Assembly (NCBI RefSeq): GCF_001428255.1
Contig: NZ_LMRW01000023.1
Coordinates: 124,309-188,308, forward strand
Origin: Agromyces sp. Soil535
Lineage (GTDB): Bacteria; Actinomycetota; Actinomycetes; Actinomycetales; Microbacteriaceae
DNA: 64,000 bases
Direction of reading: 5' to 3'
Shown: positions 1 to 64,000 of the stretch, piece by piece
Numbering within the stretch: the stretch's first letter is position 1
Layout: the number at the start of each line of letters is the position of its first letter
The notes under the pieces: model-generated
The model's input: only the letters and a program-made list of their open reading frames with translations
What the model was told of the DNA's origin: nothing
Databases searched by the model: none
Position numbers and translations under genes: made by a program

Positions 1-1334
1 CCCGAGAACACGCCGAGCGCGTCGAACACCGCGCGGGCGTCGTCGTCGAGGAGCTCGACGCTCCAGTCGATCGTGCGGGCGAGGGTGCGCTGCCGCTCCG
101 GACGGTCGGCGCCCGCGGTGGGCAGCACGTCGATGCCCTCGCTGAGCCGTTCGCGCAGCTCCGCCGGCGTGAGCAGGCGGGTGCGTGCCGCCGCCAGCTC
201 GATCGCGAGCGGCAGTCCGTCGAGCGCACGGCAGACGGCGCGGACGTCGGCGAGGTCGCTTCCGTTGAGCGCCCTGCCACCGGCGGCGAGCGCACGGTCG
301 AGGAAGAGTCGTTCGGCCGGACCGACGGCGGTGGCATCCACCCCGTCGCCGCGCGTCGCGAGCGGTCTGACCTCGAAACGACGCTCGCCGGCGGCCCCGA
401 GGGCGACTCGGCTCGTTGCGAGTACGACGGCACCGGATGCGGCGACGAGCAACCGGGCGACCTGCGGCGTCGATTCGAGCAGGTGCTCGACGTTGTCGAC
501 GACGAGGAGCGTGGCCCGGTCGCCGATGGCCGACGCGACGCGGTGCTCGAGGCGGCCGTCGCCGACGTCGATGACGCCGAGCGACGCCGCGATCGCCGAG
601 ATCACGGGCGCCGGGTCGTGGAGCGGCGCGAGATCGATGAAGCGCACGCCCGCCGGGTACGCGTCGGCAACGCGGGACGCCGCCGCCACCGCGAGCCGGG
701 TCTTGCCCACTCCGCCGGGCCCGGTCAGCGTGACGAGTCGATCGCGCCGCTCACGAAGCAGGGACTCGAGGAGATCGAGATCGTGCTGTCGGCCGACGAA
801 GGAGTCGAGAGGAGCGGGGAGCGAGTCGCCGGTCGGGGCCGGATCGGCGGCGTGTGCCCGGTCGAACCGTTCGCCGATCATCAGGGCGAGGTCATGGGCC
901 ACGAGCGCGCCCAGCTCCTCGGGGTCGCGGAACGTCGCGTAGGCGACGTCGTCGTGTTCCCTGATGCGGTCGATGAGTGCGTCGAGGCGTTCCTCCCGCG
1001 GACCGTGCGAGGAGGTGAGGTACACGAGTCGAGGCTTGCCCTCGGCCAGCCGGTACTCGTCCTCGAGGCCGGAGATCTCCTCGCCCGGCGCGATCCAGCC
1101 GTAACTCGCTCCGTAGATGCCGACGAAGATGTCGCTCTGCGCGAGATAGGCCCGGTAGAGGTCCCGCGGGGGATGAGGGCGTGAGCCTGTCTCGAACATC
1201 ACGGGACTCAGCATGAGGCGTTCGATGGCGGCGCGTGCCGCCGCGCGCTCTGCCGCGAGTTCGCGAAGGGTCGAGCTGACGAAGACTCGAAGCCGCTGAT
1301 CGGGAGTCCGGATCCCCGTCGTGTGCACCGCCAT
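1..1334 (-). CDS. DUF4062-STAND NTPase protein (partial, C-terminus beyond window)
   Basis: The gene starts with ATG at 1334 and reads off the left edge; about 444 residues are visible. The N-terminus carries a DUF4062-type domain (RTPDQRLRVFVSSTLREL, then HPPRDLYRAYLAQSD and the GEEISGLEDEYRLA stretch). A STAND/NB-ARC ATPase follows, with Walker A GPGGVGKT near residue 207, Walker B-like LLVVDNVEHL and a GLPLAIELAAAR motif. It is a close paralogue of the gene at 5898-8492, which ends in TPR-like helices, so the missing part is probably similar. It is divergent from the two-component genes at 1472. STAND proteins of this layout (N-terminal domain, NTPase, sensor repeats) act as signal-gated switches, either regulatory or in conflict systems. 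The actual role here is unknown. Confidence 0.8.
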   Translation of the reverse strand, partial: MAVHTTGIRTPDQRLRVFVSSTLRELAAERAAARAAIERLMLSPVMFETGSRPHPPRDLYRAYLAQSDIFVGIYGASYGWIAPGEEISGLEDEYRLAEGKPRLVYLTSSHGPREERLDALIDRIREHDDVAYATFRDPEELGALVAHDLALMIGERFDRAHAADPAPTGDSLPAPLDSFVGRQHDLDLLESLLRERRDRLVTLTGPGGVGKTRLAVAAASRVADAYPAGVRFIDLAPLHDPAPVISAIAASLGVIDVGDGRLEHRVASAIGDRATLLVVDNVEHLLESTPQVARLLVAASGAVVLATSRVALGAAGERRFEVRPLATRGDGVDATAVGPAERLFLDRALAAGGRALNGSDLADVRAVCRALDGLPLAIELAAARTRLLTPAELRERLSEGIDVLPTAGADRPERQRTLARTIDWSVELLDDDARAVFDALGVFS

Positions 1335-1419
1335 GACGTCCCAGGGCCGCTGACTGGCAGCAGTCTAGCCCTGCGAGCGCGACAAGCGGCAGGCGGGCGG
1401 TAGCTCAGCCGGTCTCGCT

Positions 1420-1437
1420 CTACTGCGTCTGCTGTAT
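1420..1437. promoter_or_regulatory. Candidate response-regulator operator upstream of histidine kinase
   Basis: CTACTGCGTCTGCTGTAT is an imperfect inverted repeat resembling the perfect 18-bp palindrome at 3321-3338. Its centre lies about 43 bp before the ATG at 1472, the class II activator position if that ATG is the transcription start. This suggests autoregulation by the NarL-family regulator encoded at 2656. Operator identity is inferred. Confidence 0.45.
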
Positions 1438-1458
1438 GAGGTCGCGGATCCCGTGCGC

Positions 1459-1464
1459 CAGACT
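1459..1464 (+). promoter_or_regulatory. -10 element CAGACT, leaderless start at 1472
   Basis: CAGACT ends 7 nt before the ATG at 1472, the same geometry as the other leaderless-type promoters in this window. It supports 1472 rather than the upstream ATG at 1436 as the kinase start. Confidence 0.45.
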
Positions 1465-1471
1465 CGAGGTC

Positions 1472-2659
1472 ATGCGTGCTCGCAACCCCCTGACGGACTG
1501 GCTCCGAGATTCCATGTGGGCGCGACGCGCACAGCTCATCCGGCGCGGCGGCTATGCGTTCACAGTGCTCGCCGCTGCATCGGTGGAGGTCGTCAGGGTC
1601 GTCTACTACGGCCTTGGACCCGTGGTGCTCGCCGGGGTCGCGCTCACGGTGGTCGGCGCCGCCATCGTGTGGAAGTGGCCGTGGATCGGCCTGCTGACGG
1701 TGGCGTCGAGCTGTCTCGTCGTCGCGAGCACCGGCTGGATTCCGATCGTCGAGTGGTCGCTCGCGGTGATCGTGCTGTTCGTGTTCGTGGTGCGAGGCAA
1801 GCCTCCGGTACTTGCAACGGTGATCGTCGCGGTCACCGTATGGGCGGCGGTGGCGCTCGCCACCGGTGAAGTGTTCAGCCCCGACGCCCTCGCCGCGGTC
1901 GTCTCAACGCTGGCCGGCGGCGCCACCGCGATCGCGGTGCGGCTCCGGCGGCAGTATTGGGCATCGCTCGAACAGCGCGCGACTGACGCGATCGCGACGC
2001 GGGAGCTCGAGGCGACACAGCGAGTCGCAGAGGAGCGACTCCGGATCGCGCGGGACTTCCACGACATCGTCGGGCATCAGATCGCCGTGCTGAGCATGCA
2101 GCTGGGCGCTGCCGAGGTGGCGGCGGATGCCGATCCGGCGGCCACCCGGGAAGCGCTGAGCGCGGCGCGCACCTCGGTCAAGGCCGTGCTCGTGGAGACG
2201 CAGATGATCCTCCACGTCCTGCGCACGGGCGCCGACGGAGAAGGTGAGGAGCTCCGTCCGCCGCCCGGCATGGCGCGACTCGGCGAGCTGCTGGACTCGT
2301 TCCGCCAGGCGGGGCTGCTGGTCACCGCAACCGTCGACGAGATGCCGGCGAGCATCGACCCCGGGGTGGATCTGACGGTCTACCGCATCGTGCAGGAAGC
2401 CCTGACGAACGCCAGCCGCCATGGAGACGGCGAAGCCGCCGTGACGATCCTCACGCGCGCGGGGAGGATACTGATCGATGTGACCAACGGAGTCCGAACG
2501 GATGCCGCACCCCGCGCCCCGGGCAGGGGATACGGCCTGCAGGGGATGCGGGAACGGGTCGGGTCGGCGAACGGAACGCTCCACGTCGGAGTCGACGATG
2601 ATGACCGGACCTTCCGCATCAGTGCGGTGCTCGCCGCCGATGGGGGCGCGATCCGGTGA
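1472..2659 (+). CDS. NarL-family sensor histidine kinase
   Basis: 395 aa. An N-terminal membrane region (several hydrophobic segments, roughly residues 30-165) is followed by a HisKA_3 dimerisation domain with RIARDFHDIVGHQ (phospho-acceptor His about residue 197) and a HATPase domain (N box EALTNASRHG near 310, G box GYGLQGMRER near 352). There is no large extracellular sensor domain, so it probably senses through its membrane segments, as antibiotic- or envelope-sensing kinases do. Start: an in-frame ATG at 1436 exists, but it overlaps the candidate operator, whereas ATG 1472 has a -10 box 7 nt upstream. The stop overlaps the response-regulator start by 4 bp, so the two are translationally coupled. 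It likely controls the MMPL exporter downstream. Confidence 0.9.
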   Translation: MRARNPLTDWLRDSMWARRAQLIRRGGYAFTVLAAASVEVVRVVYYGLGPVVLAGVALTVVGAAIVWKWPWIGLLTVASSCLVVASTGWIPIVEWSLAVIVLFVFVVRGKPPVLATVIVAVTVWAAVALATGEVFSPDALAAVVSTLAGGATAIAVRLRRQYWASLEQRATDAIATRELEATQRVAEERLRIARDFHDIVGHQIAVLSMQLGAAEVAADADPAATREALSAARTSVKAVLVETQMILHVLRTGADGEGEELRPPPGMARLGELLDSFRQAGLLVTATVDEMPASIDPGVDLTVYRIVQEALTNASRHGDGEAAVTILTRAGRILIDVTNGVRTDAAPRAPGRGYGLQGMRERVGSANGTLHVGVDDDDRTFRISAVLAADGGAIR

Positions 2660-3315
2660 CCCGCATACTCATCGTCGACGACCAGGAGATGATTCGGGTC
2701 GGTCTTCGCACGATCCTCGAGGCACAGCCGCACTACGAAGTCGTCGCCGCCCTCGGCGACGGCCTGCAGGCGATCACCTTCCTCGAGGACCATCCGGTCG
2801 ACGTCGTCCTGATGGACATCCGGATGCCGGGGATCGATGGCGTGGAGGCCACACGCCGAATCCGTCAGACCCACCCTGCCGAGCAGACGCGCATCGTGAT
2901 CCTCACGACGTTCGAGCAGGACGAGACCGTGATCGCGGCGCTCCGGAGCGGCGCGAACGGATTCCTCGGCAAGTCCGTCGGGCCCGCTGAGCTCGTCGCC
3001 GGAATCGATGAGGTGGCCGCAGGCGGGGGCGCGCTCTCAGCCGCAGCGACGGCGGCGTTGATCGGCCACGTCAGCGAGCAGCCCGTCGTCAGTGTCGACA
3101 AGGAGATCGCGATGCGGTTCACGGCGCTGACGCCTCGAGAGCGGGATGTCGTCCTCGCCGTCGCGTCCGGCCTCGACAACGACGCGATCGCCGCGCAGAT
3201 GTTCGTCTCGCCGTTCACGGTGAAGACGCACGCGAATCGCGCGATGGCGAAGGTCGGCGCCAGAGACCGAGCACAGCTCGTCGCGTTCGCCTACCAGGCG
3301 GGGCTCGTCTCGTGA
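2656..3315 (+). CDS. NarL/LuxR-family response regulator
   Basis: 219 aa, GTG start overlapping the kinase stop (GTGA). The receiver domain occupies residues 1-120, with acidic pocket D8-D9, phospho-acceptor D54 in LMDIRMPG, T85 in LTTFEQ and K106 in the GKS stretch. The C-terminal LuxR-type HTH spans about residues 156-219 (LTPRERDVVLAVASG, then SPFTVKTHANRAMAKVGARDR). It is the partner of the kinase at 1472. A perfect palindrome begins 6 nt after its stop and a related site lies before the kinase, so it probably binds both sites, activating its own operon and the MMPL gene. The signal is unknown. Confidence 0.93.
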   Translation: MTRILIVDDQEMIRVGLRTILEAQPHYEVVAALGDGLQAITFLEDHPVDVVLMDIRMPGIDGVEATRRIRQTHPAEQTRIVILTTFEQDETVIAALRSGANGFLGKSVGPAELVAGIDEVAAGGGALSAAATAALIGHVSEQPVVSVDKEIAMRFTALTPRERDVVLAVASGLDNDAIAAQMFVSPFTVKTHANRAMAKVGARDRAQLVAFAYQAGLVS

Positions 3316-3320
3316 GGGGT

Positions 3321-3338
3321 CTACTGCAACTGCAGTAG
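3321..3338. promoter_or_regulatory. Perfect inverted repeat, candidate response-regulator operator before MMPL gene
   Basis: CTACTGCAACTGCAGTAG has 8-bp arms around a 2-nt centre, the size expected for a LuxR-type HTH dimer. It lies 6 nt after the response-regulator stop and 111 nt before the MMPL start. A degenerate copy precedes the kinase at 1420-1437. The hairpin loop would be too small for an efficient terminator, so an operator is the better reading. Confidence 0.55.
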
Positions 3339-3449
3339 GTGGAGCTCTTCGATCGGACGACGCGGCAGGCGCCGCACTCTCCGAGGATGAACAGGTCTTC
3401 GATCCCCGACGCAGCCGCGACAGGGACGCCTCATCCTCGAAGGAGCCCC

Positions 3450-5684
3450 ATGCCCAGATTCCTTGCCCGTGTCGGGAGCTTCAGCGCCCGACATCGCCTG
3501 CTCATCACCGCCGCCTGGCTCGTCATCCTCGGATTCCTGACGACCGTCGCCGTGACCTCGATGAACACCGGAGAGAGCACGGTCTCCATACCCGACACCG
3601 AAGCGTCGCAGACGCTCAGCGTCGTCGAGGAGGAGTTCCCCTCCCTCGTCGACGGCGAGTCCGAGACGAAGACCCTGCAACTCGTGCTGCAGGCGCCCGG
3701 TGACGCGAAGGTCACCGACCCGGCCATGGCGAGCGACATCGCCGAGATCCTCGTCGAGGCCAGGGCGCTGCCGAATGTCGAGTCGGTGAGCAATCCGCTC
3801 GATCCCGCGCAGCCGTACATCTCGGAGGATCAGACGACGGCGGTGGCGGTGCTCACCTTCACCGGCGTCACCGACGCGAACCAGGAACACCTCCACGACG
3901 AGGTGCTCGATCTCGCCGAGTCGGCGAGCGCCGACTTCCGCGCCGAGGTCGGCGGGCACCTCTCCGCCGAGGAGATCCCGGAGTTCGGGATCGGCGAACT
4001 GGTCGGTGTCGGGGTGGCGTTCCTCGTGCTCCTGCTCACGTTCGGATCGCTCGTCGCGGCCGGAGCCAACCTCCTCATCTCGTTCGCCGGTGTCGGAGTG
4101 GGAGTGGTCGGCATCCTCGCCTACAGTGCGATCAGCCCCATCGAAGCCACCACGATCTCGCTCGCGACCATGCTCGGCCTCGCCGTCGGCATCGACTACA
4201 GCCTGTTCATCCTCACGCGGTTCCGCACCGAGCTTCGTGAGGGTCGCACGGTCGAGGACGCCATCGGGCGCGCGTCCGGCACGGCCGGAACCTCCGTCGT
4301 CTTCGCCGGGCTCACCGTGATCATCGCCCTCGTCGGTCTCAGCGTCACGGGCATCAGCACGATCCGTGACATGGGATTCGCTGCGGCCTTCGCCGTACTG
4401 GTCGCCGTGCTCATGGCGCTCACGCTGCTTCCGGTGCTCATGCGGACCATGGGTCGTCGCGTCCTACCGCGCCGCGAGCGGCACTCCCGCGCGACTCGCG
4501 TGCCGAGCACCCGCGCTCCGCAGCCATTCCTCGAGAGGTGGGCTCGGTTCCTGACCCGCCACCCCATCGTGTCCGTCTTGGCGACCGTCCTCGTGATCGG
4601 GGTCGTGGCCGCGCCGATGCTCACCATGCGCACCGCGACGAGCATCCCGGGCGGCGCCGACCCCAACGACACCGAGCGGCGTGCGTACGACCTGATCGTC
4701 GACGAGTTCGGCGGCGTGCAGAGCCCGCTCCTGGTGCTCGTGCAGGGCGAAGGGGTCTCTGGCCGGGTCGACTCGGTGAGGAACATGGTCGAAGACCTCG
4801 AAGGCGTGCGGATGGTGCTTCCCGGGCCGGTGACCGATCAGGACGATGCTGCACTCGTCACCGTGATCCCCGATGGCAGTCCCATCGACGAGGCTACGTC
4901 GACATTGGTGAACGAGATCCGCGGGCATGCCGACAGCATCCCCGGTGTCGAGCTCGAGGTGACCGGCGAGACGGCGATCGGCGTCGACAGTGACACGATG
5001 CTGCACAACGCCCTCATCCAGTACCTCGTCGTCATCATCGGGCTGTCGTTCGTCCTGCTGGTGGTCATGTTCCGGTCGCTCTTGGTGCCCCTCATCGCGA
5101 CGCTCGGGTATCTCCTCTCCGTCGGCGCATCATTCGGTGCGAGCACGGCGGTCTTCCAGTGGGGCTGGCTCGACCCGATCATCCCCGCCCCGCAGGGCGA
5201 TCCCATGCTGAGCGTGCTGCCGATCATCCTCGTCGGGGTGCTCTTCGGCCTTGCGATGGATTACCAGGTGTTCCTCGTCTCCCGGATCCAGGAGATGCAC
5301 TCCAAGGGGATGCCTCCGAAGGAGGCGATCGTCAGCGGCTTCACCAGGTCGGCGCCGGTGCTCGTCGCCGCTGCGGCGATCATGACGGCCGTCTTCGCCG
5401 GATTCGCCTCCAGCCCGATGGCGATGGCCGCGTCGATCGCGCTCGGGCTCGTCGTCGGAGTCGTCGTGGACGCGTTCCTCGTCCGGATGGTGATCATGCC
5501 CGCCTTGCTCAGCCTCCTCGGGCGCTCCGCATGGTGGCTGCCCCGGTGGCTCCAGCGTGTGCTGCCCGATCTCGACACCGAGGGCCGCTCGCTCGAGGAG
5601 CAGCCTGCCGCAGTGCCGGGATCCGACGCACCCGCGACGGAGGACCCGGCAGTCGAAGAGCCGGTGCTCGTCGGCGCCCGGTAG
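3450..5684 (+). CDS. MMPL/RND-family membrane transporter
   Basis: 744 aa. Start ATG 3450 is preceded by an excellent RBS (GAAGGAG, 4-nt spacer); the same frame opens further upstream at 3339 but without an RBS. Topology is two repeated halves, each with one membrane helix, an extracellular loop (about residues 40-190 and 395-530) and a five-helix bundle. The conserved Asp-Tyr pairs of MMPL proton relay appear in GLAVGIDYSLF (about residue 248) and LAMDYQVF (about 603). The C-terminal tail is acidic and Pro/Ala-rich. The family exports lipids or amphiphilic drugs using proton motive force; the substrate cannot be told here. It lies downstream of the two-component genes and its operator, so it is probably induced by them. 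Confidence 0.92.
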   Translation: MPRFLARVGSFSARHRLLITAAWLVILGFLTTVAVTSMNTGESTVSIPDTEASQTLSVVEEEFPSLVDGESETKTLQLVLQAPGDAKVTDPAMASDIAEILVEARALPNVESVSNPLDPAQPYISEDQTTAVAVLTFTGVTDANQEHLHDEVLDLAESASADFRAEVGGHLSAEEIPEFGIGELVGVGVAFLVLLLTFGSLVAAGANLLISFAGVGVGVVGILAYSAISPIEATTISLATMLGLAVGIDYSLFILTRFRTELREGRTVEDAIGRASGTAGTSVVFAGLTVIIALVGLSVTGISTIRDMGFAAAFAVLVAVLMALTLLPVLMRTMGRRVLPRRERHSRATRVPSTRAPQPFLERWARFLTRHPIVSVLATVLVIGVVAAPMLTMRTATSIPGGADPNDTERRAYDLIVDEFGGVQSPLLVLVQGEGVSGRVDSVRNMVEDLEGVRMVLPGPVTDQDDAALVTVIPDGSPIDEATSTLVNEIRGHADSIPGVELEVTGETAIGVDSDTMLHNALIQYLVVIIGLSFVLLVVMFRSLLVPLIATLGYLLSVGASFGASTAVFQWGWLDPIIPAPQGDPMLSVLPIILVGVLFGLAMDYQVFLVSRIQEMHSKGMPPKEAIVSGFTRSAPVLVAAAAIMTAVFAGFASSPMAMAASIALGLVVGVVVDAFLVRMVIMPALLSLLGRSAWWLPRWLQRVLPDLDTEGRSLEEQPAAVPGSDAPATEDPAVEEPVLVGAR

Positions 5685-5698
5685 GCGGCACGAGGAGA

Positions 5699-5738
5699 TG
5701 GGAGTGGAGAAGGGCCGGCCGGCCCTTCTCCACTCCCA
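5699..5738 (+). terminator. Terminator, 40-nt perfect palindrome
   Basis: TGGGAGTGGAGAAGGGCCGG pairs exactly with the following 20 nt. It lies 15 nt after the MMPL stop and has no U-run, which is usual for high-GC actinomycetes. Confidence 0.8.
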
Positions 5739-5897
5739 CCCGCCTGTCGCGGTGGCGTCCGCAGGGCGGGCGGTGACGGGCGGACCGCCCTGCCCTCCGT
5801 CCGGTCACCTGGCGCACTGGACGCACCATCGCCCGACGGCCCAGAATGGCACCATGTGGCACCGGTCTTGGTGCGCGCGCTGGTCGGCGGCCTCGCC

Positions 5898-8492
5898 GTG
5901 AACGGCCCGTCTGACGCGCCCGTGATCCGAACGCCCGACCAGCGCCTGCGGGTCTTCGTCAGTTCCACCCTCCGCGAACTGGAACCGGAACGGGCGGCCG
6001 CACGCCGTGCGATCGAGCGGCTGCATCTCGCGCCCGTGATGTTCGAGCTCGGCGCGAGCCCTCACCCGCCGCGGGAGCTGTATCGCGCCTATCTCCAGCA
6101 GAGCGACGTGTTCGTGGGCGTCTACTGGCAGCAGTACGGCTGGATCGCGCCCGGTGAGGAGATCTCGGGGCTCGAGGATGAGTACCGCCTCGCGTCGCGG
6201 CAGATGCCGAAACTCATCTACGTGAAACAGCCCGCCGAACGCGAGGAACCGCTCGGCGAGCTCATGGCGCGGATCCGGGACGACGACACCGCCTCGTACA
6301 AGCCGTTCGCCACCGCGGACGAGCTCGCGGAACTCATCGAGGCCGACCTCGCGACCCTGCTCGCAGAGCGATTCGACGCGTCACATGCGTCGAAAGGGTC
6401 GGGCACCGAGGAGGAAGTGCCGACGGTGGATGTCCTCCCGACGCCATCGACCGAGGTCGTGGGGCGCGACGCAGAAATCGCGACACTGCTCGCATGGTTC
6501 GGCGAGTATGACGGACGCAGGCTCGTCACGCTTGTGGGTGCCGGTGGAATCGGCAAGACCCGCCTGGCACTCGAGGTCGCCCGCCTCGCACGCGATCGGT
6601 TCGACCGGGTCACGTTCGTCTCGCTCGAGCATGTACGCGAGGACCGCGACGTGCTCCCGGCGATCGCACGGCAGTTCGGCGTGCGCGACCTGGGCGACCG
6701 GCCGATGATCGACCGGCTGGCGGTCGCGCGCGCCGGTCGCCGTGACCTCATCGTGCTCGACAACTTCGAGCAGGTCGTCTCGTCCGCCCCCCTGGTCGCG
6801 ACGTTGCTGACCGCGTTGCCCGAGGCGAAGGTGCTGGTGACGAGCCGGACCCTGCTCCGCCTGCGCGGGGAGCACGTCTTCGACGTCGACCCCTTGGAAC
6901 TGCCTTCGGATCCGGCCGGCGCGGCACTGACCGAGATCATGGCCGCACCCGCGGTGCGCCTGTTCCGCGACCGCGCGAGAGCGGCCGATCCTCGATTCGA
7001 CGTCACCGAGGAGAACGCCGAGGATGTCGCCCGCCTCTGCCGGGCGCTCGACGGCGTGCCGCTGGCGATCGAGCTCGCGGCGATCCGCATCCGCGTCCTC
7101 ACGCCGGCGGGCATGCTGGAACGACTCGGCCCTGTGCTCTCCATGCTGGCGACCGCCGCGCGGGACGTGCCAGAGCGCCAGCGGACAATCCGCGCGACCG
7201 TGGAGTGGAGCGTCGACCTGCTCGGCTCGGACGCACAGGCCATGTTCGCGCGCCTCGGTGTGTTCTCAGGTGACTTCAGCCTCGATGCCGTCGAGGCGGT
7301 CGCGGTCGACGCGCCGTGGGCCGCCGACGTGCTCGATACGGTCCTCGAACTCGTCGACGGCAGCCTCCTGCGCCAGCACGTGAACGCCGGGGTGCCATAC
7401 TTCTCGATGCTCGTGCCGGTCCGGGAGATCGCGACCGCCCGCTTCGAGCAGGACACGGATGTCCCGGCCGTGCGCCGCGCGCATGCCGAGCACTACGTGC
7501 GTCTCGCCGTCGAGACCGAGCCGCTGCTTCGCGGATCCACCCAGCTCGCGGCGCTCGACCGGCTCGAGGCGGAGCGGGACAACATCCGATCGGGCTATCG
7601 GCACCTCATCACCCTCGGGGACTCGGACGCGGTCGTCGACGCGGTGTGGCGCCTGCTGTTGTACTGGTGGATCCGGGGCCTGCTTCCCGAGGCGAAGGCC
7701 TGGATGGCGGATGTCCTCAACGCCCGCGTCCGGCTCACGGATCGTACCCGCGCCATCGCGCTCGCACTTTCGGCATTCGTCTCCCTGTTGCAGCCCGGCG
7801 GGAATCTCGACCTTGCGCCGATCGAGGAGAGCGCCACGCTGTTCCGTGCGGAAGGGGATGCCTTCAGCGAGGGATGCGCCCTGACTGTGCTGAGCATCGC
7901 CTGTATGTACCGGTCGCCCCCAGATCTCGACCGCGCGGAGGAGACCCAGCGGCGCGCGCTCGAGCTGGTGACCGCCGACCGGGATCCGACGTTCAACGCG
8001 TTCTTCCACGCCCAGCTCGGCACCATCGAGCTCTTTCGCGGGCATGGGGAGGCCGCGCTGGCGATCGCCGAGGCAGTGGTCGCGGATGCCGTCGACATCG
8101 GCGACCGCTTCGTCGAGGCCGTCGCGCTCACGAACGTCGGTTGGGCGCGGCTCGCCCTCGGCGACGCACGCCCCGACCTCTTCGTGCGAGCCTTGCAGCT
8201 CTCGCTGCAACTGGGCTACGAAGATGGCACGGGGTACGAGCTGGAGGGGCTGGGCGCGTCCGCGGCCCTGCTCGGCGACGTCGATCGTGGCGGACTGCTC
8301 CTCGGTGCGGCGGAGGCGGCGCGAACGCGCACTGGCATGGCCGATCAACGGGCGCGGATCACCCATGCGCCGTACGCGCAGCAGATCCTCGCGACGGAGT
8401 GGGCCATGCAGTTCGAGGCCGCGAGGGCGCAGGGCCGCGCGATGTCGCGGGGCGATGCGCTGAGCCTGGCGCTCGGGCCGGCGGGCGGGTAG
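5898..8492 (+). CDS. DUF4062-STAND NTPase-TPR protein
   Basis: 864 aa from GTG 5898. An alternative in-frame GTG at 5856 lies just after a CAGAAT -10-like box, so the start is not certain; the paralogue at 1334 favours a short leader before IRTPDQ. Domains: DUF4062 (about residues 10-110, RLRVFVSSTLRELEPER and GEEISGLEDEYRLA); NB-ARC/STAND NTPase (Walker A GAGGIGKT near 213-220, Walker B LIVLDNFEQV, GVPLAIELAA); a winged-helix segment; then about 350 residues of helical TPR-like repeats (from about 530). This is the layout of signal-transducing STAND ATPases. It is a paralogue of the partial gene at the left edge. DUF4062 function is not established. The neighbouring two-component/MMPL genes may be co-regulated, but no direct link is visible. 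Confidence 0.85.
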   Translation: MNGPSDAPVIRTPDQRLRVFVSSTLRELEPERAAARRAIERLHLAPVMFELGASPHPPRELYRAYLQQSDVFVGVYWQQYGWIAPGEEISGLEDEYRLASRQMPKLIYVKQPAEREEPLGELMARIRDDDTASYKPFATADELAELIEADLATLLAERFDASHASKGSGTEEEVPTVDVLPTPSTEVVGRDAEIATLLAWFGEYDGRRLVTLVGAGGIGKTRLALEVARLARDRFDRVTFVSLEHVREDRDVLPAIARQFGVRDLGDRPMIDRLAVARAGRRDLIVLDNFEQVVSSAPLVATLLTALPEAKVLVTSRTLLRLRGEHVFDVDPLELPSDPAGAALTEIMAAPAVRLFRDRARAADPRFDVTEENAEDVARLCRALDGVPLAIELAAIRIRVLTPAGMLERLGPVLSMLATAARDVPERQRTIRATVEWSVDLLGSDAQAMFARLGVFSGDFSLDAVEAVAVDAPWAADVLDTVLELVDGSLLRQHVNAGVPYFSMLVPVREIATARFEQDTDVPAVRRAHAEHYVRLAVETEPLLRGSTQLAALDRLEAERDNIRSGYRHLITLGDSDAVVDAVWRLLLYWWIRGLLPEAKAWMADVLNARVRLTDRTRAIALALSAFVSLLQPGGNLDLAPIEESATLFRAEGDAFSEGCALTVLSIACMYRSPPDLDRAEETQRRALELVTADRDPTFNAFFHAQLGTIELFRGHGEAALAIAEAVVADAVDIGDRFVEAVALTNVGWARLALGDARPDLFVRALQLSLQLGYEDGTGYELEGLGASAALLGDVDRGGLLLGAAEAARTRTGMADQRARITHAPYAQQILATEWAMQFEAARAQGRAMSRGDALSLALGPAGG

Positions 8493-8508
8493 CCGTCCCG
8501 ACACGGGA

Positions 8509-8545
8509 GCGGGCCGGCCGGAATCGATGATGCCGACCGGCCCGC
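8509..8545. terminator. Bidirectional terminator between convergent genes
   Basis: A 9-bp stem (GCGGGCCGG at 8509-8517 with CCGGCCCGC at 8537-8545) lies between the STAND gene and the convergent flotillin gene. Confidence 0.7.
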
Positions 8546-8557
8546 ATGCCGCTCCGC

Positions 8558-10012
8558 TCAGTCCTTGGCGAGCTCTGACTGCACGAGCTGGCCGCCCGCG
8601 AGGCCGGCGAGGATGGCGCCGACGTCGAGCCCGGTGAGCGACTTCACGACCTGCGTTCCCTCGCCGAGCACCTGCCCGACCGTCTTCGTCACGGCGCTCG
8701 CGCCGTCGGTGGAGACGACCGTGAGCGTCTTGATGTTCGAGATCGGCTCCGCGGCCGCGCGCACGATCTCGGGCAGGCGCGAGATGATCTCCTGCGCGAG
8801 GGCGGCCTCGCCGTACTTCTTGAGGGCGATCGCCTTCGCGTCGGTCGCGGCGGCATCCGCGAGGCCCTCGGCCTGCACCGCGGCCGCATGCGCCTCGCCC
8901 TCGGCCCGGATGCCCGCGGCGAGGGCGACCTGGCGGTCGCGCTCCGCCTCACCGGTGACGCGCACCGATGTTGCGGCGGCCTCGGCGTCCTGCACCGCGG
9001 CGACCTTGTTGGCCTCGGCGATCTTCGTGCGCTTGAACGCCTCGGCTTCCGTGCTCGCGTTCGCGGCGTCACGCTGGGCCGTCGCACGTTGCACCTCGGC
9101 GTACGCCTCGGCCTCGGCGGGCTTGCGGATCTCGATGTCGAGCCGCTCCTGGGTGACGAGCGCCTGCTCCGAGAGCGCGTCGCGCTCCTGCACGGCGACG
9201 AGCTTGTCCTGCTCGGCCTTCGCGAGCTGGCCCGCCGCTGCGGCCTCGGCGTTCGCCCGGTCGGTCTCCGCCTTGATGACGGCCTGCTTGAGGCTCAATG
9301 CCTTCTGGCGCTCGGCGATCTGCTCGGCCGCCTCGATGCGCGCGAACTCGGTCGCGCGAGCCGCTTCCGCCTCGGTCACCTCGGCGACCTGGCGGGCGCG
9401 CGCCGCCTCGGCGCGGCCGAGGTTCGCGAGGTAGTCGCTGCCGGGCGTTGAGATGTCGGAGATGTTCAGCAGGTCGACCTGGAGCCCCTGCTCGACGAGA
9501 TCGGTCTTGGTCTCGGCCACGACCCGGTCGGAGAGGCTCTTGCGGTCGGAGATGATCTGCTCGATCGTCATGTCGCCGACGATGGAGCGAAGCGAACCCT
9601 CGAGCGACTCCTTGATGATCTCGGTGAGGAGCTCCTGCTGGGAGAGGAAGCGCTGTGCGGCGCGGCGGACCCCATCCTCGGTGCCGCTGACCTTGAAGTT
9701 GATCGACGCCTTGATGGCGATCTTGATGCGGTTCTTGTCGACGCCCTCGACCGTGATTCCGATCTGGCGCTGCTCGAGCGAGATCGAGAAGCCCTGCTGC
9801 AGGATCGGCCAGACGAAGGTACGGCCGCCGATGACGACGCGCTGGCCGATCGCGCTCTCGGGCGAGGCAGGTCCGGCACCGCGACCGACGATGACGAGGG
9901 CCTCGTTCGGCGGGACCCGGCGGATGCGGCGCGCGATGAAGGCGAGCAGGGCGAGCAGCGCGATGACGATCGCGACGACCGAGATCACCTGGATCAGGAA
10001 GGGGTCGAGCAT
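8558..10012 (-). CDS. Flotillin-like SPFH-domain membrane protein
   Basis: 484 aa. One N-terminal membrane helix (about residues 5-28, followed by RRIRR) is followed by an SPFH/band 7 domain (about 30-200). A long alanine/glutamate-rich coiled coil then covers roughly residues 205-390, with repeated EA, AEA and QAEG units, and the tail (LDVGAILAGLAGGQ) is Gly/Ala-rich. Length and order match flotillins such as FloT/YuaG, scaffold proteins of membrane microdomains. It lies downstream of the NfeD-like gene on the same strand with a 103-nt gap, the classical nfeD-flotillin pairing. The RBS AAAGGA precedes the ATG. Expected at the inner face of the membrane as large oligomers. Confidence 0.9.
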   Translation of the reverse strand: MLDPFLIQVISVVAIVIALLALLAFIARRIRRVPPNEALVIVGRGAGPASPESAIGQRVVIGGRTFVWPILQQGFSISLEQRQIGITVEGVDKNRIKIAIKASINFKVSGTEDGVRRAAQRFLSQQELLTEIIKESLEGSLRSIVGDMTIEQIISDRKSLSDRVVAETKTDLVEQGLQVDLLNISDISTPGSDYLANLGRAEAARARQVAEVTEAEAARATEFARIEAAEQIAERQKALSLKQAVIKAETDRANAEAAAAGQLAKAEQDKLVAVQERDALSEQALVTQERLDIEIRKPAEAEAYAEVQRATAQRDAANASTEAEAFKRTKIAEANKVAAVQDAEAAATSVRVTGEAERDRQVALAAGIRAEGEAHAAAVQAEGLADAAATDAKAIALKKYGEAALAQEIISRLPEIVRAAAEPISNIKTLTVVSTDGASAVTKTVGQVLGEGTQVVKSLTGLDVGAILAGLAGGQLVQSELAKD

Positions 10013-10115
10013 GAGGGGTCCTTTCGTGCGTTCGGATGGGGCGGGGCGTGCGGTATACCGCGATGTGCGGGCCCGGGTCGTCGCGGTGCGAGCCGGTCGG
10101 GGCGAGACGCCCGGT

Positions 10116-10586
10116 TCAGTCGGCGACGACCTTGACGCGAGTCCCCGCCTGCTCGACGACCCGGATGCGGGCGCCTTCGGCGATCGGCCCCTCCGAGTAC
10201 GCGAGCCGGCGCTCGACCTCGCCGGGGCCGTCGAGGCTGACCTCGCCGCCTGAGGGCGACACGTCGGACTTCGCCACGCCCGTGAGTCCGACGGCGGAGG
10301 CCGGCGTTCCGTCGGAACTCCTCGTGAGGCTGCGCACGACCAGCACGCTCAGCCCGTACGCCAGCACGGCGAGCGCACCCGCGAGCACGTAGGCCCAGAT
10401 GAGGTCGAGGCCCATGCTCACCGTCAACGCGCCGGCGGCACCGAACACCACGAGGCCGACCCCGAGCGCAGTGCTCGAGATCGCACCGTCGCCGACCTCG
10501 AGGTGGTCGAGGAGGTCGCCGAGCACGAGCGACACGAGGAGGAGGACGAGGCCTACGCCTCCGACGATGAGGAACGGGAGGAGCAA
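10116..10586 (-). CDS. NfeD-like membrane protein
   Basis: 156 aa from a TTG at 10586, chosen because GAGAGG lies 9 nt upstream and the reading frame begins with a hydrophobic helix right there (LLLPFLIVGGVGLVLLLVSL). A GTG at 10643 would add 19 residues without membrane character. Two or three membrane helices occupy the first about 90 residues. A C-terminal OB-fold-like beta domain follows (VGLTGVAKSDVSPSGGEVSLDG, then IAEGARIRVVEQAGTRVKV), which is the NfeDC signature. NfeD proteins pair with SPFH proteins, and the next gene downstream is a flotillin. Start-codon choice is the main uncertainty. Confidence 0.78.
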   Translation of the reverse strand: MLLPFLIVGGVGLVLLLVSLVLGDLLDHLEVGDGAISSTALGVGLVVFGAAGALTVSMGLDLIWAYVLAGALAVLAYGLSVLVVRSLTRSSDGTPASAVGLTGVAKSDVSPSGGEVSLDGPGEVERRLAYSEGPIAEGARIRVVEQAGTRVKVVAD

Positions 10587-10701
10587 CGTGAGAGGCCTCT
10601 CTGCGCGCGAATCCCGCGGACGACCGCCCGCGGGTGGACCCACACTATCGGCGCGCGGGCGCCGTCGCATCCGTTTCGACCACCCGATTCGTCGCACCGG
10701 A

Positions 10702-11463
10702 TCAGGAGGCCGCCGGACGCCCCGTCACGAGCGCGTCGACGGCGTCGTCGCCGCGGATCCGGCGCATGCATGCGACGACCTCGTCGACGACCGCCGGCGT
10801 GAGCGCGTTGCAGACGACACTGTGCTGGCCGAGTTCGCCGAGGCCGCCGGCACGGATGCGCACGACCTCCCAGCCCACCTCCCGAAGCGCCTCGTCCTTC
10901 TCGAGGTCGGAGGCCTCCTTGAGCCCCTTGTGGGCCCGGCGCGACCTGCCCGGGTCGTCGTATTCGACGGCGATCCGCAGCTGTGGAATCAGGATGTCGG
11001 GCCACACCTCCTGGCGCCCGAAGAACGTGCGGGCGATGCGCACGGCGTTCACCCCGTGGTGGAGCCGGATCCGTTCGCCGAGCAGCATCCGAAGCCGCTG
11101 CTCGGTCTGCGACGTGCGCACCCGCAGGCCGGGATTCATGAAGGCGACGCCGGCCTCGCGCACCGAACTCGGGCCGGCCGCGTTGACCGCGCATTTCGGG
11201 CATCCCGGGCCGGTGAGCACCTCGCGCACCGTCGCGGCGTAGCGGTCGTGACCCCGCGCGCACCGCCAGTCGTAGGTCGCCCCCACGCGCGTCTCACGCG
11301 CGAGCGCGGCCCGCTGGGGCGGCGCGACACGGCCGAGCAGTTCGGCCCGGCTGCGATGCGTCTCGTCGAGCAGCATGCACAACGGGCAGACCCGGCGGAG
11401 CGCGACCACGCCGTCGTCGCCGGCGCTCGCTCCGTGACCGCATCGGAAACTCACGGCGACCAT
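10702..11463 (-). CDS. Zinc-ribbon protein with Vsr/DUF559-like nuclease domain
   Basis: 253 aa, ATG at 11463. Two zinc-ribbon-like knuckles: C8-x-H10 with C26-x2-C29, and WRCARGH (C68, H72) with GCPKC (C88, C91), the latter like the DUF4379 ribbon. The C-terminal half resembles a restriction-endonuclease fold of the Vsr/DUF559 kind: E121, WPDILIP (D156), RIAVEYD (E167, D169), a His/Lys stretch, then LEKDEALREVGWEVVRIR. This suggests a DNA-binding nuclease. It is divergent from the PolA-like gene at 11544 with 80 nt between, so a repair role is plausible, but function and substrate are unproven. Confidence 0.72.
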   Translation of the reverse strand: MVAVSFRCGHGASAGDDGVVALRRVCPLCMLLDETHRSRAELLGRVAPPQRAALARETRVGATYDWRCARGHDRYAATVREVLTGPGCPKCAVNAAGPSSVREAGVAFMNPGLRVRTSQTEQRLRMLLGERIRLHHGVNAVRIARTFFGRQEVWPDILIPQLRIAVEYDDPGRSRRAHKGLKEASDLEKDEALREVGWEVVRIRAGGLGELGQHSVVCNALTPAVVDEVVACMRRIRGDDAVDALVTGRPAAS

Positions 11464-11543
11464 GGTCGCTCCGCTCGCTGCTCCATGACTCCATGGTGCG
11501 CCGGCCCGCCGACACTGTCGTCGGGGCACCCGAGAATGGAGAC

Positions 11544-13379
11544 ATGCAGGTGGTCGTCGGGGCGGTGGAGCAGGGTCGCATCGCCCTGATCGATCCCGAC
11601 CGTGCCGATGAGCCGCTCGCGGTCGTAGAGCCCGCCGCGTTCGCCGAAGCCGTACGCGAGCTCGAAGCCCGCGAGCATCCGAGATGGGTCTGGACCGAGA
11701 CGCGCCGCTGGTACCCGAGACTCCTGGAGGCCGGGGTGCCCGTCGAGCGCTGCCACGACCTGCGCCTCTCCGGGGCGATCCTCGATCGCTCGACCTCGAC
11801 CGAGGCAGCGCGCGCCACGGGTCGTCACCAACGGCCTTCATGGCTTCCGCCGGGCCCGGCCGACACGGGCGTCGCGTCGACGGCCGCGGATGCCGCGGTG
11901 TCGGCCGCCTCACTTCACAGCACGCTGTTCGACCTCGACGACTTCGCGGATGCCGAGTCGGTCGTCGACATCGGCGAACCGGGCGGATCCACGCCACCGG
12001 GCGGCGACCAGGCGACGGATGCCTCGTTCCGCGCCGGCGACGCACCCGCCACCGCCGTCGCAGCGGAACTCGCCCGCCAGCTCGCCCTGGTCGCCGGGAG
12101 CGCCGACCCGAGTGCGCTGCGCCTCCTCCTCGCGGCCGAGTCCGCGGGTGCGCTCATCGGCGCCGAGATGCACGTGGCCGGGTTGCCGTGGGATCGTGCG
12201 GTGCACGAGGCCGTGCTGGAGCAGGAGCTCGGACCGCGCCCATCGCCGGGGTGGAAGCCGGCCCGCATGGAGGCGCTGGCGCTACAAGTGCGCGAGGAGC
12301 TCGGCGCGGCATCCGTGAACCTCGATTCGCAGGTCGACCTGCTGCGGGCCCTTCGCGGCGCCGGAATCCAGGTGGACTCGACCGCGAGGTGGGAGCTGCG
12401 CGAGCACGATTATCCCGCCATCGAGCCGCTCATCGCCTACAAGCGGCTGGCACGCCTCCTGAGCGCGAACGGCTGGTCGTGGCTCGACGAGTGGGTCGCC
12501 GACGGGCGATTCCGCCCCGAGTACGTCCCGGGCGGCACCGCCACCGGTCGATGGGCGACATCCGGCGGGGGAGCCCTCCAGTTGCCGAAGAACGTGCGGA
12601 GCGCGGTCGTCGCCGATCCCGGATGGACGCTCGTGGTGGCCGATGCGGCGCAGCTCGAGCCACGCGTGCTCGCCGGCATGGCGCGCGACCACGCGATGGC
12701 CGAGGCGAGCCGCGGACGCGACTTCTACCGCGGCCTCGTCGACGCGGGCGTCGTGGGCACGCGCGACGAGGCGAAGGTCGCGATCCTCGGGGCGATGTAC
12801 GGCGCGACGACCGGCGAGAGCGGCCGCCTCGTGCCGCGGCTCGCGCGAGCATTCCCGCTGGCGATGAGCCTGGTCGACCGGGCCGCGCGCGACGGCGAGC
12901 GGGGCATGGCGGTGACCACGCTCCTCGGGCGCTCCTCGCCGCTGCCGTCCGCCGGATGGCGGGCCGTGCAGGCGCGCGCGAGCGAGCCCGACGCGACGGC
13001 GGTGGACGAGCGGCGGGCGCGCTCCTCCGCGCGCGACTGGGGCCGGTTCACCCGCAACTTCGTCGTGCAGGGCAGCGCGGCGGAGTGGTCGTTGTGCTGG
13101 ATGGCCGCCCTCCGCGGGCGACTCGCCGCGATCGGAGGGCGGGTGGCGCCGCAGACTCCCATCGCCGAGGCGTCGGGTCCGGTCTTCGGGCGGTCGCCCC
13201 ACCTCGTCTACTTCCTGCACGACGAGATCATCGTGCATGCGCCGCGCGAGACCGCCGACGAGGTCGCCGCCGCGGTGGAGGCGTCGGCGCAGGGCGCCGG
13301 CCGGCTGCTGTTCGGCGACTTCCCGGTGGAGTTCCCGCTCGACCTCGCGGTCGTCGACAGCTATGCGTCAGCCGGCTGA
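11544..13379 (+). CDS. PolA-family DNA polymerase (bifunctional 3'-5' exonuclease/polymerase type)
   Basis: 611 aa from ATG 11544, with GGAG just upstream; ATG 11493 is an alternative. The polymerase half has family A motifs: motif A VVADAAQLEPRVLAG (about residue 360), motif B with Lys and YG in RDEAKVAILGAMYG, and motif C FLHDEII near the end. The N-terminal about 250 residues correspond to the exonuclease-like region, but I cannot see a complete DEDD set, so proofreading may be absent. It is shorter than PolA (about 880 aa) and lacks the 5'-3' nuclease. This is an actinobacterial accessory polymerase type. Its 3' end overlaps the convergent padR-like gene by 19 bp. Confidence 0.88.
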   Translation: MQVVVGAVEQGRIALIDPDRADEPLAVVEPAAFAEAVRELEAREHPRWVWTETRRWYPRLLEAGVPVERCHDLRLSGAILDRSTSTEAARATGRHQRPSWLPPGPADTGVASTAADAAVSAASLHSTLFDLDDFADAESVVDIGEPGGSTPPGGDQATDASFRAGDAPATAVAAELARQLALVAGSADPSALRLLLAAESAGALIGAEMHVAGLPWDRAVHEAVLEQELGPRPSPGWKPARMEALALQVREELGAASVNLDSQVDLLRALRGAGIQVDSTARWELREHDYPAIEPLIAYKRLARLLSANGWSWLDEWVADGRFRPEYVPGGTATGRWATSGGGALQLPKNVRSAVVADPGWTLVVADAAQLEPRVLAGMARDHAMAEASRGRDFYRGLVDAGVVGTRDEAKVAILGAMYGATTGESGRLVPRLARAFPLAMSLVDRAARDGERGMAVTTLLGRSSPLPSAGWRAVQARASEPDATAVDERRARSSARDWGRFTRNFVVQGSAAEWSLCWMAALRGRLAAIGGRVAPQTPIAEASGPVFGRSPHLVYFLHDEIIVHAPRETADEVAAAVEASAQGAGRLLFGDFPVEFPLDLAVVDSYASAG

Positions 13380-13981
13380 GCGTCGGCGACGGGCGCGGCA
13401 CCGGGGCGACGGCCGCGCTTCGGGCGCGCCGCGCGCGGCGCGAACGCGAGTCGTTCCGTCGAGTCGAGCGCGTCGAGCCAGGCGAGCGCGGCATCGGCCC
13501 TGGCCACCCCCGCGGATGCCGCGAGCCGCGCCAGCTCCGCCTCGGCGGCCTCAGCAGGCTCGGCGGCCTCGACGCCCGCCGTCGCACCGGCCGCCCGGGA
13601 TGCCTGCGCACGCCGCTGCGTCCAGCGGCCGCGCTCCGCAGCGATCACGGCGTCGGCGTCGAAGCCTGGCAACGAGCGTGCGATGAGCACCCGATCGACG
13701 GTCTCGTCCCACGGGTCGCTGCCCGCGGCATCCGCACCGTCGAGCCATGCGTGCGCCGCGTCGACGCCCGCCCGCGTCAGGCGGTGCAGGGGGAGCCCGT
13801 CTTCGGTCGTCCCCGCGGGCTCGACGAGCCGCTGCTTCGTGAGCCGTTCGAGCGTAGCGTACGTCTGGCCGACGTTGACGGAACGACGTCCGCCGGTGCG
13901 TGTCGCGAGGCCACCGTGCAGTTGGAACCCGTAGGCGGGCCCGACGGTGAGGAGGACCAGCAGGGCGTCGCGCACGGCCAT
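13361..13981 (-). CDS. PadR-family transcriptional regulator
   Basis: 206 aa, ATG at 13981 with GGAGG 7 nt upstream. The N-terminal winged HTH (residues 1-80: AVRDALLVLLTVGPAYGFQL, then NVGQTYATLERLTKQRLVE) is typical of PadR repressors, with the YGFQL and YATLERL signatures. The C-terminus is alanine-rich and helical and ends in a basic tail. The target is unknown; PadR proteins often repress an adjacent or their own gene. The 3' end runs 19 bp into the convergent polymerase gene, giving antisense overlap. Confidence 0.88.
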   Translation of the reverse strand: MAVRDALLVLLTVGPAYGFQLHGGLATRTGGRRSVNVGQTYATLERLTKQRLVEPAGTTEDGLPLHRLTRAGVDAAHAWLDGADAAGSDPWDETVDRVLIARSLPGFDADAVIAAERGRWTQRRAQASRAAGATAGVEAAEPAEAAEAELARLAASAGVARADAALAWLDALDSTERLAFAPRAARPKRGRRPGAAPVADAQPADA

Positions 13982-14198
13982 GGGTGCCTCCGGATCGGGG
14001 ATGTGAGAACGCTTCACTGAGCATACTGTTTCGATGCCGCGCCCGTCACCGTCGGCGCGCCACCCGCGCGGAACCTTGTCTTCCCCGGGATTCCGCGGCA
14101 TAATCGCCCATGACGGTCTGACCGTCCACAATCGAACACCCGCCATCCGGCGGTTCCGAGGTCGTAGGGGAAGACGCACCTCGAGAACGGAGACGGAG

Positions 14199-14720
14199 AT
14201 GGCGGAGATGGTCACGCGGGCTGTGCGCGCCGCGCGAGGCGTGCTGTTCGTGCACTCCTCGCCGCGGGCGCTGTGCCCGCATGTGGAATGGGCGGCAGGT
14301 CGCGCACTCGGCACGGCGGTGAACTTCGACTGGTCGGAGCAGCCCGTGTACCGCGGGCTCATGCGCGCCGAGTTCACCTGGGAGGGCGAGGCCGGCACCG
14401 GCGCGAAGCTCGCCTCGGCGCTCCGCGGCTGGGAGCAGCTGCGCTTCGAGGTGAGCGAGGACCCGACGCACGGCTCCGACGGCGCCCGCTGGATGCACAC
14501 GCCCGACCTTGGCGTCTACTTCGCCCAGACCGACACCGCCGGCAACACGGTGATCCCCGAGGACCGCATCCGCTACGCGATGGAGGTGGCGGGCCACGAC
14601 GCGCTCGAGTTGCACCGCGAGCTCCGGCTCGCGCTCGGGCAGGCCTGGGACGACGAGCTCGAGCCGTTCCGGCACGCCAGTGATTTCGCCCCGGTCGTCT
14701 GGTTGCACCAGGTGGGCTGA
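14199..14720 (+). CDS. DUF3145 family protein
   Basis: 173 aa from ATG 14199 after GGAGACGGAG; a second ATG three codons later is also possible. The conserved family start (RAARGVLFVHSSPRALCPHVEW) is followed by FDWSEQPVYRGLMRAEFTWEG and a helical C-terminus. DUF3145 proteins are single-copy and nearly universal in actinobacteria, about 165-170 aa, with no established function. No membrane segment or catalytic motif is evident. The 218-nt gap before it holds no other gene. It converges on fabF, with a hairpin between them. Confidence 0.88.
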   Translation: MAEMVTRAVRAARGVLFVHSSPRALCPHVEWAAGRALGTAVNFDWSEQPVYRGLMRAEFTWEGEAGTGAKLASALRGWEQLRFEVSEDPTHGSDGARWMHTPDLGVYFAQTDTAGNTVIPEDRIRYAMEVAGHDALELHRELRLALGQAWDDELEPFRHASDFAPVVWLHQVG

Positions 14721-14808
14721 GGGCGACGCGGTCCGCGCGGTGGCGTGACGCGAGGTCGGATGACCCTTCCCGGCAACGCATGAGGCGAAACCCCGCGGAC
14801 CATGACGA

Positions 14809-14843
14809 GAAGACCCCGGCGCCAGATGGCGACCGGGGTCTTC
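14809..14843. terminator. Bidirectional terminator between DUF3145 gene and fabF
   Basis: An 11-bp perfect stem, GAAGACCCCGG / CCGGGGTCTTC, with a 13-nt loop lies between the two convergent genes. The right arm ends in TCTTC. Confidence 0.8.
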
Positions 14844-14870
14844 GCATGGGCGTGCGCCCGCGTCATCCGC

Positions 14871-16106
14871 TCAGTGGGTGCGGAACGCGGCGACGGCGTT
14901 GTGGCCGCCGAACCCGAAGGAGTTCGAGATCGCAACGAGATCGCCGTCGCCGAGCGCGCGGGGCGAGGTCACGACGTCGAGCGGGATCTCGGGGTCCTGG
15001 TCGGTGAGGTTGATCGTGGGCGGCGCCGTGCGCTCGTGCAGGGCGAGCACGGTGAACAACGCCTCGATCGCGCCGGCGCCGCCGAGCAGGTGCCCGGTCG
15101 AAGCCTTGGTCGCGGTGACCGGGATGCCGTCGAGCACGTCGCCGAACACGCGACGCAGCGCGTTGTACTCGGCGATGTCGCCGACCGGCGTGCTCGTGGC
15201 GTGGGCGTTGATGTGCTTCACGTCACCGAGCGATGCGCCGGCCCCCTCGATGGCCGCCTTCATCGCGCGTGCCGCCGCCGAACCCTCGGGGTCGGGGGCG
15301 GTGATGTGGTACGCGTCGCTCGTGACCGCGCCGCCGAGGAGCTCGGCGTAGATGCGGGCGCCGCGGGCCTTGGCGTGCTCCTCGGTCTCGACCACCAGCG
15401 CGGCCGCGCCCTCACCGAGCACGAAGCCGTCTCGTGCGACGTCGTAGGGGCGCGACGCGATGGCGGGGTCGTCGTTCCGGCGCGAGAGCGCCTGCATCGA
15501 TGCGAACGCCGCGATCGGCAGCGGGTGGATGGCCGCCTCCGAGCCGCCGGCGATGACGACGTCTGCGAGGCCCTGCTGCAGGTGGTCGTAGGCGTTCACG
15601 AGCGCCTCGGTGCTCGAGGCGCATGCCGAGACCACCGTGCGGATGCCTGCGCGGGCGTGCAGGTCCATGCCGATCGCCGCGCCCGGGCCGTTCGGCATGA
15701 GCATCGGCACGGTCATGGGCAGCACGCGACGCGGACCGCGCTCGCGCAGGGTGTCCCACGCGTCGAGGAGCGTCCATACGCCGCCGATGCCGGTCGACCA
15801 GTCGACCGCGAGGCGCTCGGGGGCGACCTCGGGGGCACCGGCGTCGGCCCAGGCCTCACGGCCGGCGATGAGGGCGAACTGGCTCGAGGGGTCGAGGCGC
15901 TTCAGCTCGTGGCGCTCGAGCACGCTCGCCGTCTCGACCTTGGCCGTCGCCGCGAACGTGACGGGCAGTGCGAGCTCGGTCACCCATTCCTGCTCGAGGT
16001 GGCGAGTGCCGGACTCGCCGGCGAGCAGGGCCGTCCAGCTGTCGCGGGCCGTTCCGCCGAGGGGCGAGGTCGCGCCGATGCCGGTGATCACGATCTTCTT
16101 GGTCAT
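14871..16106 (-). CDS. fabF: 3-oxoacyl-ACP synthase II (KAS II)
   Basis: 411 aa. Extends acyl-ACP with malonyl-ACP in fatty-acid elongation. The catalytic triad is visible: C162 in VVSACASSTEAL, H302 in INAHATSTP and H339 in ASTGHLLGGAGA, plus K334 and the C-terminal SNSFGFGGHN. Length is normal. It is the last gene of the fasR-fabD-fabH-acpP-fabF series on the minus strand. An 82-nt gap after acpP contains a strong hairpin (16147-16179) that may lower its expression relative to acpP. Confidence 0.97.
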   Translation of the reverse strand: MTKKIVITGIGATSPLGGTARDSWTALLAGESGTRHLEQEWVTELALPVTFAATAKVETASVLERHELKRLDPSSQFALIAGREAWADAGAPEVAPERLAVDWSTGIGGVWTLLDAWDTLRERGPRRVLPMTVPMLMPNGPGAAIGMDLHARAGIRTVVSACASSTEALVNAYDHLQQGLADVVIAGGSEAAIHPLPIAAFASMQALSRRNDDPAIASRPYDVARDGFVLGEGAAALVVETEEHAKARGARIYAELLGGAVTSDAYHITAPDPEGSAAARAMKAAIEGAGASLGDVKHINAHATSTPVGDIAEYNALRRVFGDVLDGIPVTATKASTGHLLGGAGAIEALFTVLALHERTAPPTINLTDQDPEIPLDVVTSPRALGDGDLVAISNSFGFGGHNAVAAFRTH

Positions 16107-16146
16107 AACGAAAGCACTCCGTAGGAGGAAAAGGGGTCACGCGGTT

Positions 16147-16179
16147 GGGCGGGCGGCACGAGGTCGTGCCCGCCCGCCC
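16147..16179 (-). terminator. Strong hairpin between acpP and fabF (attenuator or partial terminator)
   Basis: GGGCGGGCGGCACG at 16147-16160 pairs with 16165-16179 with one bulged base and a 4-nt loop. It begins 9 nt after the acpP stop and ends about 40 nt before the fabF start. It may end part of the transcripts or protect the acpP mRNA 3' end, matching the much higher demand for ACP. Confidence 0.65.
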
Positions 16180-16188
16180 GAACAGCGA

Positions 16189-16437
16189 CTAGGCCTGGGC
16201 CTTGACGATGAAGTCGACGGCGTCGCCGACGGTCTTGAGGTTCTTCACCTCTTCGTCGGGGATCTTCACGTCGAACTTCTCCTCCGCGTTGACGACGATC
16301 GTCATCATCGAGATGGAGTCGATGTCGAGGTCATCGGTGAACGACTTGTCCAGCTCAACCGTGTCGGTCGCAATGCCGGTCTCGTCGTTGATGAGCTCGG
16401 CCAGGCCGGCAAGCACTTCTTCGGTGGACAATGCCAT
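16189..16437 (-). CDS. acpP: Acyl carrier protein
   Basis: 82 aa. Carries acyl chains on a phosphopantetheine arm attached to S41 in DLDIDSISM, the expected DSxS-type motif. Acidic four-helix protein of normal length. A strong RBS (AAGGAG, 8-nt spacer) fits high expression. It lies between fabH (66 nt upstream) and fabF, the standard actinomycete type II FAS order. Confidence 0.97.
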   Translation of the reverse strand: MALSTEEVLAGLAELINDETGIATDTVELDKSFTDDLDIDSISMMTIVVNAEEKFDVKIPDEEVKNLKTVGDAVDFIVKAQA

Positions 16438-16503
16438 TGTTCTTCTCCTTGGGGGTGTCTCGTTTGACCGAGAGACAGTCTAGATGGACGAGGGGACGGT
16501 GGT

Positions 16504-17508
16504 TCAGGGCAGAACCACCACTTGGGCGCCGAATACGAGTCCTGCGCCGAAGCCGATCTGGAGGGCGAGGCCTCCTGAGAGTTCCGGATGCTCCTCGAGC
16601 AGCCGGTGGGTCGCGAGCGGGATCGAGGCCGCGGAGGTGTTGCCGGTCGTCGCGATGTCGCGGGCGACCACGACGGAGTCGGGCAGCTTCAGCTGCTTGG
16701 CGAACTCGTCGATGATGCGCATGTTGGCCTGGTGGGGGATGAACGCCGCGAGGTCGGCGCTCGTGACGCCCGCGGCATCCAGCGCCTGCTTCGCCACCTT
16801 CGCCATGTCCCACACGGCCCAGCGGAAGACCGTCTGGCCCTCCTGGCGGAGCGTCGGCCATTCGGTTGCCCCGTCGCGGAACTCCGTGAGGGTGTGGTTC
16901 ATGCCGACCGCGTCGGCCTTCGAGCCGTCGGAGCCCCATATCGTGCGGGCGATGCCGGGGAAGTCGCTCGGGCCGATGACGACGGCGCCTGCGCCGTCGC
17001 CGAGGAGGAACGAGATCGAGCGGTCCGTCGGGTCGACCACGTCGGAGAGCTTCTCGGCGCCGATCACGAGGGCGTAGTGCGCGACGCCCGTACGGATGAG
17101 CGCGTCGGCCTGCGCGATCGCGTACGCGTAGCCGGCGCACGCGGCGTTCGTGTCGTATGCAGCCGCGGGGTTCGCACCGACGCGATCGGCCACGACGGCT
17201 GCCATCGAGGGCGTCTGCTGGACGTTGGAGATCGTGGCGATGATGACGAGGTCGATGAGCTCGGGCGCGACGCCCGACTTCGCGATGGCCTCGTGTGCGG
17301 CATCCGTCGCCAGGTCGATCGCCGGCACGTCGGCCCCGGCACGGGCCCGGGTGATGATGCCGGTGCGCTGCTGGATCCACTCGTCGGAGGAGTTGATCGG
17401 GCCCACGAGGTCGTCGTTCGGCACGAGGTTGGCTCCGCGAGCGGCGCCGATCGCGTAGATGCGCGTGTATGCGGGTCCGTGCGACTGCTGGAGGGTGGGT
17501 TTCGTCAT
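16504..17508 (-). CDS. fabH: 3-oxoacyl-ACP synthase III (KAS III)
   Basis: 334 aa. Starts fatty-acid synthesis by condensing an acyl-CoA with malonyl-ACP; in actinomycetes branched primers are usual. Active-site C124 in DTNAACAGYAYA, His in FIPHQANMRI and Asn in TTGNTSAAS form the triad. The N-terminus, about ten residues before PAYTRIYAIGAARG, is slightly longer than in E. coli FabH. It starts 25 nt after fabD and is clearly in the same operon. Confidence 0.97.
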   Translation of the reverse strand: MTKPTLQQSHGPAYTRIYAIGAARGANLVPNDDLVGPINSSDEWIQQRTGIITRARAGADVPAIDLATDAAHEAIAKSGVAPELIDLVIIATISNVQQTPSMAAVVADRVGANPAAAYDTNAACAGYAYAIAQADALIRTGVAHYALVIGAEKLSDVVDPTDRSISFLLGDGAGAVVIGPSDFPGIARTIWGSDGSKADAVGMNHTLTEFRDGATEWPTLRQEGQTVFRWAVWDMAKVAKQALDAAGVTSADLAAFIPHQANMRIIDEFAKQLKLPDSVVVARDIATTGNTSAASIPLATHRLLEEHPELSGGLALQIGFGAGLVFGAQVVVLP

Positions 17509-17533
17509 GCTCGGCTTTCTCTGTGCGCCAGGT

Positions 17534-18454
17534 TCAGGCGGCCCGGTCGATGAGCTCGATGGCGGCGGGGAGGTCGTCGGGCGTCTTCACGGCGACGGTG
17601 GGCACGCCCTTGAGGCCGCGCTTCGCGAGGCCGACGAGCGCGCCGGCCGGTGCGACCTCGATGATGCCCGTGACACCGGCGGCGGCGAACGCCTCCATGC
17701 AGCGGTCCCAACGCACCGGCGAGGAGACCTGGCCGACGAGCAGGTCGACGAACGCGGCCCCGGAGGTCACCACGCTGCCGTCGTGGTTCGTCCAGAGCGT
17801 GACGCCCGGGTCCGACACGTCGTGAGCGGCGGCGACGGCGGCCAGGTGCTCGACCGCGGGGCGCATGTACCGTGTGTGGAAGGCGCCGGCCACCTGCAGC
17901 GGGATGACGCGCGCGGCGGCCGGCGGCTCGGCCTTCAGCCGCTCCAGTGCGTCCAGTGCACCGGCGACCACGATCTGGCCCCCGCCGTTGAAGTTCGCCG
18001 GCTCCAGGCCGAGCTCGTCGAGGCGTGCCAGCAGCGCGGACTCGTCGCCGCCGAGCACCGCGCTCATGCCCGTGGGCTCGAGCGCCGCGGCATCCGCCAT
18101 CGCCCTGCCGCGCTCCGCGACGAAGTGCATGGCGTCGGCCTGGGCCAGCACGCCGGCGCCCGCAGCGGCGGTGATCTCGCCCACGGAGTGGCCGGCGATG
18201 CCGCCGATGCGCTCGGCGCGACCGTCGGCGAGGAGACGGCCGAGGGTGAGCAGGCCCGCCGCGACGATGAGCGGCTGGGCGATCGCGGTGTCGCGGATGG
18301 TGTCGGCGTCGCTCACGGTGCCGTGGGTCGCGAGGTCGACGCCCGCGGCCCCCGAGTACGCGGCGAGCAGCTCCGCGGACGCGGAGTCGGTGAGCCAGGG
18401 GGTGAGGAATCCGGGGGTCTGAGAGCCCTGTCCAGGGCAGACGACGACGATCAC
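17534..18454 (-). CDS. fabD: Malonyl-CoA:ACP transacylase
   Basis: 306 aa. Transfers malonate from CoA to ACP. Start GTG 18454 gives the family N-terminus MIVVVCPGQGSQTPG. The -10 box CAGACT ends 7 nt before this GTG, so the mRNA is probably leaderless; the GGGAGG directly abutting the GTG is too close to act as an RBS. The nucleophile is S90 in GHSVGE, with the catalytic His in the GAFHTRYM motif. First gene of the fabD-fabH-acpP-fabF run and likely activated by the FasR-type regulator encoded just upstream. Confidence 0.95.
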   Translation of the reverse strand: MIVVVCPGQGSQTPGFLTPWLTDSASAELLAAYSGAAGVDLATHGTVSDADTIRDTAIAQPLIVAAGLLTLGRLLADGRAERIGGIAGHSVGEITAAAGAGVLAQADAMHFVAERGRAMADAAALEPTGMSAVLGGDESALLARLDELGLEPANFNGGGQIVVAGALDALERLKAEPPAAARVIPLQVAGAFHTRYMRPAVEHLAAVAAAHDVSDPGVTLWTNHDGSVVTSGAAFVDLLVGQVSSPVRWDRCMEAFAAAGVTGIIEVAPAGALVGLAKRGLKGVPTVAVKTPDDLPAAIELIDRAA

Positions 18455-18461
18455 CCTCCCT

Positions 18462-18525
18462 AGTCTGCCAATGAGCGGGAGGGCGGGTGTGTGTCGATGC
18501 GACAAGCTCTCGCCGGAAGCCTTGT
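18462..18525 (-). promoter_or_regulatory. fabD promoter region with candidate FasR site
   Basis: The -10 CAGACT (18467 to 18462 on the minus strand) lies 7 nt before the fabD GTG. No TTGACA-like -35 is visible. An ACAAG...CTTGT inverted repeat with a 14-nt spacer (18502-18525) lies upstream where an activator could bind. In Streptomyces coelicolor FasR activates the corresponding fab promoter. That this repeat is its site is a guess. Confidence 0.35.
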
Positions 18526-18557
18526 GCGTGCCCGACATGCCGATGCGGCGACGGACG

Positions 18558-19769
18558 TCAGCTCGGGCGTCGCCGCGGCTGGTGCTCGTGGTCGCTCATC
18601 GACCCGATGATGAGCGCCGCCTGCAGGATGAGCGCCTCCCGTGCACCGGTTGCGTCCCAGCCGATGACGTCCGAGACGCGCTTCAGCCGGTACCGCACCG
18701 TGTTGGGATGCACGAAGAGCTCGCGAGCCGTCGCCTCGAGCGACCGACCGTTGTCGAGGTAGCTCCACAGCGTGGTGAGCAGCTCGGTCGAGTGCGCCTG
18801 CAGCGGGCGGTAGATGCGATGCACGAGGGTCGCCCGCGCGAGCGGATCGCCCGCCAGTGCTCGCTCGGGCAGGAGGTCGTCGGCGTGCACCGGACGCGGC
18901 GCGTGACGCCACGACCTCGCCACCGCGAACCCGGCCAGGGCGGCCTTCGCGCTCTTGGAGGCGTCCACGAGGTTCGGCACCTCGTGGCCGAGCACCAGGT
19001 GGCCCGGGCCGAAGTGCGGCTCGAGCTGCGTGGCGATCTCCATGAACGTCAGCGCGGGGGAGGTGCCGATCGTGTCCTCGGGCTCGCGGCCGAGCGGGTC
19101 GGACCGGCCGATGACCAGCACGAGGCGGTTGCCCTGCACGCCGATGAGCACGTCTGCGTGCATGTGCCGGGCCGCCCGGCGCACGTGGTCGACATCGAGC
19201 TGCTTCGGGGCGGTGCCCACGAGCACCGCGACCTCGCCGTGGCCGTGCCAGCCGAGCGCGGCGATACGGCTCGGCAGTTCGTCGTCGTACTCGCCCGACA
19301 GGATCGAGTCGACGACGAGCGCCTCCAGGCGCGCGTCCCAGAGCCCGCGTGCCTCGGCGGCCCGGGCGTAGACGTCCGCGGCGGCGAAGGCGATCTCGCG
19401 CGAGTAGAGCAGGATGGCCTCGCGGAGCAGCTCGCCGCCGTCCTTCACGCGGTCCTCGACCACCTCGACGGTCACGCGGATGAGCTGCAGCGTCTGCTGG
19501 AGGCTCACCGACCGCAGGAGCTCGCGCGGCGCAGCGCCGAAGACGTCGGCCGCGATCCACGGCGTCGACCGCGGGTCGTCGAACCATGAGATGAACGACG
19601 AGATGCCGGCCTGGGCGACGAGGCCCACCGCCGATCGACGACTCGGGGGCATGTCGCCGTACCACGGCAGCGTGTCCTCGAGGCGCTTCAGCGTCTGGGT
19701 CGAGAGTTCGCCCGCGATGGTGCGCAGCCATGCGAGCGTCTCCGCCTTCGTCCTTGGCTTCGTCGCCAC
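18558..19769 (-). CDS. fasR: PucR/CdaR-type HTH regulator of fatty acid synthesis (FasR-like)
   Basis: 403 aa from GTG 19769, with GAAGG upstream. The long N-terminal region (residues 1-170) includes WYGDMPPSRRSAVGLVAQAGISSFI. A GGDEF-like CdaR middle region follows, and the C-terminal PucR-type HTH reads LWSYLDNGRSLEATARELFVHPNTVRYRLKRV. Size, architecture and position immediately before fabD match FasR of Streptomyces coelicolor, the activator of fabD-fabH-acpP-fabF. Only 11 nt separate it from the aceE stop, so it may be co-transcribed with pyruvate dehydrogenase, coupling acetyl-CoA supply to fatty-acid synthesis. Confidence 0.9.
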   Translation of the reverse strand: MATKPRTKAETLAWLRTIAGELSTQTLKRLEDTLPWYGDMPPSRRSAVGLVAQAGISSFISWFDDPRSTPWIAADVFGAAPRELLRSVSLQQTLQLIRVTVEVVEDRVKDGGELLREAILLYSREIAFAAADVYARAAEARGLWDARLEALVVDSILSGEYDDELPSRIAALGWHGHGEVAVLVGTAPKQLDVDHVRRAARHMHADVLIGVQGNRLVLVIGRSDPLGREPEDTIGTSPALTFMEIATQLEPHFGPGHLVLGHEVPNLVDASKSAKAALAGFAVARSWRHAPRPVHADDLLPERALAGDPLARATLVHRIYRPLQAHSTELLTTLWSYLDNGRSLEATARELFVHPNTVRYRLKRVSDVIGWDATGAREALILQAALIIGSMSDHEHQPRRRPS

Positions 19770-19780
19770 CTCGTCGCCTT

Positions 19781-22507
19781 CTAGCTCTCGCCGCCGGCCG
19801 ATCCGGTGGTGCCGGCGTTCACGTCGTGGAGCCGGTACTTCTCGATGGCCTGCGCCGGGAGCGAGTGGTCGACCTGGCCCCGCGCGGCGAGCATCTCGAG
19901 CGCGCGCACGACGACCGACGGTCCGTCGATCTTGAAGAAGCGTCGAGCCGCAGGGCGCGTGTCGGAGAAGCCGAACCCGTCGGCGCCGAGCGTGGCGAAC
20001 TCGCCGGGTACGTACGGGCGGATCTGGTCGGGCACCGCGTGCATGAAGTCGGTGACCGCGACGAACGGGCCCTGCGAGTCCGAGAGCTTCTGCGTGAGGT
20101 ACGACGTGCGCCGTTCGGCCTCGGGGTTCAGGAAGTTGTGCTCGTCGGCGGCGAGGCCGTCGCGCCGGAGCTCGGTCCAGCTGGTCACCGACCAGACGTC
20201 GGCCGACACGCCCCAGTCCGCAGCGAGCAGTTCCTGCGCCTCGATGATCCATGGCACGGCCACGCCCGACGCGAGGAGCTGGGCCTTCGGTCCCTGCACG
20301 GGCGACGTCGACAGTCGGTGGATGCCGCGGACGACGCCCTCGACGTCGACGCCCTCGGGCTCGGCGGGCTGCACGATCGGCTCGTTGTACACGGTGAGGT
20401 AGTACATGACGTTGGGATCGGGGTGGGTGCCGCCGTACATGCGGTCGAGGCCCGAGCGCACGATGTGACCGATCTCGTAGCCGTAGGCGGGATCGTACGA
20501 GACGACTGCCGGGTTCGTGGACGCCAACAGCAGCGAGTGGCCGTCGGCGTGCTGCAGTCCCTCGCCGGTGAGCGTGGTGCGGCCGGCCGTGGCGCCGATC
20601 ATGAATCCGCGCGCCATCTGGTCGCCGGCGGCCCAGATCGCATCGCCGGTGCGCTGGAACCCGAACATCGAGTAGAAGACGTAGATCGGGATGAGCGGCT
20701 CGCCCTCGGTGGAGTACGAGGTGCCGATGGCGGTGAACGCGGCGAGCGCGCCCGCCTCGTTGATGCCGACGTGGATGATCTGGCCCTGCGGGCTCTCCTT
20801 GTAGGCGAGGAGCAGCTCGCGGTCGACCGACGTGTAGTGCTGGCCCATCGGGTTGTAGATCTTCGCGTTCGGGAAGAACGCGTCCATGCCGAAGGTGCGG
20901 GCCTCATCGGGGATGATCGGCACGATGCGGTTGCCGAAGTCCTTGGCGCGCATGAGGTCCTTCAGGATCCGCACGAACGCCATCGTGGTGGCGATCTCCT
21001 GCGTGCCGGATCCCTTCTTCGCGATCGCATATGCGGAGTCGTCGGGCAGGGAGATCGCGGTGTGGTTCGTACGGCGCTCGGGCAGATAGCCGCCGAGCTC
21101 TCGACGGCGCTCGTGGAGGTAGTGGATGGCCTCGTCCTGGTCGCCGGGGTGGTAGTACGGCGGAAGGTACGGGTTCTCCTCGAGTTGTGCGTCGCTGATG
21201 GGGATGCGCATCGTGTCGCGGAACGTCTTGAGGTTGTCCAGCGTCATCTTCTTCATCTGGTGGGTCGCGTTGCGGCCCTCGAAGCTCGGACCGAGGCCGT
21301 AGCCCTTGATCGTCTTCGCGAGGATGACGGTGGGCTGGCCGGTGTGCTCGGTGGCCGCCTCGAATGCCGCGTACACCTTGCGGTAGTCGTGGCCGCCGCG
21401 CTTCAACCCCCACACCTGGTCGTCGGTGAGGTCCTTCACGAGCTCGAGCGCGCGCGGGTCGCGGCCGAAGAAGTTCTCCCGTACGTAGGCGCCGGACTCC
21501 GCCTTGTAGGTCTGGTAGTCGCCGTCGGGCGTGACGTTCATGAGGTTGCGCAGGGCGCCGTCGTGGTCGCGGGCGAGCAGGTCGTCCCACTCGCGGCCCC
21601 AGACCACCTTGATGACGTTCCAGCCGGCACCGCGGAAGAAGCTCTCGAGCTCCTGGATGATCTTGCCGTTGCCGCGCACCGGGCCGTCGAGACGCTGCAG
21701 GTTGCAGTTGATCACGAACGTGAGGTTGTCGAGGCCCTCGTTCGCGGCGACCTGGAGCTGCCCGCGGCTCTCGACCTCGTCCATCTCGCCGTCGCCGAGG
21801 AACGCCCACACGTGCTGGTCGGAGGCATCCTTGATGCCGCGATTCGTCAGGTACCTGTTGAGCTGCGCCTGGTAGATCGCGTTGATCGGGCCGAGGCCCA
21901 TCGACACCGTGGGGAATTGCCAGAAGTCGGGCATGAGCCGCGGGTGCGGGTACGACGAGAGACCGTTCGGCGCGTGCGACTTCTCCTGGCGGAAGCCGTC
22001 GAGCTGGTCGGCGCTGAGCCGGCCCTCGAGGAACGCGCGTGCATAGGTGCCGGGGGAGGCGTGACCCTGGATGAAGATCTGGTCGCCGCCACCGGGGTGG
22101 TCGTGCCCGCGGAAGAAGTGGTTGAAACCGACCTCGTAGAGGGCGGCGGATGACGCGTACGTCGAGATGTGACCGCCGACCGCGATCCCGGGTCGCTGCG
22201 CCCGGTGCACGAGCATGGCCGCGTTCCAGCGGATCCACGCGCGGTAGCGACGCTCGATCTCCTCGTCACCGGGGAACTCGGGCTCGTTCTCGGGCGCGAT
22301 CGTGTTGAGGTAATCGGTCGTCGGGACCATCGGCACACCGAGGTGCAGCTCCTTCGAGCGCTTCAGCAGGCTGAGCATGATCTCCCGGCCGCGCTGGTGC
22401 CCCTTCTCGGCGACGAGCGCGTCGAGCGACTCGGCCCATTCGAATGTCTCCTCGGGATCGGAGTCCATCGCCTCGACCGAGTAGGGGTCCTGGTCGTTGA
22501 CAGTCAC
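19781..22507 (-). CDS. aceE: Pyruvate dehydrogenase E1 component, homodimeric type
   Basis: 908 aa, full length for the homodimeric AceE family. Decarboxylates pyruvate with thiamine diphosphate and passes the acetyl group to the E2 lipoyl domain. The ThDP motif begins GDGEMDE and ends near VINCN; upstream are the [11 protein letters not shown] and HQRGREIM-type regions, and downstream the [12 protein letters not shown] stretch, all characteristic. It begins a minus-strand run toward fasR and the fab genes. In actinomycetes E2 is shared with or similar to SucB; lipoate synthesis and E2/E3 genes lie elsewhere in this window. Confidence 0.97.
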
Positions 22508-22630
22508 ACTCGACCTCTCTCTTCAGCAGATCATGCCTGCGGGTGCGGGGCGTGCGCACGACGGAGGGACCGGATCACGGTCGCGTGGCACCACGCCATC
22601 CTAGTGATTCTATGCCTCCCACGTCGGGGC

Positions 22631-22636
22631 TAGGCT
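22631..22636 (+). promoter_or_regulatory. -10 element TAGGCT of peroxiredoxin gene
   Basis: TAGGCT lies 41 nt before the ATG at 22678, giving a short leader of about 35 nt. It matches the -10 type recurring in this window. Confidence 0.4.
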
Positions 22637-22677
22637 GGGCGCCGTCACACCGCATCCACGCAGGGAACCACACGACG

Positions 22678-23136
22678 ATGATCCTCCAGCCAGGCACGGT
22701 CGCCCCCGACTTCGCACTGCGCAACCAGTTCGGCGAGTCCGTCGCACTCGGCGACCTCCGGGGCGTGAAGCCGGTCACCGTCGTCTTCTTCCCCCTCGCG
22801 TTCTCACGCACCTGCCAAGGCGAACTCTGCGAGCTCCGGGACCACATGGGCCTCTTCGCCGACGCCGGTACGCAGCTCCTCGGGATCTCGGTGGACTCCA
22901 AGTACACGCTCCGTGCGTGGGCCGAGGAACAGCACTACGACTTCCCGCTCCTCGCCGACTTCTGGCCGCACGGCGAGGTCGCCCGCGCCTACGGCGCCTT
23001 CCTCGAGGAGCGCGGTTACGCGGACCGCGCCACCTTCGTGATCGACGCAGACGGCGTCATCCGGGCGAGCTTCGCGACGGGCCCGGGCGAGGCGCGCTCG
23101 CTCGACCAGTACAGGGCCGCGCTCGGGGCGATCTGA
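22678..23136 (+). CDS. AhpE-type peroxiredoxin
   Basis: 152 aa from ATG 22678. Thioredoxin-fold thiol peroxidase that reduces hydrogen or organic peroxides in the cytoplasm. Peroxidatic C46 lies in FPLAFSRTCQGELC, with a second Cys at C51; length and the SRTCQGELCE stretch match AhpE-like one-Cys enzymes. C51 might form an internal disulfide, but usual AhpE proteins recycle by mycothiol or mycoredoxin. Upstream in-frame sequence lacks an RBS or conserved residues, so the shorter start was chosen. It is transcribed alone, divergent from aceE. Confidence 0.92.
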   Translation: MILQPGTVAPDFALRNQFGESVALGDLRGVKPVTVVFFPLAFSRTCQGELCELRDHMGLFADAGTQLLGISVDSKYTLRAWAEEQHYDFPLLADFWPHGEVARAYGAFLEERGYADRATFVIDADGVIRASFATGPGEARSLDQYRAALGAI

Positions 23137-23156
23137 GGCGGTTGCGGCATCCGCCC

Positions 23157-23858
23157 TCATGCAAGGAGGTTGACGGACCTCGCGATGACGAGTGTGAGGA
23201 CGACGAATCCGCCGAAAGCCTGCAGCGCCATCAGGAGCTTGAAGCGGGATGAGAGCGGCATCGCATCGGTGGCGCTGAACGCCATCGAGGTCGAGATCGA
23301 GGAATAGAAGTAATCGACGAATCGCGGGGTCCAGTCCCGAACCGCCGACGAACCCGCGGCGACCTCGGCAACCGCGTCCTCGTCCTCGTCCTGGGGGAAC
23401 CGGAGGTCGGCCGGCGGCAGGTCGGCTCGCGCCGCCATCGTGCGGAGCACCGGGCCGCCGCGGTCGAGTTCCCAATACAAGGTCGTGAACCCGATCACAT
23501 TCGCCGCCCAGATCTGCACTGAGGCGATGAGCAGCTCGGGGGCGTCATGTGGGGCGCCGACCGCGAGAGCGACGACGAGGACCACGAGCGCCGCTTGGTT
23601 GGCGAACACGAGTCCGCCAGCCAGGGTGATCGACAGCCACTTGGTGACCTTCGAGCGTCGCGTCAACCGGCGCGGGTTCTCGATGACCAACGGCACGAGC
23701 AGGGCCAGTCCGAAGATCACGACGACGTAACGCTCCACACCGAGGATCTTGCCGGGCAGTGCCGCGTACAGTCCGAGCGCGATGAGCAGTGCGACGACCG
23801 GCGGCCAACGATGCTCCGACGGCGCCGTCCGACTCGGATGCTGCTGCATCGGCTCCAT
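23157..23858 (-). CDS. DUF1345-like integral membrane protein
   Basis: 233 aa with about five or six membrane helices: two at residues 20-58, two at about 73-125, and a C-terminal pair flanking DYFYSSISTSMAFSATDAMP (about 180-230). The C-terminal region recalls two-helix ion channels with a re-entrant loop, and DUF1345 proteins share it. An acidic, probably cytoplasmic loop lies before it (FPQDEDEDA). A TAGACT -10 lies 7 nt before the ATG. Function unknown; it converges on the peroxiredoxin gene with 20 nt between stops. Confidence 0.75.
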   Translation of the reverse strand: MEPMQQHPSRTAPSEHRWPPVVALLIALGLYAALPGKILGVERYVVVIFGLALLVPLVIENPRRLTRRSKVTKWLSITLAGGLVFANQAALVVLVVALAVGAPHDAPELLIASVQIWAANVIGFTTLYWELDRGGPVLRTMAARADLPPADLRFPQDEDEDAVAEVAAGSSAVRDWTPRFVDYFYSSISTSMAFSATDAMPLSSRFKLLMALQAFGGFVVLTLVIARSVNLLA

Positions 23859-23865
23859 GGCGGCG

Positions 23866-23871
23866 AGTCTA
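23866..23871 (-). promoter_or_regulatory. -10 element TAGACT, leaderless start at 23858
   Basis: TAGACT ends 7 nt before the ATG of the membrane-protein gene and no RBS is present. Confidence 0.5.
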
Positions 23872-23909
23872 GGCAGCCTCGGATAGCATGGGGATGCGCC
23901 GCGCGGCGT

Positions 23910-23982
23910 GGGCCTTTAGCTCAGTTGGTAGAGCGCCACGTTTACACCGTGGATGTCGTCGGTTCGAGCCCGGCAGGGCCCA
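23910..23982 (+). tRNA. tRNA-Val (anticodon TAC)
   Basis: 73 nt fold into a complete cloverleaf: acceptor GGGCCTT/AGGGCCC, D arm GCTC/GAGC, anticodon stem CCACG/CGTGG around loop TTTACAC (anticodon TAC), T arm with TTCGAGC, discriminator A. CCA is not encoded; the next bases are CTC. No integrase gene or attachment duplication is visible beside it. Confidence 0.96.
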
Positions 23983-24018
23983 CTCCAAGACGTGGTCTCG
24001 ATATCAGCCCGGGCGGTC

Positions 24019-24408
24019 TCACCGGTCCGGCAGCCGGGCGAACCCCGTGTGGAGGTCGTGCACACGTACCGTCCCGCTCCCCAGCATCGCGGCCTTCTGC
24101 CGCAGCTGGTCCACGAGCGCGTTGCTCGGCCTGCCGTACACGTCGATCGCCAGCAGGTTGATGAACGCACCGATGGGGCGGAACCTGGGACCGGCCACCT
24201 TCATGTGGAACTCCAGCGATGCCGAGTCGGGGTTGATGTGCAGCACGGTCATCCGCGTGCCGTTGTCGCTGAAGTACACGTGGTACGCCAGCAGCTGCGG
24301 TTCGTTGGCTTCAACGAACATCTTCAGGTCGTCCATGGCGGCCTTGAGCTCCTCGAGCCGGCCCGGCCGGACCTCGGATGTGTCCACGTACACGATGGGC
24401 TGCGGCAT
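24019..24408 (-). CDS. ABM-like (antibiotic biosynthesis monooxygenase fold) protein
   Basis: 129 aa from ATG 24408, chosen for the strong GGGAGGGG RBS directly upstream; 19 further codons are open but unconvincing. The N-terminal half has the alpha-beta pattern of dimeric ferredoxin-like ABM proteins: IVYVDTSEVRPGRLEELKAAM, then LLAYHVYFSDNGTRMTVLHI and FHMKVAGPRF. No metal or flavin motif is visible. The role is unknown; such proteins range from monooxygenases to stress proteins. A 10-bp direct repeat (24438-24461) lies upstream. Confidence 0.65.
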   Translation of the reverse strand: MPQPIVYVDTSEVRPGRLEELKAAMDDLKMFVEANEPQLLAYHVYFSDNGTRMTVLHINPDSASLEFHMKVAGPRFRPIGAFINLLAIDVYGRPSNALVDQLRQKAAMLGSGTVRVHDLHTGFARLPDR

Positions 24409-24437
24409 TTCCCCTCCCGGCGAATGGTTCTGCCCAT

Positions 24438-24461
24438 CAGAAACGATGGCACAGAAACGAT
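24438..24461. repeat. Direct repeat CAGAAACGAT x2 upstream of ABM-like gene
   Basis: CAGAAACGAT occurs at 24438-24447 and 24452-24461, 14 bp apart, about 30 bp before the ABM-like gene start. It is a possible operator; nothing else explains it. Confidence 0.35.
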
Positions 24462-24587
24462 CCACTCGTCAGAGTTGAATCCTCGTCGTCGTGGAGTGGC
24501 TCTTCGGTCACCTGCATTGCCGGCCGACCCGAGGGCGGTTCGCTTCCGCGTGCGCACCCGCGGCGCCTGTGCCGGCACCTCCGGCGC

Positions 24588-24593
24588 TAGGCT
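24588..24593 (+). promoter_or_regulatory. -10 element TAGGCT, leaderless start at 24601
   Basis: TAGGCT ends 7 nt before the GTG of the Nif3-like gene; no RBS lies in between. Confidence 0.55.
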
Positions 24594-24600
24594 GGGGCGC

Positions 24601-25419
24601 GTGCCAGTCGTTCTCGCCGAGGTCATGACGACGATCGATCGACTCTGGCCGCTCGAGGGCGCCGAGCCATGGGATGCCCCGGGGCTCGTCACCGGCGATC
24701 CCGATGCCCCCGTCGAGCGCGTGCTCTTCGCCGTCGACGCCGTGGCGGCGACCGTCGACGAGGCGATCGCGCTCGACGCCGACCTGCTCATCGCACATCA
24801 CCCCCTGCTGCTGCGCGGGGTCACGTCCATCGCGGAGGACCGCTACAAGGGCGCCCTCCTCGCACGGCTGATCCGAGCGGACTGCGCGCTGCTGGCCGCG
24901 CACACGAACGCCGACGTCGTCGAGCAGGGCACTTCAGCGGTGCTCGCCGCGCGACTGGGACTCGTCGACGTGCGGCCGATCGTGCCCGGCGTGGACCCGG
25001 CCCGCGGGCTCGGACGCGTCGGCCGTCTGCCCGAGCCCACGACGCTCGGCCGCCTCACGCGCGTCCTCGCCGACGTGCTTCCCCCCACCGCCACCGGCGT
25101 GCGCGCCGCCGGCGGGTACGACGATCCCGTCGAGACGGTCGCGCTCTGCGGGGGAGCGGGCGACTCGCTCCTCGCGGACCCGGCGGTGCGCGGCGCCGAC
25201 GTGTACATCACCGCCGACCTGCGCCACCACCCGGCATCCGAGGCTCGTGAGCAGGCGATGCTGGGTGGGGGACCGGCCCTGATCGACGTATCGCATTGGG
25301 CGAGCGAATGGCTGTGGCTCGACGCCGCCGCGACGGACCTGCGCGCCGCCCACCCCGAGCTCGACGTCCGCGTGAGCGAGCTCCGCACCGATCCGTGGGA
25401 CTTCCAGGTCGTGCAATGA
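24601..25419 (+). CDS. Nif3-like dinuclear metal centre hexameric protein
   Basis: 272 aa. The leaderless GTG at 24601 gives the usual N-terminus MPVVLAEVM. Metal ligands are visible in LIAHHPLLLRG (His-His), LLAAHTNADV and the C-terminal DVSHWASEW (His), with a closing Glu region. The family (YbgI/Nif3, also called GTP cyclohydrolase 1 type 2 homologue) forms toroidal hexamers; the biochemical role is unsettled. It is followed after 37 nt by the CdsZ-type zinc-ribbon gene, a conserved actinobacterial pairing. Confidence 0.93.
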   Translation: MPVVLAEVMTTIDRLWPLEGAEPWDAPGLVTGDPDAPVERVLFAVDAVAATVDEAIALDADLLIAHHPLLLRGVTSIAEDRYKGALLARLIRADCALLAAHTNADVVEQGTSAVLAARLGLVDVRPIVPGVDPARGLGRVGRLPEPTTLGRLTRVLADVLPPTATGVRAAGGYDDPVETVALCGGAGDSLLADPAVRGADVYITADLRHHPASEAREQAMLGGGPALIDVSHWASEWLWLDAAATDLRAAHPELDVRVSELRTDPWDFQVVQ

Positions 25420-25456
25420 TGACCTCCTGCCCACCGTCCCCCACGAGGAGCACCAC

Positions 25457-26194
25457 GTGAAGGCCAGCCCCGCCGACCAGCAGGAACTGCTGCGGCTCCA
25501 GACGCTCGACACCCGCCTGCAGCAGCTCACCCACCGCCTCGGCTCGCTGCCGCAGGCGGCGCCGCTCGGCGAGCTCGCCCAGCGGGACACCGCCGTGCGC
25601 GGCACGCGCGCCGAGGCCGTGGGCGGCCTCGAAGACGCCCGCACCGAGCTGAAGCGGCTCGAGTCCGACGTGGCCGTCGTCGAGGCGCGGATCGCACGCG
25701 ACGGCGACCGCCTGCAGCACACGTCGTCGGTGAAGGATGTCGCGGCGCTCGAGGCTGAACTCTCCTCGCTCGCCAGGCGCCTCTCCGACCTCGAGGACCA
25801 GGAACTCGTCGTCATGGAGCGGGTCGAGACCGCAGAGGCCGCGGTCGCGGGCATCGACGGGGAGCGTGCGTCGATCGCCGCGACGGCCGCGAGCCTCGAG
25901 GCCGAGCGCGACGAGGCCGCTGCAGGCTTCAGCGCCGAGCGCGACGCCGCCGAGCGCGACCGCGCGGTCGTGACGGGCGGCATCCCGGCCGACCTCCTCG
26001 CGCTCTACGAGCAGCGCCGTGTGCGCGGTGGGGGAGTCGGCGCGGCACTGCTGCGCCAGCGCACCTGCGGCGGCTGCACGATCACGCTGACCGGATCGGA
26101 CCTCGAGAAGGTGCGGCGGGCGGCATCCGACGACGTGCTGCTCTGCCCCGAGTGCGACCGCATCCTCGTGCGCACCGACGAGTCCGGCCTCTGA
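25457..26194 (+). CDS. CdsZ-type C4 zinc-ribbon coiled-coil protein
   Basis: 245 aa, GTG start after GAGGAG. About 190 residues of coiled coil (from QQELLRLQTLDTRLQQL onward) are followed by a C-terminal four-cysteine ribbon: TCGGC (two Cys) and LLCPECDRIL (two Cys). This is the DUF164/CdsZ architecture. These proteins are conserved with Nif3 and are suggested to bind nucleic acid or act in cell-surface processes. It is probably co-transcribed with the Nif3-like gene; the RNase P RNA gene follows. Confidence 0.9.
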   Translation: MKASPADQQELLRLQTLDTRLQQLTHRLGSLPQAAPLGELAQRDTAVRGTRAEAVGGLEDARTELKRLESDVAVVEARIARDGDRLQHTSSVKDVAALEAELSSLARRLSDLEDQELVVMERVETAEAAVAGIDGERASIAATAASLEAERDEAAAGFSAERDAAERDRAVVTGGIPADLLALYEQRRVRGGGVGAALLRQRTCGGCTITLTGSDLEKVRRAASDDVLLCPECDRILVRTDESGL

Positions 26195-26240
26195 CGCCCT
26201 CGTCGCCCGCGCCGCGGGCATGAAGGGCAGCTTCGGCCTG

Positions 26241-26246
26241 TAACCT
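26241..26246 (+). promoter_or_regulatory. -10 element TAACCT of rnpB
   Basis: TAACCT ends 6 nt before the first base-paired nucleotide of the RNase P RNA, as expected for its promoter. Confidence 0.6.
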
Positions 26247-26252
26247 GAGAGG

Positions 26253-26634
<382 letters not shown>

Positions 26635-26670
26635 ACCGAGTCAGCGCCGCATACGCGCCTGTGCAGATCT

Positions 26671-27426
26671 CTAGCGGATCGCGAGGGCCGCCGCGCCGAG
26701 GATGCCCGCGTTGTTGCGGTGCACGGCCGGCGCGATCGGCGTCCGCAGGTCGAGCAGGGGCAGGAACTCCTCGTGGTGCTTCGACACCCCGCCGCCGACG
26801 ACGAACAGGTCGGGGGAGAAGAGGAACTCCACGAACGAGTAGTACCGCTGCAGGCGCTTCGCCCACTGCGCCCAACTCAGCGATTCGCGTTCCATCGCAG
26901 AGTACGCGGCCCGGCTCTCGGCGTCGTGCCCGTCGATCTCGAGGTGCCCGAGCTCGGAGTTCGGCACGAGCACGCCGTCATGGATGAGTGCCGACCCGAT
27001 CCCGGTGCCGAGGGTGGTGAGGATCACGAGTCCGTCGACCCCTTTCGCAGCACCGTAGCGCGACTCGGCGTAGCCGGCGGCATCCGCGTCGTTGATGAAG
27101 TGGATGTCGCGGCCGAGCGTGTTCTGGAAGAGCTCCTCCGCAGGCAGCCCGATCCACTCGTCTGAGATGTTCGCCGCCGAGAGGGTACGACCGTGCTTCA
27201 CGATCGCCGGGAAGCACACGCCCAACGGCAGCTTCGTGCCATCGGTGAGCACGTCGATCCCCACGAGGAGCTCCTCGGTGGCCGCCAGGATGTCGGACGG
27301 GCGACCGCCCTCGGGCGTACGCACCTTGAACCGCTCGGTGACGAGCTCGCCGGTGCCGAGGTCGACGACCGCCCCCTTGATGCCCGTGCCGCCGATGTCG
27401 ATGCCGATCGCGTGGTCAGTCGCCAT
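26671..27426 (-). CDS. ppgK: Polyphosphate glucokinase (ROK family)
   Basis: 251 aa. Phosphorylates glucose using polyphosphate or ATP, a typical actinobacterial enzyme. The N-terminal phosphate loop IGIDIGGTGIKGA, the EWIGLPAEELF region, NDADAAGYAESRYG and TLGTGIGSALI are all characteristic. The C-terminus keeps FLFSPDLFVVGGGVSKH. TAATGT (or GATAAT) lies 6-8 nt before the ATG and no RBS is seen, so it is probably leaderless. It converges on rnpB with a 36-nt gap. Confidence 0.93.
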   Translation of the reverse strand: MATDHAIGIDIGGTGIKGAVVDLGTGELVTERFKVRTPEGGRPSDILAATEELLVGIDVLTDGTKLPLGVCFPAIVKHGRTLSAANISDEWIGLPAEELFQNTLGRDIHFINDADAAGYAESRYGAAKGVDGLVILTTLGTGIGSALIHDGVLVPNSELGHLEIDGHDAESRAAYSAMERESLSWAQWAKRLQRYYSFVEFLFSPDLFVVGGGVSKHHEEFLPLLDLRTPIAPAVHRNNAGILGAAALAIR

Positions 27427-27432
27427 GTCGCC

Positions 27433-27438
27433 ACATTA
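27433..27438 (-). promoter_or_regulatory. -10 element TAATGT, leaderless start at 27426
   Basis: TAATGT ends 6 nt before the ppgK ATG; an overlapping GATAAT two bases further upstream is an alternative. Confidence 0.4.
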
Positions 27439-27460
27439 TCGCGGGTCGAACTGGCGGCAT

Positions 27461-28324
27461 TCAGGGAAGGGTCAGGATCTCGGCGCCGCGCTCGGTCACG
27501 ACGAGGGTGTGCTCGAACTGCGCCGTCAGCGCCCGGTCGCGCGTGACCACCGTCCAGTCGTCGTCCCAGACGTCCCACTCGAAGGTGCCGAGCGTGAGCA
27601 TCGGCTCGATCGTGAAGACCATGCCCGGCTCCATGACCGTGTCGAACTCGGGGGCGTCGTAGTGGGGGATCACGAGCCCCGTGTGGAACGCCCGCCCCAC
27701 GCCGTGGCCGGTGTAGTCGCGTACGACGCCGTACCCGAACCGCTTCGCGTACGCCTCGATCGCGCGACCGATCACGTTCACCTGCCGGCCGGGCGCGACG
27801 GCACGGATGCCGCGGGCGAGCGCCTCGCGGGTGCGCTCGACGAGCAGCACCGCTGCCTCGCCCGCCTCGCCGACGAGGAAGGTGTGGTTGAGGTCGCCGT
27901 GGTAGCCGTCGAGGTACGCGGTGACGTCGATGTTCACGAGGTCGCCGTCCTCGAGCACGGTGTCGTCCGGGATGCCGTGGCAGATCACCTCGTTGACCGA
28001 AGTGCACGACGACTTCGGGTAGCCGCGATATCCGAGGGTCGACGGGTAGGCCCCGTGCGCGACCACGTACTCGTGCGCGATGCGGTCGAGCTCGTCGGTC
28101 GTGACGCCGGGTCGTATGGCGGATGCCGCGGCCTCGATCGCCCGCGCCGCGATCCTCCCGGCGGCCCGGATCCGCTCCACCTCGTCGCGCGTGTACACGT
28201 CGCCCGCGGTGTTCGGCGTCGGGGCGGGGCGGCCCACGTACTCGGGGCGGGGGATGGCGGCGGGCACCGGACGCGTCGGCGACAGGCGTCCGGGGATCAG
28301 GTGGCCGGCGGCGTCCTTGGGCAT
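27461..28324 (-). CDS. map: Type I methionine aminopeptidase
   Basis: 287 aa. Removes the initiator Met from nascent proteins. Ligands of the dinuclear metal site are visible: D in [11 protein letters not shown] in [11 protein letters not shown] in [11 protein letters not shown] and E in the [11 protein letters not shown] and AQFEHTLVV stretches. The N-terminal about 40-residue extension ([20 protein letters not shown]) is the proline-rich type seen in actinobacterial MapB-like enzymes. The ATG lies 6 nt after a TAGGCT -10 and there is no RBS, so it is leaderless. It is divergent from the small gene at 28336 and shares promoter DNA with it. Confidence 0.95.
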
Positions 28325-28338
28325 AGGATCAGCCTATG
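28322..28338. promoter_or_regulatory. Overlapping divergent leaderless promoters (map / SPOR-like gene)
   Basis: CATAGGATCAGCCTATG contains, on the plus strand, TAGGAT, 6 nt, then ATG (28336), and on the minus strand TAGGCT, 6 nt, then ATG (28324). Each start codon overlaps the first base of the opposite -10 box. The two predicted transcription starts are 12 bp apart, so occupancy should be mutually exclusive. Confidence 0.6.
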
Positions 28339-28521
28339 GCCGAGGATGTCGAGCACATGTTCTGGTACAACATGCACACCGGCGAGGTCGAGCAGGGGTT
28401 CGTGTCGCCGTCGATCGATCGCGTCGGGCCGTTCGAGACGCACGCGGAAGCCGAGCGGGCGCTCGAGATCCTGCGCGCGAACAGCGCGAAGTGGGCCGAG
28501 GAGGAGGCCGCGGAGGACTGA
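28336..28521 (+). CDS. Small SPOR-like protein
   Basis: 61 aa: an acidic small protein with MFWYNMHTGEVEQGF, then GPFETHAEAERALEILR, ending AEEEAAED. The GPF.T..EAERAL pattern resembles the short SPOR-like family found widely in actinobacteria. No signal peptide or membrane helix. The ATG lies 6 nt after TAGGAT and lacks an RBS, so it is leaderless. Function unknown. Confidence 0.8.
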   Translation: MAEDVEHMFWYNMHTGEVEQGFVSPSIDRVGPFETHAEAERALEILRANSAKWAEEEAAED

Positions 28522-28538
28522 GCCGGGGTGCGGCTGGT

Positions 28539-28575
28539 CGGGTTTCGAGACGGCGCTGCGCGCCTCCTCAACCCG
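28539..28575. repeat. Extragenic palindromic repeat between convergent genes
   Basis: Nested inverted repeats: outer arms CGGGTT/AACCCG (28539-28544, 28570-28575) and inner arms GGCGC/GCGCC (28552-28556, 28560-28564), with core TTTCGAGACGGCGC and CGCCTCCTCAACC. From memory, this GTTTCGAGACG...CTCCTCAAC pattern is abundant between convergent genes in Microbacteriaceae genomes. It probably also serves as a bidirectional terminator here. Confidence 0.65.
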
Positions 28576-28585
28576 CAGAGGGGGT

Positions 28586-29473
28586 CTACTCGTAGCTGTG
28601 CTCGGCGTTCGGGTAGGTGCCCGACTCCACGTCCTCACGCCATTCGCGGGCCGCCTCGCTGAGGATGCCCGACAGGTCCGCGTACTGCTTGACGAACTTC
28701 GGCACGCGCCCGATCGTGAGGCCGGCCCAGTCGGTCCAGACCAGGAGCTGCCCGTCGGTGTGCGGACCGGCGCCGACGCTGATCGTGGGGATGTCGAGGA
28801 GCTCGGTGACCTGCCGCGCGGCATCCGCCGGCACCATCTCGAGCACGACGGCGAACGCGCCGGCGTCCTGCACGGCCTTCGCGTCGGCGAGGAGCTGCTT
28901 CACGCCCTCGCCGCGCCCCTGGATGACGTGGCCGCCGAGCCCGTGCTCGCTCTGGGGGGTGTACCCGATGTGCGCCATGACCGGGATGCCGGCCTGCACG
29001 ATGCGGCGGATCTGCTTGTGACTGCGTTCGCCGCCCTCGAGCTTGACGGCATGCGCTCCCGTCTCCTTCATGAAGCGCACCGCGGTGTGCAGGGCCTCCT
29101 CGGGTCCGTTCTCGTACGAGCCGAACGGCATGTCGGCGACGACGAACGCGCGCCTGACCGCGCCCGCGACGGCGCGGGTGAGCGGGATGAGGTCGTCGAC
29201 CTTCACGGGCAGCGTCGTCTCGTAGCCGAGCACGTTGTTGCCGGCGGAGTCGCCGACCAGGAGGAAGTCGATTCCCGCCTCGTCGAAGATGCGCGCGGTG
29301 AGCTGGTCGTAGCTCGTCAGTCCCGTGATCTTGATGCCCTCGCGCTTGGCGTTCTGGAAGTGTCGTGTGCGCACCCGCTTCGGGCCTCCGGATGCTGCGC
29401 CGCCGCCGTAGGGGTTCGTCTCGGCCGCGGCCGGGGTCGCGGATGCTGCGTCGTTCACGGGCTGCTCTGACAT
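28586..29473 (-). CDS. panB: 3-methyl-2-oxobutanoate hydroxymethyltransferase
   Basis: 295 aa from ATG 29473. First committed step of pantothenate synthesis, using methylene-tetrahydrofolate. Recognised by KITGLTSYDQLTARIFDEAG, LLVGDSAGNNVLGY, ADMPFGSYE, VKLEGGE, HIGYTPQS and VLEMVPADAA, with the Mg ligands in the VGDS and DMPFGSY segments. An approximately 35-residue Ala/Gly-rich N-terminal leader precedes the barrel. A CAGACT -10 lies 6 nt before the ATG, so it is leaderless. The frame stays open far upstream across glnA2 but that is antisense. Confidence 0.95.
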   Translation of the reverse strand: MSEQPVNDAASATPAAAETNPYGGGAASGGPKRVRTRHFQNAKREGIKITGLTSYDQLTARIFDEAGIDFLLVGDSAGNNVLGYETTLPVKVDDLIPLTRAVAGAVRRAFVVADMPFGSYENGPEEALHTAVRFMKETGAHAVKLEGGERSHKQIRRIVQAGIPVMAHIGYTPQSEHGLGGHVIQGRGEGVKQLLADAKAVQDAGAFAVVLEMVPADAARQVTELLDIPTISVGAGPHTDGQLLVWTDWAGLTIGRVPKFVKQYADLSGILSEAAREWREDVESGTYPNAEHSYE

Positions 29474-29479
29474 GTCGCC

Positions 29480-29485
29480 AGTCTG
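29480..29485 (-). promoter_or_regulatory. -10 element CAGACT, leaderless start at 29473
   Basis: CAGACT ends exactly 6 nt before the panB ATG and no RBS is present. Confidence 0.5.
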
Positions 29486-29531
29486 GCACACGCGACATCC
29501 GGCCTCGGCGCCCCGGCGTTCGCCGAGCCGG

Positions 29532-29537
29532 TACCCT
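29532..29537 (+). promoter_or_regulatory. -10 element TACCCT of glnA2
   Basis: TACCCT lies 23 nt before the glnA2 ATG, leaving a leader of about 17 nt that includes the GAGAGAGGG RBS. Confidence 0.35.
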
Positions 29538-29560
29538 GAGAGGTGCGAGAGAGGGTGTGG

Positions 29561-30898
29561 ATGGATAAGCAGCGCGACTTCGTTCTCCGGACCATCGAGG
29601 AGCGAGGAGTCAAGTTCGTCAGGCTCTGGTTCACCGACGTCGTCGGCACGCTGAAGTCGGTCGCGATCGCCCCGGCCGAGGTCGAAGGGGCGTTCACCGA
29701 GGGCATCGGATTCGACGGGTCCGCGATCGAGGGCTTGAGCCGCACGTACGAGTCCGACCTGCTCGCGTTCCCCGACCCGACGACGTTCCAGACGCTCCCG
29801 TGGCGCGGCGACATCGATCCCACCGCGCGCATGTTCTGCGACATCACCACGCCCGACGGCGAGCCGGCCGTCGCCGATCCGCGCAACGTGCTGAAGCGCA
29901 CGCTCGCGCGGGCGGCAGATCGCGGCTTCACCTTCTACACGCATCCCGAGATCGAGTTCTACCTGCTGCGCTCGTCGAAGTACGGCGAAGATGGCCCCGT
30001 TCCGGTCGACTCCGCGGGCTACTTCGACAACGTACCTGGCGGCACCGCCCACGACTTCCGTCGTCGCAGCGTGCGCATGCTGGAGGACCTCGGCATCTCG
30101 GTCGAGTTCAGCCACCACGAGGCGGGGCCCGGCCAGAACGAGATCGACCTGCGCTACGCCGACGCGCTGACCACGGCCGACAACATCATGACCTTCCGCA
30201 CGGTCGTGAAGGAGGTCGCGATCGAGCAGGGCGTCTACGCCACGTTCATGCCGAAGCCGTTTACGCAGTACCCGGGCAGCGGCATGCACACGCACCTCTC
30301 GCTCTTCGAAGGCGACGCCAACGCCTTCTACGGGCCGGGTGCGCAGTACCAGCTCTCGAAGATCGGTCGCCAGTTCATCGCCGGCCTCCTCAGACACGCC
30401 AATGAGATCTCGGCGGTCACGAACCAGTTCGTGAACTCGTACAAGCGGCTGTGGGGCGGCGACGAGGCGCCGAGCTTCATCTGCTGGGGCCACAACAACC
30501 GCTCCGCGCTCGTGCGCGTGCCGCTCTACAAGCCGAACAAGGGGCAGAGCGCCCGCGTCGAGTACCGCGCCATCGACTCCGCAGCGAACCCGTACCTCGC
30601 GTTCTCCCTGCTGCTCGCAGCGGGCATGAAGGGCATCGAGGAGGGCTACGAGCTCCCGCCCGAGGCGGAGGACGACGTGTGGGCCCTCACCGACAGCGAG
30701 CGCCGAGCGCTCGGCTACCACCCGCTGCCGGCGAGCCTCGACCACGCCATCGAGTACATGGAGGAGTCGGAGCTGATCGCCGAGACACTTGGCGAGCAGG
30801 TCTTCAACTACGTGCTCGCGAACAAGCGCGCGGAGTGGCGCGACTACCGCTCGCAGGTGACGCCCTTCGAGCTGCAGCGCAACCTCGAGATCCTCTGA
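29561..30898 (+). CDS. glnA2: Glutamine synthetase-family enzyme, GlnA2 type
   Basis: 445 aa from ATG 29561 (RBS GAGAGAGGG), giving the family start MDKQRDFVLRTIEERGVKFVRLWF. Beta-grasp, then catalytic barrel with GFDGSAIEG, HPEIEFYLL, HHEAGPGQNEIDL, GSGMHTHLSLF, NNRSALVRVP and EYRAIDSAANPYLAF. The Tyr adenylylation motif of GlnA1 (KDLYELP) is replaced by EEGYELPPEAEDDVW, so adenylylation is unlikely. In Streptomyces GlnA2 has been linked to gamma-glutamyl-polyamine formation, so the substrate may not be ammonia. It is followed 10 nt later by glnE. The order panB, glnA2, glnE, glnA1 parallels mycobacteria. Confidence 0.93.
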   Translation: MDKQRDFVLRTIEERGVKFVRLWFTDVVGTLKSVAIAPAEVEGAFTEGIGFDGSAIEGLSRTYESDLLAFPDPTTFQTLPWRGDIDPTARMFCDITTPDGEPAVADPRNVLKRTLARAADRGFTFYTHPEIEFYLLRSSKYGEDGPVPVDSAGYFDNVPGGTAHDFRRRSVRMLEDLGISVEFSHHEAGPGQNEIDLRYADALTTADNIMTFRTVVKEVAIEQGVYATFMPKPFTQYPGSGMHTHLSLFEGDANAFYGPGAQYQLSKIGRQFIAGLLRHANEISAVTNQFVNSYKRLWGGDEAPSFICWGHNNRSALVRVPLYKPNKGQSARVEYRAIDSAANPYLAFSLLLAAGMKGIEEGYELPPEAEDDVWALTDSERRALGYHPLPASLDHAIEYMEESELIAETLGEQVFNYVLANKRAEWRDYRSQVTPFELQRNLEIL

Positions 30899-30908
30899 CC
30901 CGCACCGG

Positions 30909-33900
30909 ATGTCACGTCAGGCCCAGACCCTCGGCCGGCTCGCACGAGCGGGCTTCGACGATCTCGACGCCGCGGCCGCGGGCCTCGAGTCACTCGCCTC
31001 GTCGACGGGCGTCGACGAGGAGCGGCTGCTCGTGGCGTTCTCGCACGCCGGCGACCCCGACGAGGCGCTCGTCGCCGCCAGGCGGCTGCAGGAGCGCGCG
31101 CCGCACGAGGTCGCCGCGGTGCTCGAGCACGACGCGTCCGCCGAGCGCATGGCTCGGCTGCTCGGCGCATCACGGGGGTTCGCCGACTTCCTGATGCGGC
31201 ATCCGCGCGAACTGGCCGTGCTGCAGCAGGCGCCGGTGACGCCGAACGGCACAGAGGATGCCCGCACCGTGCTCCTCGCCGCGCTCGACGACGTCCACGT
31301 GCCGCACGCGCGCTACCTGGAGGCCGCCGCCGCCGCGATCCGCGTGCGGTATCGGCGCCTGCTCGCGGGCATCGCCGTCTACGACCTCACGCGCCCCGAC
31401 TCGATCGAGGCGGTGGACACGGTCGCAGCGGGTCTCGCCGACCTCGCGGGAGCGACGCTCGACGCCGCGATCGCCGCAGCTCGGCGTGCCATCGCCCGAG
31501 CCGAGGGCGAGCCGGCCGGTCCGGGCCGGTACCCGGCGTCCGAGGTCGAGGCGACCCGCCTCGCCGTCATCGGGATGGGCAAGGCCGGCGCGCGTGAGCT
31601 CAACTACGTCAGCGACGTCGACGTGATCTTCGTGGCCGGGTCCGCCGATGAGGAGGTCGTCGCCACCCCGCGGGCGCTCGAGCTCGCCACGCGCCTCGCC
31701 GTGCTCGGCATGCGCGTCATCTCGGAGCCCGGCATCGAGCCGCCCCTCTGGGAGGTCGACCCCAATCTCCGGCCAGAGGGCAAGAACGGCGCGCTCGTGC
31801 GCACGCTCGAGTCGCACCTGCAGTACTACGACCGATGGGCGAAGAGCTGGGAGTTCCAGGCGCTCCTCAAGGCGCGGCCGCTCGCGGGCGACACCGAACT
31901 CGGCGAGCGATATGCAGAAGGCGTGGCGCCGAAGGTGTGGGCGAGCTCCGGCCGCGACGGGTTCGTGGAGTCGGTGCAGCGCATGCGCGAACGGGTGACC
32001 GACCACATCCCGGCCGGTGAGGTCGACGTGCAGGTGAAGCTCGGCCCCGGCGGCCTCAGGGACATCGAATTCACCGTGCAGTTGCTGCAACTGGTGCACG
32101 GGGCCACGGATGCTGCGATCCGCCAGGCCGCCACACTGCCCGCCCTCGCCGCCCTGGCCGAGCGCGGCTACGTCGGCCGCGACGAGGCCGCGGAGTTCGC
32201 GCGCGACTACCGCTTCCTCCGCGTCCTGGAGCACCGCCTCCAGCTCGAGCGACTGCGCCGCACGCACCTCATGCCGCGCGGCGCCGCCGAGCTGCGCACG
32301 CTTGCGCGCTCCTCGGGCCTCGCGCGCAACGCCGACGACCTCACCGCCCTCTGGCACGCGACCCGGCAGCGGGTGCGCGGACTGCACGAACGGCTGTTCT
32401 ACCGTCCGCTGCTCTCGGCGGTTGCGGCGCTGCCGGCGAGTGGACTCGAGCTCACGAGCGAGCAGGCGGAGGCGCGACTCGCGGCGATCGGATTCCGTGA
32501 CCCCAAGGGGGCGCTGGCGCACATCGGCGCGCTCACCGCAGGGGTCTCGCGACGGGCCACCATCCAGCGGCACCTGATGCCGGTGCTCATCTCGTGGTTC
32601 GCCGACGGTGCCGACCCCGACTACGGCCTGCTCGCGTTCCGACGCCTGAGCGACACGCTCGGCAGCACCCACTGGTACCTGCGCCTCCTCCGCGATTCGT
32701 CGGATGCCGCGCTGCGCCTCACGCGCGTGCTCTCGGGCTCGCGCTTCGCGGGCGAGCTCCTCGAGCGCATCCCCGAGGCCGTGGCCTGGCTCGAGGACTT
32801 CGATGAGCTCCGTCCGCGCTCGCTCGCCGCCCTCGACGACGAGAAGCGGGCCGTCCTCGCTCGGCACGGCGACGTGGACGCCGCTGCGAAAGTGTTCCGT
32901 GCGATCCGACGGCGCGAGGTGCTGCGGCTGGCGCTGTCGGCGATCCTCGACGTGTGCTCGATCGAGGAACTCGGCCACGGGCTCTCCAACGTGACCCAGA
33001 GCCACATCGCGGCGATCGTCAGGGCGATCAGGGGAGACGAGCCCGAGGGCCTCGAGTTCGCCGTGATCGGGATGGGGCGGTTCGGTGGGCGCGAGCTCGG
33101 CATCGGCTCCGACGCCGATATCATCTACGTGTACCGGCCGACCGATGACCACTCCGAGGCGGCGCATTCGCGGGCGCTCAAGATCGTCGCGGAGCTCGGG
33201 CGACTCAGCGAGGACGCCAGGTTGCCGTTCGACCTCGACGCCGACCTGCGGCCCGAGGGCCGGAACGGCGTGGTCGCCCGCTCACTCGAGGCCTACCGCG
33301 CGTACTACGCCCGATGGTCGCTCACCTGGGAGGCGCAAGCGCTGCTGCGTGCCCGCGGCGTCGCCGGCGACGCCGCGCTCATCCGCGACTTCATGGAGCT
33401 CGCCGACACGGTGCGCTACCCCGAGCAGATCTCGGAGCGCGACATCCGCGAGGTCAAGCGCATCAAGGCCCGCGTCGAGAACGAGCGCCTGCCGCAGGGC
33501 GCCGACCCGACGCGGCACCTGAAGCTCGGCCGCGGCTCGCTGTCGGACGTCGAGTGGTTCGTGCAGCTCGTGCAGCTCGAGCACGGCGCCGAGGAGGCCT
33601 CGCTGCGCACGCCGTCGACGCTCGAGGCCCTGGCCGCCGCCGTGGAGCACGACCACATCACCTCGAGCGACGCCCGCACCCTGCGTGCCGCCTGGGTGTT
33701 CGCGACCCGCGCCAGATCGGCCCTCACGCTGTGGCTCGATCGCACCACCGACGTGCTGCCCGTCGAACGTTCGCAGCTCGAGGGCGTCGCGCGCATCATG
33801 GGCTACCCGCCCGGGTCGGCGTCGCGGCTCGAGAGCGACTACCTGCAGGTCACGCGCCGTGCACGCGCGGTGTTCGAGCGGGGCTTCTACGGGGTCGGGC

Positions 33901-33926
33901 CGCGCCGCGAGCCCACCACGGGCTGA
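30909..33926 (+). CDS. glnE: Glutamine synthetase adenylyltransferase/adenylyl-removing enzyme
   Basis: 1005 aa. Adds AMP to, or removes it from, glutamine synthetase according to nitrogen status. Two nucleotidyltransferase modules are visible: N-terminal GMGKAGARELNYVSDVDVIF (about residue 218-237) and C-terminal GMGRFGGRELGIGSDADIIY (about 720-739), each with the D-x-D pair. The KLGPGGLRDIEF and KLGRGSLSDVEWF stretches follow each module. Located between glnA2 (10-nt gap, probably one transcript) and convergent glnA1, its likely target. Confidence 0.96.
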   Translation: MSRQAQTLGRLARAGFDDLDAAAAGLESLASSTGVDEERLLVAFSHAGDPDEALVAARRLQERAPHEVAAVLEHDASAERMARLLGASRGFADFLMRHPRELAVLQQAPVTPNGTEDARTVLLAALDDVHVPHARYLEAAAAAIRVRYRRLLAGIAVYDLTRPDSIEAVDTVAAGLADLAGATLDAAIAAARRAIARAEGEPAGPGRYPASEVEATRLAVIGMGKAGARELNYVSDVDVIFVAGSADEEVVATPRALELATRLAVLGMRVISEPGIEPPLWEVDPNLRPEGKNGALVRTLESHLQYYDRWAKSWEFQALLKARPLAGDTELGERYAEGVAPKVWASSGRDGFVESVQRMRERVTDHIPAGEVDVQVKLGPGGLRDIEFTVQLLQLVHGATDAAIRQAATLPALAALAERGYVGRDEAAEFARDYRFLRVLEHRLQLERLRRTHLMPRGAAELRTLARSSGLARNADDLTALWHATRQRVRGLHERLFYRPLLSAVAALPASGLELTSEQAEARLAAIGFRDPKGALAHIGALTAGVSRRATIQRHLMPVLISWFADGADPDYGLLAFRRLSDTLGSTHWYLRLLRDSSDAALRLTRVLSGSRFAGELLERIPEAVAWLEDFDELRPRSLAALDDEKRAVLARHGDVDAAAKVFRAIRRREVLRLALSAILDVCSIEELGHGLSNVTQSHIAAIVRAIRGDEPEGLEFAVIGMGRFGGRELGIGSDADIIYVYRPTDDHSEAAHSRALKIVAELGRLSEDARLPFDLDADLRPEGRNGVVARSLEAYRAYYARWSLTWEAQALLRARGVAGDAALIRDFMELADTVRYPEQISERDIREVKRIKARVENERLPQGADPTRHLKLGRGSLSDVEWFVQLVQLEHGAEEASLRTPSTLEALAAAVEHDHITSSDARTLRAAWVFATRARSALTLWLDRTTDVLPVERSQLEGVARIMGYPPGSASRLESDYLQVTRRARAVFERGFYGVGPRREPTTG

Positions 33927-33933
33927 ATGAAAC

Positions 33934-33971
33934 GGAAGGGCCTGCACCGCCGGAGCGATGCAGGCCCTTCC
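33934..33971. terminator. Bidirectional terminator between glnE and glnA1
   Basis: A 13-bp perfect stem (GGAAGGGCCTGCA / TGCAGGCCCTTCC) with a 12-nt loop lies between the two convergent genes. Confidence 0.85.
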
Positions 33972-33990
33972 GGGATTGCAGGGGGTGCAG

Positions 33991-35415
33991 TCAGACGCCG
34001 AAGTACAGCTCGTACTCGAACGGGTGCGGGCGCTGGGCCAGGGGCTTCAGCTCCTTCTCGCGCTTGTAGTCGATCCAGGTCTCGATGAGCTCCTTGGTGA
34101 ACACGCCGCCCTCGAGGAGGAAGTCGTGGTCGGCCTCGAGCGCGTCGAGCACGGCATCGAGCGAGCCCGGCACCTGCGGGATCGACTGGGCCTCCTCGGG
34201 CGGGAGCTCGTAGAGGTCCTTGTCGACGGGCTCGTGCGGCTCGATGCGGTTCTTGATCCCGTCGAGGCCGGCCATGAGCTGCGCGGCGAACGCGAGGTAG
34301 GGGTTGCCCGAGGCATCCGGCGCGCGGAACTCGATGCGCTTGGCCTTCGGGTTGGTGCCCGTGATCGGGATGCGGATGGCCGCGGAGCGGTTGCCCGCCG
34401 AGTAGACCAGGTTGACCGGTGCCTCGAAGCCCGGCACGAGGCGATGGTACGAGTTCACCGTCGGGTTCGTGAAGGCGAGGAGCGAAGGCGCGTGCTTGAG
34501 GATGCCGCCGATGTACCAGCGCGCGAGGTCGGAGAGGCCGCCGTATCCCGCCTCGTCGTAGAAGAGGGGCTTGCCCTCGTTCCAGAGCGACTGGTGCGTG
34601 TGCATGCCGGAGCCGTTGTCGCCGAAGAGCGGCTTCGGCATGAACGTCGCGGTCTTGCCCCACTCGTTCGCGGTGTTCTTGACGATGTACTTGAACTTCA
34701 GGATGTCGTCGGCAGCGTGGACCATGGTGTCGAACTTGTAGTTGATCTCGCCCTGGCCGGCGGTGCCCACCTCGTGGTGGCTGCGCTCGACCTCGAGTCC
34801 GGCCTCGATGAGCTTCAGCACGATGTCGTCGCGGAGGTCGGCGTGCTGGTCGACGGGGGAGACGGGGAAGTAGCCGCCCTTGTACGGGGTCTTGTTGGCG
34901 AGGTTGCCGCCCTCCTCGGCGCGGCCCGAGTTCCACGCGCCCTCACTCGAGTCGACGGCGTAGAAGCTCCCGTTCTGCTTCACCTCGTAGCGCACGTCGT
35001 CGAAGATGTAGAACTCGGCCTCGGGGGCGAAGAACGCCGTGTCGGCGATGCCCGTCGACGCGAGGTACTTCTCGGCCTTCTTCGCGACCTGGCGCGGGTC
35101 CTTGCCGTAGATCTCGCCGTTGCGCGGGTTGTAGATGTCGAAGATCATCACGAGCGTGCGCTCGGCACGGAAGGGGTCGACGTAGGCCGTGGAGACATCC
35201 GGGATCAGCTGCATGTCGGATTCGTGGATCGACGCGAAACCGCGGATCGACGAACCGTCGAACATCTGGCCGACGGTGAAGAACTCCTCGTCGACGGTCG
35301 ACGCCGGGAGGTTGAAGTGCTGCTGCACACCCGGGAGGTCGGTGAAGCGGATGTCGAGGAACTTGACATCCGTCTCCTTGATGAACTTGAGCACTTCAGA
35401 CGAATCACTGAACAT
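33991..35415 (-). CDS. glnA: Glutamine synthetase type I (GlnA1)
   Basis: 474 aa, ATG at 35415 with GGAG upstream. Makes glutamine from glutamate and ammonia; dodecamer in the cytoplasm. Conserved features: [76 protein letters not shown]. The adenylylation site is present in [11 protein letters not shown] (Tyr about residue 403), making it the GlnE target, unlike the GlnA2-type enzyme nearby. A GlnR-type operator lies 75-112 nt upstream (35490-35527), so nitrogen control is both transcriptional and post-translational. Confidence 0.97.
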
Positions 35416-35489
35416 GTGACGGAATCTCCAAGAGGGGCGGGTGGGACCGGACGGACGTGCACAGCCGCTAGCGACGCTATCGAGTCGCG

Positions 35490-35527
35490 GTTTCCCTGCC
35501 ATGACACGAATGTTTCCGCCATGTTAC
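35490..35527 (-). promoter_or_regulatory. GlnR-type operator upstream of glnA1
   Basis: Read on the minus strand: GTAAC-N6-GAAAC-N6-GTCAT-N6-GAAAC, matching the GlnR consensus (gTnAc-n6-GaAAc-n6-gTnAc-n6-GaAAc) in three boxes exactly and in GTCAT with one change from GTnAC. A TAGCGT -10 candidate at 35479-35474 places the box centre near -41, fitting activation. No glnR gene is in this window. Confidence 0.75.
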
Positions 35528-35543
35528 GCGCATGCGGGGTCGG

Positions 35544-35549
35544 TAGACT
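35544..35549 (+). promoter_or_regulatory. -10 element TAGACT, leaderless start at 35556
   Basis: TAGACT ends 6 nt before the ATG of the RDD gene. The GlnR box begins only 17 bp upstream, so GlnR binding could also affect this promoter. Confidence 0.55.
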
Positions 35550-35555
35550 CGTCGG

Positions 35556-35990
35556 ATGCCCGACGCGAAACCCCGTACCCCCGGCGGACTCGAGCCCAGC
35601 CGGTGGCCGGGGGAGCGGCTCGGGCTCCCCGATTCGGGGCCCGGCTCCGTGGGACGGGTCGGTCGGCGCATCGTCGCCCTCGCCATCGACTGGGCGGCCG
35701 CCCTCCTGATCGCGCTGCTGTTCGCGCCGTACAGCTCGCTGCTGCACTCGTGGCTCACCCTCGGGATCTTCGCCCTCATGCAGATCGTGTTCATCCCGAC
35801 GATCGGCGGCAGCGTCGGCCACCGCCTCGTGGGGATGCGGGTCGTTCCGATCGTCGGCGGATGGGTCGGACCGTGGCGTCCTGTGGTGCGCACGCTCCTG
35901 CTCGTCATCGTGATTCCCGCGCTCGTGTGGGACTCCGACCAGCGCGGCTTCCACGACAAGGTCGCCGGCACGGTGCTCATCCGCGCCTGA
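35556..35990 (+). CDS. RDD-family membrane protein
   Basis: 144 aa. N-terminal soluble part is Pro/Gly-rich; then GSVGRVGRRIVALAIDWAAALLIALLF contains the conserved Arg and Asp of RDD proteins. A second helix spans about 68-88, GHRLVGMRVVPI follows, then a third helix (VVRTLLLVIVIPALVW) and DQRGFHDKVAGTVLI, also typical. Some RDD proteins are thought to transport ions; the role here is unknown. Leaderless, and divergent from glnA1, a location conserved in mycobacteria and relatives. Confidence 0.88.
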   Translation: MPDAKPRTPGGLEPSRWPGERLGLPDSGPGSVGRVGRRIVALAIDWAAALLIALLFAPYSSLLHSWLTLGIFALMQIVFIPTIGGSVGHRLVGMRVVPIVGGWVGPWRPVVRTLLLVIVIPALVWDSDQRGFHDKVAGTVLIRA

Positions 35991-35998
35991 CATGCGAA

Positions 35999-36025
35999 GC
36001 GGCATCCGCCGATGACGGATGCCGC
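35999..36025. terminator. Bidirectional terminator between RDD and DUF4191 genes
   Basis: A 10-bp stem (GCGGCATCCG / CGGATGCCGC) with a 7-nt loop lies between the convergent genes. Confidence 0.75.
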
Positions 36026-36043
36026 ACGCGAGAGGTCGGGGGT

Positions 36044-36757
36044 TCAGCGCATCTTGCCGCGCTGCGGCCGCGCCTTCATGGGGTCGATGCCCTTCGGGAT
36101 CGGCAGGGGCGTCTGGAGCGAGTTCAGGCGGTTCGACACCGCGAGCACCTCGGGCTTGGTGAGCGTGCGCTTGGTCTTGCGGAGCGTGGCCGGCAGGCGG
36201 TGCAGCTCGACGGAGCCGTCGTCATGACCCACCGAGATCAGCGTGATCGGCACGTTCGGGAGGATTCGGGCGACCTTGCGCTGCTCCTCGTCGAGCATGC
36301 GCTTCGTTCGGGTGACCGGGCCTTCGCTGATGAGTGCGACCCCGCCGCGACCCACCGCACGGTAGACGGCGTCCTGCGTCTTGCCGTTCACGGCGATCGG
36401 CATCTCGTTGCCGATCCAGCCGCCGCGGAGGCCGCTGCGCAGCACCGCGCCGACCGCACCCGGCTGGCCGTCGATCTGCGCGTACGCAGCTCGCTCGGCG
36501 CGGCGGCCGAGGATGACGAGGGCGAGCAGCACGCCCGCCAGCACTCCGGCGACGACCCAGAGCGTGATGGTGAGGCCGTTGCCCTCGCCCAGCCACAGCG
36601 CGAGCGCGAGGCCGACGAGCACCGGAGCGAGGAATGCGAGGAGCATGAGCCACTGTGCGCTCGAGTCGTAGCGGCGGGTCATCTGGAAGACCTGCCACAT
36701 CTGCTTCATGCGGCCGGGCTCCTTCGGAGCGGACGGCTTGTCCTTCGTGCGTGCCAT
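36044..36757 (-). CDS. DUF4191 membrane protein
   Basis: 237 aa from ATG 36757. Basic N-terminus, two adjacent membrane helices (about residues 37-83: MLLAFLAPVLVGLALALWLG and ITLWVVAGVLAGVLLALVIL), then a soluble C-terminal domain with RAERAAYAQIDGQPGAVGAVL, DAVYRAVGRGGVALISEG and a basic RPQRGKMR tail. It matches DUF4191, often beside lipA in actinobacteria as here (lipA lies 70 nt upstream on the same strand). Function unknown. A TATCCT -10 lies 7 nt before the ATG, so it has its own leaderless promoter. Confidence 0.88.
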   Translation of the reverse strand: MARTKDKPSAPKEPGRMKQMWQVFQMTRRYDSSAQWLMLLAFLAPVLVGLALALWLGEGNGLTITLWVVAGVLAGVLLALVILGRRAERAAYAQIDGQPGAVGAVLRSGLRGGWIGNEMPIAVNGKTQDAVYRAVGRGGVALISEGPVTRTKRMLDEEQRKVARILPNVPITLISVGHDDGSVELHRLPATLRKTKRTLTKPEVLAVSNRLNSLQTPLPIPKGIDPMKARPQRGKMR

Positions 36758-36764
36758 GGTCTCA

Positions 36765-36770
36765 AGGATA
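36765..36770 (-). promoter_or_regulatory. -10 element TATCCT, leaderless start at 36757
   Basis: TATCCT ends 7 nt before the DUF4191 ATG and no RBS is visible. Confidence 0.45.
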
Positions 36771-36827
36771 CCGGGGGCTGGTGCCGCCTCCGACCGCGTT
36801 CTCGGTGGGCGGAGGCGGCCCGTCGCC

Positions 36828-37817
36828 CTAGCCGACCGCCTGCGCGAACCCGAGCGAGGCATCGGCGAGATGCGCGAGCTCGGCGGGGAGCGTGCGGCCC
36901 TTCACCTGCATGGACTGCGCCCACAGGCGTCCGGCCCGGTACGAGGACCGCACGAGGGGGCCGGCGAGCACGCCGAGGAATCCGATCTCCTCTGCCTCGG
37001 CCTTCAGTTCGACGAACTCCTCGGGCCGCACCCAGCGGTGCACCGGGAGGTGGCGAGGGCTCGGCCGCAGGTACTGCGTGATCGTGATGATGTCGGTGCC
37101 GGCGTCGTGCAGGTCGCGGAGCGCCTGCGAGATCTCCACGCGATCCTCGCCCATGCCGAGGATCAGGTTGGACTTCGTGATGAGTCCGGCGTCGCGGCCC
37201 TGCGTGATGACGTCGAGCGAGCGCTCGTAGCGGAACGCGGGTCGGATGCGCTTGAAGATGCGCGGCACGGTCTCGACGTTGTGGGCGAAGACCTCGGGCC
37301 GGGCCGAGAACACCTCGCCGAGCAGCTCCGGATTGCCGGAGAAGTCGGGCACGAGGATCTCGACGCCGGTGCCGGGCGACTGGCGGTGGATCTCGCGGAT
37401 GGTCTCCGCGTACAGCCACGCGCCCTCATCGGGCAGGTCGTCGCGTGCGACGCCCGTGACCGTTGAGTACCGCAGCTGCATCCGCACGACCGACTCGGCC
37501 ACGCGACGCGGCTCGTCGACGTCGTAGTCGGCGGGCTTGCCGGTGTCGATCTGGCAGAAGTCGCACCGGCGCGTGCACTGCGAGCCGCCGATGAGGAAGG
37601 TCGCCTCGCGGTCCTCCCAGCACTCGTAGATGTTCGGGCAGCCCGCCTCCTGGCAGACCGTGTGGAGTTCCTCGCTCTTCACGAGGCTCTGCAGCTGGCG
37701 GTACTCGGGGCCCATCTTCGCGCGGGTCTTGATCCATTCGGGCTTGCGCTCGATCGGCGTCTGCGCGTTGCGGACCTCGAGGCGCAGCATCCGGCGCCCC
37801 TCGGGTGCGGTGCTCAT
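36828..37817 (-). CDS. lipA: Lipoyl synthase
   Basis: 329 aa. Radical SAM enzyme inserting two sulfurs into octanoyl-lipoyl domains. The auxiliary cluster cysteines C55, C60 and C66 lie in [14 protein letters not shown]; the radical SAM cluster cysteines C81, C85 and C88 lie in CTRRCDFC. The C-terminal [13 protein letters not shown] supplies the conserved Ser. The ATG overlaps the lipB stop by 4 bp (ATGA), so the two are translationally coupled. Substrates SucB and the glycine or pyruvate E2/H proteins need this; sucB and lpd lie close by. Confidence 0.97.
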
Positions 37818-38455
37818 GCGGCGACCGCCGCCTCGGCGTCGGCCAGGAATCGCCGCGTGATCGGCGCGACCAGGTCTTCGGGGATCACGTCGTACCCGAG
37901 TTCGCGTGTGATGGTGGTCACGCCGGCGTCTCGGATGCCGCACGCGACGATCCTCGAATAGGGCTCGAGCGAGTTGCTGCAGTTGAGCGCGAACCCGTGC
38001 ATCGTGACGCCGTCGGCGACGCGGATGCCGATGGCCGCGATCTTGTTCTCGCGGCCGGGCTCACCGACCCAGACGCCCGAACGGCCCTCCACGCGGCGAC
38101 CGACGACCCCGAGGTCGGCGAGCACGTCGATGAGGATGCCCTCGAGCCGGCGCACGTAGCCGACCACGTCGATCGGCTCTGCGAGGCGGAGGATCGGATA
38201 GCCGACGAGCTGCCCAGGGCCGTGCCACGTGATCTTGCCGCCGCGGTCGACGTCGATGACGGGAGTCCCGTCGGTCGGCCGCTCGTCGGGCGCGGTGCGC
38301 TTGCCGGCGGTGTAGACGGAGGGGTGCTCCAGGAGGATGACGGTGTCGGGGCGTTCGCCCCCGACGACCGCGCGATGGACGGCGCGCTGAAGGTCGAGAC
38401 CCTCGATGTACGGCACGGAGTTGGCGCTTAGCCCCGCGACGACGAAGTCGAGCAT
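37814..38455 (-). CDS. lipB: Lipoyl(octanoyl) transferase
   Basis: 213 aa from ATG 38455. Transfers octanoate from ACP to lipoyl-domain lysines. Recognised by [51 protein letters not shown] and the catalytic Cys in VACGI with Lys in NKIAAIG. A TAGACT -10 lies 7 nt before the ATG, so it is leaderless. First gene of the lipB-lipA pair. Confidence 0.95.
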
Positions 38456-38462
38456 GCGGTCC

Positions 38463-38468
38463 AGTCTA
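38463..38468 (-). promoter_or_regulatory. -10 element TAGACT, leaderless start at 38455
   Basis: TAGACT ends 7 nt before the lipB ATG and no RBS is present. Confidence 0.5.
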
Positions 38469-38610
38469 GGCGGCCCGGCGCCGCCCACGGCCACGGGCGG
38501 CAAGGCGAGGCCGGCGGGACTCGTCCTCGACACCGTCGGGCGTGCGCGCGACGCTCACGCGCGACGCCGTGCGTCAGCCCGTCGCCCCGAGGATCGTCGA
38601 GCATCGTCGC

Positions 38611-40212
38611 ATGAGCCGTCGTCCACGCCGTGCCAGTCCCGCGCCGTCGCCCCAGAACGGCGACGCGCCGCCGCTCGAGGGCAGGCTCGTCGGGTACCGC
38701 CTCGTGCGGCGGATCGCCTCGGGCGACCGCGCCGACGTGTACCTCGCCGCAGCCGGGGCCGCCGAGCCGCTCGAGCCCGCGGTCGAGTTCGCGCCGGGGG
38801 GAGCGCAGTCCGCAGACGCCGCCGCCGCACCCGTGCTCGTGGTCCTGCGGGTCTACGACGCCGACGTGCCCGAGGCATCCATCGCGTGCGAGATCGACGC
38901 GATGTCGGCGGATGCCTCGGGCACGCTCCCCGCGCTCCACGACGTCGCGACGCTCGACGACGGCCGTTGCTGCGTGGTCGTCGAGCGCATCGGGGGCGTC
39001 TCCCTCGCGCGGGTCCTCGCCGAGCGCACGATCGCCGCGGGCGAGGCCGTGACGATCCTGGCGCCGATCGTCGTGGCGGTCGAAGAGTTGGCGCGCGGCG
39101 GGTTCGTCCACGCCGGTCTCGCGGCGAACGACGTCCTCCTCGATGACGCCGGACGACCGCGCCTCGTCGGGCTGGGCTCGCTGCAGAGACTCCCGGCACA
39201 TGGGGCGGAGCGCATCGCGATGGTGCGGCTCGCGCATGAACGCCTCGCCGACCTGCTCGAGGACGTGACCGCCGCGGTCGTGCCGGTGGGGGCGTTCGAC
39301 GAGGCCGTCGAACTGATCCGCGCGCGCCTCGCCGTGCGCCCGTTCGTGCCGTGCGAGGCCGATCTCGAACGGCGGTTGTTCGCGGCGGCGGCGCCCGAGC
39401 CGATCCGCGGAATCGACGTGCGGCCACGGCCGCGACGGCTGCCCGCACGCCTCGCCCCGCCCGTGGCCGCGGAGGAAGCGCACGACGTCGTGTCGCCGCC
39501 CGGCCGTGGAATCGGCGTGATCGGTGGCGGGCTCCGAAGGATGCTCGCACTGGCGCAGGCGCCCGACGAAGTCGTGGAGCAGGTCGCGGGTGCCGCCGAC
39601 GTGGATCTCCTGGCTCAGGTGCAGCGGCGGATCGGCGCGGTCGTCCGCGGACGAGGGCGCTCCTTGACGTTCGGTGCGCTCATCGGGGGCGCGGCGCTGG
39701 TGGTGATGCTCACGCTCGTGCCGCCCATGACCGCGGACGACGTCCGCCGGCCGTCGGCGGATTCCTCGGCGGCAACGCTCCGGCCGGAGGACATGCCGGA
39801 TGCCCCGACCACGGGTGCCGGAGCGGCTCCCGACGCCGCGGTGGCCGACGCGACCGAGACACCGGAGCCCCACGACGAGGCGGCGATCATGAGAGCGGAC
39901 GATCCCGTCGCCGCGGCGATCGTGTTGCTGGAGCGCCGTGCAGGATGCTTCGAGGTCCTCGATCTCGACTGCATCGGAACGGTGGTGCAGCCGGGGTCGG
40001 CCATCGAGGCGGCCGACCTGAATGCGATCGCCGCTGCGCGCGATGGCGCCGAGCCGCCCTCCACCCGCTTCGACCCTGCGACCATCGAGCTCGCCGCGGA
40101 GATGGGTGGTGCGGTGCTGGTCCGCGCCGAGACGACCCCCGGACGTGAACCGGCCTCGCTCCTCATGGTGAGGGGCGAGGCCGGTTGGCGTCTGCGCGAG
40201 CTGTTCGACTAG
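38611..40212 (+). CDS. Membrane-anchored pseudokinase-like protein
   Basis: 533 aa from ATG 38611; an in-frame ATG at 38542 is possible. The N-terminal half (about 25-250) folds like a Ser/Thr kinase: [21 protein letters not shown] is a glycine-loop remnant. Catalytic residues are lost: the beta-3 Lys position reads VLRVY, the HRDLKPxN loop reads HAGLAANDV, and DFG reads VGLGS. One membrane helix near residue 355 ([17 protein letters not shown]) separates it from an extracellular C-terminal domain of about 160 residues ([16 protein letters not shown]). This suggests a signalling scaffold rather than an enzyme. It converges on sucB, sharing CTAG at the stops. Confidence 0.72.
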
Positions 40213-41732
40213 ATCCCGAGCTGCGACTCGAAGTCGCCTTCCTCGAGGCGCTCCTTGACCGCGGTGAGGAAGCGTGCCGCATCCGCGCCGTCGATGATGC
40301 GGTGATCGTACGAGAGGGCGAGATAGATCATCGAGCGGATCGCGATAGCGTCCTCTCCGTCCTGCTTGACCACGACGGGGCGCTTCACGACGATCCCGGT
40401 GCCGAGGATCGCCGACTGCGGCAGGAAGACGACCGGGGTGTCGAAGAGCGCGCCGCGCGAGCCGGTGTTGGTCAGCGTGAACGTGCCACCCGAGAGTTCG
40501 TCGGGCTTCAGCTGGTTGTTGCGGGTGCGTCCGGCGAGGTCGGCGATCTGGGCCGCGAGCTCGGCGATGTCGAGGTCGCCGGCGTTGCGGATCACCGGGG
40601 TCAGGAGTCCACGCTCGGTGTCGACCGCGATGCTCATGTTCTCGGTGGGCGGGTACACGATGCTGTCGCCGTCGACCGTCGAGTTGATGATCGGGTAGGC
40701 GCGGAGCGCCTCCGCGGCGGCGAGCGCGAAGAACGGCAGGAACGACAGCTTGTTGCCGGTCTTCTCGAGGAATGCGCCCTTCACGCGGTCTCGCAGGCGC
40801 GCGACGCGGGTGACGTCCACCTCGACGACCGTGGTGAGCTGGGCGGTCGACGTCATCGAGACGACGGCACGCTCGGCCACGACCTTGCGGAGGCGAGTCA
40901 TCGGCACCGTCGTGCCGCGGAGCGGCGAGACTTCGAGGGGCGTGCGGGCAGGTGCGGCGGCCGCGACCTGCGCCGCCGGCACCACGTGCGCCGAGATGAC
41001 GTCCTGCTTGCGGATGCGTCCTCCGACGCCCGTGCCCGTCACCCTCGCGAGGTCGACGCCCTGCTCGTTGGCCAGCTTCCGCACGATCGGCGTCACGTAG
41101 CCGCTCGTGCCAGCGTGGGCCCCTGACGGTGCGGCGGGCGCAGCCGGAGCCGGAGCGACAGGCGCTGCGGGTGCCGGGGCAGCGGGGGCCGCCTGCGGTA
41201 CGGGTGCGGCGGGCGCCTCGGGAGTCGGCGCCGGAGCGGGTGCGGCCGGAGCAGCGGGAGCCGCCTCGGCGACCGGAGCTGCGGGCGCCGCCTGCGGCGC
41301 GGGTGCGGCGGGCGCCTCGGGAATCGGAACCGGCGCCGGTGCGACCGGAGCTGCGGGTGCCGCCTGCGGCGCGGGTGCGGCGGGCGCCTCGAAGACCGGC
41401 GCCGGAGCGGGAACGGGAGCCGGTGCGGCGGGCGCAGCCTCGGGCGCCGGCGCAGCCGCCGCGGGGGCTTCCTGGGCGGGCGCCGCAGCAGCGGAACCGT
41501 TGCCGATCGTCACCAGGGGGGTGCCCACCTCGACCGTCTCGTCCTCCTGGACGAGGATCGCCTCGATGACCCCGGCCACCGGCGACGGGATCTCGGTGTC
41601 GACCTTGTCGGTCGACACCTCGAGCAGCGGTTCGTCGACCTCCACACGGTCGCCGACGTTCTTCAGCCAGCGTGTGACCGTGCCCTCCGTGACACTCTCC
41701 CCGAGTGCCGGGAGGCTGACGGATTCGCTCAT
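40209..41732 (-). CDS. sucB: Dihydrolipoamide acyltransferase (2-oxoglutarate dehydrogenase E2 type)
   Basis: 507 aa. A single lipoyl domain (residues 1-75) has lipoyl Lys43 in [13 protein letters not shown] Pro/Ala-rich linker of about 125 residues (78-203) with repeated [13 protein letters not shown] units follows, then a peripheral subunit-binding domain ([17 protein letters not shown], about 210-245) and the acyltransferase core ending [15 protein letters not shown] with catalytic His and Asp. In actinomycetes this E2 may serve both pyruvate and 2-oxoglutarate complexes. RBS GAAGGAG. lpd lies 66 nt upstream on the same strand. The stop shares 4 bp with the convergent pseudokinase gene. 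Confidence 0.93.
41120..41500. repeat. Short tandem repeats coding the SucB Pro/Ala linker
   Basis: Imperfect units built on GCGGGCGCCTCGG, GCGGGTGCCGCCTGCGG and GGTGCGGC recur through the segment coding the flexible linker between lipoyl and subunit-binding domains. Copy number may vary between strains. Confidence 0.6.
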
Positions 41733-41798
41733 GCGCTTGTCTCCTTCACAGCGTGTGACGCTTTCTAGCTTATTGCAGTCGTGTTTCCAGGGTCCGGC

Positions 41799-43172
41799 TC
41801 AGAGCACGTGGAGCGGCTTGCCGGCCAGCTTCAGGAACGCCTCGCCGAGCGCCTCGTTCTGCGTCGGGTGGGCGTGGATGAACGGCGCGATGTCCTCGGG
41901 GTACGCCTCCCAGTTGACCGCGAGCTGGGCTTCGCCGATCAGTTCGCCGACGCGCGCGCCGATCATGTGCACGCCGACCACCGGGCCGTCGTTCACGCGC
42001 ACCACCTTGATGGAGCCGCTCGTCCCGAGGATGTGGCTCTTGCCGTTGCCGGCGAGGTTGTACTCGTACGAGGAGACCTGGTCGGCGCCGAACTTCTCGG
42101 CCGCGCGCGACTCGGTGTAGCCGATCGAGGCGACCTCGGGCTCGCAGTAGGTGACCTTCGGGATGTTGACGTCCTCGACGACGATCGGGTTGAGGCCGGC
42201 GATCTCCTCTGCGACGAAGATGCCCTGCTGGAAGCCGCGGTGCGCGAGCTGGAGGCCGGGGACGATGTCGCCGACCGCATAGACGCCGGGCACGTTGGTC
42301 GCGAGCCGCTCGTTCGTGATGACGAAGCCCCGGTCCACGGTGATGCCGGCCTCTTCGTAGCCGAGGCCCTGGGTGACGGGACCGCGGCCGACGGCGACGA
42401 GGAGCAGTTCGGCCTCGACGGTCTCACCGTTCTCGAGGGTCACCACGACGCCGTCGTCATGCTGCGTGACGCCCTGGAAGCGGGTGCCGAGCTTGTACTC
42501 GATGCCGCGCTTGCGGAACGCGCGCTCGAGCTGTTTCGAGACCGACTCCTCCTCGTTGGGCACGAGGTGGGGGAGGGCCTCGATGATGGTGACCTCGGCG
42601 CCGAACGACTTCCAGACGCTCGCGAACTCGACGCCGATGACCCCGCCGCCGAGCACGGCGACCTTGCGCGGCACGAAGTCGAGCTCGAGGGCCTGCTCGC
42701 TGGTGATGACGCGGCCGCCGAGCTCGAGACCGGGAAGCGACCGCGAGTAGGAACCGGTGGCGAGCACGATGTTCTTGCCGACGATGCGGTCGTCGCCGAC
42801 CTGAACGGCGTTCGGTGCGACCAGGCGACCCTCGCCTTCGATCACGGTGATGCCGCGGGCCTTGATGAGGCCCTGCAGGCCCTTGAACTTGCTGGAGACG
42901 ACAGCCTCGCGGTACTGCGTGACGGCGGGCACGTCGATGCCCTCGAACGTGGAGCGGACGCCGAACTTCGAGGACTCTCGCGAGCTGTCCGCGACCTCGG
43001 CCGCGTGCAGCAGCGCCTTCGTCGGGATGCACCCGCGGTGCAGACACGTGCCACCGAGCTTGTCCTTCTCGATCAAGCCGACGGTGAAGCCCAGCTCGGC
43101 GGCACGCAGCGCCGCCGCGTACCCTCCGCTGCCGCCACCGAGGATGACAATGTCAAAGTTCTGCTCGGACAA
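41799..43172 (-). CDS. lpdA: Dihydrolipoamide dehydrogenase (E3)
   Basis: 457 aa from TTG 43172, chosen because AAGGGAG lies 8 nt upstream and MSEQNFDIVILGGGSGG then starts correctly. Reoxidises lipoamide with NAD+. FAD motif GGGSGG (12-17), redox disulfide C43/C48 in GGTCLHRGCIPTK, NAD motif VLGGGVIGVEFA, and the C-terminal His-Glu pair in HAHPTQNEALGEAF. Pairs with SucB 66 nt downstream, and its E2 substrate depends on lipB/lipA nearby. Confidence 0.95.
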   Translation of the reverse strand: MSEQNFDIVILGGGSGGYAAALRAAELGFTVGLIEKDKLGGTCLHRGCIPTKALLHAAEVADSSRESSKFGVRSTFEGIDVPAVTQYREAVVSSKFKGLQGLIKARGITVIEGEGRLVAPNAVQVGDDRIVGKNIVLATGSYSRSLPGLELGGRVITSEQALELDFVPRKVAVLGGGVIGVEFASVWKSFGAEVTIIEALPHLVPNEEESVSKQLERAFRKRGIEYKLGTRFQGVTQHDDGVVVTLENGETVEAELLLVAVGRGPVTQGLGYEEAGITVDRGFVITNERLATNVPGVYAVGDIVPGLQLAHRGFQQGIFVAEEIAGLNPIVVEDVNIPKVTYCEPEVASIGYTESRAAEKFGADQVSSYEYNLAGNGKSHILGTSGSIKVVRVNDGPVVGVHMIGARVGELIGEAQLAVNWEAYPEDIAPFIHAHPTQNEALGEAFLKLAGKPLHVL

Positions 43173-43240
43173 ACCGCAATCTCCCTTGCGCAACTGATCT
43201 GCGACACGAACTGCCGCCGGTTCGTAGACGGGGGCAGGCT

Positions 43241-43265
43241 GTATGGGCGACGTTCTCGCCCATAC
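43241..43265 (-). terminator. Hairpin terminator after pepA
   Basis: GTATGGGCGA / TCGCCCATAC, 10 bp with a 5-nt loop, lies just after the pepA stop and about 70 nt before the lpdA start. It could also be an operator for lpdA. Confidence 0.6.
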
Positions 43266-43272
43266 GACCTTA

Positions 43273-44745
43273 CTACCCGGCGACGAGGTCCTCGCCCAGC
43301 CGCACGAGCGTGCGCACGGCGACTCCGGTGCCCCCCGATCCGGTGAATCCCCACGCCGCTCCGGCGTTGTTCGACGGCCCCGCGATGTCGAGGTGAGCCC
43401 ACGGGATCCGCTCGTCCGAACCCTCCCGCGTGCCCACGAACTCGCGCAGGAACACGCCGGCCAGCAGCATGCCGGGGACCGTCACGCCGAGCTTCGTGTT
43501 GGCCAGGTCCGCCACGTCGGACTTCAGGAGGGGGAGCAGGTCGTTCGGCAGGGGCATGGGCCAGGTCGCCTCACCGACGGCGTCGGCGGCGGCCCGCACC
43601 TTCGCGACGAGGGCATCGTCTCCCATGAGTCCCGAAATGCGGTGTCCGAGGGCGACGACCTGGGCCCCCGTCAGCGTCGCGACGTCGACGATCGCGTCGG
43701 GCTGCTCCTCGCTCGCGGCGACGATCCCGTCGGCCATCACGAGGCGGCCCTCGGCGTCGGTGTTGAGGACCTCGACCGTGGTGCCGCCGTGCATGCGCAA
43801 CACGTCGTTCGGACGCACCGCCGTGCCCGACGGGAGGTTCTCGGCGAGGGCGAGCCAGCCCGTCACGCGGATGGGCACCCGCAGCTCCGCCAGTGCGACC
43901 ACCGTCGCGAGCACGGCGGCCGCGCCGGCCATGTCGGTCTTCATGCCGACCATCGACGCCATGGGCTTCAGCGACAGGCCGCCGGAATCGAACGTGATGC
44001 CCTTCCCGACCAGCGCCAGGTGAGCGGATGCCCCGGCCGGCGCGTAGTCGAGTCGCACGAGCCGCGGACCGCGGCTCGAGCCGAGCCCGACGCCGAGGAT
44101 GCCCCCGAAGTCATCTGCCGCGAGCGCCTCCTCATCCCACACCTTCGCGGACACGCCTGCACTGCTGGCCGCCTCGACCGCGAGCTCGGCGAGCCGCGCG
44201 GGGAAGAGGTCTGCCGGCGACGCGTTCACGAGGTCCTTGGTGCGGGCGACGCCCGCGGCGACCGCACGCACCCGCTCGAGCCCGATCCCGTCCGCATCGA
44301 GCGGAGTGTGCAGGGTGATCCGCTCCACGGGCGACTTCGGCTTGGATCGGTACTCCGAGTAGGCGTACGCGCCGAGCGCCGCCCCCTCGAGGGTCGCGGC
44401 GGCGACCTCGGCGTCATCCGTGGGAATGGCGATCGCGAGCGAGGTGATGCCGTTGAGCTGGCGCACCGCGCTGCCGACGGCCAGGCGCAGCACCGCCGCA
44501 TCCACTCCCTCGCCCGTGCCGACCACCGCGACGACGCGCGGGCCGTCGGCGACGCCGGGTAGCCGAGTGAGTTCCTCCGCCGACCCCTTCGCGCCGAGCG
44601 CGTGCAGTGCCGCGGCAACCCACTCGAACCCGTCGACGGCGAGCATTTCGGCCCCTTCGGTACCGGACGTCGCCGCGAGAAGCACGACATCGGCGTCGGA
44701 GCGGGAGGCGGGGGCGTCGGTGACGGAGAGCGAGGGCACGGTCAT
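43273..44745 (-). CDS. pepA: Leucyl aminopeptidase, M17 family
   Basis: 490 aa. Cytosolic dizinc aminopeptidase removing N-terminal residues. The N-terminal macro-like domain occupies about 1-165. The catalytic domain has LVGKGITFDSGGLSLKP (Lys and Asp ligands), KTDMAGAAAV, the NTDAEGRLVMADG signature with Asp, Glu and Arg, and GFTGSGGTGVAVRTL near the end. A TACGAT -10 lies 7 nt before the ATG, so it is probably leaderless. Divergent from the PAC2 gene, 87 bp between starts. Confidence 0.95.
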   Translation of the reverse strand: MTVPSLSVTDAPASRSDADVVLLAATSGTEGAEMLAVDGFEWVAAALHALGAKGSAEELTRLPGVADGPRVVAVVGTGEGVDAAVLRLAVGSAVRQLNGITSLAIAIPTDDAEVAAATLEGAALGAYAYSEYRSKPKSPVERITLHTPLDADGIGLERVRAVAAGVARTKDLVNASPADLFPARLAELAVEAASSAGVSAKVWDEEALAADDFGGILGVGLGSSRGPRLVRLDYAPAGASAHLALVGKGITFDSGGLSLKPMASMVGMKTDMAGAAAVLATVVALAELRVPIRVTGWLALAENLPSGTAVRPNDVLRMHGGTTVEVLNTDAEGRLVMADGIVAASEEQPDAIVDVATLTGAQVVALGHRISGLMGDDALVAKVRAAADAVGEATWPMPLPNDLLPLLKSDVADLANTKLGVTVPGMLLAGVFLREFVGTREGSDERIPWAHLDIAGPSNNAGAAWGFTGSGGTGVAVRTLVRLGEDLVAG

Positions 44746-44752
44746 GCAGCCG

Positions 44753-44758
44753 ATCGTA
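44753..44758 (-). promoter_or_regulatory. -10 element TACGAT, leaderless start at 44745
   Basis: TACGAT ends 7 nt before the pepA ATG and no RBS is present. Confidence 0.45.
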
Positions 44759-44820
44759 CGTGTTCGCTCTCGGCATCATCCGACCGGGCCGCAGGCAGCG
44801 GGGGTCGTCGGGCGCGTCAG

Positions 44821-44826
44821 TAGGCT
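44821..44826 (+). promoter_or_regulatory. -10 element TAGGCT, leaderless start at 44833
   Basis: TAGGCT ends 6 nt before the PAC2-family ATG; no RBS lies between. Confidence 0.55.
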
Positions 44827-44832
44827 GGATGC

Positions 44833-45759
44833 ATGCGCGATCCCCGCTCCCTCTACGAGCTGAATCCGGACGTCCAGGTGCCGCCCGGGCTGCCGCTCGT
44901 CGCCGGGCTGACGGGGTTCGCCGACGCCGGGTCGGCGGTCGCGCAGACGACCGAGTACCTCTTGTCGACGCTCGACACCACCGTCGTCGCGACGTTCGAT
45001 GCCGACGAGCTGCTCGACTACCGAGCGCGTCGGCCGATCATCCTCTTCCAGGGCGACCACCTCGCCGACTACCGACCGCCGCGCCTGAGCCTCGACCTCG
45101 CGCGCGACGAGATCGGCCAGCAGTTCCTCATGCTCACGGGCTACGAGCCCGACTTCCAGTGGGAGCGGTTCGGGGCGGCCGTGCTCGGCCTGATCGACGA
45201 GCTGCAGGTGTCGTCGACGACGTGGATCAACTCGATCCCGATGCCCGTGCCCCACACGCGACCGATCGGCATGACCGTGAGCGGCAACCGCCCCGACCTC
45301 ATCGAGGCGATGTCGATCTGGCGGCCCACCACGCAGGTGCCGTCGAATGCACTGCACCTCGTCGAGTACCGACTGCAGGAGCAGGGCCATCCCACCACCG
45401 GCTTCGTCCTCCTCGTCCCGCACTACCTCAGCGACGCCGAGTACCCGACCGCAGCCGTCGCCGCCATCGAGGCGATCAGCGCGTCCACTGGACGCATCTT
45501 CCCCACCGACGTGCTGCGTGAGCAGGGCCGCGAGTTCGTCGCCCGCATCGACGAGCAGGTCGCGGAGAACGGCGAGCTCGCGAAGCTCGTCGGCACGCTC
45601 GAGGAACGGCACGACTCCTACATGGAGGGCACGACCCTCCGGTCGCCGCTCACCGACGAGGACGGCGAGCTGCCATCCGCCGACGAGATCGCCGCCGAGC
45701 TCGAGAACTTCCTCGCGTACCGTCGCACTCGCGACGACGACACGCCGCTCGGCGGCTGA
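44833..45759 (+). CDS. PAC2-family protein
   Basis: 308 aa. PAC2 fold, similar to eukaryotic proteasome assembly chaperones: VAGLTGFADAGSAVAQTTEYLL, LDYRARRPII, EPDFQWERF, and SIPMPVPHTRPIGMTVSGNR. The C-terminal about 80 residues are helical and acidic. In actinobacteria the family has no settled function; some members sit with proteasome genes, but none is in this window. Leaderless (TAGGCT, 6-nt gap). Followed by a 319-nt non-coding stretch leading to sigA. Confidence 0.9.
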   Translation: MRDPRSLYELNPDVQVPPGLPLVAGLTGFADAGSAVAQTTEYLLSTLDTTVVATFDADELLDYRARRPIILFQGDHLADYRPPRLSLDLARDEIGQQFLMLTGYEPDFQWERFGAAVLGLIDELQVSSTTWINSIPMPVPHTRPIGMTVSGNRPDLIEAMSIWRPTTQVPSNALHLVEYRLQEQGHPTTGFVLLVPHYLSDAEYPTAAVAAIEAISASTGRIFPTDVLREQGREFVARIDEQVAENGELAKLVGTLEERHDSYMEGTTLRSPLTDEDGELPSADEIAAELENFLAYRRTRDDDTPLGG

Positions 45760-45914
45760 CGCTGCCTCACGCCGATCACCGGCGCGCGCCGCGTGCAGCG
45801 GCGGAGTGGGGGATCCGCGCGATCGGCGGTCGACGGGAATGCGCGGCAGGTGGCGCGCGTTGCAATCCGTGGGGAGGAATGCGCGGGCCGCGCGTTCGGC
45901 GGGGTACATGCCTG

Positions 45915-45920
45915 TATAAT
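45915..45920 (+). promoter_or_regulatory. Consensus -10 TATAAT of primary sigma factor gene
   Basis: A perfect TATAAT in CTGTATAATG, the best -10 in the window, without an obvious TTGACA -35. It would give a leader of about 150 nt before sigA. A small GGACC/GGTCC hairpin lies just after the start. The rest of the 45760-46078 gap holds no convincing gene. Confidence 0.65.
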
Positions 45921-46078
45921 GAAGGCAGGACCCGTTCTGGTCCGCAGGTGCGACGCGCTCGCGCCGATCATGCGGACTTGACATGGGTCCTCATAGTGTC
46001 CGAAAACGACCGGGCCGGGGGTGCGAGCCGAGTGTCCGAGAGGGCACGCGCCGCGCGACGGTAGGAGAGGTTCAACGA

Positions 46079-47500
<1,422 letters not shown>

Positions 47501-47507
47501 GCCGCAC

Positions 47508-48764
47508 GTGCGCTACGCGCCGGCGATCCTCGTCGGCAGGCTCACCCGATTCGCCGCCCGGCTGCGCAAGCCCGGCGGCGGATCGGCCGTTCCGGGCCTC
47601 GTCGTCAACCGCATCGCCCCCGGCTACATGAAGCGCACCCTGTCGGGATTCCCGCAGGGTCTCGTGGTCGTGTCGGGGTCGAGCGGCAAGTCGACGACCA
47701 CGAAGATGCTCGTCGCGATCCTTCGTGCCCATAGCGTCGACGTGTTCACGAACCCATCGACCGCGAACATCAGCCAGGGGCTCACGTCTGCACTCCTGGA
47801 ACGGGCGGACTGGCAGGGCCGCGTGCCCGGCGAGGTCGCGGTGCTCGAGATGGACGAGGGCCACGGCGCCCTCGTCATGCAGGGCGTCGACGCGCGAGTC
47901 GTGGCGCTGACGAACGTGATGGTCGACCAGATCGACCGGTTCCACGACTCCGAGATGGTGGCCGGCATGCTCGGCCGCATCGCCGCCCGTGCACACGAGG
48001 CGATCGTCGTGAACGCGGATGACGCGTACCTCGAGCGCCTCGCTGCCAAGGCCGGTCCGGATGTCGCGGTCCATCGGTTCGGCGTGTCCGCCGAGGTGCT
48101 CGCTCGCTCGCCGCGCGGACTCGGGTACACGGAGACGAGCACGACGCGCCTCGGGGAGGGCTCCGGCATCGTCGTGGCGTCGGTGGACGGTGCGTCCGCC
48201 CTGCTGCACGATGGCGCGGCATCCGTCGACGTCCGCCTGCCTGCACGCGGCACCCACTACGCGGTGGACGCCGCGGCCGCCTACGCCACCGCGAAGGCGG
48301 TGCTGGGGGAGCGGTTCTCGCCGGTGACGGCGGCCGACGCGCTGAGCGCCATCCCCGCCGTCTTCGGCCGGGGGGAGCGCGTGCGCGTGCGCGGGCAGGA
48401 GGTGGAGTTCGTGCTCGTGCAGAACCCCGCCAGCTATCAGCTGAACGTCGACAGCATCGAGCCCGGCACCGAGCAGATCCTCTTCGCCATCGGATCCGAC
48501 GTCCGCGATCCTTCGTACTTCTGGCCGACGGATGCCTCGTCGCTCGGCCGTGTGGCGATCGTGAGCGGATCCAAGGCGCCCGAGGCGGCACTCATGCTCG
48601 CCTACGACGGCGTGGAGATCGACCGCGTCGAGCCCGACCTCGGCCGCGCGCTCGACGAATTCCTCGCTGCGCCCGAACCGAAGCACGGCCTGAAGACGAT
48701 CGTCTTCTCGGCCGACGCGATGCGCCGTACGCGCGCCCACCTCGGACTCACGGGAGCGGAATGA
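47508..48764 (+). CDS. murT: MurT-like Mur ligase-family protein lacking the zinc ribbon
   Basis: 418 aa, GTG start. Mur ligase central domain with phosphate loop VVVSGSSGKSTTTKM (G60-K61-S62), NPSTANISQG, EVAVLEMDEGH and NVMVDQIDRFHD, then the C-terminal domain with NPASYQLN. MurT elsewhere carries a Cys4 zinc ribbon in the middle domain; here the equivalent region (about residues 195-255) has none, and the whole protein contains no cysteine. MurT normally works with GatD to amidate the alpha-carboxyl of D-Glu in lipid II. The gatD-like gene follows with a 4-bp overlap. See findings for a proposed altered role. Confidence 0.88.
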   Translation: MRYAPAILVGRLTRFAARLRKPGGGSAVPGLVVNRIAPGYMKRTLSGFPQGLVVVSGSSGKSTTTKMLVAILRAHSVDVFTNPSTANISQGLTSALLERADWQGRVPGEVAVLEMDEGHGALVMQGVDARVVALTNVMVDQIDRFHDSEMVAGMLGRIAARAHEAIVVNADDAYLERLAAKAGPDVAVHRFGVSAEVLARSPRGLGYTETSTTRLGEGSGIVVASVDGASALLHDGAASVDVRLPARGTHYAVDAAAAYATAKAVLGERFSPVTAADALSAIPAVFGRGERVRVRGQEVEFVLVQNPASYQLNVDSIEPGTEQILFAIGSDVRDPSYFWPTDASSLGRVAIVSGSKAPEAALMLAYDGVEIDRVEPDLGRALDEFLAAPEPKHGLKTIVFSADAMRRTRAHLGLTGAE

Positions 48765-49504
48765 CCCTGACGATCGTGACGCTCCTGCCCGGCCTGCAGA
48801 ACACGAACGGCGACGCCGAGAATGCGACCGTGCTCGTCAGGCGGGCCCAGTGGGCGGGCCTCGACGCACGCGTGATCGCGGTCGACTCCCGCGACGACCT
48901 GCCCGAGCGCGTCGACGCCGTCGTGCTCGGCTCGGGCAGCGACTCCTCGCTCGAGGCGAGTCGCGACGCCCTGCTGACGATGCACGACGAGCTCCGCGTG
49001 TGGGGCACCGAGGGCATCCCGATCCTCGCGGTGGGCACCGGCTGGGAGCTGCTGAGCTGGGGCATCGAGCGCGCCGACGGCTCGAGCCTCGAGGGCCTCG
49101 GCGTCCTCCCGGGTCGTGCCGTGCCGCGGGGGGCCAGGGTCACGGGCGACCTCGTGGTGGCCTCGTCCCGGTTCGGGCTGCTCGTCGGTTTCGAGAACCA
49201 CGCGCGCGACTATGTCGGCGCCGAGGGTTCGCCGCTCGGGCGCGTGCGCTCCGGGAGCGGCAACGGGCGCGACGGGGGCCAGGAGGGCGTCGTCATGGGC
49301 GCCGTCATCGGCACACACCTGCACGGCCCGGTGCTCGCGAAGAACCCGGCGTTCGCCGATCAGCTGCTCGGCATGATGGCCCAGCGCTCGGGGCTCGAGT
49401 ACGCGCCCGGCGAGCGGGCCGCGCTCGTCGACGGATACGCGGCGGCCGCCCGCGATGCCCAGCTGGGCGCGGCGCGGGCGGCGGCATCCGTCGACGACGC
49501 CTGA
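48761..49504 (+). CDS. gatD: GatD-like glutamine amidotransferase without catalytic Cys
   Basis: 247 aa, overlapping murT by ATGA. Class I glutamine amidotransferase-like fold (CobB/CobQ type): TIVTLLPGLQNTNGDAENA, VVLGSGSDSSLEAS, and the nucleophile elbow ILAVGTGWELLSWG, where the family has V-C-G-G-x-Q. Cys is replaced by Gly92 and the Gln by Glu96; there is no Cys anywhere. The His region is kept (GTHLHGPVL, H186/H188), as is VGFENHARDY. It should not hydrolyse glutamine and may only stabilise or shape the MurT partner. Regular length; not a broken gene. Confidence 0.87.
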   Translation: MTLTIVTLLPGLQNTNGDAENATVLVRRAQWAGLDARVIAVDSRDDLPERVDAVVLGSGSDSSLEASRDALLTMHDELRVWGTEGIPILAVGTGWELLSWGIERADGSSLEGLGVLPGRAVPRGARVTGDLVVASSRFGLLVGFENHARDYVGAEGSPLGRVRSGSGNGRDGGQEGVVMGAVIGTHLHGPVLAKNPAFADQLLGMMAQRSGLEYAPGERAALVDGYAAAARDAQLGAARAAASVDDA

Positions 49505-49533
49505 CGTTCCAGGCGGTGGCGCCGCCGAACGAC

Positions 49534-49561
49534 GAACGCCCCGGTGATCACCGGGGCGTTC
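49534..49561. terminator. Bidirectional terminator after gatD
   Basis: GAACGCCCCGGTGA and its exact reverse complement are adjacent (28-nt perfect palindrome), between convergent gatD and the DUF7455 gene. Confidence 0.8.
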
Positions 49562-49579
49562 ATGTCGTATTCGATGGGG

Positions 49580-49816
49580 TCAGTCGCGACCGTCGACGAG
49601 GAGTCGGCTCGACTCGTCGTGCCAGCTGTGGGCGATCTGCGAGAGCTTCTCCTCGTGCTTGCGGCCGTGATGGGCGCAGAAGAGCAGTTCGCCGCTCGCG
49701 ACGACGACCCGGATGTACGCCTGGGCGCCGCATGCGTCGCAGCGGTCGAGCGCGGTGAGTTCATACGGGGTGTCGAGTTCGTCGACCGCACCGCTGGTGT
49801 CGGCGTGGTTCGTCAT
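49580..49816 (-). CDS. DUF7455-type small zinc-binding protein
   Basis: 78 aa from ATG 49816 with a strong GGAGGAGGAG RBS. Core ELTALDRCDACGAQAYIRV has a CxxC pair; a second half-site is FCAHHGRKH (Cys, His-His, His). A single small zinc-binding fold is likely. This short family is conserved beside primary sigma factor and topoisomerase genes in actinobacteria; function unknown. Divergent from parE. Confidence 0.85.
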   Translation of the reverse strand: MTNHADTSGAVDELDTPYELTALDRCDACGAQAYIRVVVASGELLFCAHHGRKHEEKLSQIAHSWHDESSRLLVDGRD

Positions 49817-49946
49817 GGCTCCTCCTCCTGGCTCACGCGTGATATTCCGTGCATCAATGAAAACACGGCACCGACGCACTTCGTTCCGTTTGGCGGGCAT
49901 TTCGCTCAGCGCGTAGCGCCTCGCACGCGGTGTCGTCCCGCGTCAG

Positions 49947-49952
49947 TAGGCT
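49947..49952 (+). promoter_or_regulatory. -10 element TAGGCT, near-leaderless start at 49961
   Basis: TAGGCT ends 8 nt before the parE GTG; no RBS is present. Confidence 0.5.
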
Positions 49953-49960
49953 TGTGCGAC

Positions 49961-52054
<2,094 letters not shown>

Positions 52055-52088
52055 CCGTCATCGGGCGACCCGTCCTGATGCCCGACCG

Positions 52089-53423
52089 CTACGCCGTCGA
52101 CGGCGGGATGTTCTGGTTGAAGTGGAAGACGTTTTCGGGGTCCACCTCGTCCTTCACGGCTGTCAGTCGCGCGAGCTTCTCCTCGGAGTACGCGAGGCGG
52201 AGCCCGGCGACGCCGTCGTCCCCGAGCACGTTGACGTACGCTCCGCTCGCGAACCGATCCATCGTTCCGGCATAGCGGCGCGCCGCGGACATGCGCCGCT
52301 CGTCGTCGTCGGGGTCGGCCCAGCGTGCGGCGGCGACGAACTCGAACGCCGTATCGCGCTGGGAGAACGCCGTCGCCGCGTCGGCGACGTCGGCGATCGC
52401 GCCGCCGTACGCCTGGAGGCTCACGTTCGGCAGGTCGGATCCGTCCCGGGCGAGCAGCGCGTCGAGGAGCTCGTCATCGAGCGCTTGGAAGTAGTGGCCC
52501 TTCCAGTACCGTCGCAACGCGTGGCCCTCGATGTCGTCCTCGCGGATCTGGAGCTGCAGGTACGACATCGGCTCGACGATCCGGGCCGCGGGTTCCGCGA
52601 CGTCGGCCAGCTCGTCGCCGAGGGCGGCGATCACCGCGTCCCCATCGTCGGGGTCGCCGACCCAGACGAGGCCGAGCGCGACATCCTGCTCCACGATGGT
52701 CGCGTTGTACGTCGCCTGTCGGGGTGCGGCGCCGCTCAGGTCCCGCCACCGCCGCATCGGCGGTCCCGCTTGGGCGACCGGGTAGTGGAACTCCGCCGAG
52801 ATCGCCTGCCCGGGCTCCGGATGCAACGCGAACTCGAACTCGGTGACGACGCCGAAGTTGCCGCCGCCGCCGCGCAGCGCCCAGTACAGGTCGGGGTGCT
52901 CATCGGCGCTCGCACGCAGCGTGTCGCCGGCCGCGGTGACCACCTCGAACGAGATCACGTTGTCGCACGACAGTCCGTGCCGCCTGGCAAGCCACCCCAT
53001 CCCGCCTCCGAGCGTGAGCCCGCCGACCCCGGTGTGCGACACGTTGCCGGCCGTCGTCGCGAGGCCGTGCGCCTGCGCCGCCTGATCGAGCGCCCCGAGC
53101 AGCGCGCCACCCTGGACCCGAGCGCGCCTGGTGGTTGGATCGACGGTCACGCCTCCCATCGGGCGCAGGTCGATCATCAGACCGTCGTCGGGCACGGCGT
53201 GGCCGACGATGCCGTGGCCGCCGCAGCGGATCCCCAACCCGAGGTCGTGCTCCTCGGCGAATCGCACCGCAGCCACGACATCGACGGCGTCGACGCACTG
53301 CACGATGTACCGGGGCCGCCGGTCGACCATGGCGTTCCACACGGTCCGCGCCTCGTCGTAGCCGGCCGCTCCCGGCACGAGCACCCGGCCGTTGATCGTC
53401 GCCTGAAGGTCCGCTTGCGTCAT
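52089..53423 (-). CDS. FAD-linked oxidoreductase, berberine-bridge-enzyme type
   Basis: 444 aa from ATG 53423 (RBS GAGAGGG). PCMH-type FAD domain with RCGGHGIVGHAV (H70, probable covalent FAD attachment), VQGGALLGALDQAAQ and VGGLTLGGGMGWL; C-terminal substrate domain ending with the BBE motif YSEEKLARLTAVKDEVDPENVFHFNQNI. The second attachment Cys of bicovalent enzymes is absent: the equivalent stretch reads GNVSHTGVGG. Oxidises an unknown small molecule. It sits between the two topoisomerase subunit genes without functional connection, probably an insertion. Confidence 0.88.
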   Translation of the reverse strand: MTQADLQATINGRVLVPGAAGYDEARTVWNAMVDRRPRYIVQCVDAVDVVAAVRFAEEHDLGLGIRCGGHGIVGHAVPDDGLMIDLRPMGGVTVDPTTRRARVQGGALLGALDQAAQAHGLATTAGNVSHTGVGGLTLGGGMGWLARRHGLSCDNVISFEVVTAAGDTLRASADEHPDLYWALRGGGGNFGVVTEFEFALHPEPGQAISAEFHYPVAQAGPPMRRWRDLSGAAPRQATYNATIVEQDVALGLVWVGDPDDGDAVIAALGDELADVAEPAARIVEPMSYLQLQIREDDIEGHALRRYWKGHYFQALDDELLDALLARDGSDLPNVSLQAYGGAIADVADAATAFSQRDTAFEFVAAARWADPDDDERRMSAARRYAGTMDRFASGAYVNVLGDDGVAGLRLAYSEEKLARLTAVKDEVDPENVFHFNQNIPPSTA

Positions 53424-53550
53424 GAGTCGCCCTCTCACCCGTCGGGCCGGAAGTCGACGTCGATGCGGCAGCCTTCGCCGGCCACGCCCGAATATGCCGC
53501 TCGGGACCGCCCGTGTCAAGAACGACGTGCGCGGGGCAGGCGACGGTCGG

Positions 53551-56028
53551 TCAGCCGATGCGCGTGCCTACGGCGGCGACGACGGCCTCGAGCGCCTGTC
53601 CGGATGCGTCGCGCTTCGCCCCGCCGTCGGGCAGCTGCCGCGCCGTGCCGTCGGTGCCGACTGCGAGTGCGGGGGAGCGGCCCACCCAGGCGAGGTGCAG
53701 CGCATCCTCGCCCTTCAGGAACCGTTGCGAGCGTACGCCGCCCGTTGAGCGTCCCTTCGCCGGGAACTCCGCGAAAGAACTCACCTTGGCACTGCCGGGG
53801 TCGGTGCCGAGCAGCGTCTCGCCGCTCGCCGCGACCGTGACCACGACGGTGTCGTCCGCCGCATCCGCGGGAACGCTCGTGAAGTGGATGGCGTGCGCGC
53901 CGGCGCCCAGGTTGATGCCGGCCATGCCTCCGGCGGGGCATCCCTGCGGTCGAACGGATGCCGCGGCGAACCGCAGCAGTTGGGTATCGGATGCGACGAA
54001 CACGAGCTCGTCGGCCTCGTCGCCCTGCACGGCGCCCACGACCTCGTCGCCGGCCTTCAGGCCGATGACCTCGAACTCGGGCTTGTTCGGGTACGCGCCC
54101 GTGGCGACGCGCTTCACGACGCCCTGCTTCGTGCCGAGCGCGATGCAGCGATCGGCGTCGAGCGAGACGATCGCGAGCACCTTCTCGTCGCGGTTCGGCA
54201 ACGCGAGGTAGTCGCCCACGCGCACGCCCGCGCCGAGCTGCACCGACGTGGGCGGCAGTATCGGCAGGTCGACCGGGGTGAACCGGATGAGGCGACCGAG
54301 GCTCGTGACCGCGCCGATGTCGCTGCGGCTCGTGGTGTCGAGCGTCGAGCGGATCGCATCGTGCTTGCTGCGGCGCGCGGGCGGCGTGATGGTGGGCGGA
54401 CCGTCGGGGCCGTCGGGCAGGTCGACGCGGGCGATGCGTCCGGTCGCGCTGAGGAACACGCGGCACGGGACATCCGCCACCTCGAGCGCGGCCGCCGCGG
54501 CACGCTTCGCGGTGGCTCCGGCGATCGACGGACGCGCATCGGTGAGCAGCGTGCGACGGGGAGTGCCGTAGCGCTCGGCGACCTCGGCGAGCTCGTCGGA
54601 GACGAGCGCCTCGATGCGGTGACGGCTCGCGAGCAGCGCCTCGAGCTCCTCGATCTCGACACGGAGCTTGTCACGCTCCGCCTCGAGCTCGAGGCGCGAG
54701 AACTTGGTGAGGCGACGCAGCTGCAGCTCGAGGATGTATTCCGCCTGCACGCGACTGAGGTCGAAGACCTCCATGAGCCGGGTGCGCGCGGCCGCCGCGT
54801 CGTCACTCGTGCGGATGACCTGGATGACCTCGTCGATGTCGAGGATCGCGACGAGCAGGCCCTCGACGAGGTGCAGGCGCTCCTTGCGGCGCGCGAGCCG
54901 GTACTGCGACCGGCGCGTGACGACCTCGATGCGGTGGGCGACGTAGACCTGCAGGAGCTCGCGGAGTCCGAGCGTCTGGGGTCCGCCGTCGACGAGGGCC
55001 ACGTTGTTGATGTTGAACGAGTCCTCGAGGGGCGTCAGGCGGTAGAGCTGCTCGAGCACCGCCTCTGGGCTGAACCCCGTCTTGATGCCGATGACGAGGC
55101 GGAGTCCGTTCGTGCGGTCGGTCAGATCGGTGACATCCGAGATGCCGCTGATCTTCTTGGCATTCACGCCGTCCTTGATCTTCTCGATGACCTTCTCGGG
55201 GCCGACGAGATAGGGCAGCTCGGTGACCACGAGCCCGGTCTTGCGCGCGCTGATGCTCTCGACGCTCACCTTGGCGCGGGTCTTGAAGCTGCCGCGGCCC
55301 GTGGCGTATGCGTCCTTGATGCCGGCGAGACCGACGATCGTGCCGCCGGTGGGCAGGTCGGGGCCCGGCACGAACTCCATGAGCTCGTCGAGGGTCGCGT
55401 TCGGGTGGGCGAGCAAGTGGCGGGCAGCGCCCACGACCTCGATGAGGTTGTGGGGCGCCATGTTCGTGGCCATGCCGACGGCGATGCCGCTCGCGCCGTT
55501 GACGAGCAGGTTCGGGTAGGCCGACGGCAGCACGTCGGGCTGGGTCAGCTGGTTGTCGTAGTTCGGCACGAAGTCGACGACGTCCTCGTCGAGACCCTCG
55601 GTCATGGCGAGCGCGGGGGAGGCGAGCCGAGCCTCGGTGTAGCGGGGCGCGGCGGGCCCGTCGTCGAGCGAGCCGAAGTTGCCGTGGCCGTCGATGAGCG
55701 GCACTCGCAGGGTGAACGCCTGCGCCATGCGCACGAGCGCGTCGTAGATCGCGGTGTCGCCGTGCGGGTGGAGCTTGCCCATCACCTCGCCGACGACGCG
55801 CGCCGACTTCACATGACCCCGGTCGGGACGCAGGCCCATCTCGGTCATCTGGTAGAGGATGCGGCGCTGCACCGGCTTGAGGCCGTCGCGGGCGTCGGGC
55901 AGGGCCCGCGAGTAGATGACCGAGTAGGCGTACTCGAGGAACGAGCCCTGCATCTCGGTGGCGACGTCGACGTCTTCGATGCGTTCGACGATCGGCTCGT
56001 CGGCGGGCGGGTGCTTGGCTCGGGTCAT
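53551..56028 (-). CDS. parC: Type IIA DNA topoisomerase subunit A (ParC/GyrA-like)
   Basis: 825 aa. Breakage-reunion domain with [39 protein letters not shown], and catalytic Tyr in [10 protein letters not shown] (about residue 130). Next come a long coiled-coil/tower region and a C-terminal beta-pinwheel with repeated [42 protein letters not shown]. Partner of the B subunit at 49961. The quinolone-region residues [13 protein letters not shown] look like a normal sensitive sequence. Opposite orientation to parE, with the FAD oxidase gene between. Confidence 0.93.
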
Positions 56029-56090
56029 CCGTGGTCTCTGGAGCGGGCGTGCGGCGCACGCGGTGGAACTGGGGCGCGCCCGGCCTGTGC

Positions 56091-56096
56091 CAGACT
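56091..56096 (+). promoter_or_regulatory. -10 element CAGACT, leaderless start at 56104
   Basis: CAGACT ends 7 nt before the ATG of the phosphodiesterase gene; no RBS lies between. Confidence 0.5.
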
Positions 56097-56103
56097 GGGC
56101 GCG

Positions 56104-57252
56104 ATGCCTGCAATGCTACCGGTGCCTGCCGTCAGCGCTCCGAGGCTTGCCGGGGTGCTCGCCAGTTCGCTCGCGAGCCTCAGTGGGGATGGGAACGAGT
56201 TCGGCCTGCCCGCGGCATCCGGTGCGGTCGTCGTGCTCGTCGACGGCCTCGGCGCGGCGAACCTCCAGGCCCGTGCCGGCCACGCGCGCTTCCTGGCGTC
56301 GCGGATGTCGCGGCGCGACGTGATCCGCACGGTGCTGCCGTCGACGACGGCCGCCGCCCTCGCGACCTTCACGACCGGACGGATGCCGGGTGAGCACGGC
56401 CTCGTCGGCTACCGCGTGCTCGACGCGGCGCGCGACCGACTGGTCAACCAGCTGAACGGCTGGGACGCGGGGATGGTGCCCGAGACGTGGCAGCGCTCGG
56501 CCACGCTCTTCGAGGCCGCCGCCGAGCAGGGGCGTCCGAGTTTCGCGATCGGCGCGGCGCGGTACGCCGACTCGGGATACACGCGTGCGGTGCTGCGCGG
56601 TGCGGAGTACCACGTCGCCGCGTCGTTCGCCGAGCGTTTCGAGGCGGCGCGGCTGCTGCTGGAACGCGAGGCCGGCGCGCTCGTCTACCTCTACGTGCCC
56701 GAGCTCGACCAGGCCGCGCACGCGCACGGGTGGGAGTCGGATCGCTGGCTGGGCATCCTCGAGCAGCTCGACGCCGAGCTCGCCGCCTTCGAGCGCCGGA
56801 TGCCGCGTGGCGCCGGACTCCTCGTCACCGCGGATCACGGGGTGATCGACGTGCCGGCGCACCGCCACGTCTTCGTCGACGCACGTCCCGACCTGCTCGA
56901 CGGGGTACGCCATGTGGGCGGCGAGCCGCGCTTCCTCTCCCTGTACTTCGAGCCCGGCCTCGCCGACGCGGAGCGATCGAGGCTCGTCGCCGGCTGGCGT
57001 GCCGCGGAGGAGCACCGGGCATGGGTGCTCGACCGCGACGAGGCGATCGCCTCGGGGCTCTATGGCCCGGTGGCCGACGAGGTGCGCCCCCGCATCGGCG
57101 ATGTGCTCGTCGCCGCCCGCTCCGGCGTCGCCTACTACGACCGCCGAGAGCCCAACCGGAAGCCGGAGGCGATGATCGGGCAGCACGGATCGCTGAGCGA
57201 TGAGGAGACCCGGGTCCCGCTCATCCGGGCGGGCGCCTACGCGAGAGCCTGA
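56104..57252 (+). CDS. Alkaline-phosphatase-superfamily nucleotide pyrophosphatase/phosphodiesterase
   Basis: 382 aa. Metal-binding [13 protein letters not shown], nucleophile Thr/Ser region [39 protein letters not shown] (Asp, His), [13 protein letters not shown] (Asp-His) and the closing [16 protein letters not shown] (His) form the two-zinc site of the superfamily. No signal peptide is evident, so it is likely cytoplasmic. The substrate is unknown; homologues act on nucleotides or phospholipid head groups. Leaderless. The frame is open for about 2.2 kb upstream, but that is antisense to parC. Confidence 0.88.
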
Positions 57253-57256
57253 GCGA

Positions 57257-57844
57257 TCAGGACGGGTACTGTCCGCGCTTTACCTGCGGCTTCGGCAGGC
57301 GCAGCGGGCGGAGCTGCAGGGCGCGCATCGCCGCGTACCAGCGCACGCGCTCGGCCTTGTCCTCGCCGAACTTCGCCCTGAGCTTGCGCGTCACGAGGAA
57401 ACCGACGATGACGACGTCGATCACGGCCACGAGGAAGAACGCCCACAGGGCGAGGATGCCGATCGTCTGCATCTGGGCGTTCGGGACGAGCGTGAGCAGG
57501 ATGACGGCGAACATCACGGGGATGAGCACCTCGCCGATGCTGAAGCGCGCATCGACGTAGTCGCGCACGAACTTCTTCTGCGGGCCGCGATCGCGCGCGG
57601 GCAGGTAGCGGTCTTCACCGAGGGCCATGCCGACCCGCGCGCGCTCGCGGGCCTCGGCCTGCTTGGCCCGCGCCTGCTTCGCCGCCTCCTTGCGGTCGTT
57701 GGGCACGAGCGGGCGCTTGCGGGCCGCTTCCTGCTCTGCACGGCTCGGAGTGGGGGCGCCCTTGCCGACCTTCGAGGTCGACTCGGGTGCTGCGTCGTCG
57801 GCGCCGGCTTCGGGCGCGGGGGTGTTGGTCGGGTGCTTTGCCAC
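57257..57844 (-). CDS. DUF3043 membrane protein
   Basis: 195 aa from GTG 57844 (RBS GAGGA, 5-nt spacer). A charged, Ala/Pro-rich N-terminal 90 residues (KRPLVPNDRKEAAKQARAKQ) precedes KKFVRDYVDARFSIGEVLIP and two membrane helices (about 107-155: MFAVILLTLVP and LALWAFFLVAVIDVVIVGFLV). The C-terminus is basic (RKLRAKFGEDKAERVRWYAAMRALQLRPLRLP). This is the DUF3043 pattern, conserved in actinobacteria beside an M20 dipeptidase gene as here. Function unknown. It converges on the phosphodiesterase gene, 4 nt apart. Confidence 0.88.
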   Translation of the reverse strand: MAKHPTNTPAPEAGADDAAPESTSKVGKGAPTPSRAEQEAARKRPLVPNDRKEAAKQARAKQAEARERARVGMALGEDRYLPARDRGPQKKFVRDYVDARFSIGEVLIPVMFAVILLTLVPNAQMQTIGILALWAFFLVAVIDVVIVGFLVTRKLRAKFGEDKAERVRWYAAMRALQLRPLRLPKPQVKRGQYPS

Positions 57845-57868
57845 GGGAGTCCTCGAATCGGTTGCCCT

Positions 57869-57876
57869 TAAGATTA
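57869..57876. promoter_or_regulatory. Overlapping divergent -10 elements (DUF3043 / dipeptidase)
   Basis: TTAAGATTA contains TAAGAT (57869-57874, plus strand, 7 nt before the dipeptidase ATG) and TAATCT (57876-57871, minus strand, about 26 nt before the DUF3043 GTG). The two promoters cannot be open at the same time. Confidence 0.5.
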
Positions 57877-57881
57877 CCGGC

Positions 57882-59309
57882 ATGACCCAGCCCCATCCCA
57901 CCCAGTCCTCAGCTGCGCCCGCCCCCGTGACGACCGGACCGATCCACGCCGCCGTGGATGCGGGGTTCCCGGCCGCCGTCGCGGACCTCGCGCGGCTCGT
58001 GCGCATCCCATCCGTCTCATGGCCGGCGTTCGACCCCGCGCACGTCGCCGCGAGTGCAGAGGCGGTCGCCGAGCTCCTCCGCGGGACCGGGGTGTTCGAG
58101 CTCGTCGAGGTGCGACGCGCGGCAGTGGGGGACGGATCGGAGCTCGGCCAGCCCGCCGTCGTGGCGAGCCGGCACGCGCGCAACGGTCGTCCCACGGTGC
58201 TGCTCTACGCGCACCACGACGTGCAGCCGCCCGGCAAGGACGAGGACTGGGAGACGCCGCCCTTCGAGCCGACGCAGCGCGGCGACCGCCTGCACGGCCG
58301 GGGCGCCGCCGACGACAAGGCCGGCGTCATGGCGCACGTCGGCGCCATCCGCGCCTTCGCCGAGGCCGCGGGCGACTTCGACCTGGGCATCGCCGTGTTC
58401 ATCGAGGGCGAGGAGGAGTGGGCGTCGCGCTCCTTCGCGAACTTCCTCCGCGAGAATCGCGACCTGCTCGCCGCCGATGCGATCGTCGTCGCCGACTCCG
58501 GCAACTGGGACGTGGAGACGCCGGCGATCACGGTCGCGCTCCGCGGTGCAGTCGCCTTCAACTTCCGCGTCGACACGCTCGCGCACGCCTCGCACTCCGG
58601 CATGTACGGCGGCGCGGTGCCCGACGCGATGCTCGCCGCCATCCGGCTCCTCGACACGCTGTGGGACGACAACGGCTCCGTCGCCGTCGAGGGCCTCCGG
58701 AGCGCCGACCTCGAGACGCCCGACTACGACGAGGCGCAGCTGCGTGCCGAGGCCGGGCTGCTCGACGGCGTGACCCCCATCGGCAACGGCACGATCCTCT
58801 CGCGCATCTGGGCGCAGCCGGCGATCACCATCACGGGCATCGACGCACCGGATGTGGCGAACGCCTCGAACACGTTGCTGCCAGGGGTCCGCGTGCGCGT
58901 GAGCGCGCGTGTCGCACCGGGACAGGATGCCGACGAGGCCTTCGCCGCGATCCGGGCGCATCTCGAAGCGCATGCGCCGTTCGGCGCCCGGCTCACCTTC
59001 GAGGAGGTCGACGCCGGCCAGCCCTTCCTCGTGGACACGAGCGGCTGGGCGGTCGCGGAGACGCGCGCCGCGATGGCCGAGGGATGGGGCCGCGACCCCG
59101 TTGAGATCGGCGTCGGCGGGTCGATCCCGTTCATCGCCGAACTCGTCGAGGAGTTCCCTGACGCGCAGATCCTCGTGACGGGAGTGGAGGATCCCGACTC
59201 CCGCCCCCACAGCCCGAACGAGTCCCTGCACCTCGGCGTGTTCAAGCGCGCCCTGCTCAGCGAAGCCCTCTTCCTGGCCCGGCTCGACGCGCGCGTGACC
59301 TCGTCGTGA
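57882..59309 (+). CDS. M20-family dipeptidase
   Basis: 475 aa from ATG 57882. Zinc-dependent dipeptidase with LLYAHHDVQPPG (His, Asp ligands), GRGAADDKAGVMAH (bridging Asp), FIEGEEEWASRSF (catalytic Glu-Glu), VVADSGNWD (Asp) and SPNESLHLGVFK (His region near the end). The lid domain lies between about 225 and 340. Length and motifs match the cytosolic carnosinase/dipeptidase branch. Leaderless (TAAGAT, 7 nt). Divergent from DUF3043. Confidence 0.93.
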   Translation: MTQPHPTQSSAAPAPVTTGPIHAAVDAGFPAAVADLARLVRIPSVSWPAFDPAHVAASAEAVAELLRGTGVFELVEVRRAAVGDGSELGQPAVVASRHARNGRPTVLLYAHHDVQPPGKDEDWETPPFEPTQRGDRLHGRGAADDKAGVMAHVGAIRAFAEAAGDFDLGIAVFIEGEEEWASRSFANFLRENRDLLAADAIVVADSGNWDVETPAITVALRGAVAFNFRVDTLAHASHSGMYGGAVPDAMLAAIRLLDTLWDDNGSVAVEGLRSADLETPDYDEAQLRAEAGLLDGVTPIGNGTILSRIWAQPAITITGIDAPDVANASNTLLPGVRVRVSARVAPGQDADEAFAAIRAHLEAHAPFGARLTFEEVDAGQPFLVDTSGWAVAETRAAMAEGWGRDPVEIGVGGSIPFIAELVEEFPDAQILVTGVEDPDSRPHSPNESLHLGVFKRALLSEALFLARLDARVTSS

Positions 59310-59362
59310 CCCCTGAGACGACTTCCTGAGCAACGACCGGACGCGTACTCCGTTTCCGCGGT

Positions 59363-59368
59363 TACCAT
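59363..59368 (+). promoter_or_regulatory. -10 element TACCAT upstream of the A-type carrier gene
   Basis: TACCAT lies 42 nt before the ATG at 59411; the leader carries a GAGGAGAG RBS. Not experimentally anchored. Confidence 0.3.
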
Positions 59369-59410
59369 GGAGGGAGGGTTTCCGCGTTCCCTGACGCACC
59401 GAGGAGAGAC

Positions 59411-59761
59411 ATGAGCGACACGATCACCGAGACCGCGCACGGCGTGAAGCTGAGCGAACCCGCCGCCGACAAGGTGCGCAACCTCCTCGAACAGGAGGGG
59501 CGCGACGACCTGCGACTGCGGGTCGCGGTGCAGCCCGGCGGATGCTCCGGCCTCATCTACCAGCTCTACTTCGACGAGCGGCTGCTCGACGGTGACGCGG
59601 TCGTCGACTTCTCGGGCGTCGAGGTCGTGGTCGACAAGATGAGCGTGCCGTACCTCGACGGTGCGTCGATCGACTTCGAGGACACCATCCAGAAGCAGGG
59701 CTTCACGATCGACAACCCGAACGCGCAGGGCAGCTGCGCCTGCGGCGACTCGTTCCACTGA
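59411..59761 (+). CDS. erpA: A-type iron-sulfur cluster carrier (ErpA/HesB family)
   Basis: 116 aa. Delivers Fe-S clusters to apo-proteins, which include LipA in this genome. The three conserved cysteines are C45 in QPGGCSGLIY and C109/C111 in GSCACGDSFH. Normal length for the family. RBS GAGGAGAGAC. Sits alone between the dipeptidase gene and the cytochrome oxidase genes, closed by a strong terminator. Confidence 0.95.
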   Translation: MSDTITETAHGVKLSEPAADKVRNLLEQEGRDDLRLRVAVQPGGCSGLIYQLYFDERLLDGDAVVDFSGVEVVVDKMSVPYLDGASIDFEDTIQKQGFTIDNPNAQGSCACGDSFH

Positions 59762-59782
59762 CCGGGGCCCACCCGAAACTCC

Positions 59783-59816
59783 CCGAAGGGAGGCCGCGCA
59801 GGCGGCCTCCCTTCGG
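59783..59816 (+). terminator. Strong hairpin terminator after erpA
   Basis: A 15-bp perfect stem CCGAAGGGAGGCCGC / GCGGCCTCCCTTCGG with a GCAG loop, followed by CGTTT. Confidence 0.85.
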
Positions 59817-59900
59817 CGTTTCCGCCGGTGCGGCGCGGAATCCGTGCGAGCACCCGCCCGACACCGACTGCCGGTGCACACCCGGGCGGCGGAGTCGGAG

Positions 59901-59906
59901 TAGGCT
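59901..59906 (+). promoter_or_regulatory. -10 element TAGGCT of the cytochrome oxidase genes
   Basis: TAGGCT lies 58 nt before the ctaC GTG, leaving a leader of about 50 nt with GAAAGG as RBS. Confidence 0.4.
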
Positions 59907-59964
59907 AGGCATCGATCACCGCGCTTCGCTGTGAAGCGCCTTCGAGTCTCCCGAAAGGTCACCG

Positions 59965-60858
59965 GTGCGCCATAATCGCCGTCTCCGATGGGCTGCAATC
60001 CCGATCGCAGCGTCGCTCAGCCTCGTCCTCGCAGGATGCACGCAGGCCCAGCTGAACGGATACCTTCCGGGGTTCGAGGAGGGGGAGCCCCCAGTCACCA
60101 ACCACACGGAACTCGTGTCGGGTCTGTGGGTCACGTCGTGGATCGTGCTGCTCATCGTCGGCCTCATCACCTGGGGCCTCACGATCTGGGCCGTCATCGC
60201 CTACCGCCGGCGCAAGGGCCAGACCGGCCTGCCCGTGCAGCTGCGTTACAACATGCCGATCGAGGTCTTCTACACGATCGTGCCGCTCATCCTCGTGCTC
60301 GGCTTCTTCGCCTTCACGGCGCGCGACCAGCAGGTGATCGAGCAGCGCTTCGCCGAGGACGAGATCGACGTCAAGGTCGAGGTCATCGCCAAGCAGTGGG
60401 CCTGGGACTTCAACTACGTCAACGAAGACGTCTACTCGCCCGGCATCCAGGGCCAGCTCGCCGACGAGGGTCCGCAGGGCTCGCTCGTGCAGTCGGAGCT
60501 CCCGACGCTCTACCTTCCCGTCGGCAAGAACGTCGAGATCGAACTCAATTCACGTGACGTCATCCACTCGTTCTGGGTCGTCGACTTCCTCTACAAGAAG
60601 GACATCTTCCCGGGCAAGACGAACTACATGTCGTTCGTTCCCGAGCGCGAGGGCACCTACGCGGGCAAGTGCGCCGAGCTCTGCGGCGAGTACCACTCGC
60701 TCATGCTCTTCAACGTCGAGGTCGTCTCCGAGGCCGAGTACGAGGAGTACATCGACTCGCTTCGCGACCTCGGCCAGGAGGGCCAGCTCTCGAACGAGTA
60801 CGACCGCCGCCAGAACCTGCCCGGTACGGGCGAGCCCGAGCTGAAAGAGGAAGAGTAA
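59965..60858 (+). CDS. ctaC: Cytochrome c oxidase subunit II
   Basis: 297 aa, GTG start. Accepts electrons from cytochrome c through the binuclear CuA centre. Lipoprotein-type signal peptide with lipobox LVLAGC (C25); two membrane helices (about 55-75 and 95-115). The CuA loop KCAELCGEYHSLM has both cysteines, Glu and His, and a further His lies in RDVIHSFWV. First gene of ctaC-ctaD-ctaF; the aa3-type oxidase of the plasma membrane. Confidence 0.96.
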   Translation: MRHNRRLRWAAIPIAASLSLVLAGCTQAQLNGYLPGFEEGEPPVTNHTELVSGLWVTSWIVLLIVGLITWGLTIWAVIAYRRRKGQTGLPVQLRYNMPIEVFYTIVPLILVLGFFAFTARDQQVIEQRFAEDEIDVKVEVIAKQWAWDFNYVNEDVYSPGIQGQLADEGPQGSLVQSELPTLYLPVGKNVEIELNSRDVIHSFWVVDFLYKKDIFPGKTNYMSFVPEREGTYAGKCAELCGEYHSLMLFNVEVVSEAEYEEYIDSLRDLGQEGQLSNEYDRRQNLPGTGEPELKEEE

Positions 60859-60864
60859 GCCGCG

Positions 60865-62598
60865 ATGAGCACCATGACCGCACCGGCTCGTCCCGCGAGC
60901 ACCTCGCCGTTCGGCACTCGCAAGGTCGAGCGCAAGGGCAACGTCCTGGTCCGGTGGATCACCTCCACCGACCACAAGGTCATCGGGTACCTCTACCTGA
61001 TCACCTCGTTCATCTACTTCGCCATCGGCGGCGTGATGGCCCTCATCATCCGCGCGCAGCTGTTCCAGCCCGGCCTCGAGATCGTCCAGACCCGGGAGCA
61101 GTACAACCAGCTGTTCACCATGCACGGCACGATCATGCTGCTGATGTTCGCGACGCCGCTCTTCGCGGGCTTCGCGAACGTGCTGATGCCGCTGCAGATC
61201 GGTGCGCCCGATGTCGCATTCCCGCGCCTCAACGCGTTCGCGTACTGGCTGTTCAACTTCGGTTCGCTGATGGCGGTGGCCGGCTTCTTCACGCCGCAGG
61301 GTGCCGCATCCTTCGGCTGGTTCGCCTACCAGCCGCTCGCGTCGACGACCTTCTCGCCGGGGATCGGAGGCAACCTCTGGATGCTCGGCCTCGGCCTCTC
61401 GGGCTTCGGCACGATCCTCGGCGCGGTGAACTTCATCACCACGATCATCACGATGCGCGCGCCGGGCATGACGATGTTCCGCATGCCGATCTTCACGTGG
61501 AACACGCTCATCACGTCGATCATGATCCTGATGGCATTCCCCGTGCTCGCCGCCGCGCTCCTCGCAGGCGGCGCCGATCGCATCTTCGGGGCGCACATCT
61601 ACAACCCGGCCAATGGCGGGGTCCTCCTGTGGCAGCACCTGTTCTGGTTCTTCGGGCACCCCGAGGTGTACATCATCGCGCTGCCGTTCTTCGGCATCGT
61701 GTCCGAGATCTTCCCGGTCTTCAGCCGCAAGCCGATCTTCGGCTACAAGACGCTCATCTATGCGACGATCACGATCGCCGCCCTCTCGATGACCGTCTGG
61801 GCGCACCACATGTACGTGACCGGATCCGTTCTCCTTCCGTTCTTCGCGCTGATGACGATGCTCATCGCGGTGCCGACGGGCGTGAAGATCTTCAACTGGA
61901 TCGGCACGATGTGGCGCGGCTCCATCACGTTCGAGACGCCGCTCGTGTGGGCGATCGGCTTCCTCATCACGTTCGTGTTCGGTGGTCTCACCGGCGTGAT
62001 CCTCGCGTCTCCGCCGCTCGACTTCCACGTCTCCGACACGTACTTCGTGGTCGCGCACTTCCACTATGTCGTGTTCGGCACGGTCGTGTTCGCGATGTTC
62101 GCGGGCTTCTACTTCTGGTGGCCGAAGTGGACCGGCAAGATGCTGAACGAGTCGCTCGGCAAGTGGCACTTCTGGCTGCTCTTCATCGGCTTCCACACGA
62201 CGTTCCTCATCCAGCACTGGCTCGGCGTCGTCGCGATGCCACGTCGGTACTACTCGTACCTGCCCGAGGACAACATCACCTGGATGAACCAGCTCTCGAC
62301 GATCGGTGCGGGCATCCTCGCGGTGTCGATGATCCCGTTCCTCCTGAACGTCTACATCACTGCGCGCCGTGCGCCGAAGGTGACCGTCAACGACCCGTGG
62401 GGCTACGGACGATCGCTCGAGTGGGCGACGAGCTGCCCGCCGCCGCGCCACAACTTCACGTCGATCCCGCGCATCCGTTCGGAGGCGCCGGCGTTCGACC
62501 TCAACCACCCCGAGGCGGGCATCCCCGTGGGCATCGGCCCGGCGAAGGACGCCCCGCAGGCTCCGGTCTACGACGCGGCGACGAAGGGAGTCAAGTAA
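60865..62598 (+). CDS. ctaD: Cytochrome c oxidase subunit I
   Basis: 577 aa. Twelve membrane helices carrying haem a, haem a3 and CuB. Characteristic [25 protein letters not shown] (haem a His), [15 protein letters not shown] (CuB His, Tyr in HPEVY), [11 protein letters not shown] (CuB His-His) and [10 protein letters not shown] (haem His pair). Ends in a soluble Pro-rich tail. Six nucleotides after ctaC, which ends AAAGAGGAAGAG that can act as its RBS. Confidence 0.97.
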
Positions 62599-63015
62599 AT
62601 GCGCGCCAATGCCATCCTCTTCTGGATCCTCGCCGTCTTCTTCGCCCTCACGGCGGCGATCTACGTCGTGTGGTCGATCGCCGCGTACGGCACTCCTGAG
62701 CCGGCTGGTACCGTCGCCCTCACGCTCAGCGGCGTCCTCGGCGCATTCATCGCCTTCTACCTCGGACGAGTGCGCAGTGCGCAGGGCGCCGAACTCCCTG
62801 AGGACCGGCTCGACGCCAACATCGACGACGGTGACGCGGAGCTCGGCTTCTTCAGCCCCTGGAGCTGGTGGCCCATCATCATGGCAGGCGGGGCCGCCCT
62901 CGCGTTCCTCGGGCTCGCCATCGGCTTCTGGATCTCGTTCCTCGCGATCCCGATCGTGGTGATCGCGCTGGTCGGGTGGGTATTGGAGTACTACCGCGGC
63001 AACTTCGCGCGATAG
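62599..63015 (+). CDS. ctaF: Cytochrome c oxidase subunit IV, actinobacterial type
   Basis: 138 aa. Four membrane helices: ILFWILAVFFALTAAIYVVW, TLSGVLGAFIAFYLG, then WWPIIMAGGAALAFLGLAIG and FLAIPIVVIALVGWVLEYY. A conserved cytoplasmic loop contains LPEDRLDANIDDGDAELGFFSPWSWWP, and it ends YYRGNFAR. The start codon directly abuts the ctaD stop, so translation is coupled. Small structural subunit of the aa3 oxidase. Confidence 0.95.
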   Translation: MRANAILFWILAVFFALTAAIYVVWSIAAYGTPEPAGTVALTLSGVLGAFIAFYLGRVRSAQGAELPEDRLDANIDDGDAELGFFSPWSWWPIIMAGGAALAFLGLAIGFWISFLAIPIVVIALVGWVLEYYRGNFAR

Positions 63016-63037
63016 CGAACGAATCCCTCCATCTCGA

Positions 63038-63068
63038 CGAAGCCCCGGTGCATTGCGCCGGGGCTTCG
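63038..63068. terminator. Bidirectional terminator after ctaF
   Basis: An 11-bp stem CGAAGCCCCGG / CCGGGGCTTCG with a 9-nt loop between ctaF and the convergent methyltransferase gene. Confidence 0.8.
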
Positions 63069-63102
63069 CGCATCGCACGCGCGCCGATCGGTGCCGCCCG
63101 GA

Positions 63103-63759
63103 TCAACCGCGCACCGCGCCGACGACACACCACGACAGGCCGCGATGGCGATACCGGAGTTCGAAGCCGTGTCGGCGAACGACGTCGGCCATCGCGTCGG
63201 GCGAGTGGACGAATCCCCGATAGGCGCGCCCCGAGAGCCGGCCCATGAGGTTGCCGAGACCGACCATCGCACGAGTCCGAATCGTCCGCGGCGGATGGGT
63301 GAAGACGACGGTGCGAAGAGCCCGATCGGCTGCGGCCCCGAGCAGTCGCTCGTACTCCGGGTAGCAGCACACCACTCGATGCAGCACGACGACGTCGGCC
63401 CGGTCGACCGCCTCGGGAGACGTCGCGAGATCCACGCCGAGGATCCTGGTGACGCGGTCTCCGACCCCTGCCTCGTCGATCAGTCGTCCCGCATCCGCCT
63501 CGTACGCGCCGGAGAGTTCGAGGTTGGTCGTGCGCGCCGCTCCTCGAGCGAGCAACTCCAGTTGGATCTCACCGATGCCACCGCCCACCTCGAGCACCGA
63601 GGCGTCTTCGATGCCGGTCGAGGAGAGGAACCCCACGAGCCGCCGTTCCGTCGGTGTGAGCCCCTTCCGGCGATACCGACGCGCGGCCTTCCCGGCGAAT
63701 CGCGCGTCGAAGACCTCCTCGTACCCCTCCGGGCTCTGCGCGCCGCAGCACTCGTCCAT
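63103..63759 (-). CDS. Class I SAM-dependent methyltransferase
   Basis: 218 aa from ATG 63759. Rossmann-type fold with SAM-binding VLEVGGGIGEIQLELL, acidic TNLELSGAYEADA and DVVVLHRVVCCYP. N-terminal start MDECCG, then EEVFDARFAGKAARRYRRKGLTPTER. Distant resemblance to magnesium-protoporphyrin or ubiquinone-type methyltransferases; the substrate is unknown. A CATACT -10 ends 6 nt before the ATG, so it is probably leaderless. The frame is open further (an ATG at 63843 would add 28 residues) but this stretch looks non-coding. Confidence 0.8.
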   Translation of the reverse strand: MDECCGAQSPEGYEEVFDARFAGKAARRYRRKGLTPTERRLVGFLSSTGIEDASVLEVGGGIGEIQLELLARGAARTTNLELSGAYEADAGRLIDEAGVGDRVTRILGVDLATSPEAVDRADVVVLHRVVCCYPEYERLLGAAADRALRTVVFTHPPRTIRTRAMVGLGNLMGRLSGRAYRGFVHSPDAMADVVRRHGFELRYRHRGLSWCVVGAVRG

Positions 63760-63765
63760 GCCATC

Positions 63766-63771
63766 AGTATG
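63766..63771 (-). promoter_or_regulatory. -10 element CATACT, leaderless start at 63759
   Basis: CATACT ends exactly 6 nt before the methyltransferase ATG; no RBS is present. Confidence 0.45.
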
Positions 63772-63839
63772 GAGCCGATGGGTCGGTTTGTCCCGACGAC
63801 GGGGCCTGAGACTGGCCCTCACGTCCGCGGGCGACCGGC

Positions 63840-64000
63840 TCATGCCGGAGACCAAGGTGAGCGTGCGAAGACCAGGAGGTCCACCGCGATCGTGACGCCG
63901 ATGAGGTCATCGTTCGATCCGGTGACTGGCGACAGGCTGGCCGCGTGGTGAGCCGACGGGCCCATGCCAGCGAGGAGACTGCGGGTCGCAGCATCCGTCT
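63840..64000 (-). CDS. Possible C-terminus of a protein entering from the right edge
   Basis: A frame with no stop runs in from the right edge and ends at a TGA (63842-63840); 52 residues are visible. Third-position GC is about 75%, and the last part is hydrophobic (DDLIGVTIAVDLLVFARS). The length is too short to recognise a family; it may be chance. Another frame here (63764-63994) is open but has Arg/Ser-rich content typical of a shadow. Confidence 0.3.
   Translation of the reverse strand, partial: TDAATRSLLAGMGPSAHHAASLSPVTGSNDDLIGVTIAVDLLVFARSPWSPA

Follow-up and report, generated by a model that had tools for sequence, protein, structure and literature searches.

Results

The murT-gatD gene pair of Agromyces sp. 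Soil535

The window, i.e., the whole stretch of 64,000 nucleotides of Agromyces sp. Soil535 DNA that was analyzed, harbors a murT-like gene followed by a gatD-like gene, with flanking genes that we take to be sigA and parE (Table 1). Neither reading frame is interrupted, the two share 4 bp, and the motifs named in a preceding sequence-only reading of this DNA are all present; its statement that neither protein contains a cysteine was also confirmed for the window.

Table 1. Features of the sigA-parE locus in the window. Cys-less pairs were sorted by MurT motifs into sets I (that of the window), IIa, IIb and IIc and a distant type III; type III and Cys-bearing loci were counted separately from the 88 Cys-less pairs of sets I and II. 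The numbering of Val139 and the matching of Asp334 with D349 were counted by hand in the alignment.
Feature	Coordinates	Strand	Remarks
Sigma factor gene (sigA), left border	45983..47500	+	ORF ends 7 bases before murT
murT-like gene	47508..48764	+	GTG start, 418 aa, 0 Cys; candidate bridge amino-acid ligase
MurT ATP-binding loop GSSGKSTTT	47676..47702	+	P-loop Lys in 88/88 Cys-less pairs of sets I/II and 49/49 Cys-bearing loci
MurT Val139 at the gate-Arg position (S. pneumoniae Arg135)	47922..47924	+	alignment with solved MurT
MurT Asp334 (S. aureus MurT D349)	48507..48509	+	retained in 87/88 Cys-less pairs of sets I/II
gatD-like gene	48761..49504	+	247 aa, 0 Cys; partner without the glutaminase nucleophile
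GatD Gly92, nucleophile position	49034..49036	+	aligned with S. aureus C94
GatD His188, catalytic His	49322..49324	+	retained in the clade of the window
parE/gyrB-like gene, right border	49544..52054	+	listed ORF; true start probably later

According to the Pfam search, the MurT-like protein contains Mur_ligase_M (51.5 bits, cut-off 24) and matches MurT_C with 23.7 bits, slightly under the cut-off of 25 (27 bits, above the cut-off, in the genome search), while the GatD-like protein contains GATase_3 (63.6 bits, cut-off 27). Both proteins score well under the cut-offs of the general NCBIfam equivalog models (MurT 77.9 bits with a cut-off of 800, GatD 80.3 with a cut-off of 400); with the Staphylococcus models the scores are 78 (cut-off 800) and 117.5 bits (cut-off 450). 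The best solved relatives by sequence are S. aureus MurT and GatD. The structural model of the GatD-like protein (pLDDT 92.2) matches S. aureus GatD with Z 33.2 and rmsd 1.9 over 242 residues. For the model of the MurT-like protein (pLDDT 89.4) the top structural matches are streptococcal MurT (Z 30.5, 29.5, and 29.4), the best being that of S. pyogenes with rmsd 3.2 over 349 residues; the match to S. aureus MurT has Z 27.2 and rmsd 6.9, and those to cyanophycin synthetase, a pMurE and folylpolyglutamate synthase have Z 28.6, 26.1, and 25.3, respectively. With the two genes next to each other and both folds present, the pair belongs to the MurT/GatD line.

Among the best 80 of at least 435 relatives, the nearest is the pair of Agromyces ramosus (91% identity for MurT and 87% for GatD over profile columns). 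In comparisons with six named Agromyces, dN/dS was 0.15–0.37 for gatD and 0.14–0.21 for murT, i.e., purifying selection acts on both genes in this genus. No second murT was found in the genome of Agromyces sp. Soil535, where a search to E 10 returned a single MurT_C match; of its eight GATase_3 matches, only that of the window's GatD reaches the end of the profile. In another genome of the same genus (L019) gatD was matched as two overlapping pieces, which points to a frameshift or a sequencing error.

Loss of the GatD nucleophile

Alignment with S. aureus GatD confirmed that Gly92 occupies the position of the nucleophilic cysteine and that Glu96 replaces the glutamine following it. As to the residues expected of a glutamine-dependent synthase, the GatD cysteine is absent from the window's pair, and the GatD histidine and the counterpart of MurT Asp349 are present (H188 and D334).

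In order to assess the spread of this loss, 144 loci from 144 genomes were read, 106 of them from Microbacteriaceae, the window's own family, and the remaining 38 spread over eight further families of the order; the family sample, chiefly a single locus for each of 73 genera with the best matches added, is not a random draw. The nucleophilic cysteine is absent in 95 of the 106 family loci, where the position is held by G (69), A (12), C (11), H (7), S (4), T (2), or N (1), whereas Cys, Gln, and His are all present in each of the 38 loci from the other families. The catalytic His is retained in 75 of the 106 family loci; among the GatD of named genomes it is found in 31/31 of clade I and 0/21 of clade IIb. 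The earlier suggestion that every cysteine has been lost is valid for the window but not in general: of the 95 family loci without the nucleophile, no more than 50 are free of cysteine throughout the domain ranges.

The named loci represent the best 80 of at least 435 relatives, and the titles of 73 of them give Microbacteriaceae or a genus of this family. The nucleophilic cysteine is missing from all 78 GatD that were read in this sample, a figure that does not give a rate, as the query was built of Cys-less members only and favored such pairs; in the other two loci (L165 and L232) GatD was not read, but a match to it exists in both genomes. With the window protein as the query, GatD matches were found in 105 of 297 genomes of the order and 289 of 398 genomes of the family; a profile of 16 family members matched 306 of these 398 and left 92 without a match. 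Two GatD matches at separate places were seen in the genomes of Leifsonia aquatica (L191), Amnibacterium setariae (L186), and a Schumannella MAG (L204). The loss of the cysteine is neither a chance event nor local to the window, and it affects most of Microbacteriaceae, a family known for its group B peptidoglycan.

The ligase side of MurT

The P-loop Lys, the Mg-binding Glu, and the hinge Arg expected of a Mur ligase are present in the window and in 88/88 Cys-less pairs of sets I and II. A different pattern is exhibited by the arginine corresponding to S. pneumoniae Arg135, which flanks the opening that faces GatD and lies at the proposed ammonia gate (PMC6085368): it is present in 49/49 Cys-bearing pairs and 7/7 type III pairs, in 1/88 Cys-less pairs of sets I and II, and in 0/80 named loci. 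MurT Lys321 is replaced by Gln in 45 of the 88 Cys-less pairs of sets I and II. The sequence-only reading also attached meaning to the missing Cys4 ribbon of MurT; this argument had to be dropped, since the ribbon is ordinarily absent in the order. Of the MurT from the 38 Cys-bearing pairs outside the family, 4 contain two CxxC motifs, 3 contain one and 31 none.

The sigA-parE locus and racemase genes

In most loci the pair is flanked by sigA and parE: the end of sigA is no more than 150 bp from murT in 74 of the 80 named loci, and a parE relative lies within the fetched stretch in 75 of them. In 27 of the 80, an alanine-racemase gene, found by similarity and in one case confirmed by Pfam, follows gatD at a distance of 5–1535 bp, on the same strand in 10 loci and on the opposite one in 17; it precedes parE in all 26 loci whose stretch includes parE. 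By set, these loci belong to IIb (10), IIa (9), and IIc (7), with one unassigned and none in set I (0/33). Examples of the racemase beside the pair are L206, L216, L208, L211, and L203, and often two matches lie close together.

A search with Ala_racemase_C in 28 named genomes gave 2–5 matches in 23/23 genomes of clade II and one in 5/5 genomes of clade I. The locus racemase is not the only alanine racemase of the cell: all 14 searched genomes that have it contain 2–5 matches, some of them always elsewhere in the genome. In eight of the nine such genomes with a known place of GatD, two racemase matches lie near the pair, and the nine clade II genomes without a locus racemase have 2–3 matches. 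The extra racemases of clade II would fit a D-amino acid substrate, while clade I is without them. An L-residue is possible for the clade of the window, as the type given for Agromyces aureus is B2gamma (D-Glu-L-Dab; PMC5217419).

Loci that depart from the pattern

As to the prediction that loss of the cysteine coincides with group B walls, Cys-less pairs occur in 0/38 loci of the order outside the family, but the family itself is partly Cys-bearing or unmatched, and type III pairs occur outside it. Cys-bearing pairs were found in 11 of the 106 family loci (L234–L244, 10 genera); neither sigA nor parE was seen beside them in the 6–13 kb read per locus, one pair (L244) being on a contig of only 6.1 kb.

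The phylum was sampled with 346 genomes, 174 of which had a GatD match, followed by a follow-up of weak scorers. Of the 41 loci from outside the family that were obtained in this way, 33 have the cysteine and 8 contain a Cys-less pair of type III (L306–L313); L304–L317 were picked because weak scores prevailed among their genomes, and some loci are gene pieces or come from genomes already among the 38. The eight type III pairs come from two families of the phylum, which rules out that loss of the cysteine is confined to Microbacteriaceae; these pairs may belong to A-type walls. Type III MurT are highly divergent and keep the CxxC pairs, and their GatD score 35–54 bits with the NCBIfam models. 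Within Microbacteriaceae, type III pairs (L246 and L248) are at the sigA-parE locus in both cases checked.

To characterize the family genomes without a GatD match, 24 genomes were chosen which were unmatched by the family profile or only in the search of the order. Some of them do carry divergent pairs: among the 23 sigA loci read, one (L271) has a murT-like gene. In 15 of the remaining 22 loci sigA is directly followed by a gene resembling F420 ligase (PF01996, 39.4 bits in the one scanned), accompanied by an ATP-grasp gene in 12 and by a racemase gene in 2; in 4 of the 22 loci parE adjoins sigA. These three kinds of genes were picked by short motifs, and one of each was confirmed by Pfam. 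The F420-ligase-like gene is possibly an unrelated replacement of the ligase. One such case (L249) lies within the window's own genus.

MurT subclades and the bridge amino acid

The MurT tree comprised 59 of the 80 named MurT and five Cys-bearing rows, and the ParE tree used for counting label changes and for AU tests comprised 46 of the 80 named loci; a further ParE tree, from which the supports given below are taken, contained one bad row (Arenivirga) and was without 7 of the 53 chosen loci. Wall labels were assigned by genus, with general background knowledge used for Curtobacterium, Rathayibacter, Plantibacter, Leifsonia, Pseudoclavibacter, Amnibacterium, Galbitalea, and the two named Microbacterium. 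The other labels come from published descriptions: DAB in Subtercola, L-DAB connected to D-Orn in Agreia, and D-Orn in Frondihabitans (PMC5945732, Table 3); D-Lys in Frigoribacterium, DAB in Cryobacterium and Glaciihabitans, and Lys and Orn in Salinibacterium (PMC7033078, Table 3); B2gamma with D- and L-DAB in Herbiconiux (PMC10011130); B2gamma in Clavibacter (PMC5882085); Dab in the peptidoglycan of Rhodoluna (PMC4156110); and D-Orn, L-Lys, or DAB in Microbacterium species (PMC10757982).

In the MurT tree, the IIb fork (SH-aLRT 100) unites Agreia, Frondihabitans, Frigoribacterium, Curtobacterium, Microbacterium, Salinibacterium sedimenticola, a MAG under the name Cryobacterium, and a record titled Planococcus. 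The latter (Planococcus sp. APC 4015, L226) has a Microbacterium-like locus and is probably mislabelled or contaminated. In the ParE tree, Agreia groups instead with Herbiconiux and Subtercola, at supports of 93 and 90. The MurT data reject Agreia, Subtercola, and Herbiconiux as one clade (AU p 3e-19), and the monophyly of IIb is rejected by the ParE data (p 0.014, the group having been chosen after inspection of the MurT tree). Labels change between DAB and Orn/Lys once on the MurT tree, and on the ParE tree twice with literature labels or four times when the background labels are added. These comparisons of trees support the view that MurT subclades follow the bridge diamino acid and not the species proxy ParE. 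Agreia is the telling case, because the usual notation puts L-DAB in the stem and D-Orn in the bridge; read in this way, its MurT subclade matches the bridge residue and not position 3. Statistical proof of the link was not reached, since independent contrasts are too few (one on supported branches, two or four on all) for a sign test to attain 0.05.

As to other features of the MurT tree, the DAB genera are split over two distant clades, I and IIa, and set IIc is not a single clade (Okibacterium, Mycetocola, Microcella, and Arenivirga fall with IIb, whereas Pontimonas is among those that group with IIa). A MAG titled Salinibacterium (L207) is in clade I, in spite of the Lys and Orn reported for that genus, and MAGs named Rhodoluna are split over two groups.

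Discussion

MurT/GatD elsewhere amidates the D-Glu of the cell wall with ammonia, and in group B peptidoglycan the cross-link goes via the alpha-carboxyl of D-Glu. From the residues lost and retained, the modelled folds, selection, the locus, the racemases, and the agreement between subclades and bridges we infer, with fair confidence, that a MurT/GatD amidotransferase has here become an amino-acid ligase, which joins the group B bridge residue to the D-Glu alpha-carboxyl. The proposed mechanism is as follows. Judging by the residues it has kept and by the activity of MurT elsewhere, the MurT-like protein would still activate the alpha-carboxyl of D-Glu with ATP, and, in place of ammonia, the residue that begins the interpeptide bridge would attack with its amino group. 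This residue would most likely be a diamino acid, namely DAB in clades I (that of the window) and IIa and D-Orn or D-Lys in clade IIb. In clade II the extra racemases may supply its D-form, while the DAB of clade I may be the L-form or made otherwise, as the clade I genomes searched have no extra racemase. The stem would then be cross-linkable between positions 2 and 4.

The GatD-like protein would not split glutamine and is probably retained as a structural partner, as the sequence-only reading proposed. The C94G and C94S substitutions in S. aureus GatD abolish the amidation of lipid II (PMC6113224), which fits a GatD without glutaminase activity. The partner role is plausible because MurT/GatD fed with ammonia, which it uses directly at pH 8.5, still needs GatD for amidation (PMC6085368).

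The same observation lends something to an alternative in which the pair still amidates D-Glu, using free ammonia, and GatD merely stabilizes MurT; the Asp of MurT, partner of the GatD His, is likewise retained in almost all Cys-less pairs of sets I and II (Table 1). However, the gate Arg is lost along with the Cys, and the agreement between the subclades and the bridge amino acid would be left unexplained. Moreover, the group B cross-link needs the very carboxyl that amidation would block. We consider this alternative improbable. Equally low chances are assigned by us to a D-Glu alpha-carboxyl ligase that adds glycine or another small residue first, the diamino acid being added by another enzyme. 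Gly adjoins D-Glu in some group B bridges. The peptidoglycan of Rhodoluna contains Gly, although the peptide reported is Gly-D-Glu (PMC4156110). Against this alternative, it is the diamino acid that the subclades track, and clade II has the extra racemases.

A ligase acting on an acceptor other than lipid II or its nucleotide precursor is a still poorer prospect: cyanophycin synthetase and folylpolyglutamate synthase, which share the fold, do act elsewhere, and the match to S. aureus MurT itself is modest, but the best structural matches are streptococcal MurT and the partner is a close match of GatD. That the pair is a decaying or purely regulatory relic of an amidase is very improbable, for the loss of the glutaminase site and the variety of residues now found there (G, A, S, T, N, and H) are outweighed by the intact frames, the ligase residues kept in 88/88 pairs, dN/dS well below 1 and the position of murT beside sigA in 74 of the 80 named loci. 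The bridge-ligase reading of the pair is supported in part, by the loss of the glutaminase site in most of a group B family, the single MurT_C match in the genome, the kept ligase residues, the lost gate Arg, the match between subclades and bridges and the clade II racemases; it is weakened by the Cys-bearing and type III exceptions, the family genomes without a GatD match, the small number of independent contrasts, the split of the DAB genera and of set IIc on the MurT tree, the opposite strand of many locus racemases and the lack of extra racemases in clade I.

Comparison with known systems agrees with descent from the lipid II isoglutaminyl synthase MurT/GatD (solved for S. aureus, S. pneumoniae, and S. 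pyogenes), with which the pair shares the gene arrangement, both folds, the ATP site, the GatD His (in clade I), the MurT Asp, and probably the acceptor carboxyl. Unlike this synthase, the pair has no nucleophile, gate Arg, or CxxC ribbon, is fixed beside sigA and falls far under the NCBIfam equivalog cut-offs. The Mur ligases MurC–F and the archaeal pseudomurein ligases pMurC and pMurE use this fold to ligate amino acids at the expense of ATP. The MurT-like protein scores 46.1 bits with the NCBIfam model of pMurE and 39.2 bits with that of pMurC, low against the curated cut-offs; MurC–F and pMurC/pMurE are not known to have a GatD-like partner. Type III pairs resemble the window's pair in having a GatD without Cys and a MurT partner and, in L246 and L248, in being at the same sigA-parE locus, but differ from it in the CxxC pairs and the gate Arg retained by their MurT.

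On a broader view, for which we would put the chances as even, the sigA-parE locus is a locus of group B bridge synthesis. The Cys-less pair, in clade II often with dedicated racemases, would be the missing 2–4 bridge ligase, with subclades specific to DAB, to D-Orn/D-Lys, and perhaps to Lys, and elsewhere in the family the F420-ligase-like gene, mostly together with the ATP-grasp gene, would perform the equivalent step.

The pair is a real and widespread variant of MurT/GatD and, most likely, the ligase that attaches the bridge amino acid in group B walls. Among the literature matches listed (most subscription journals and all bioRxiv preprints being outside the scope of the search), no enzyme is named for the step joining the bridge to the D-Glu alpha-carboxyl, and the pair of Microbacteriaceae is not named either. 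Group B walls are found among crop pathogens and among common soil and freshwater bacteria, and the present analysis offers candidates, with substrates predicted clade by clade, for the joining step of their bridges. If the proposed function is true, a glutamine amidotransferase would have become an amino-acid ligase through loss of its glutaminase activity, with the dead subunit retained.
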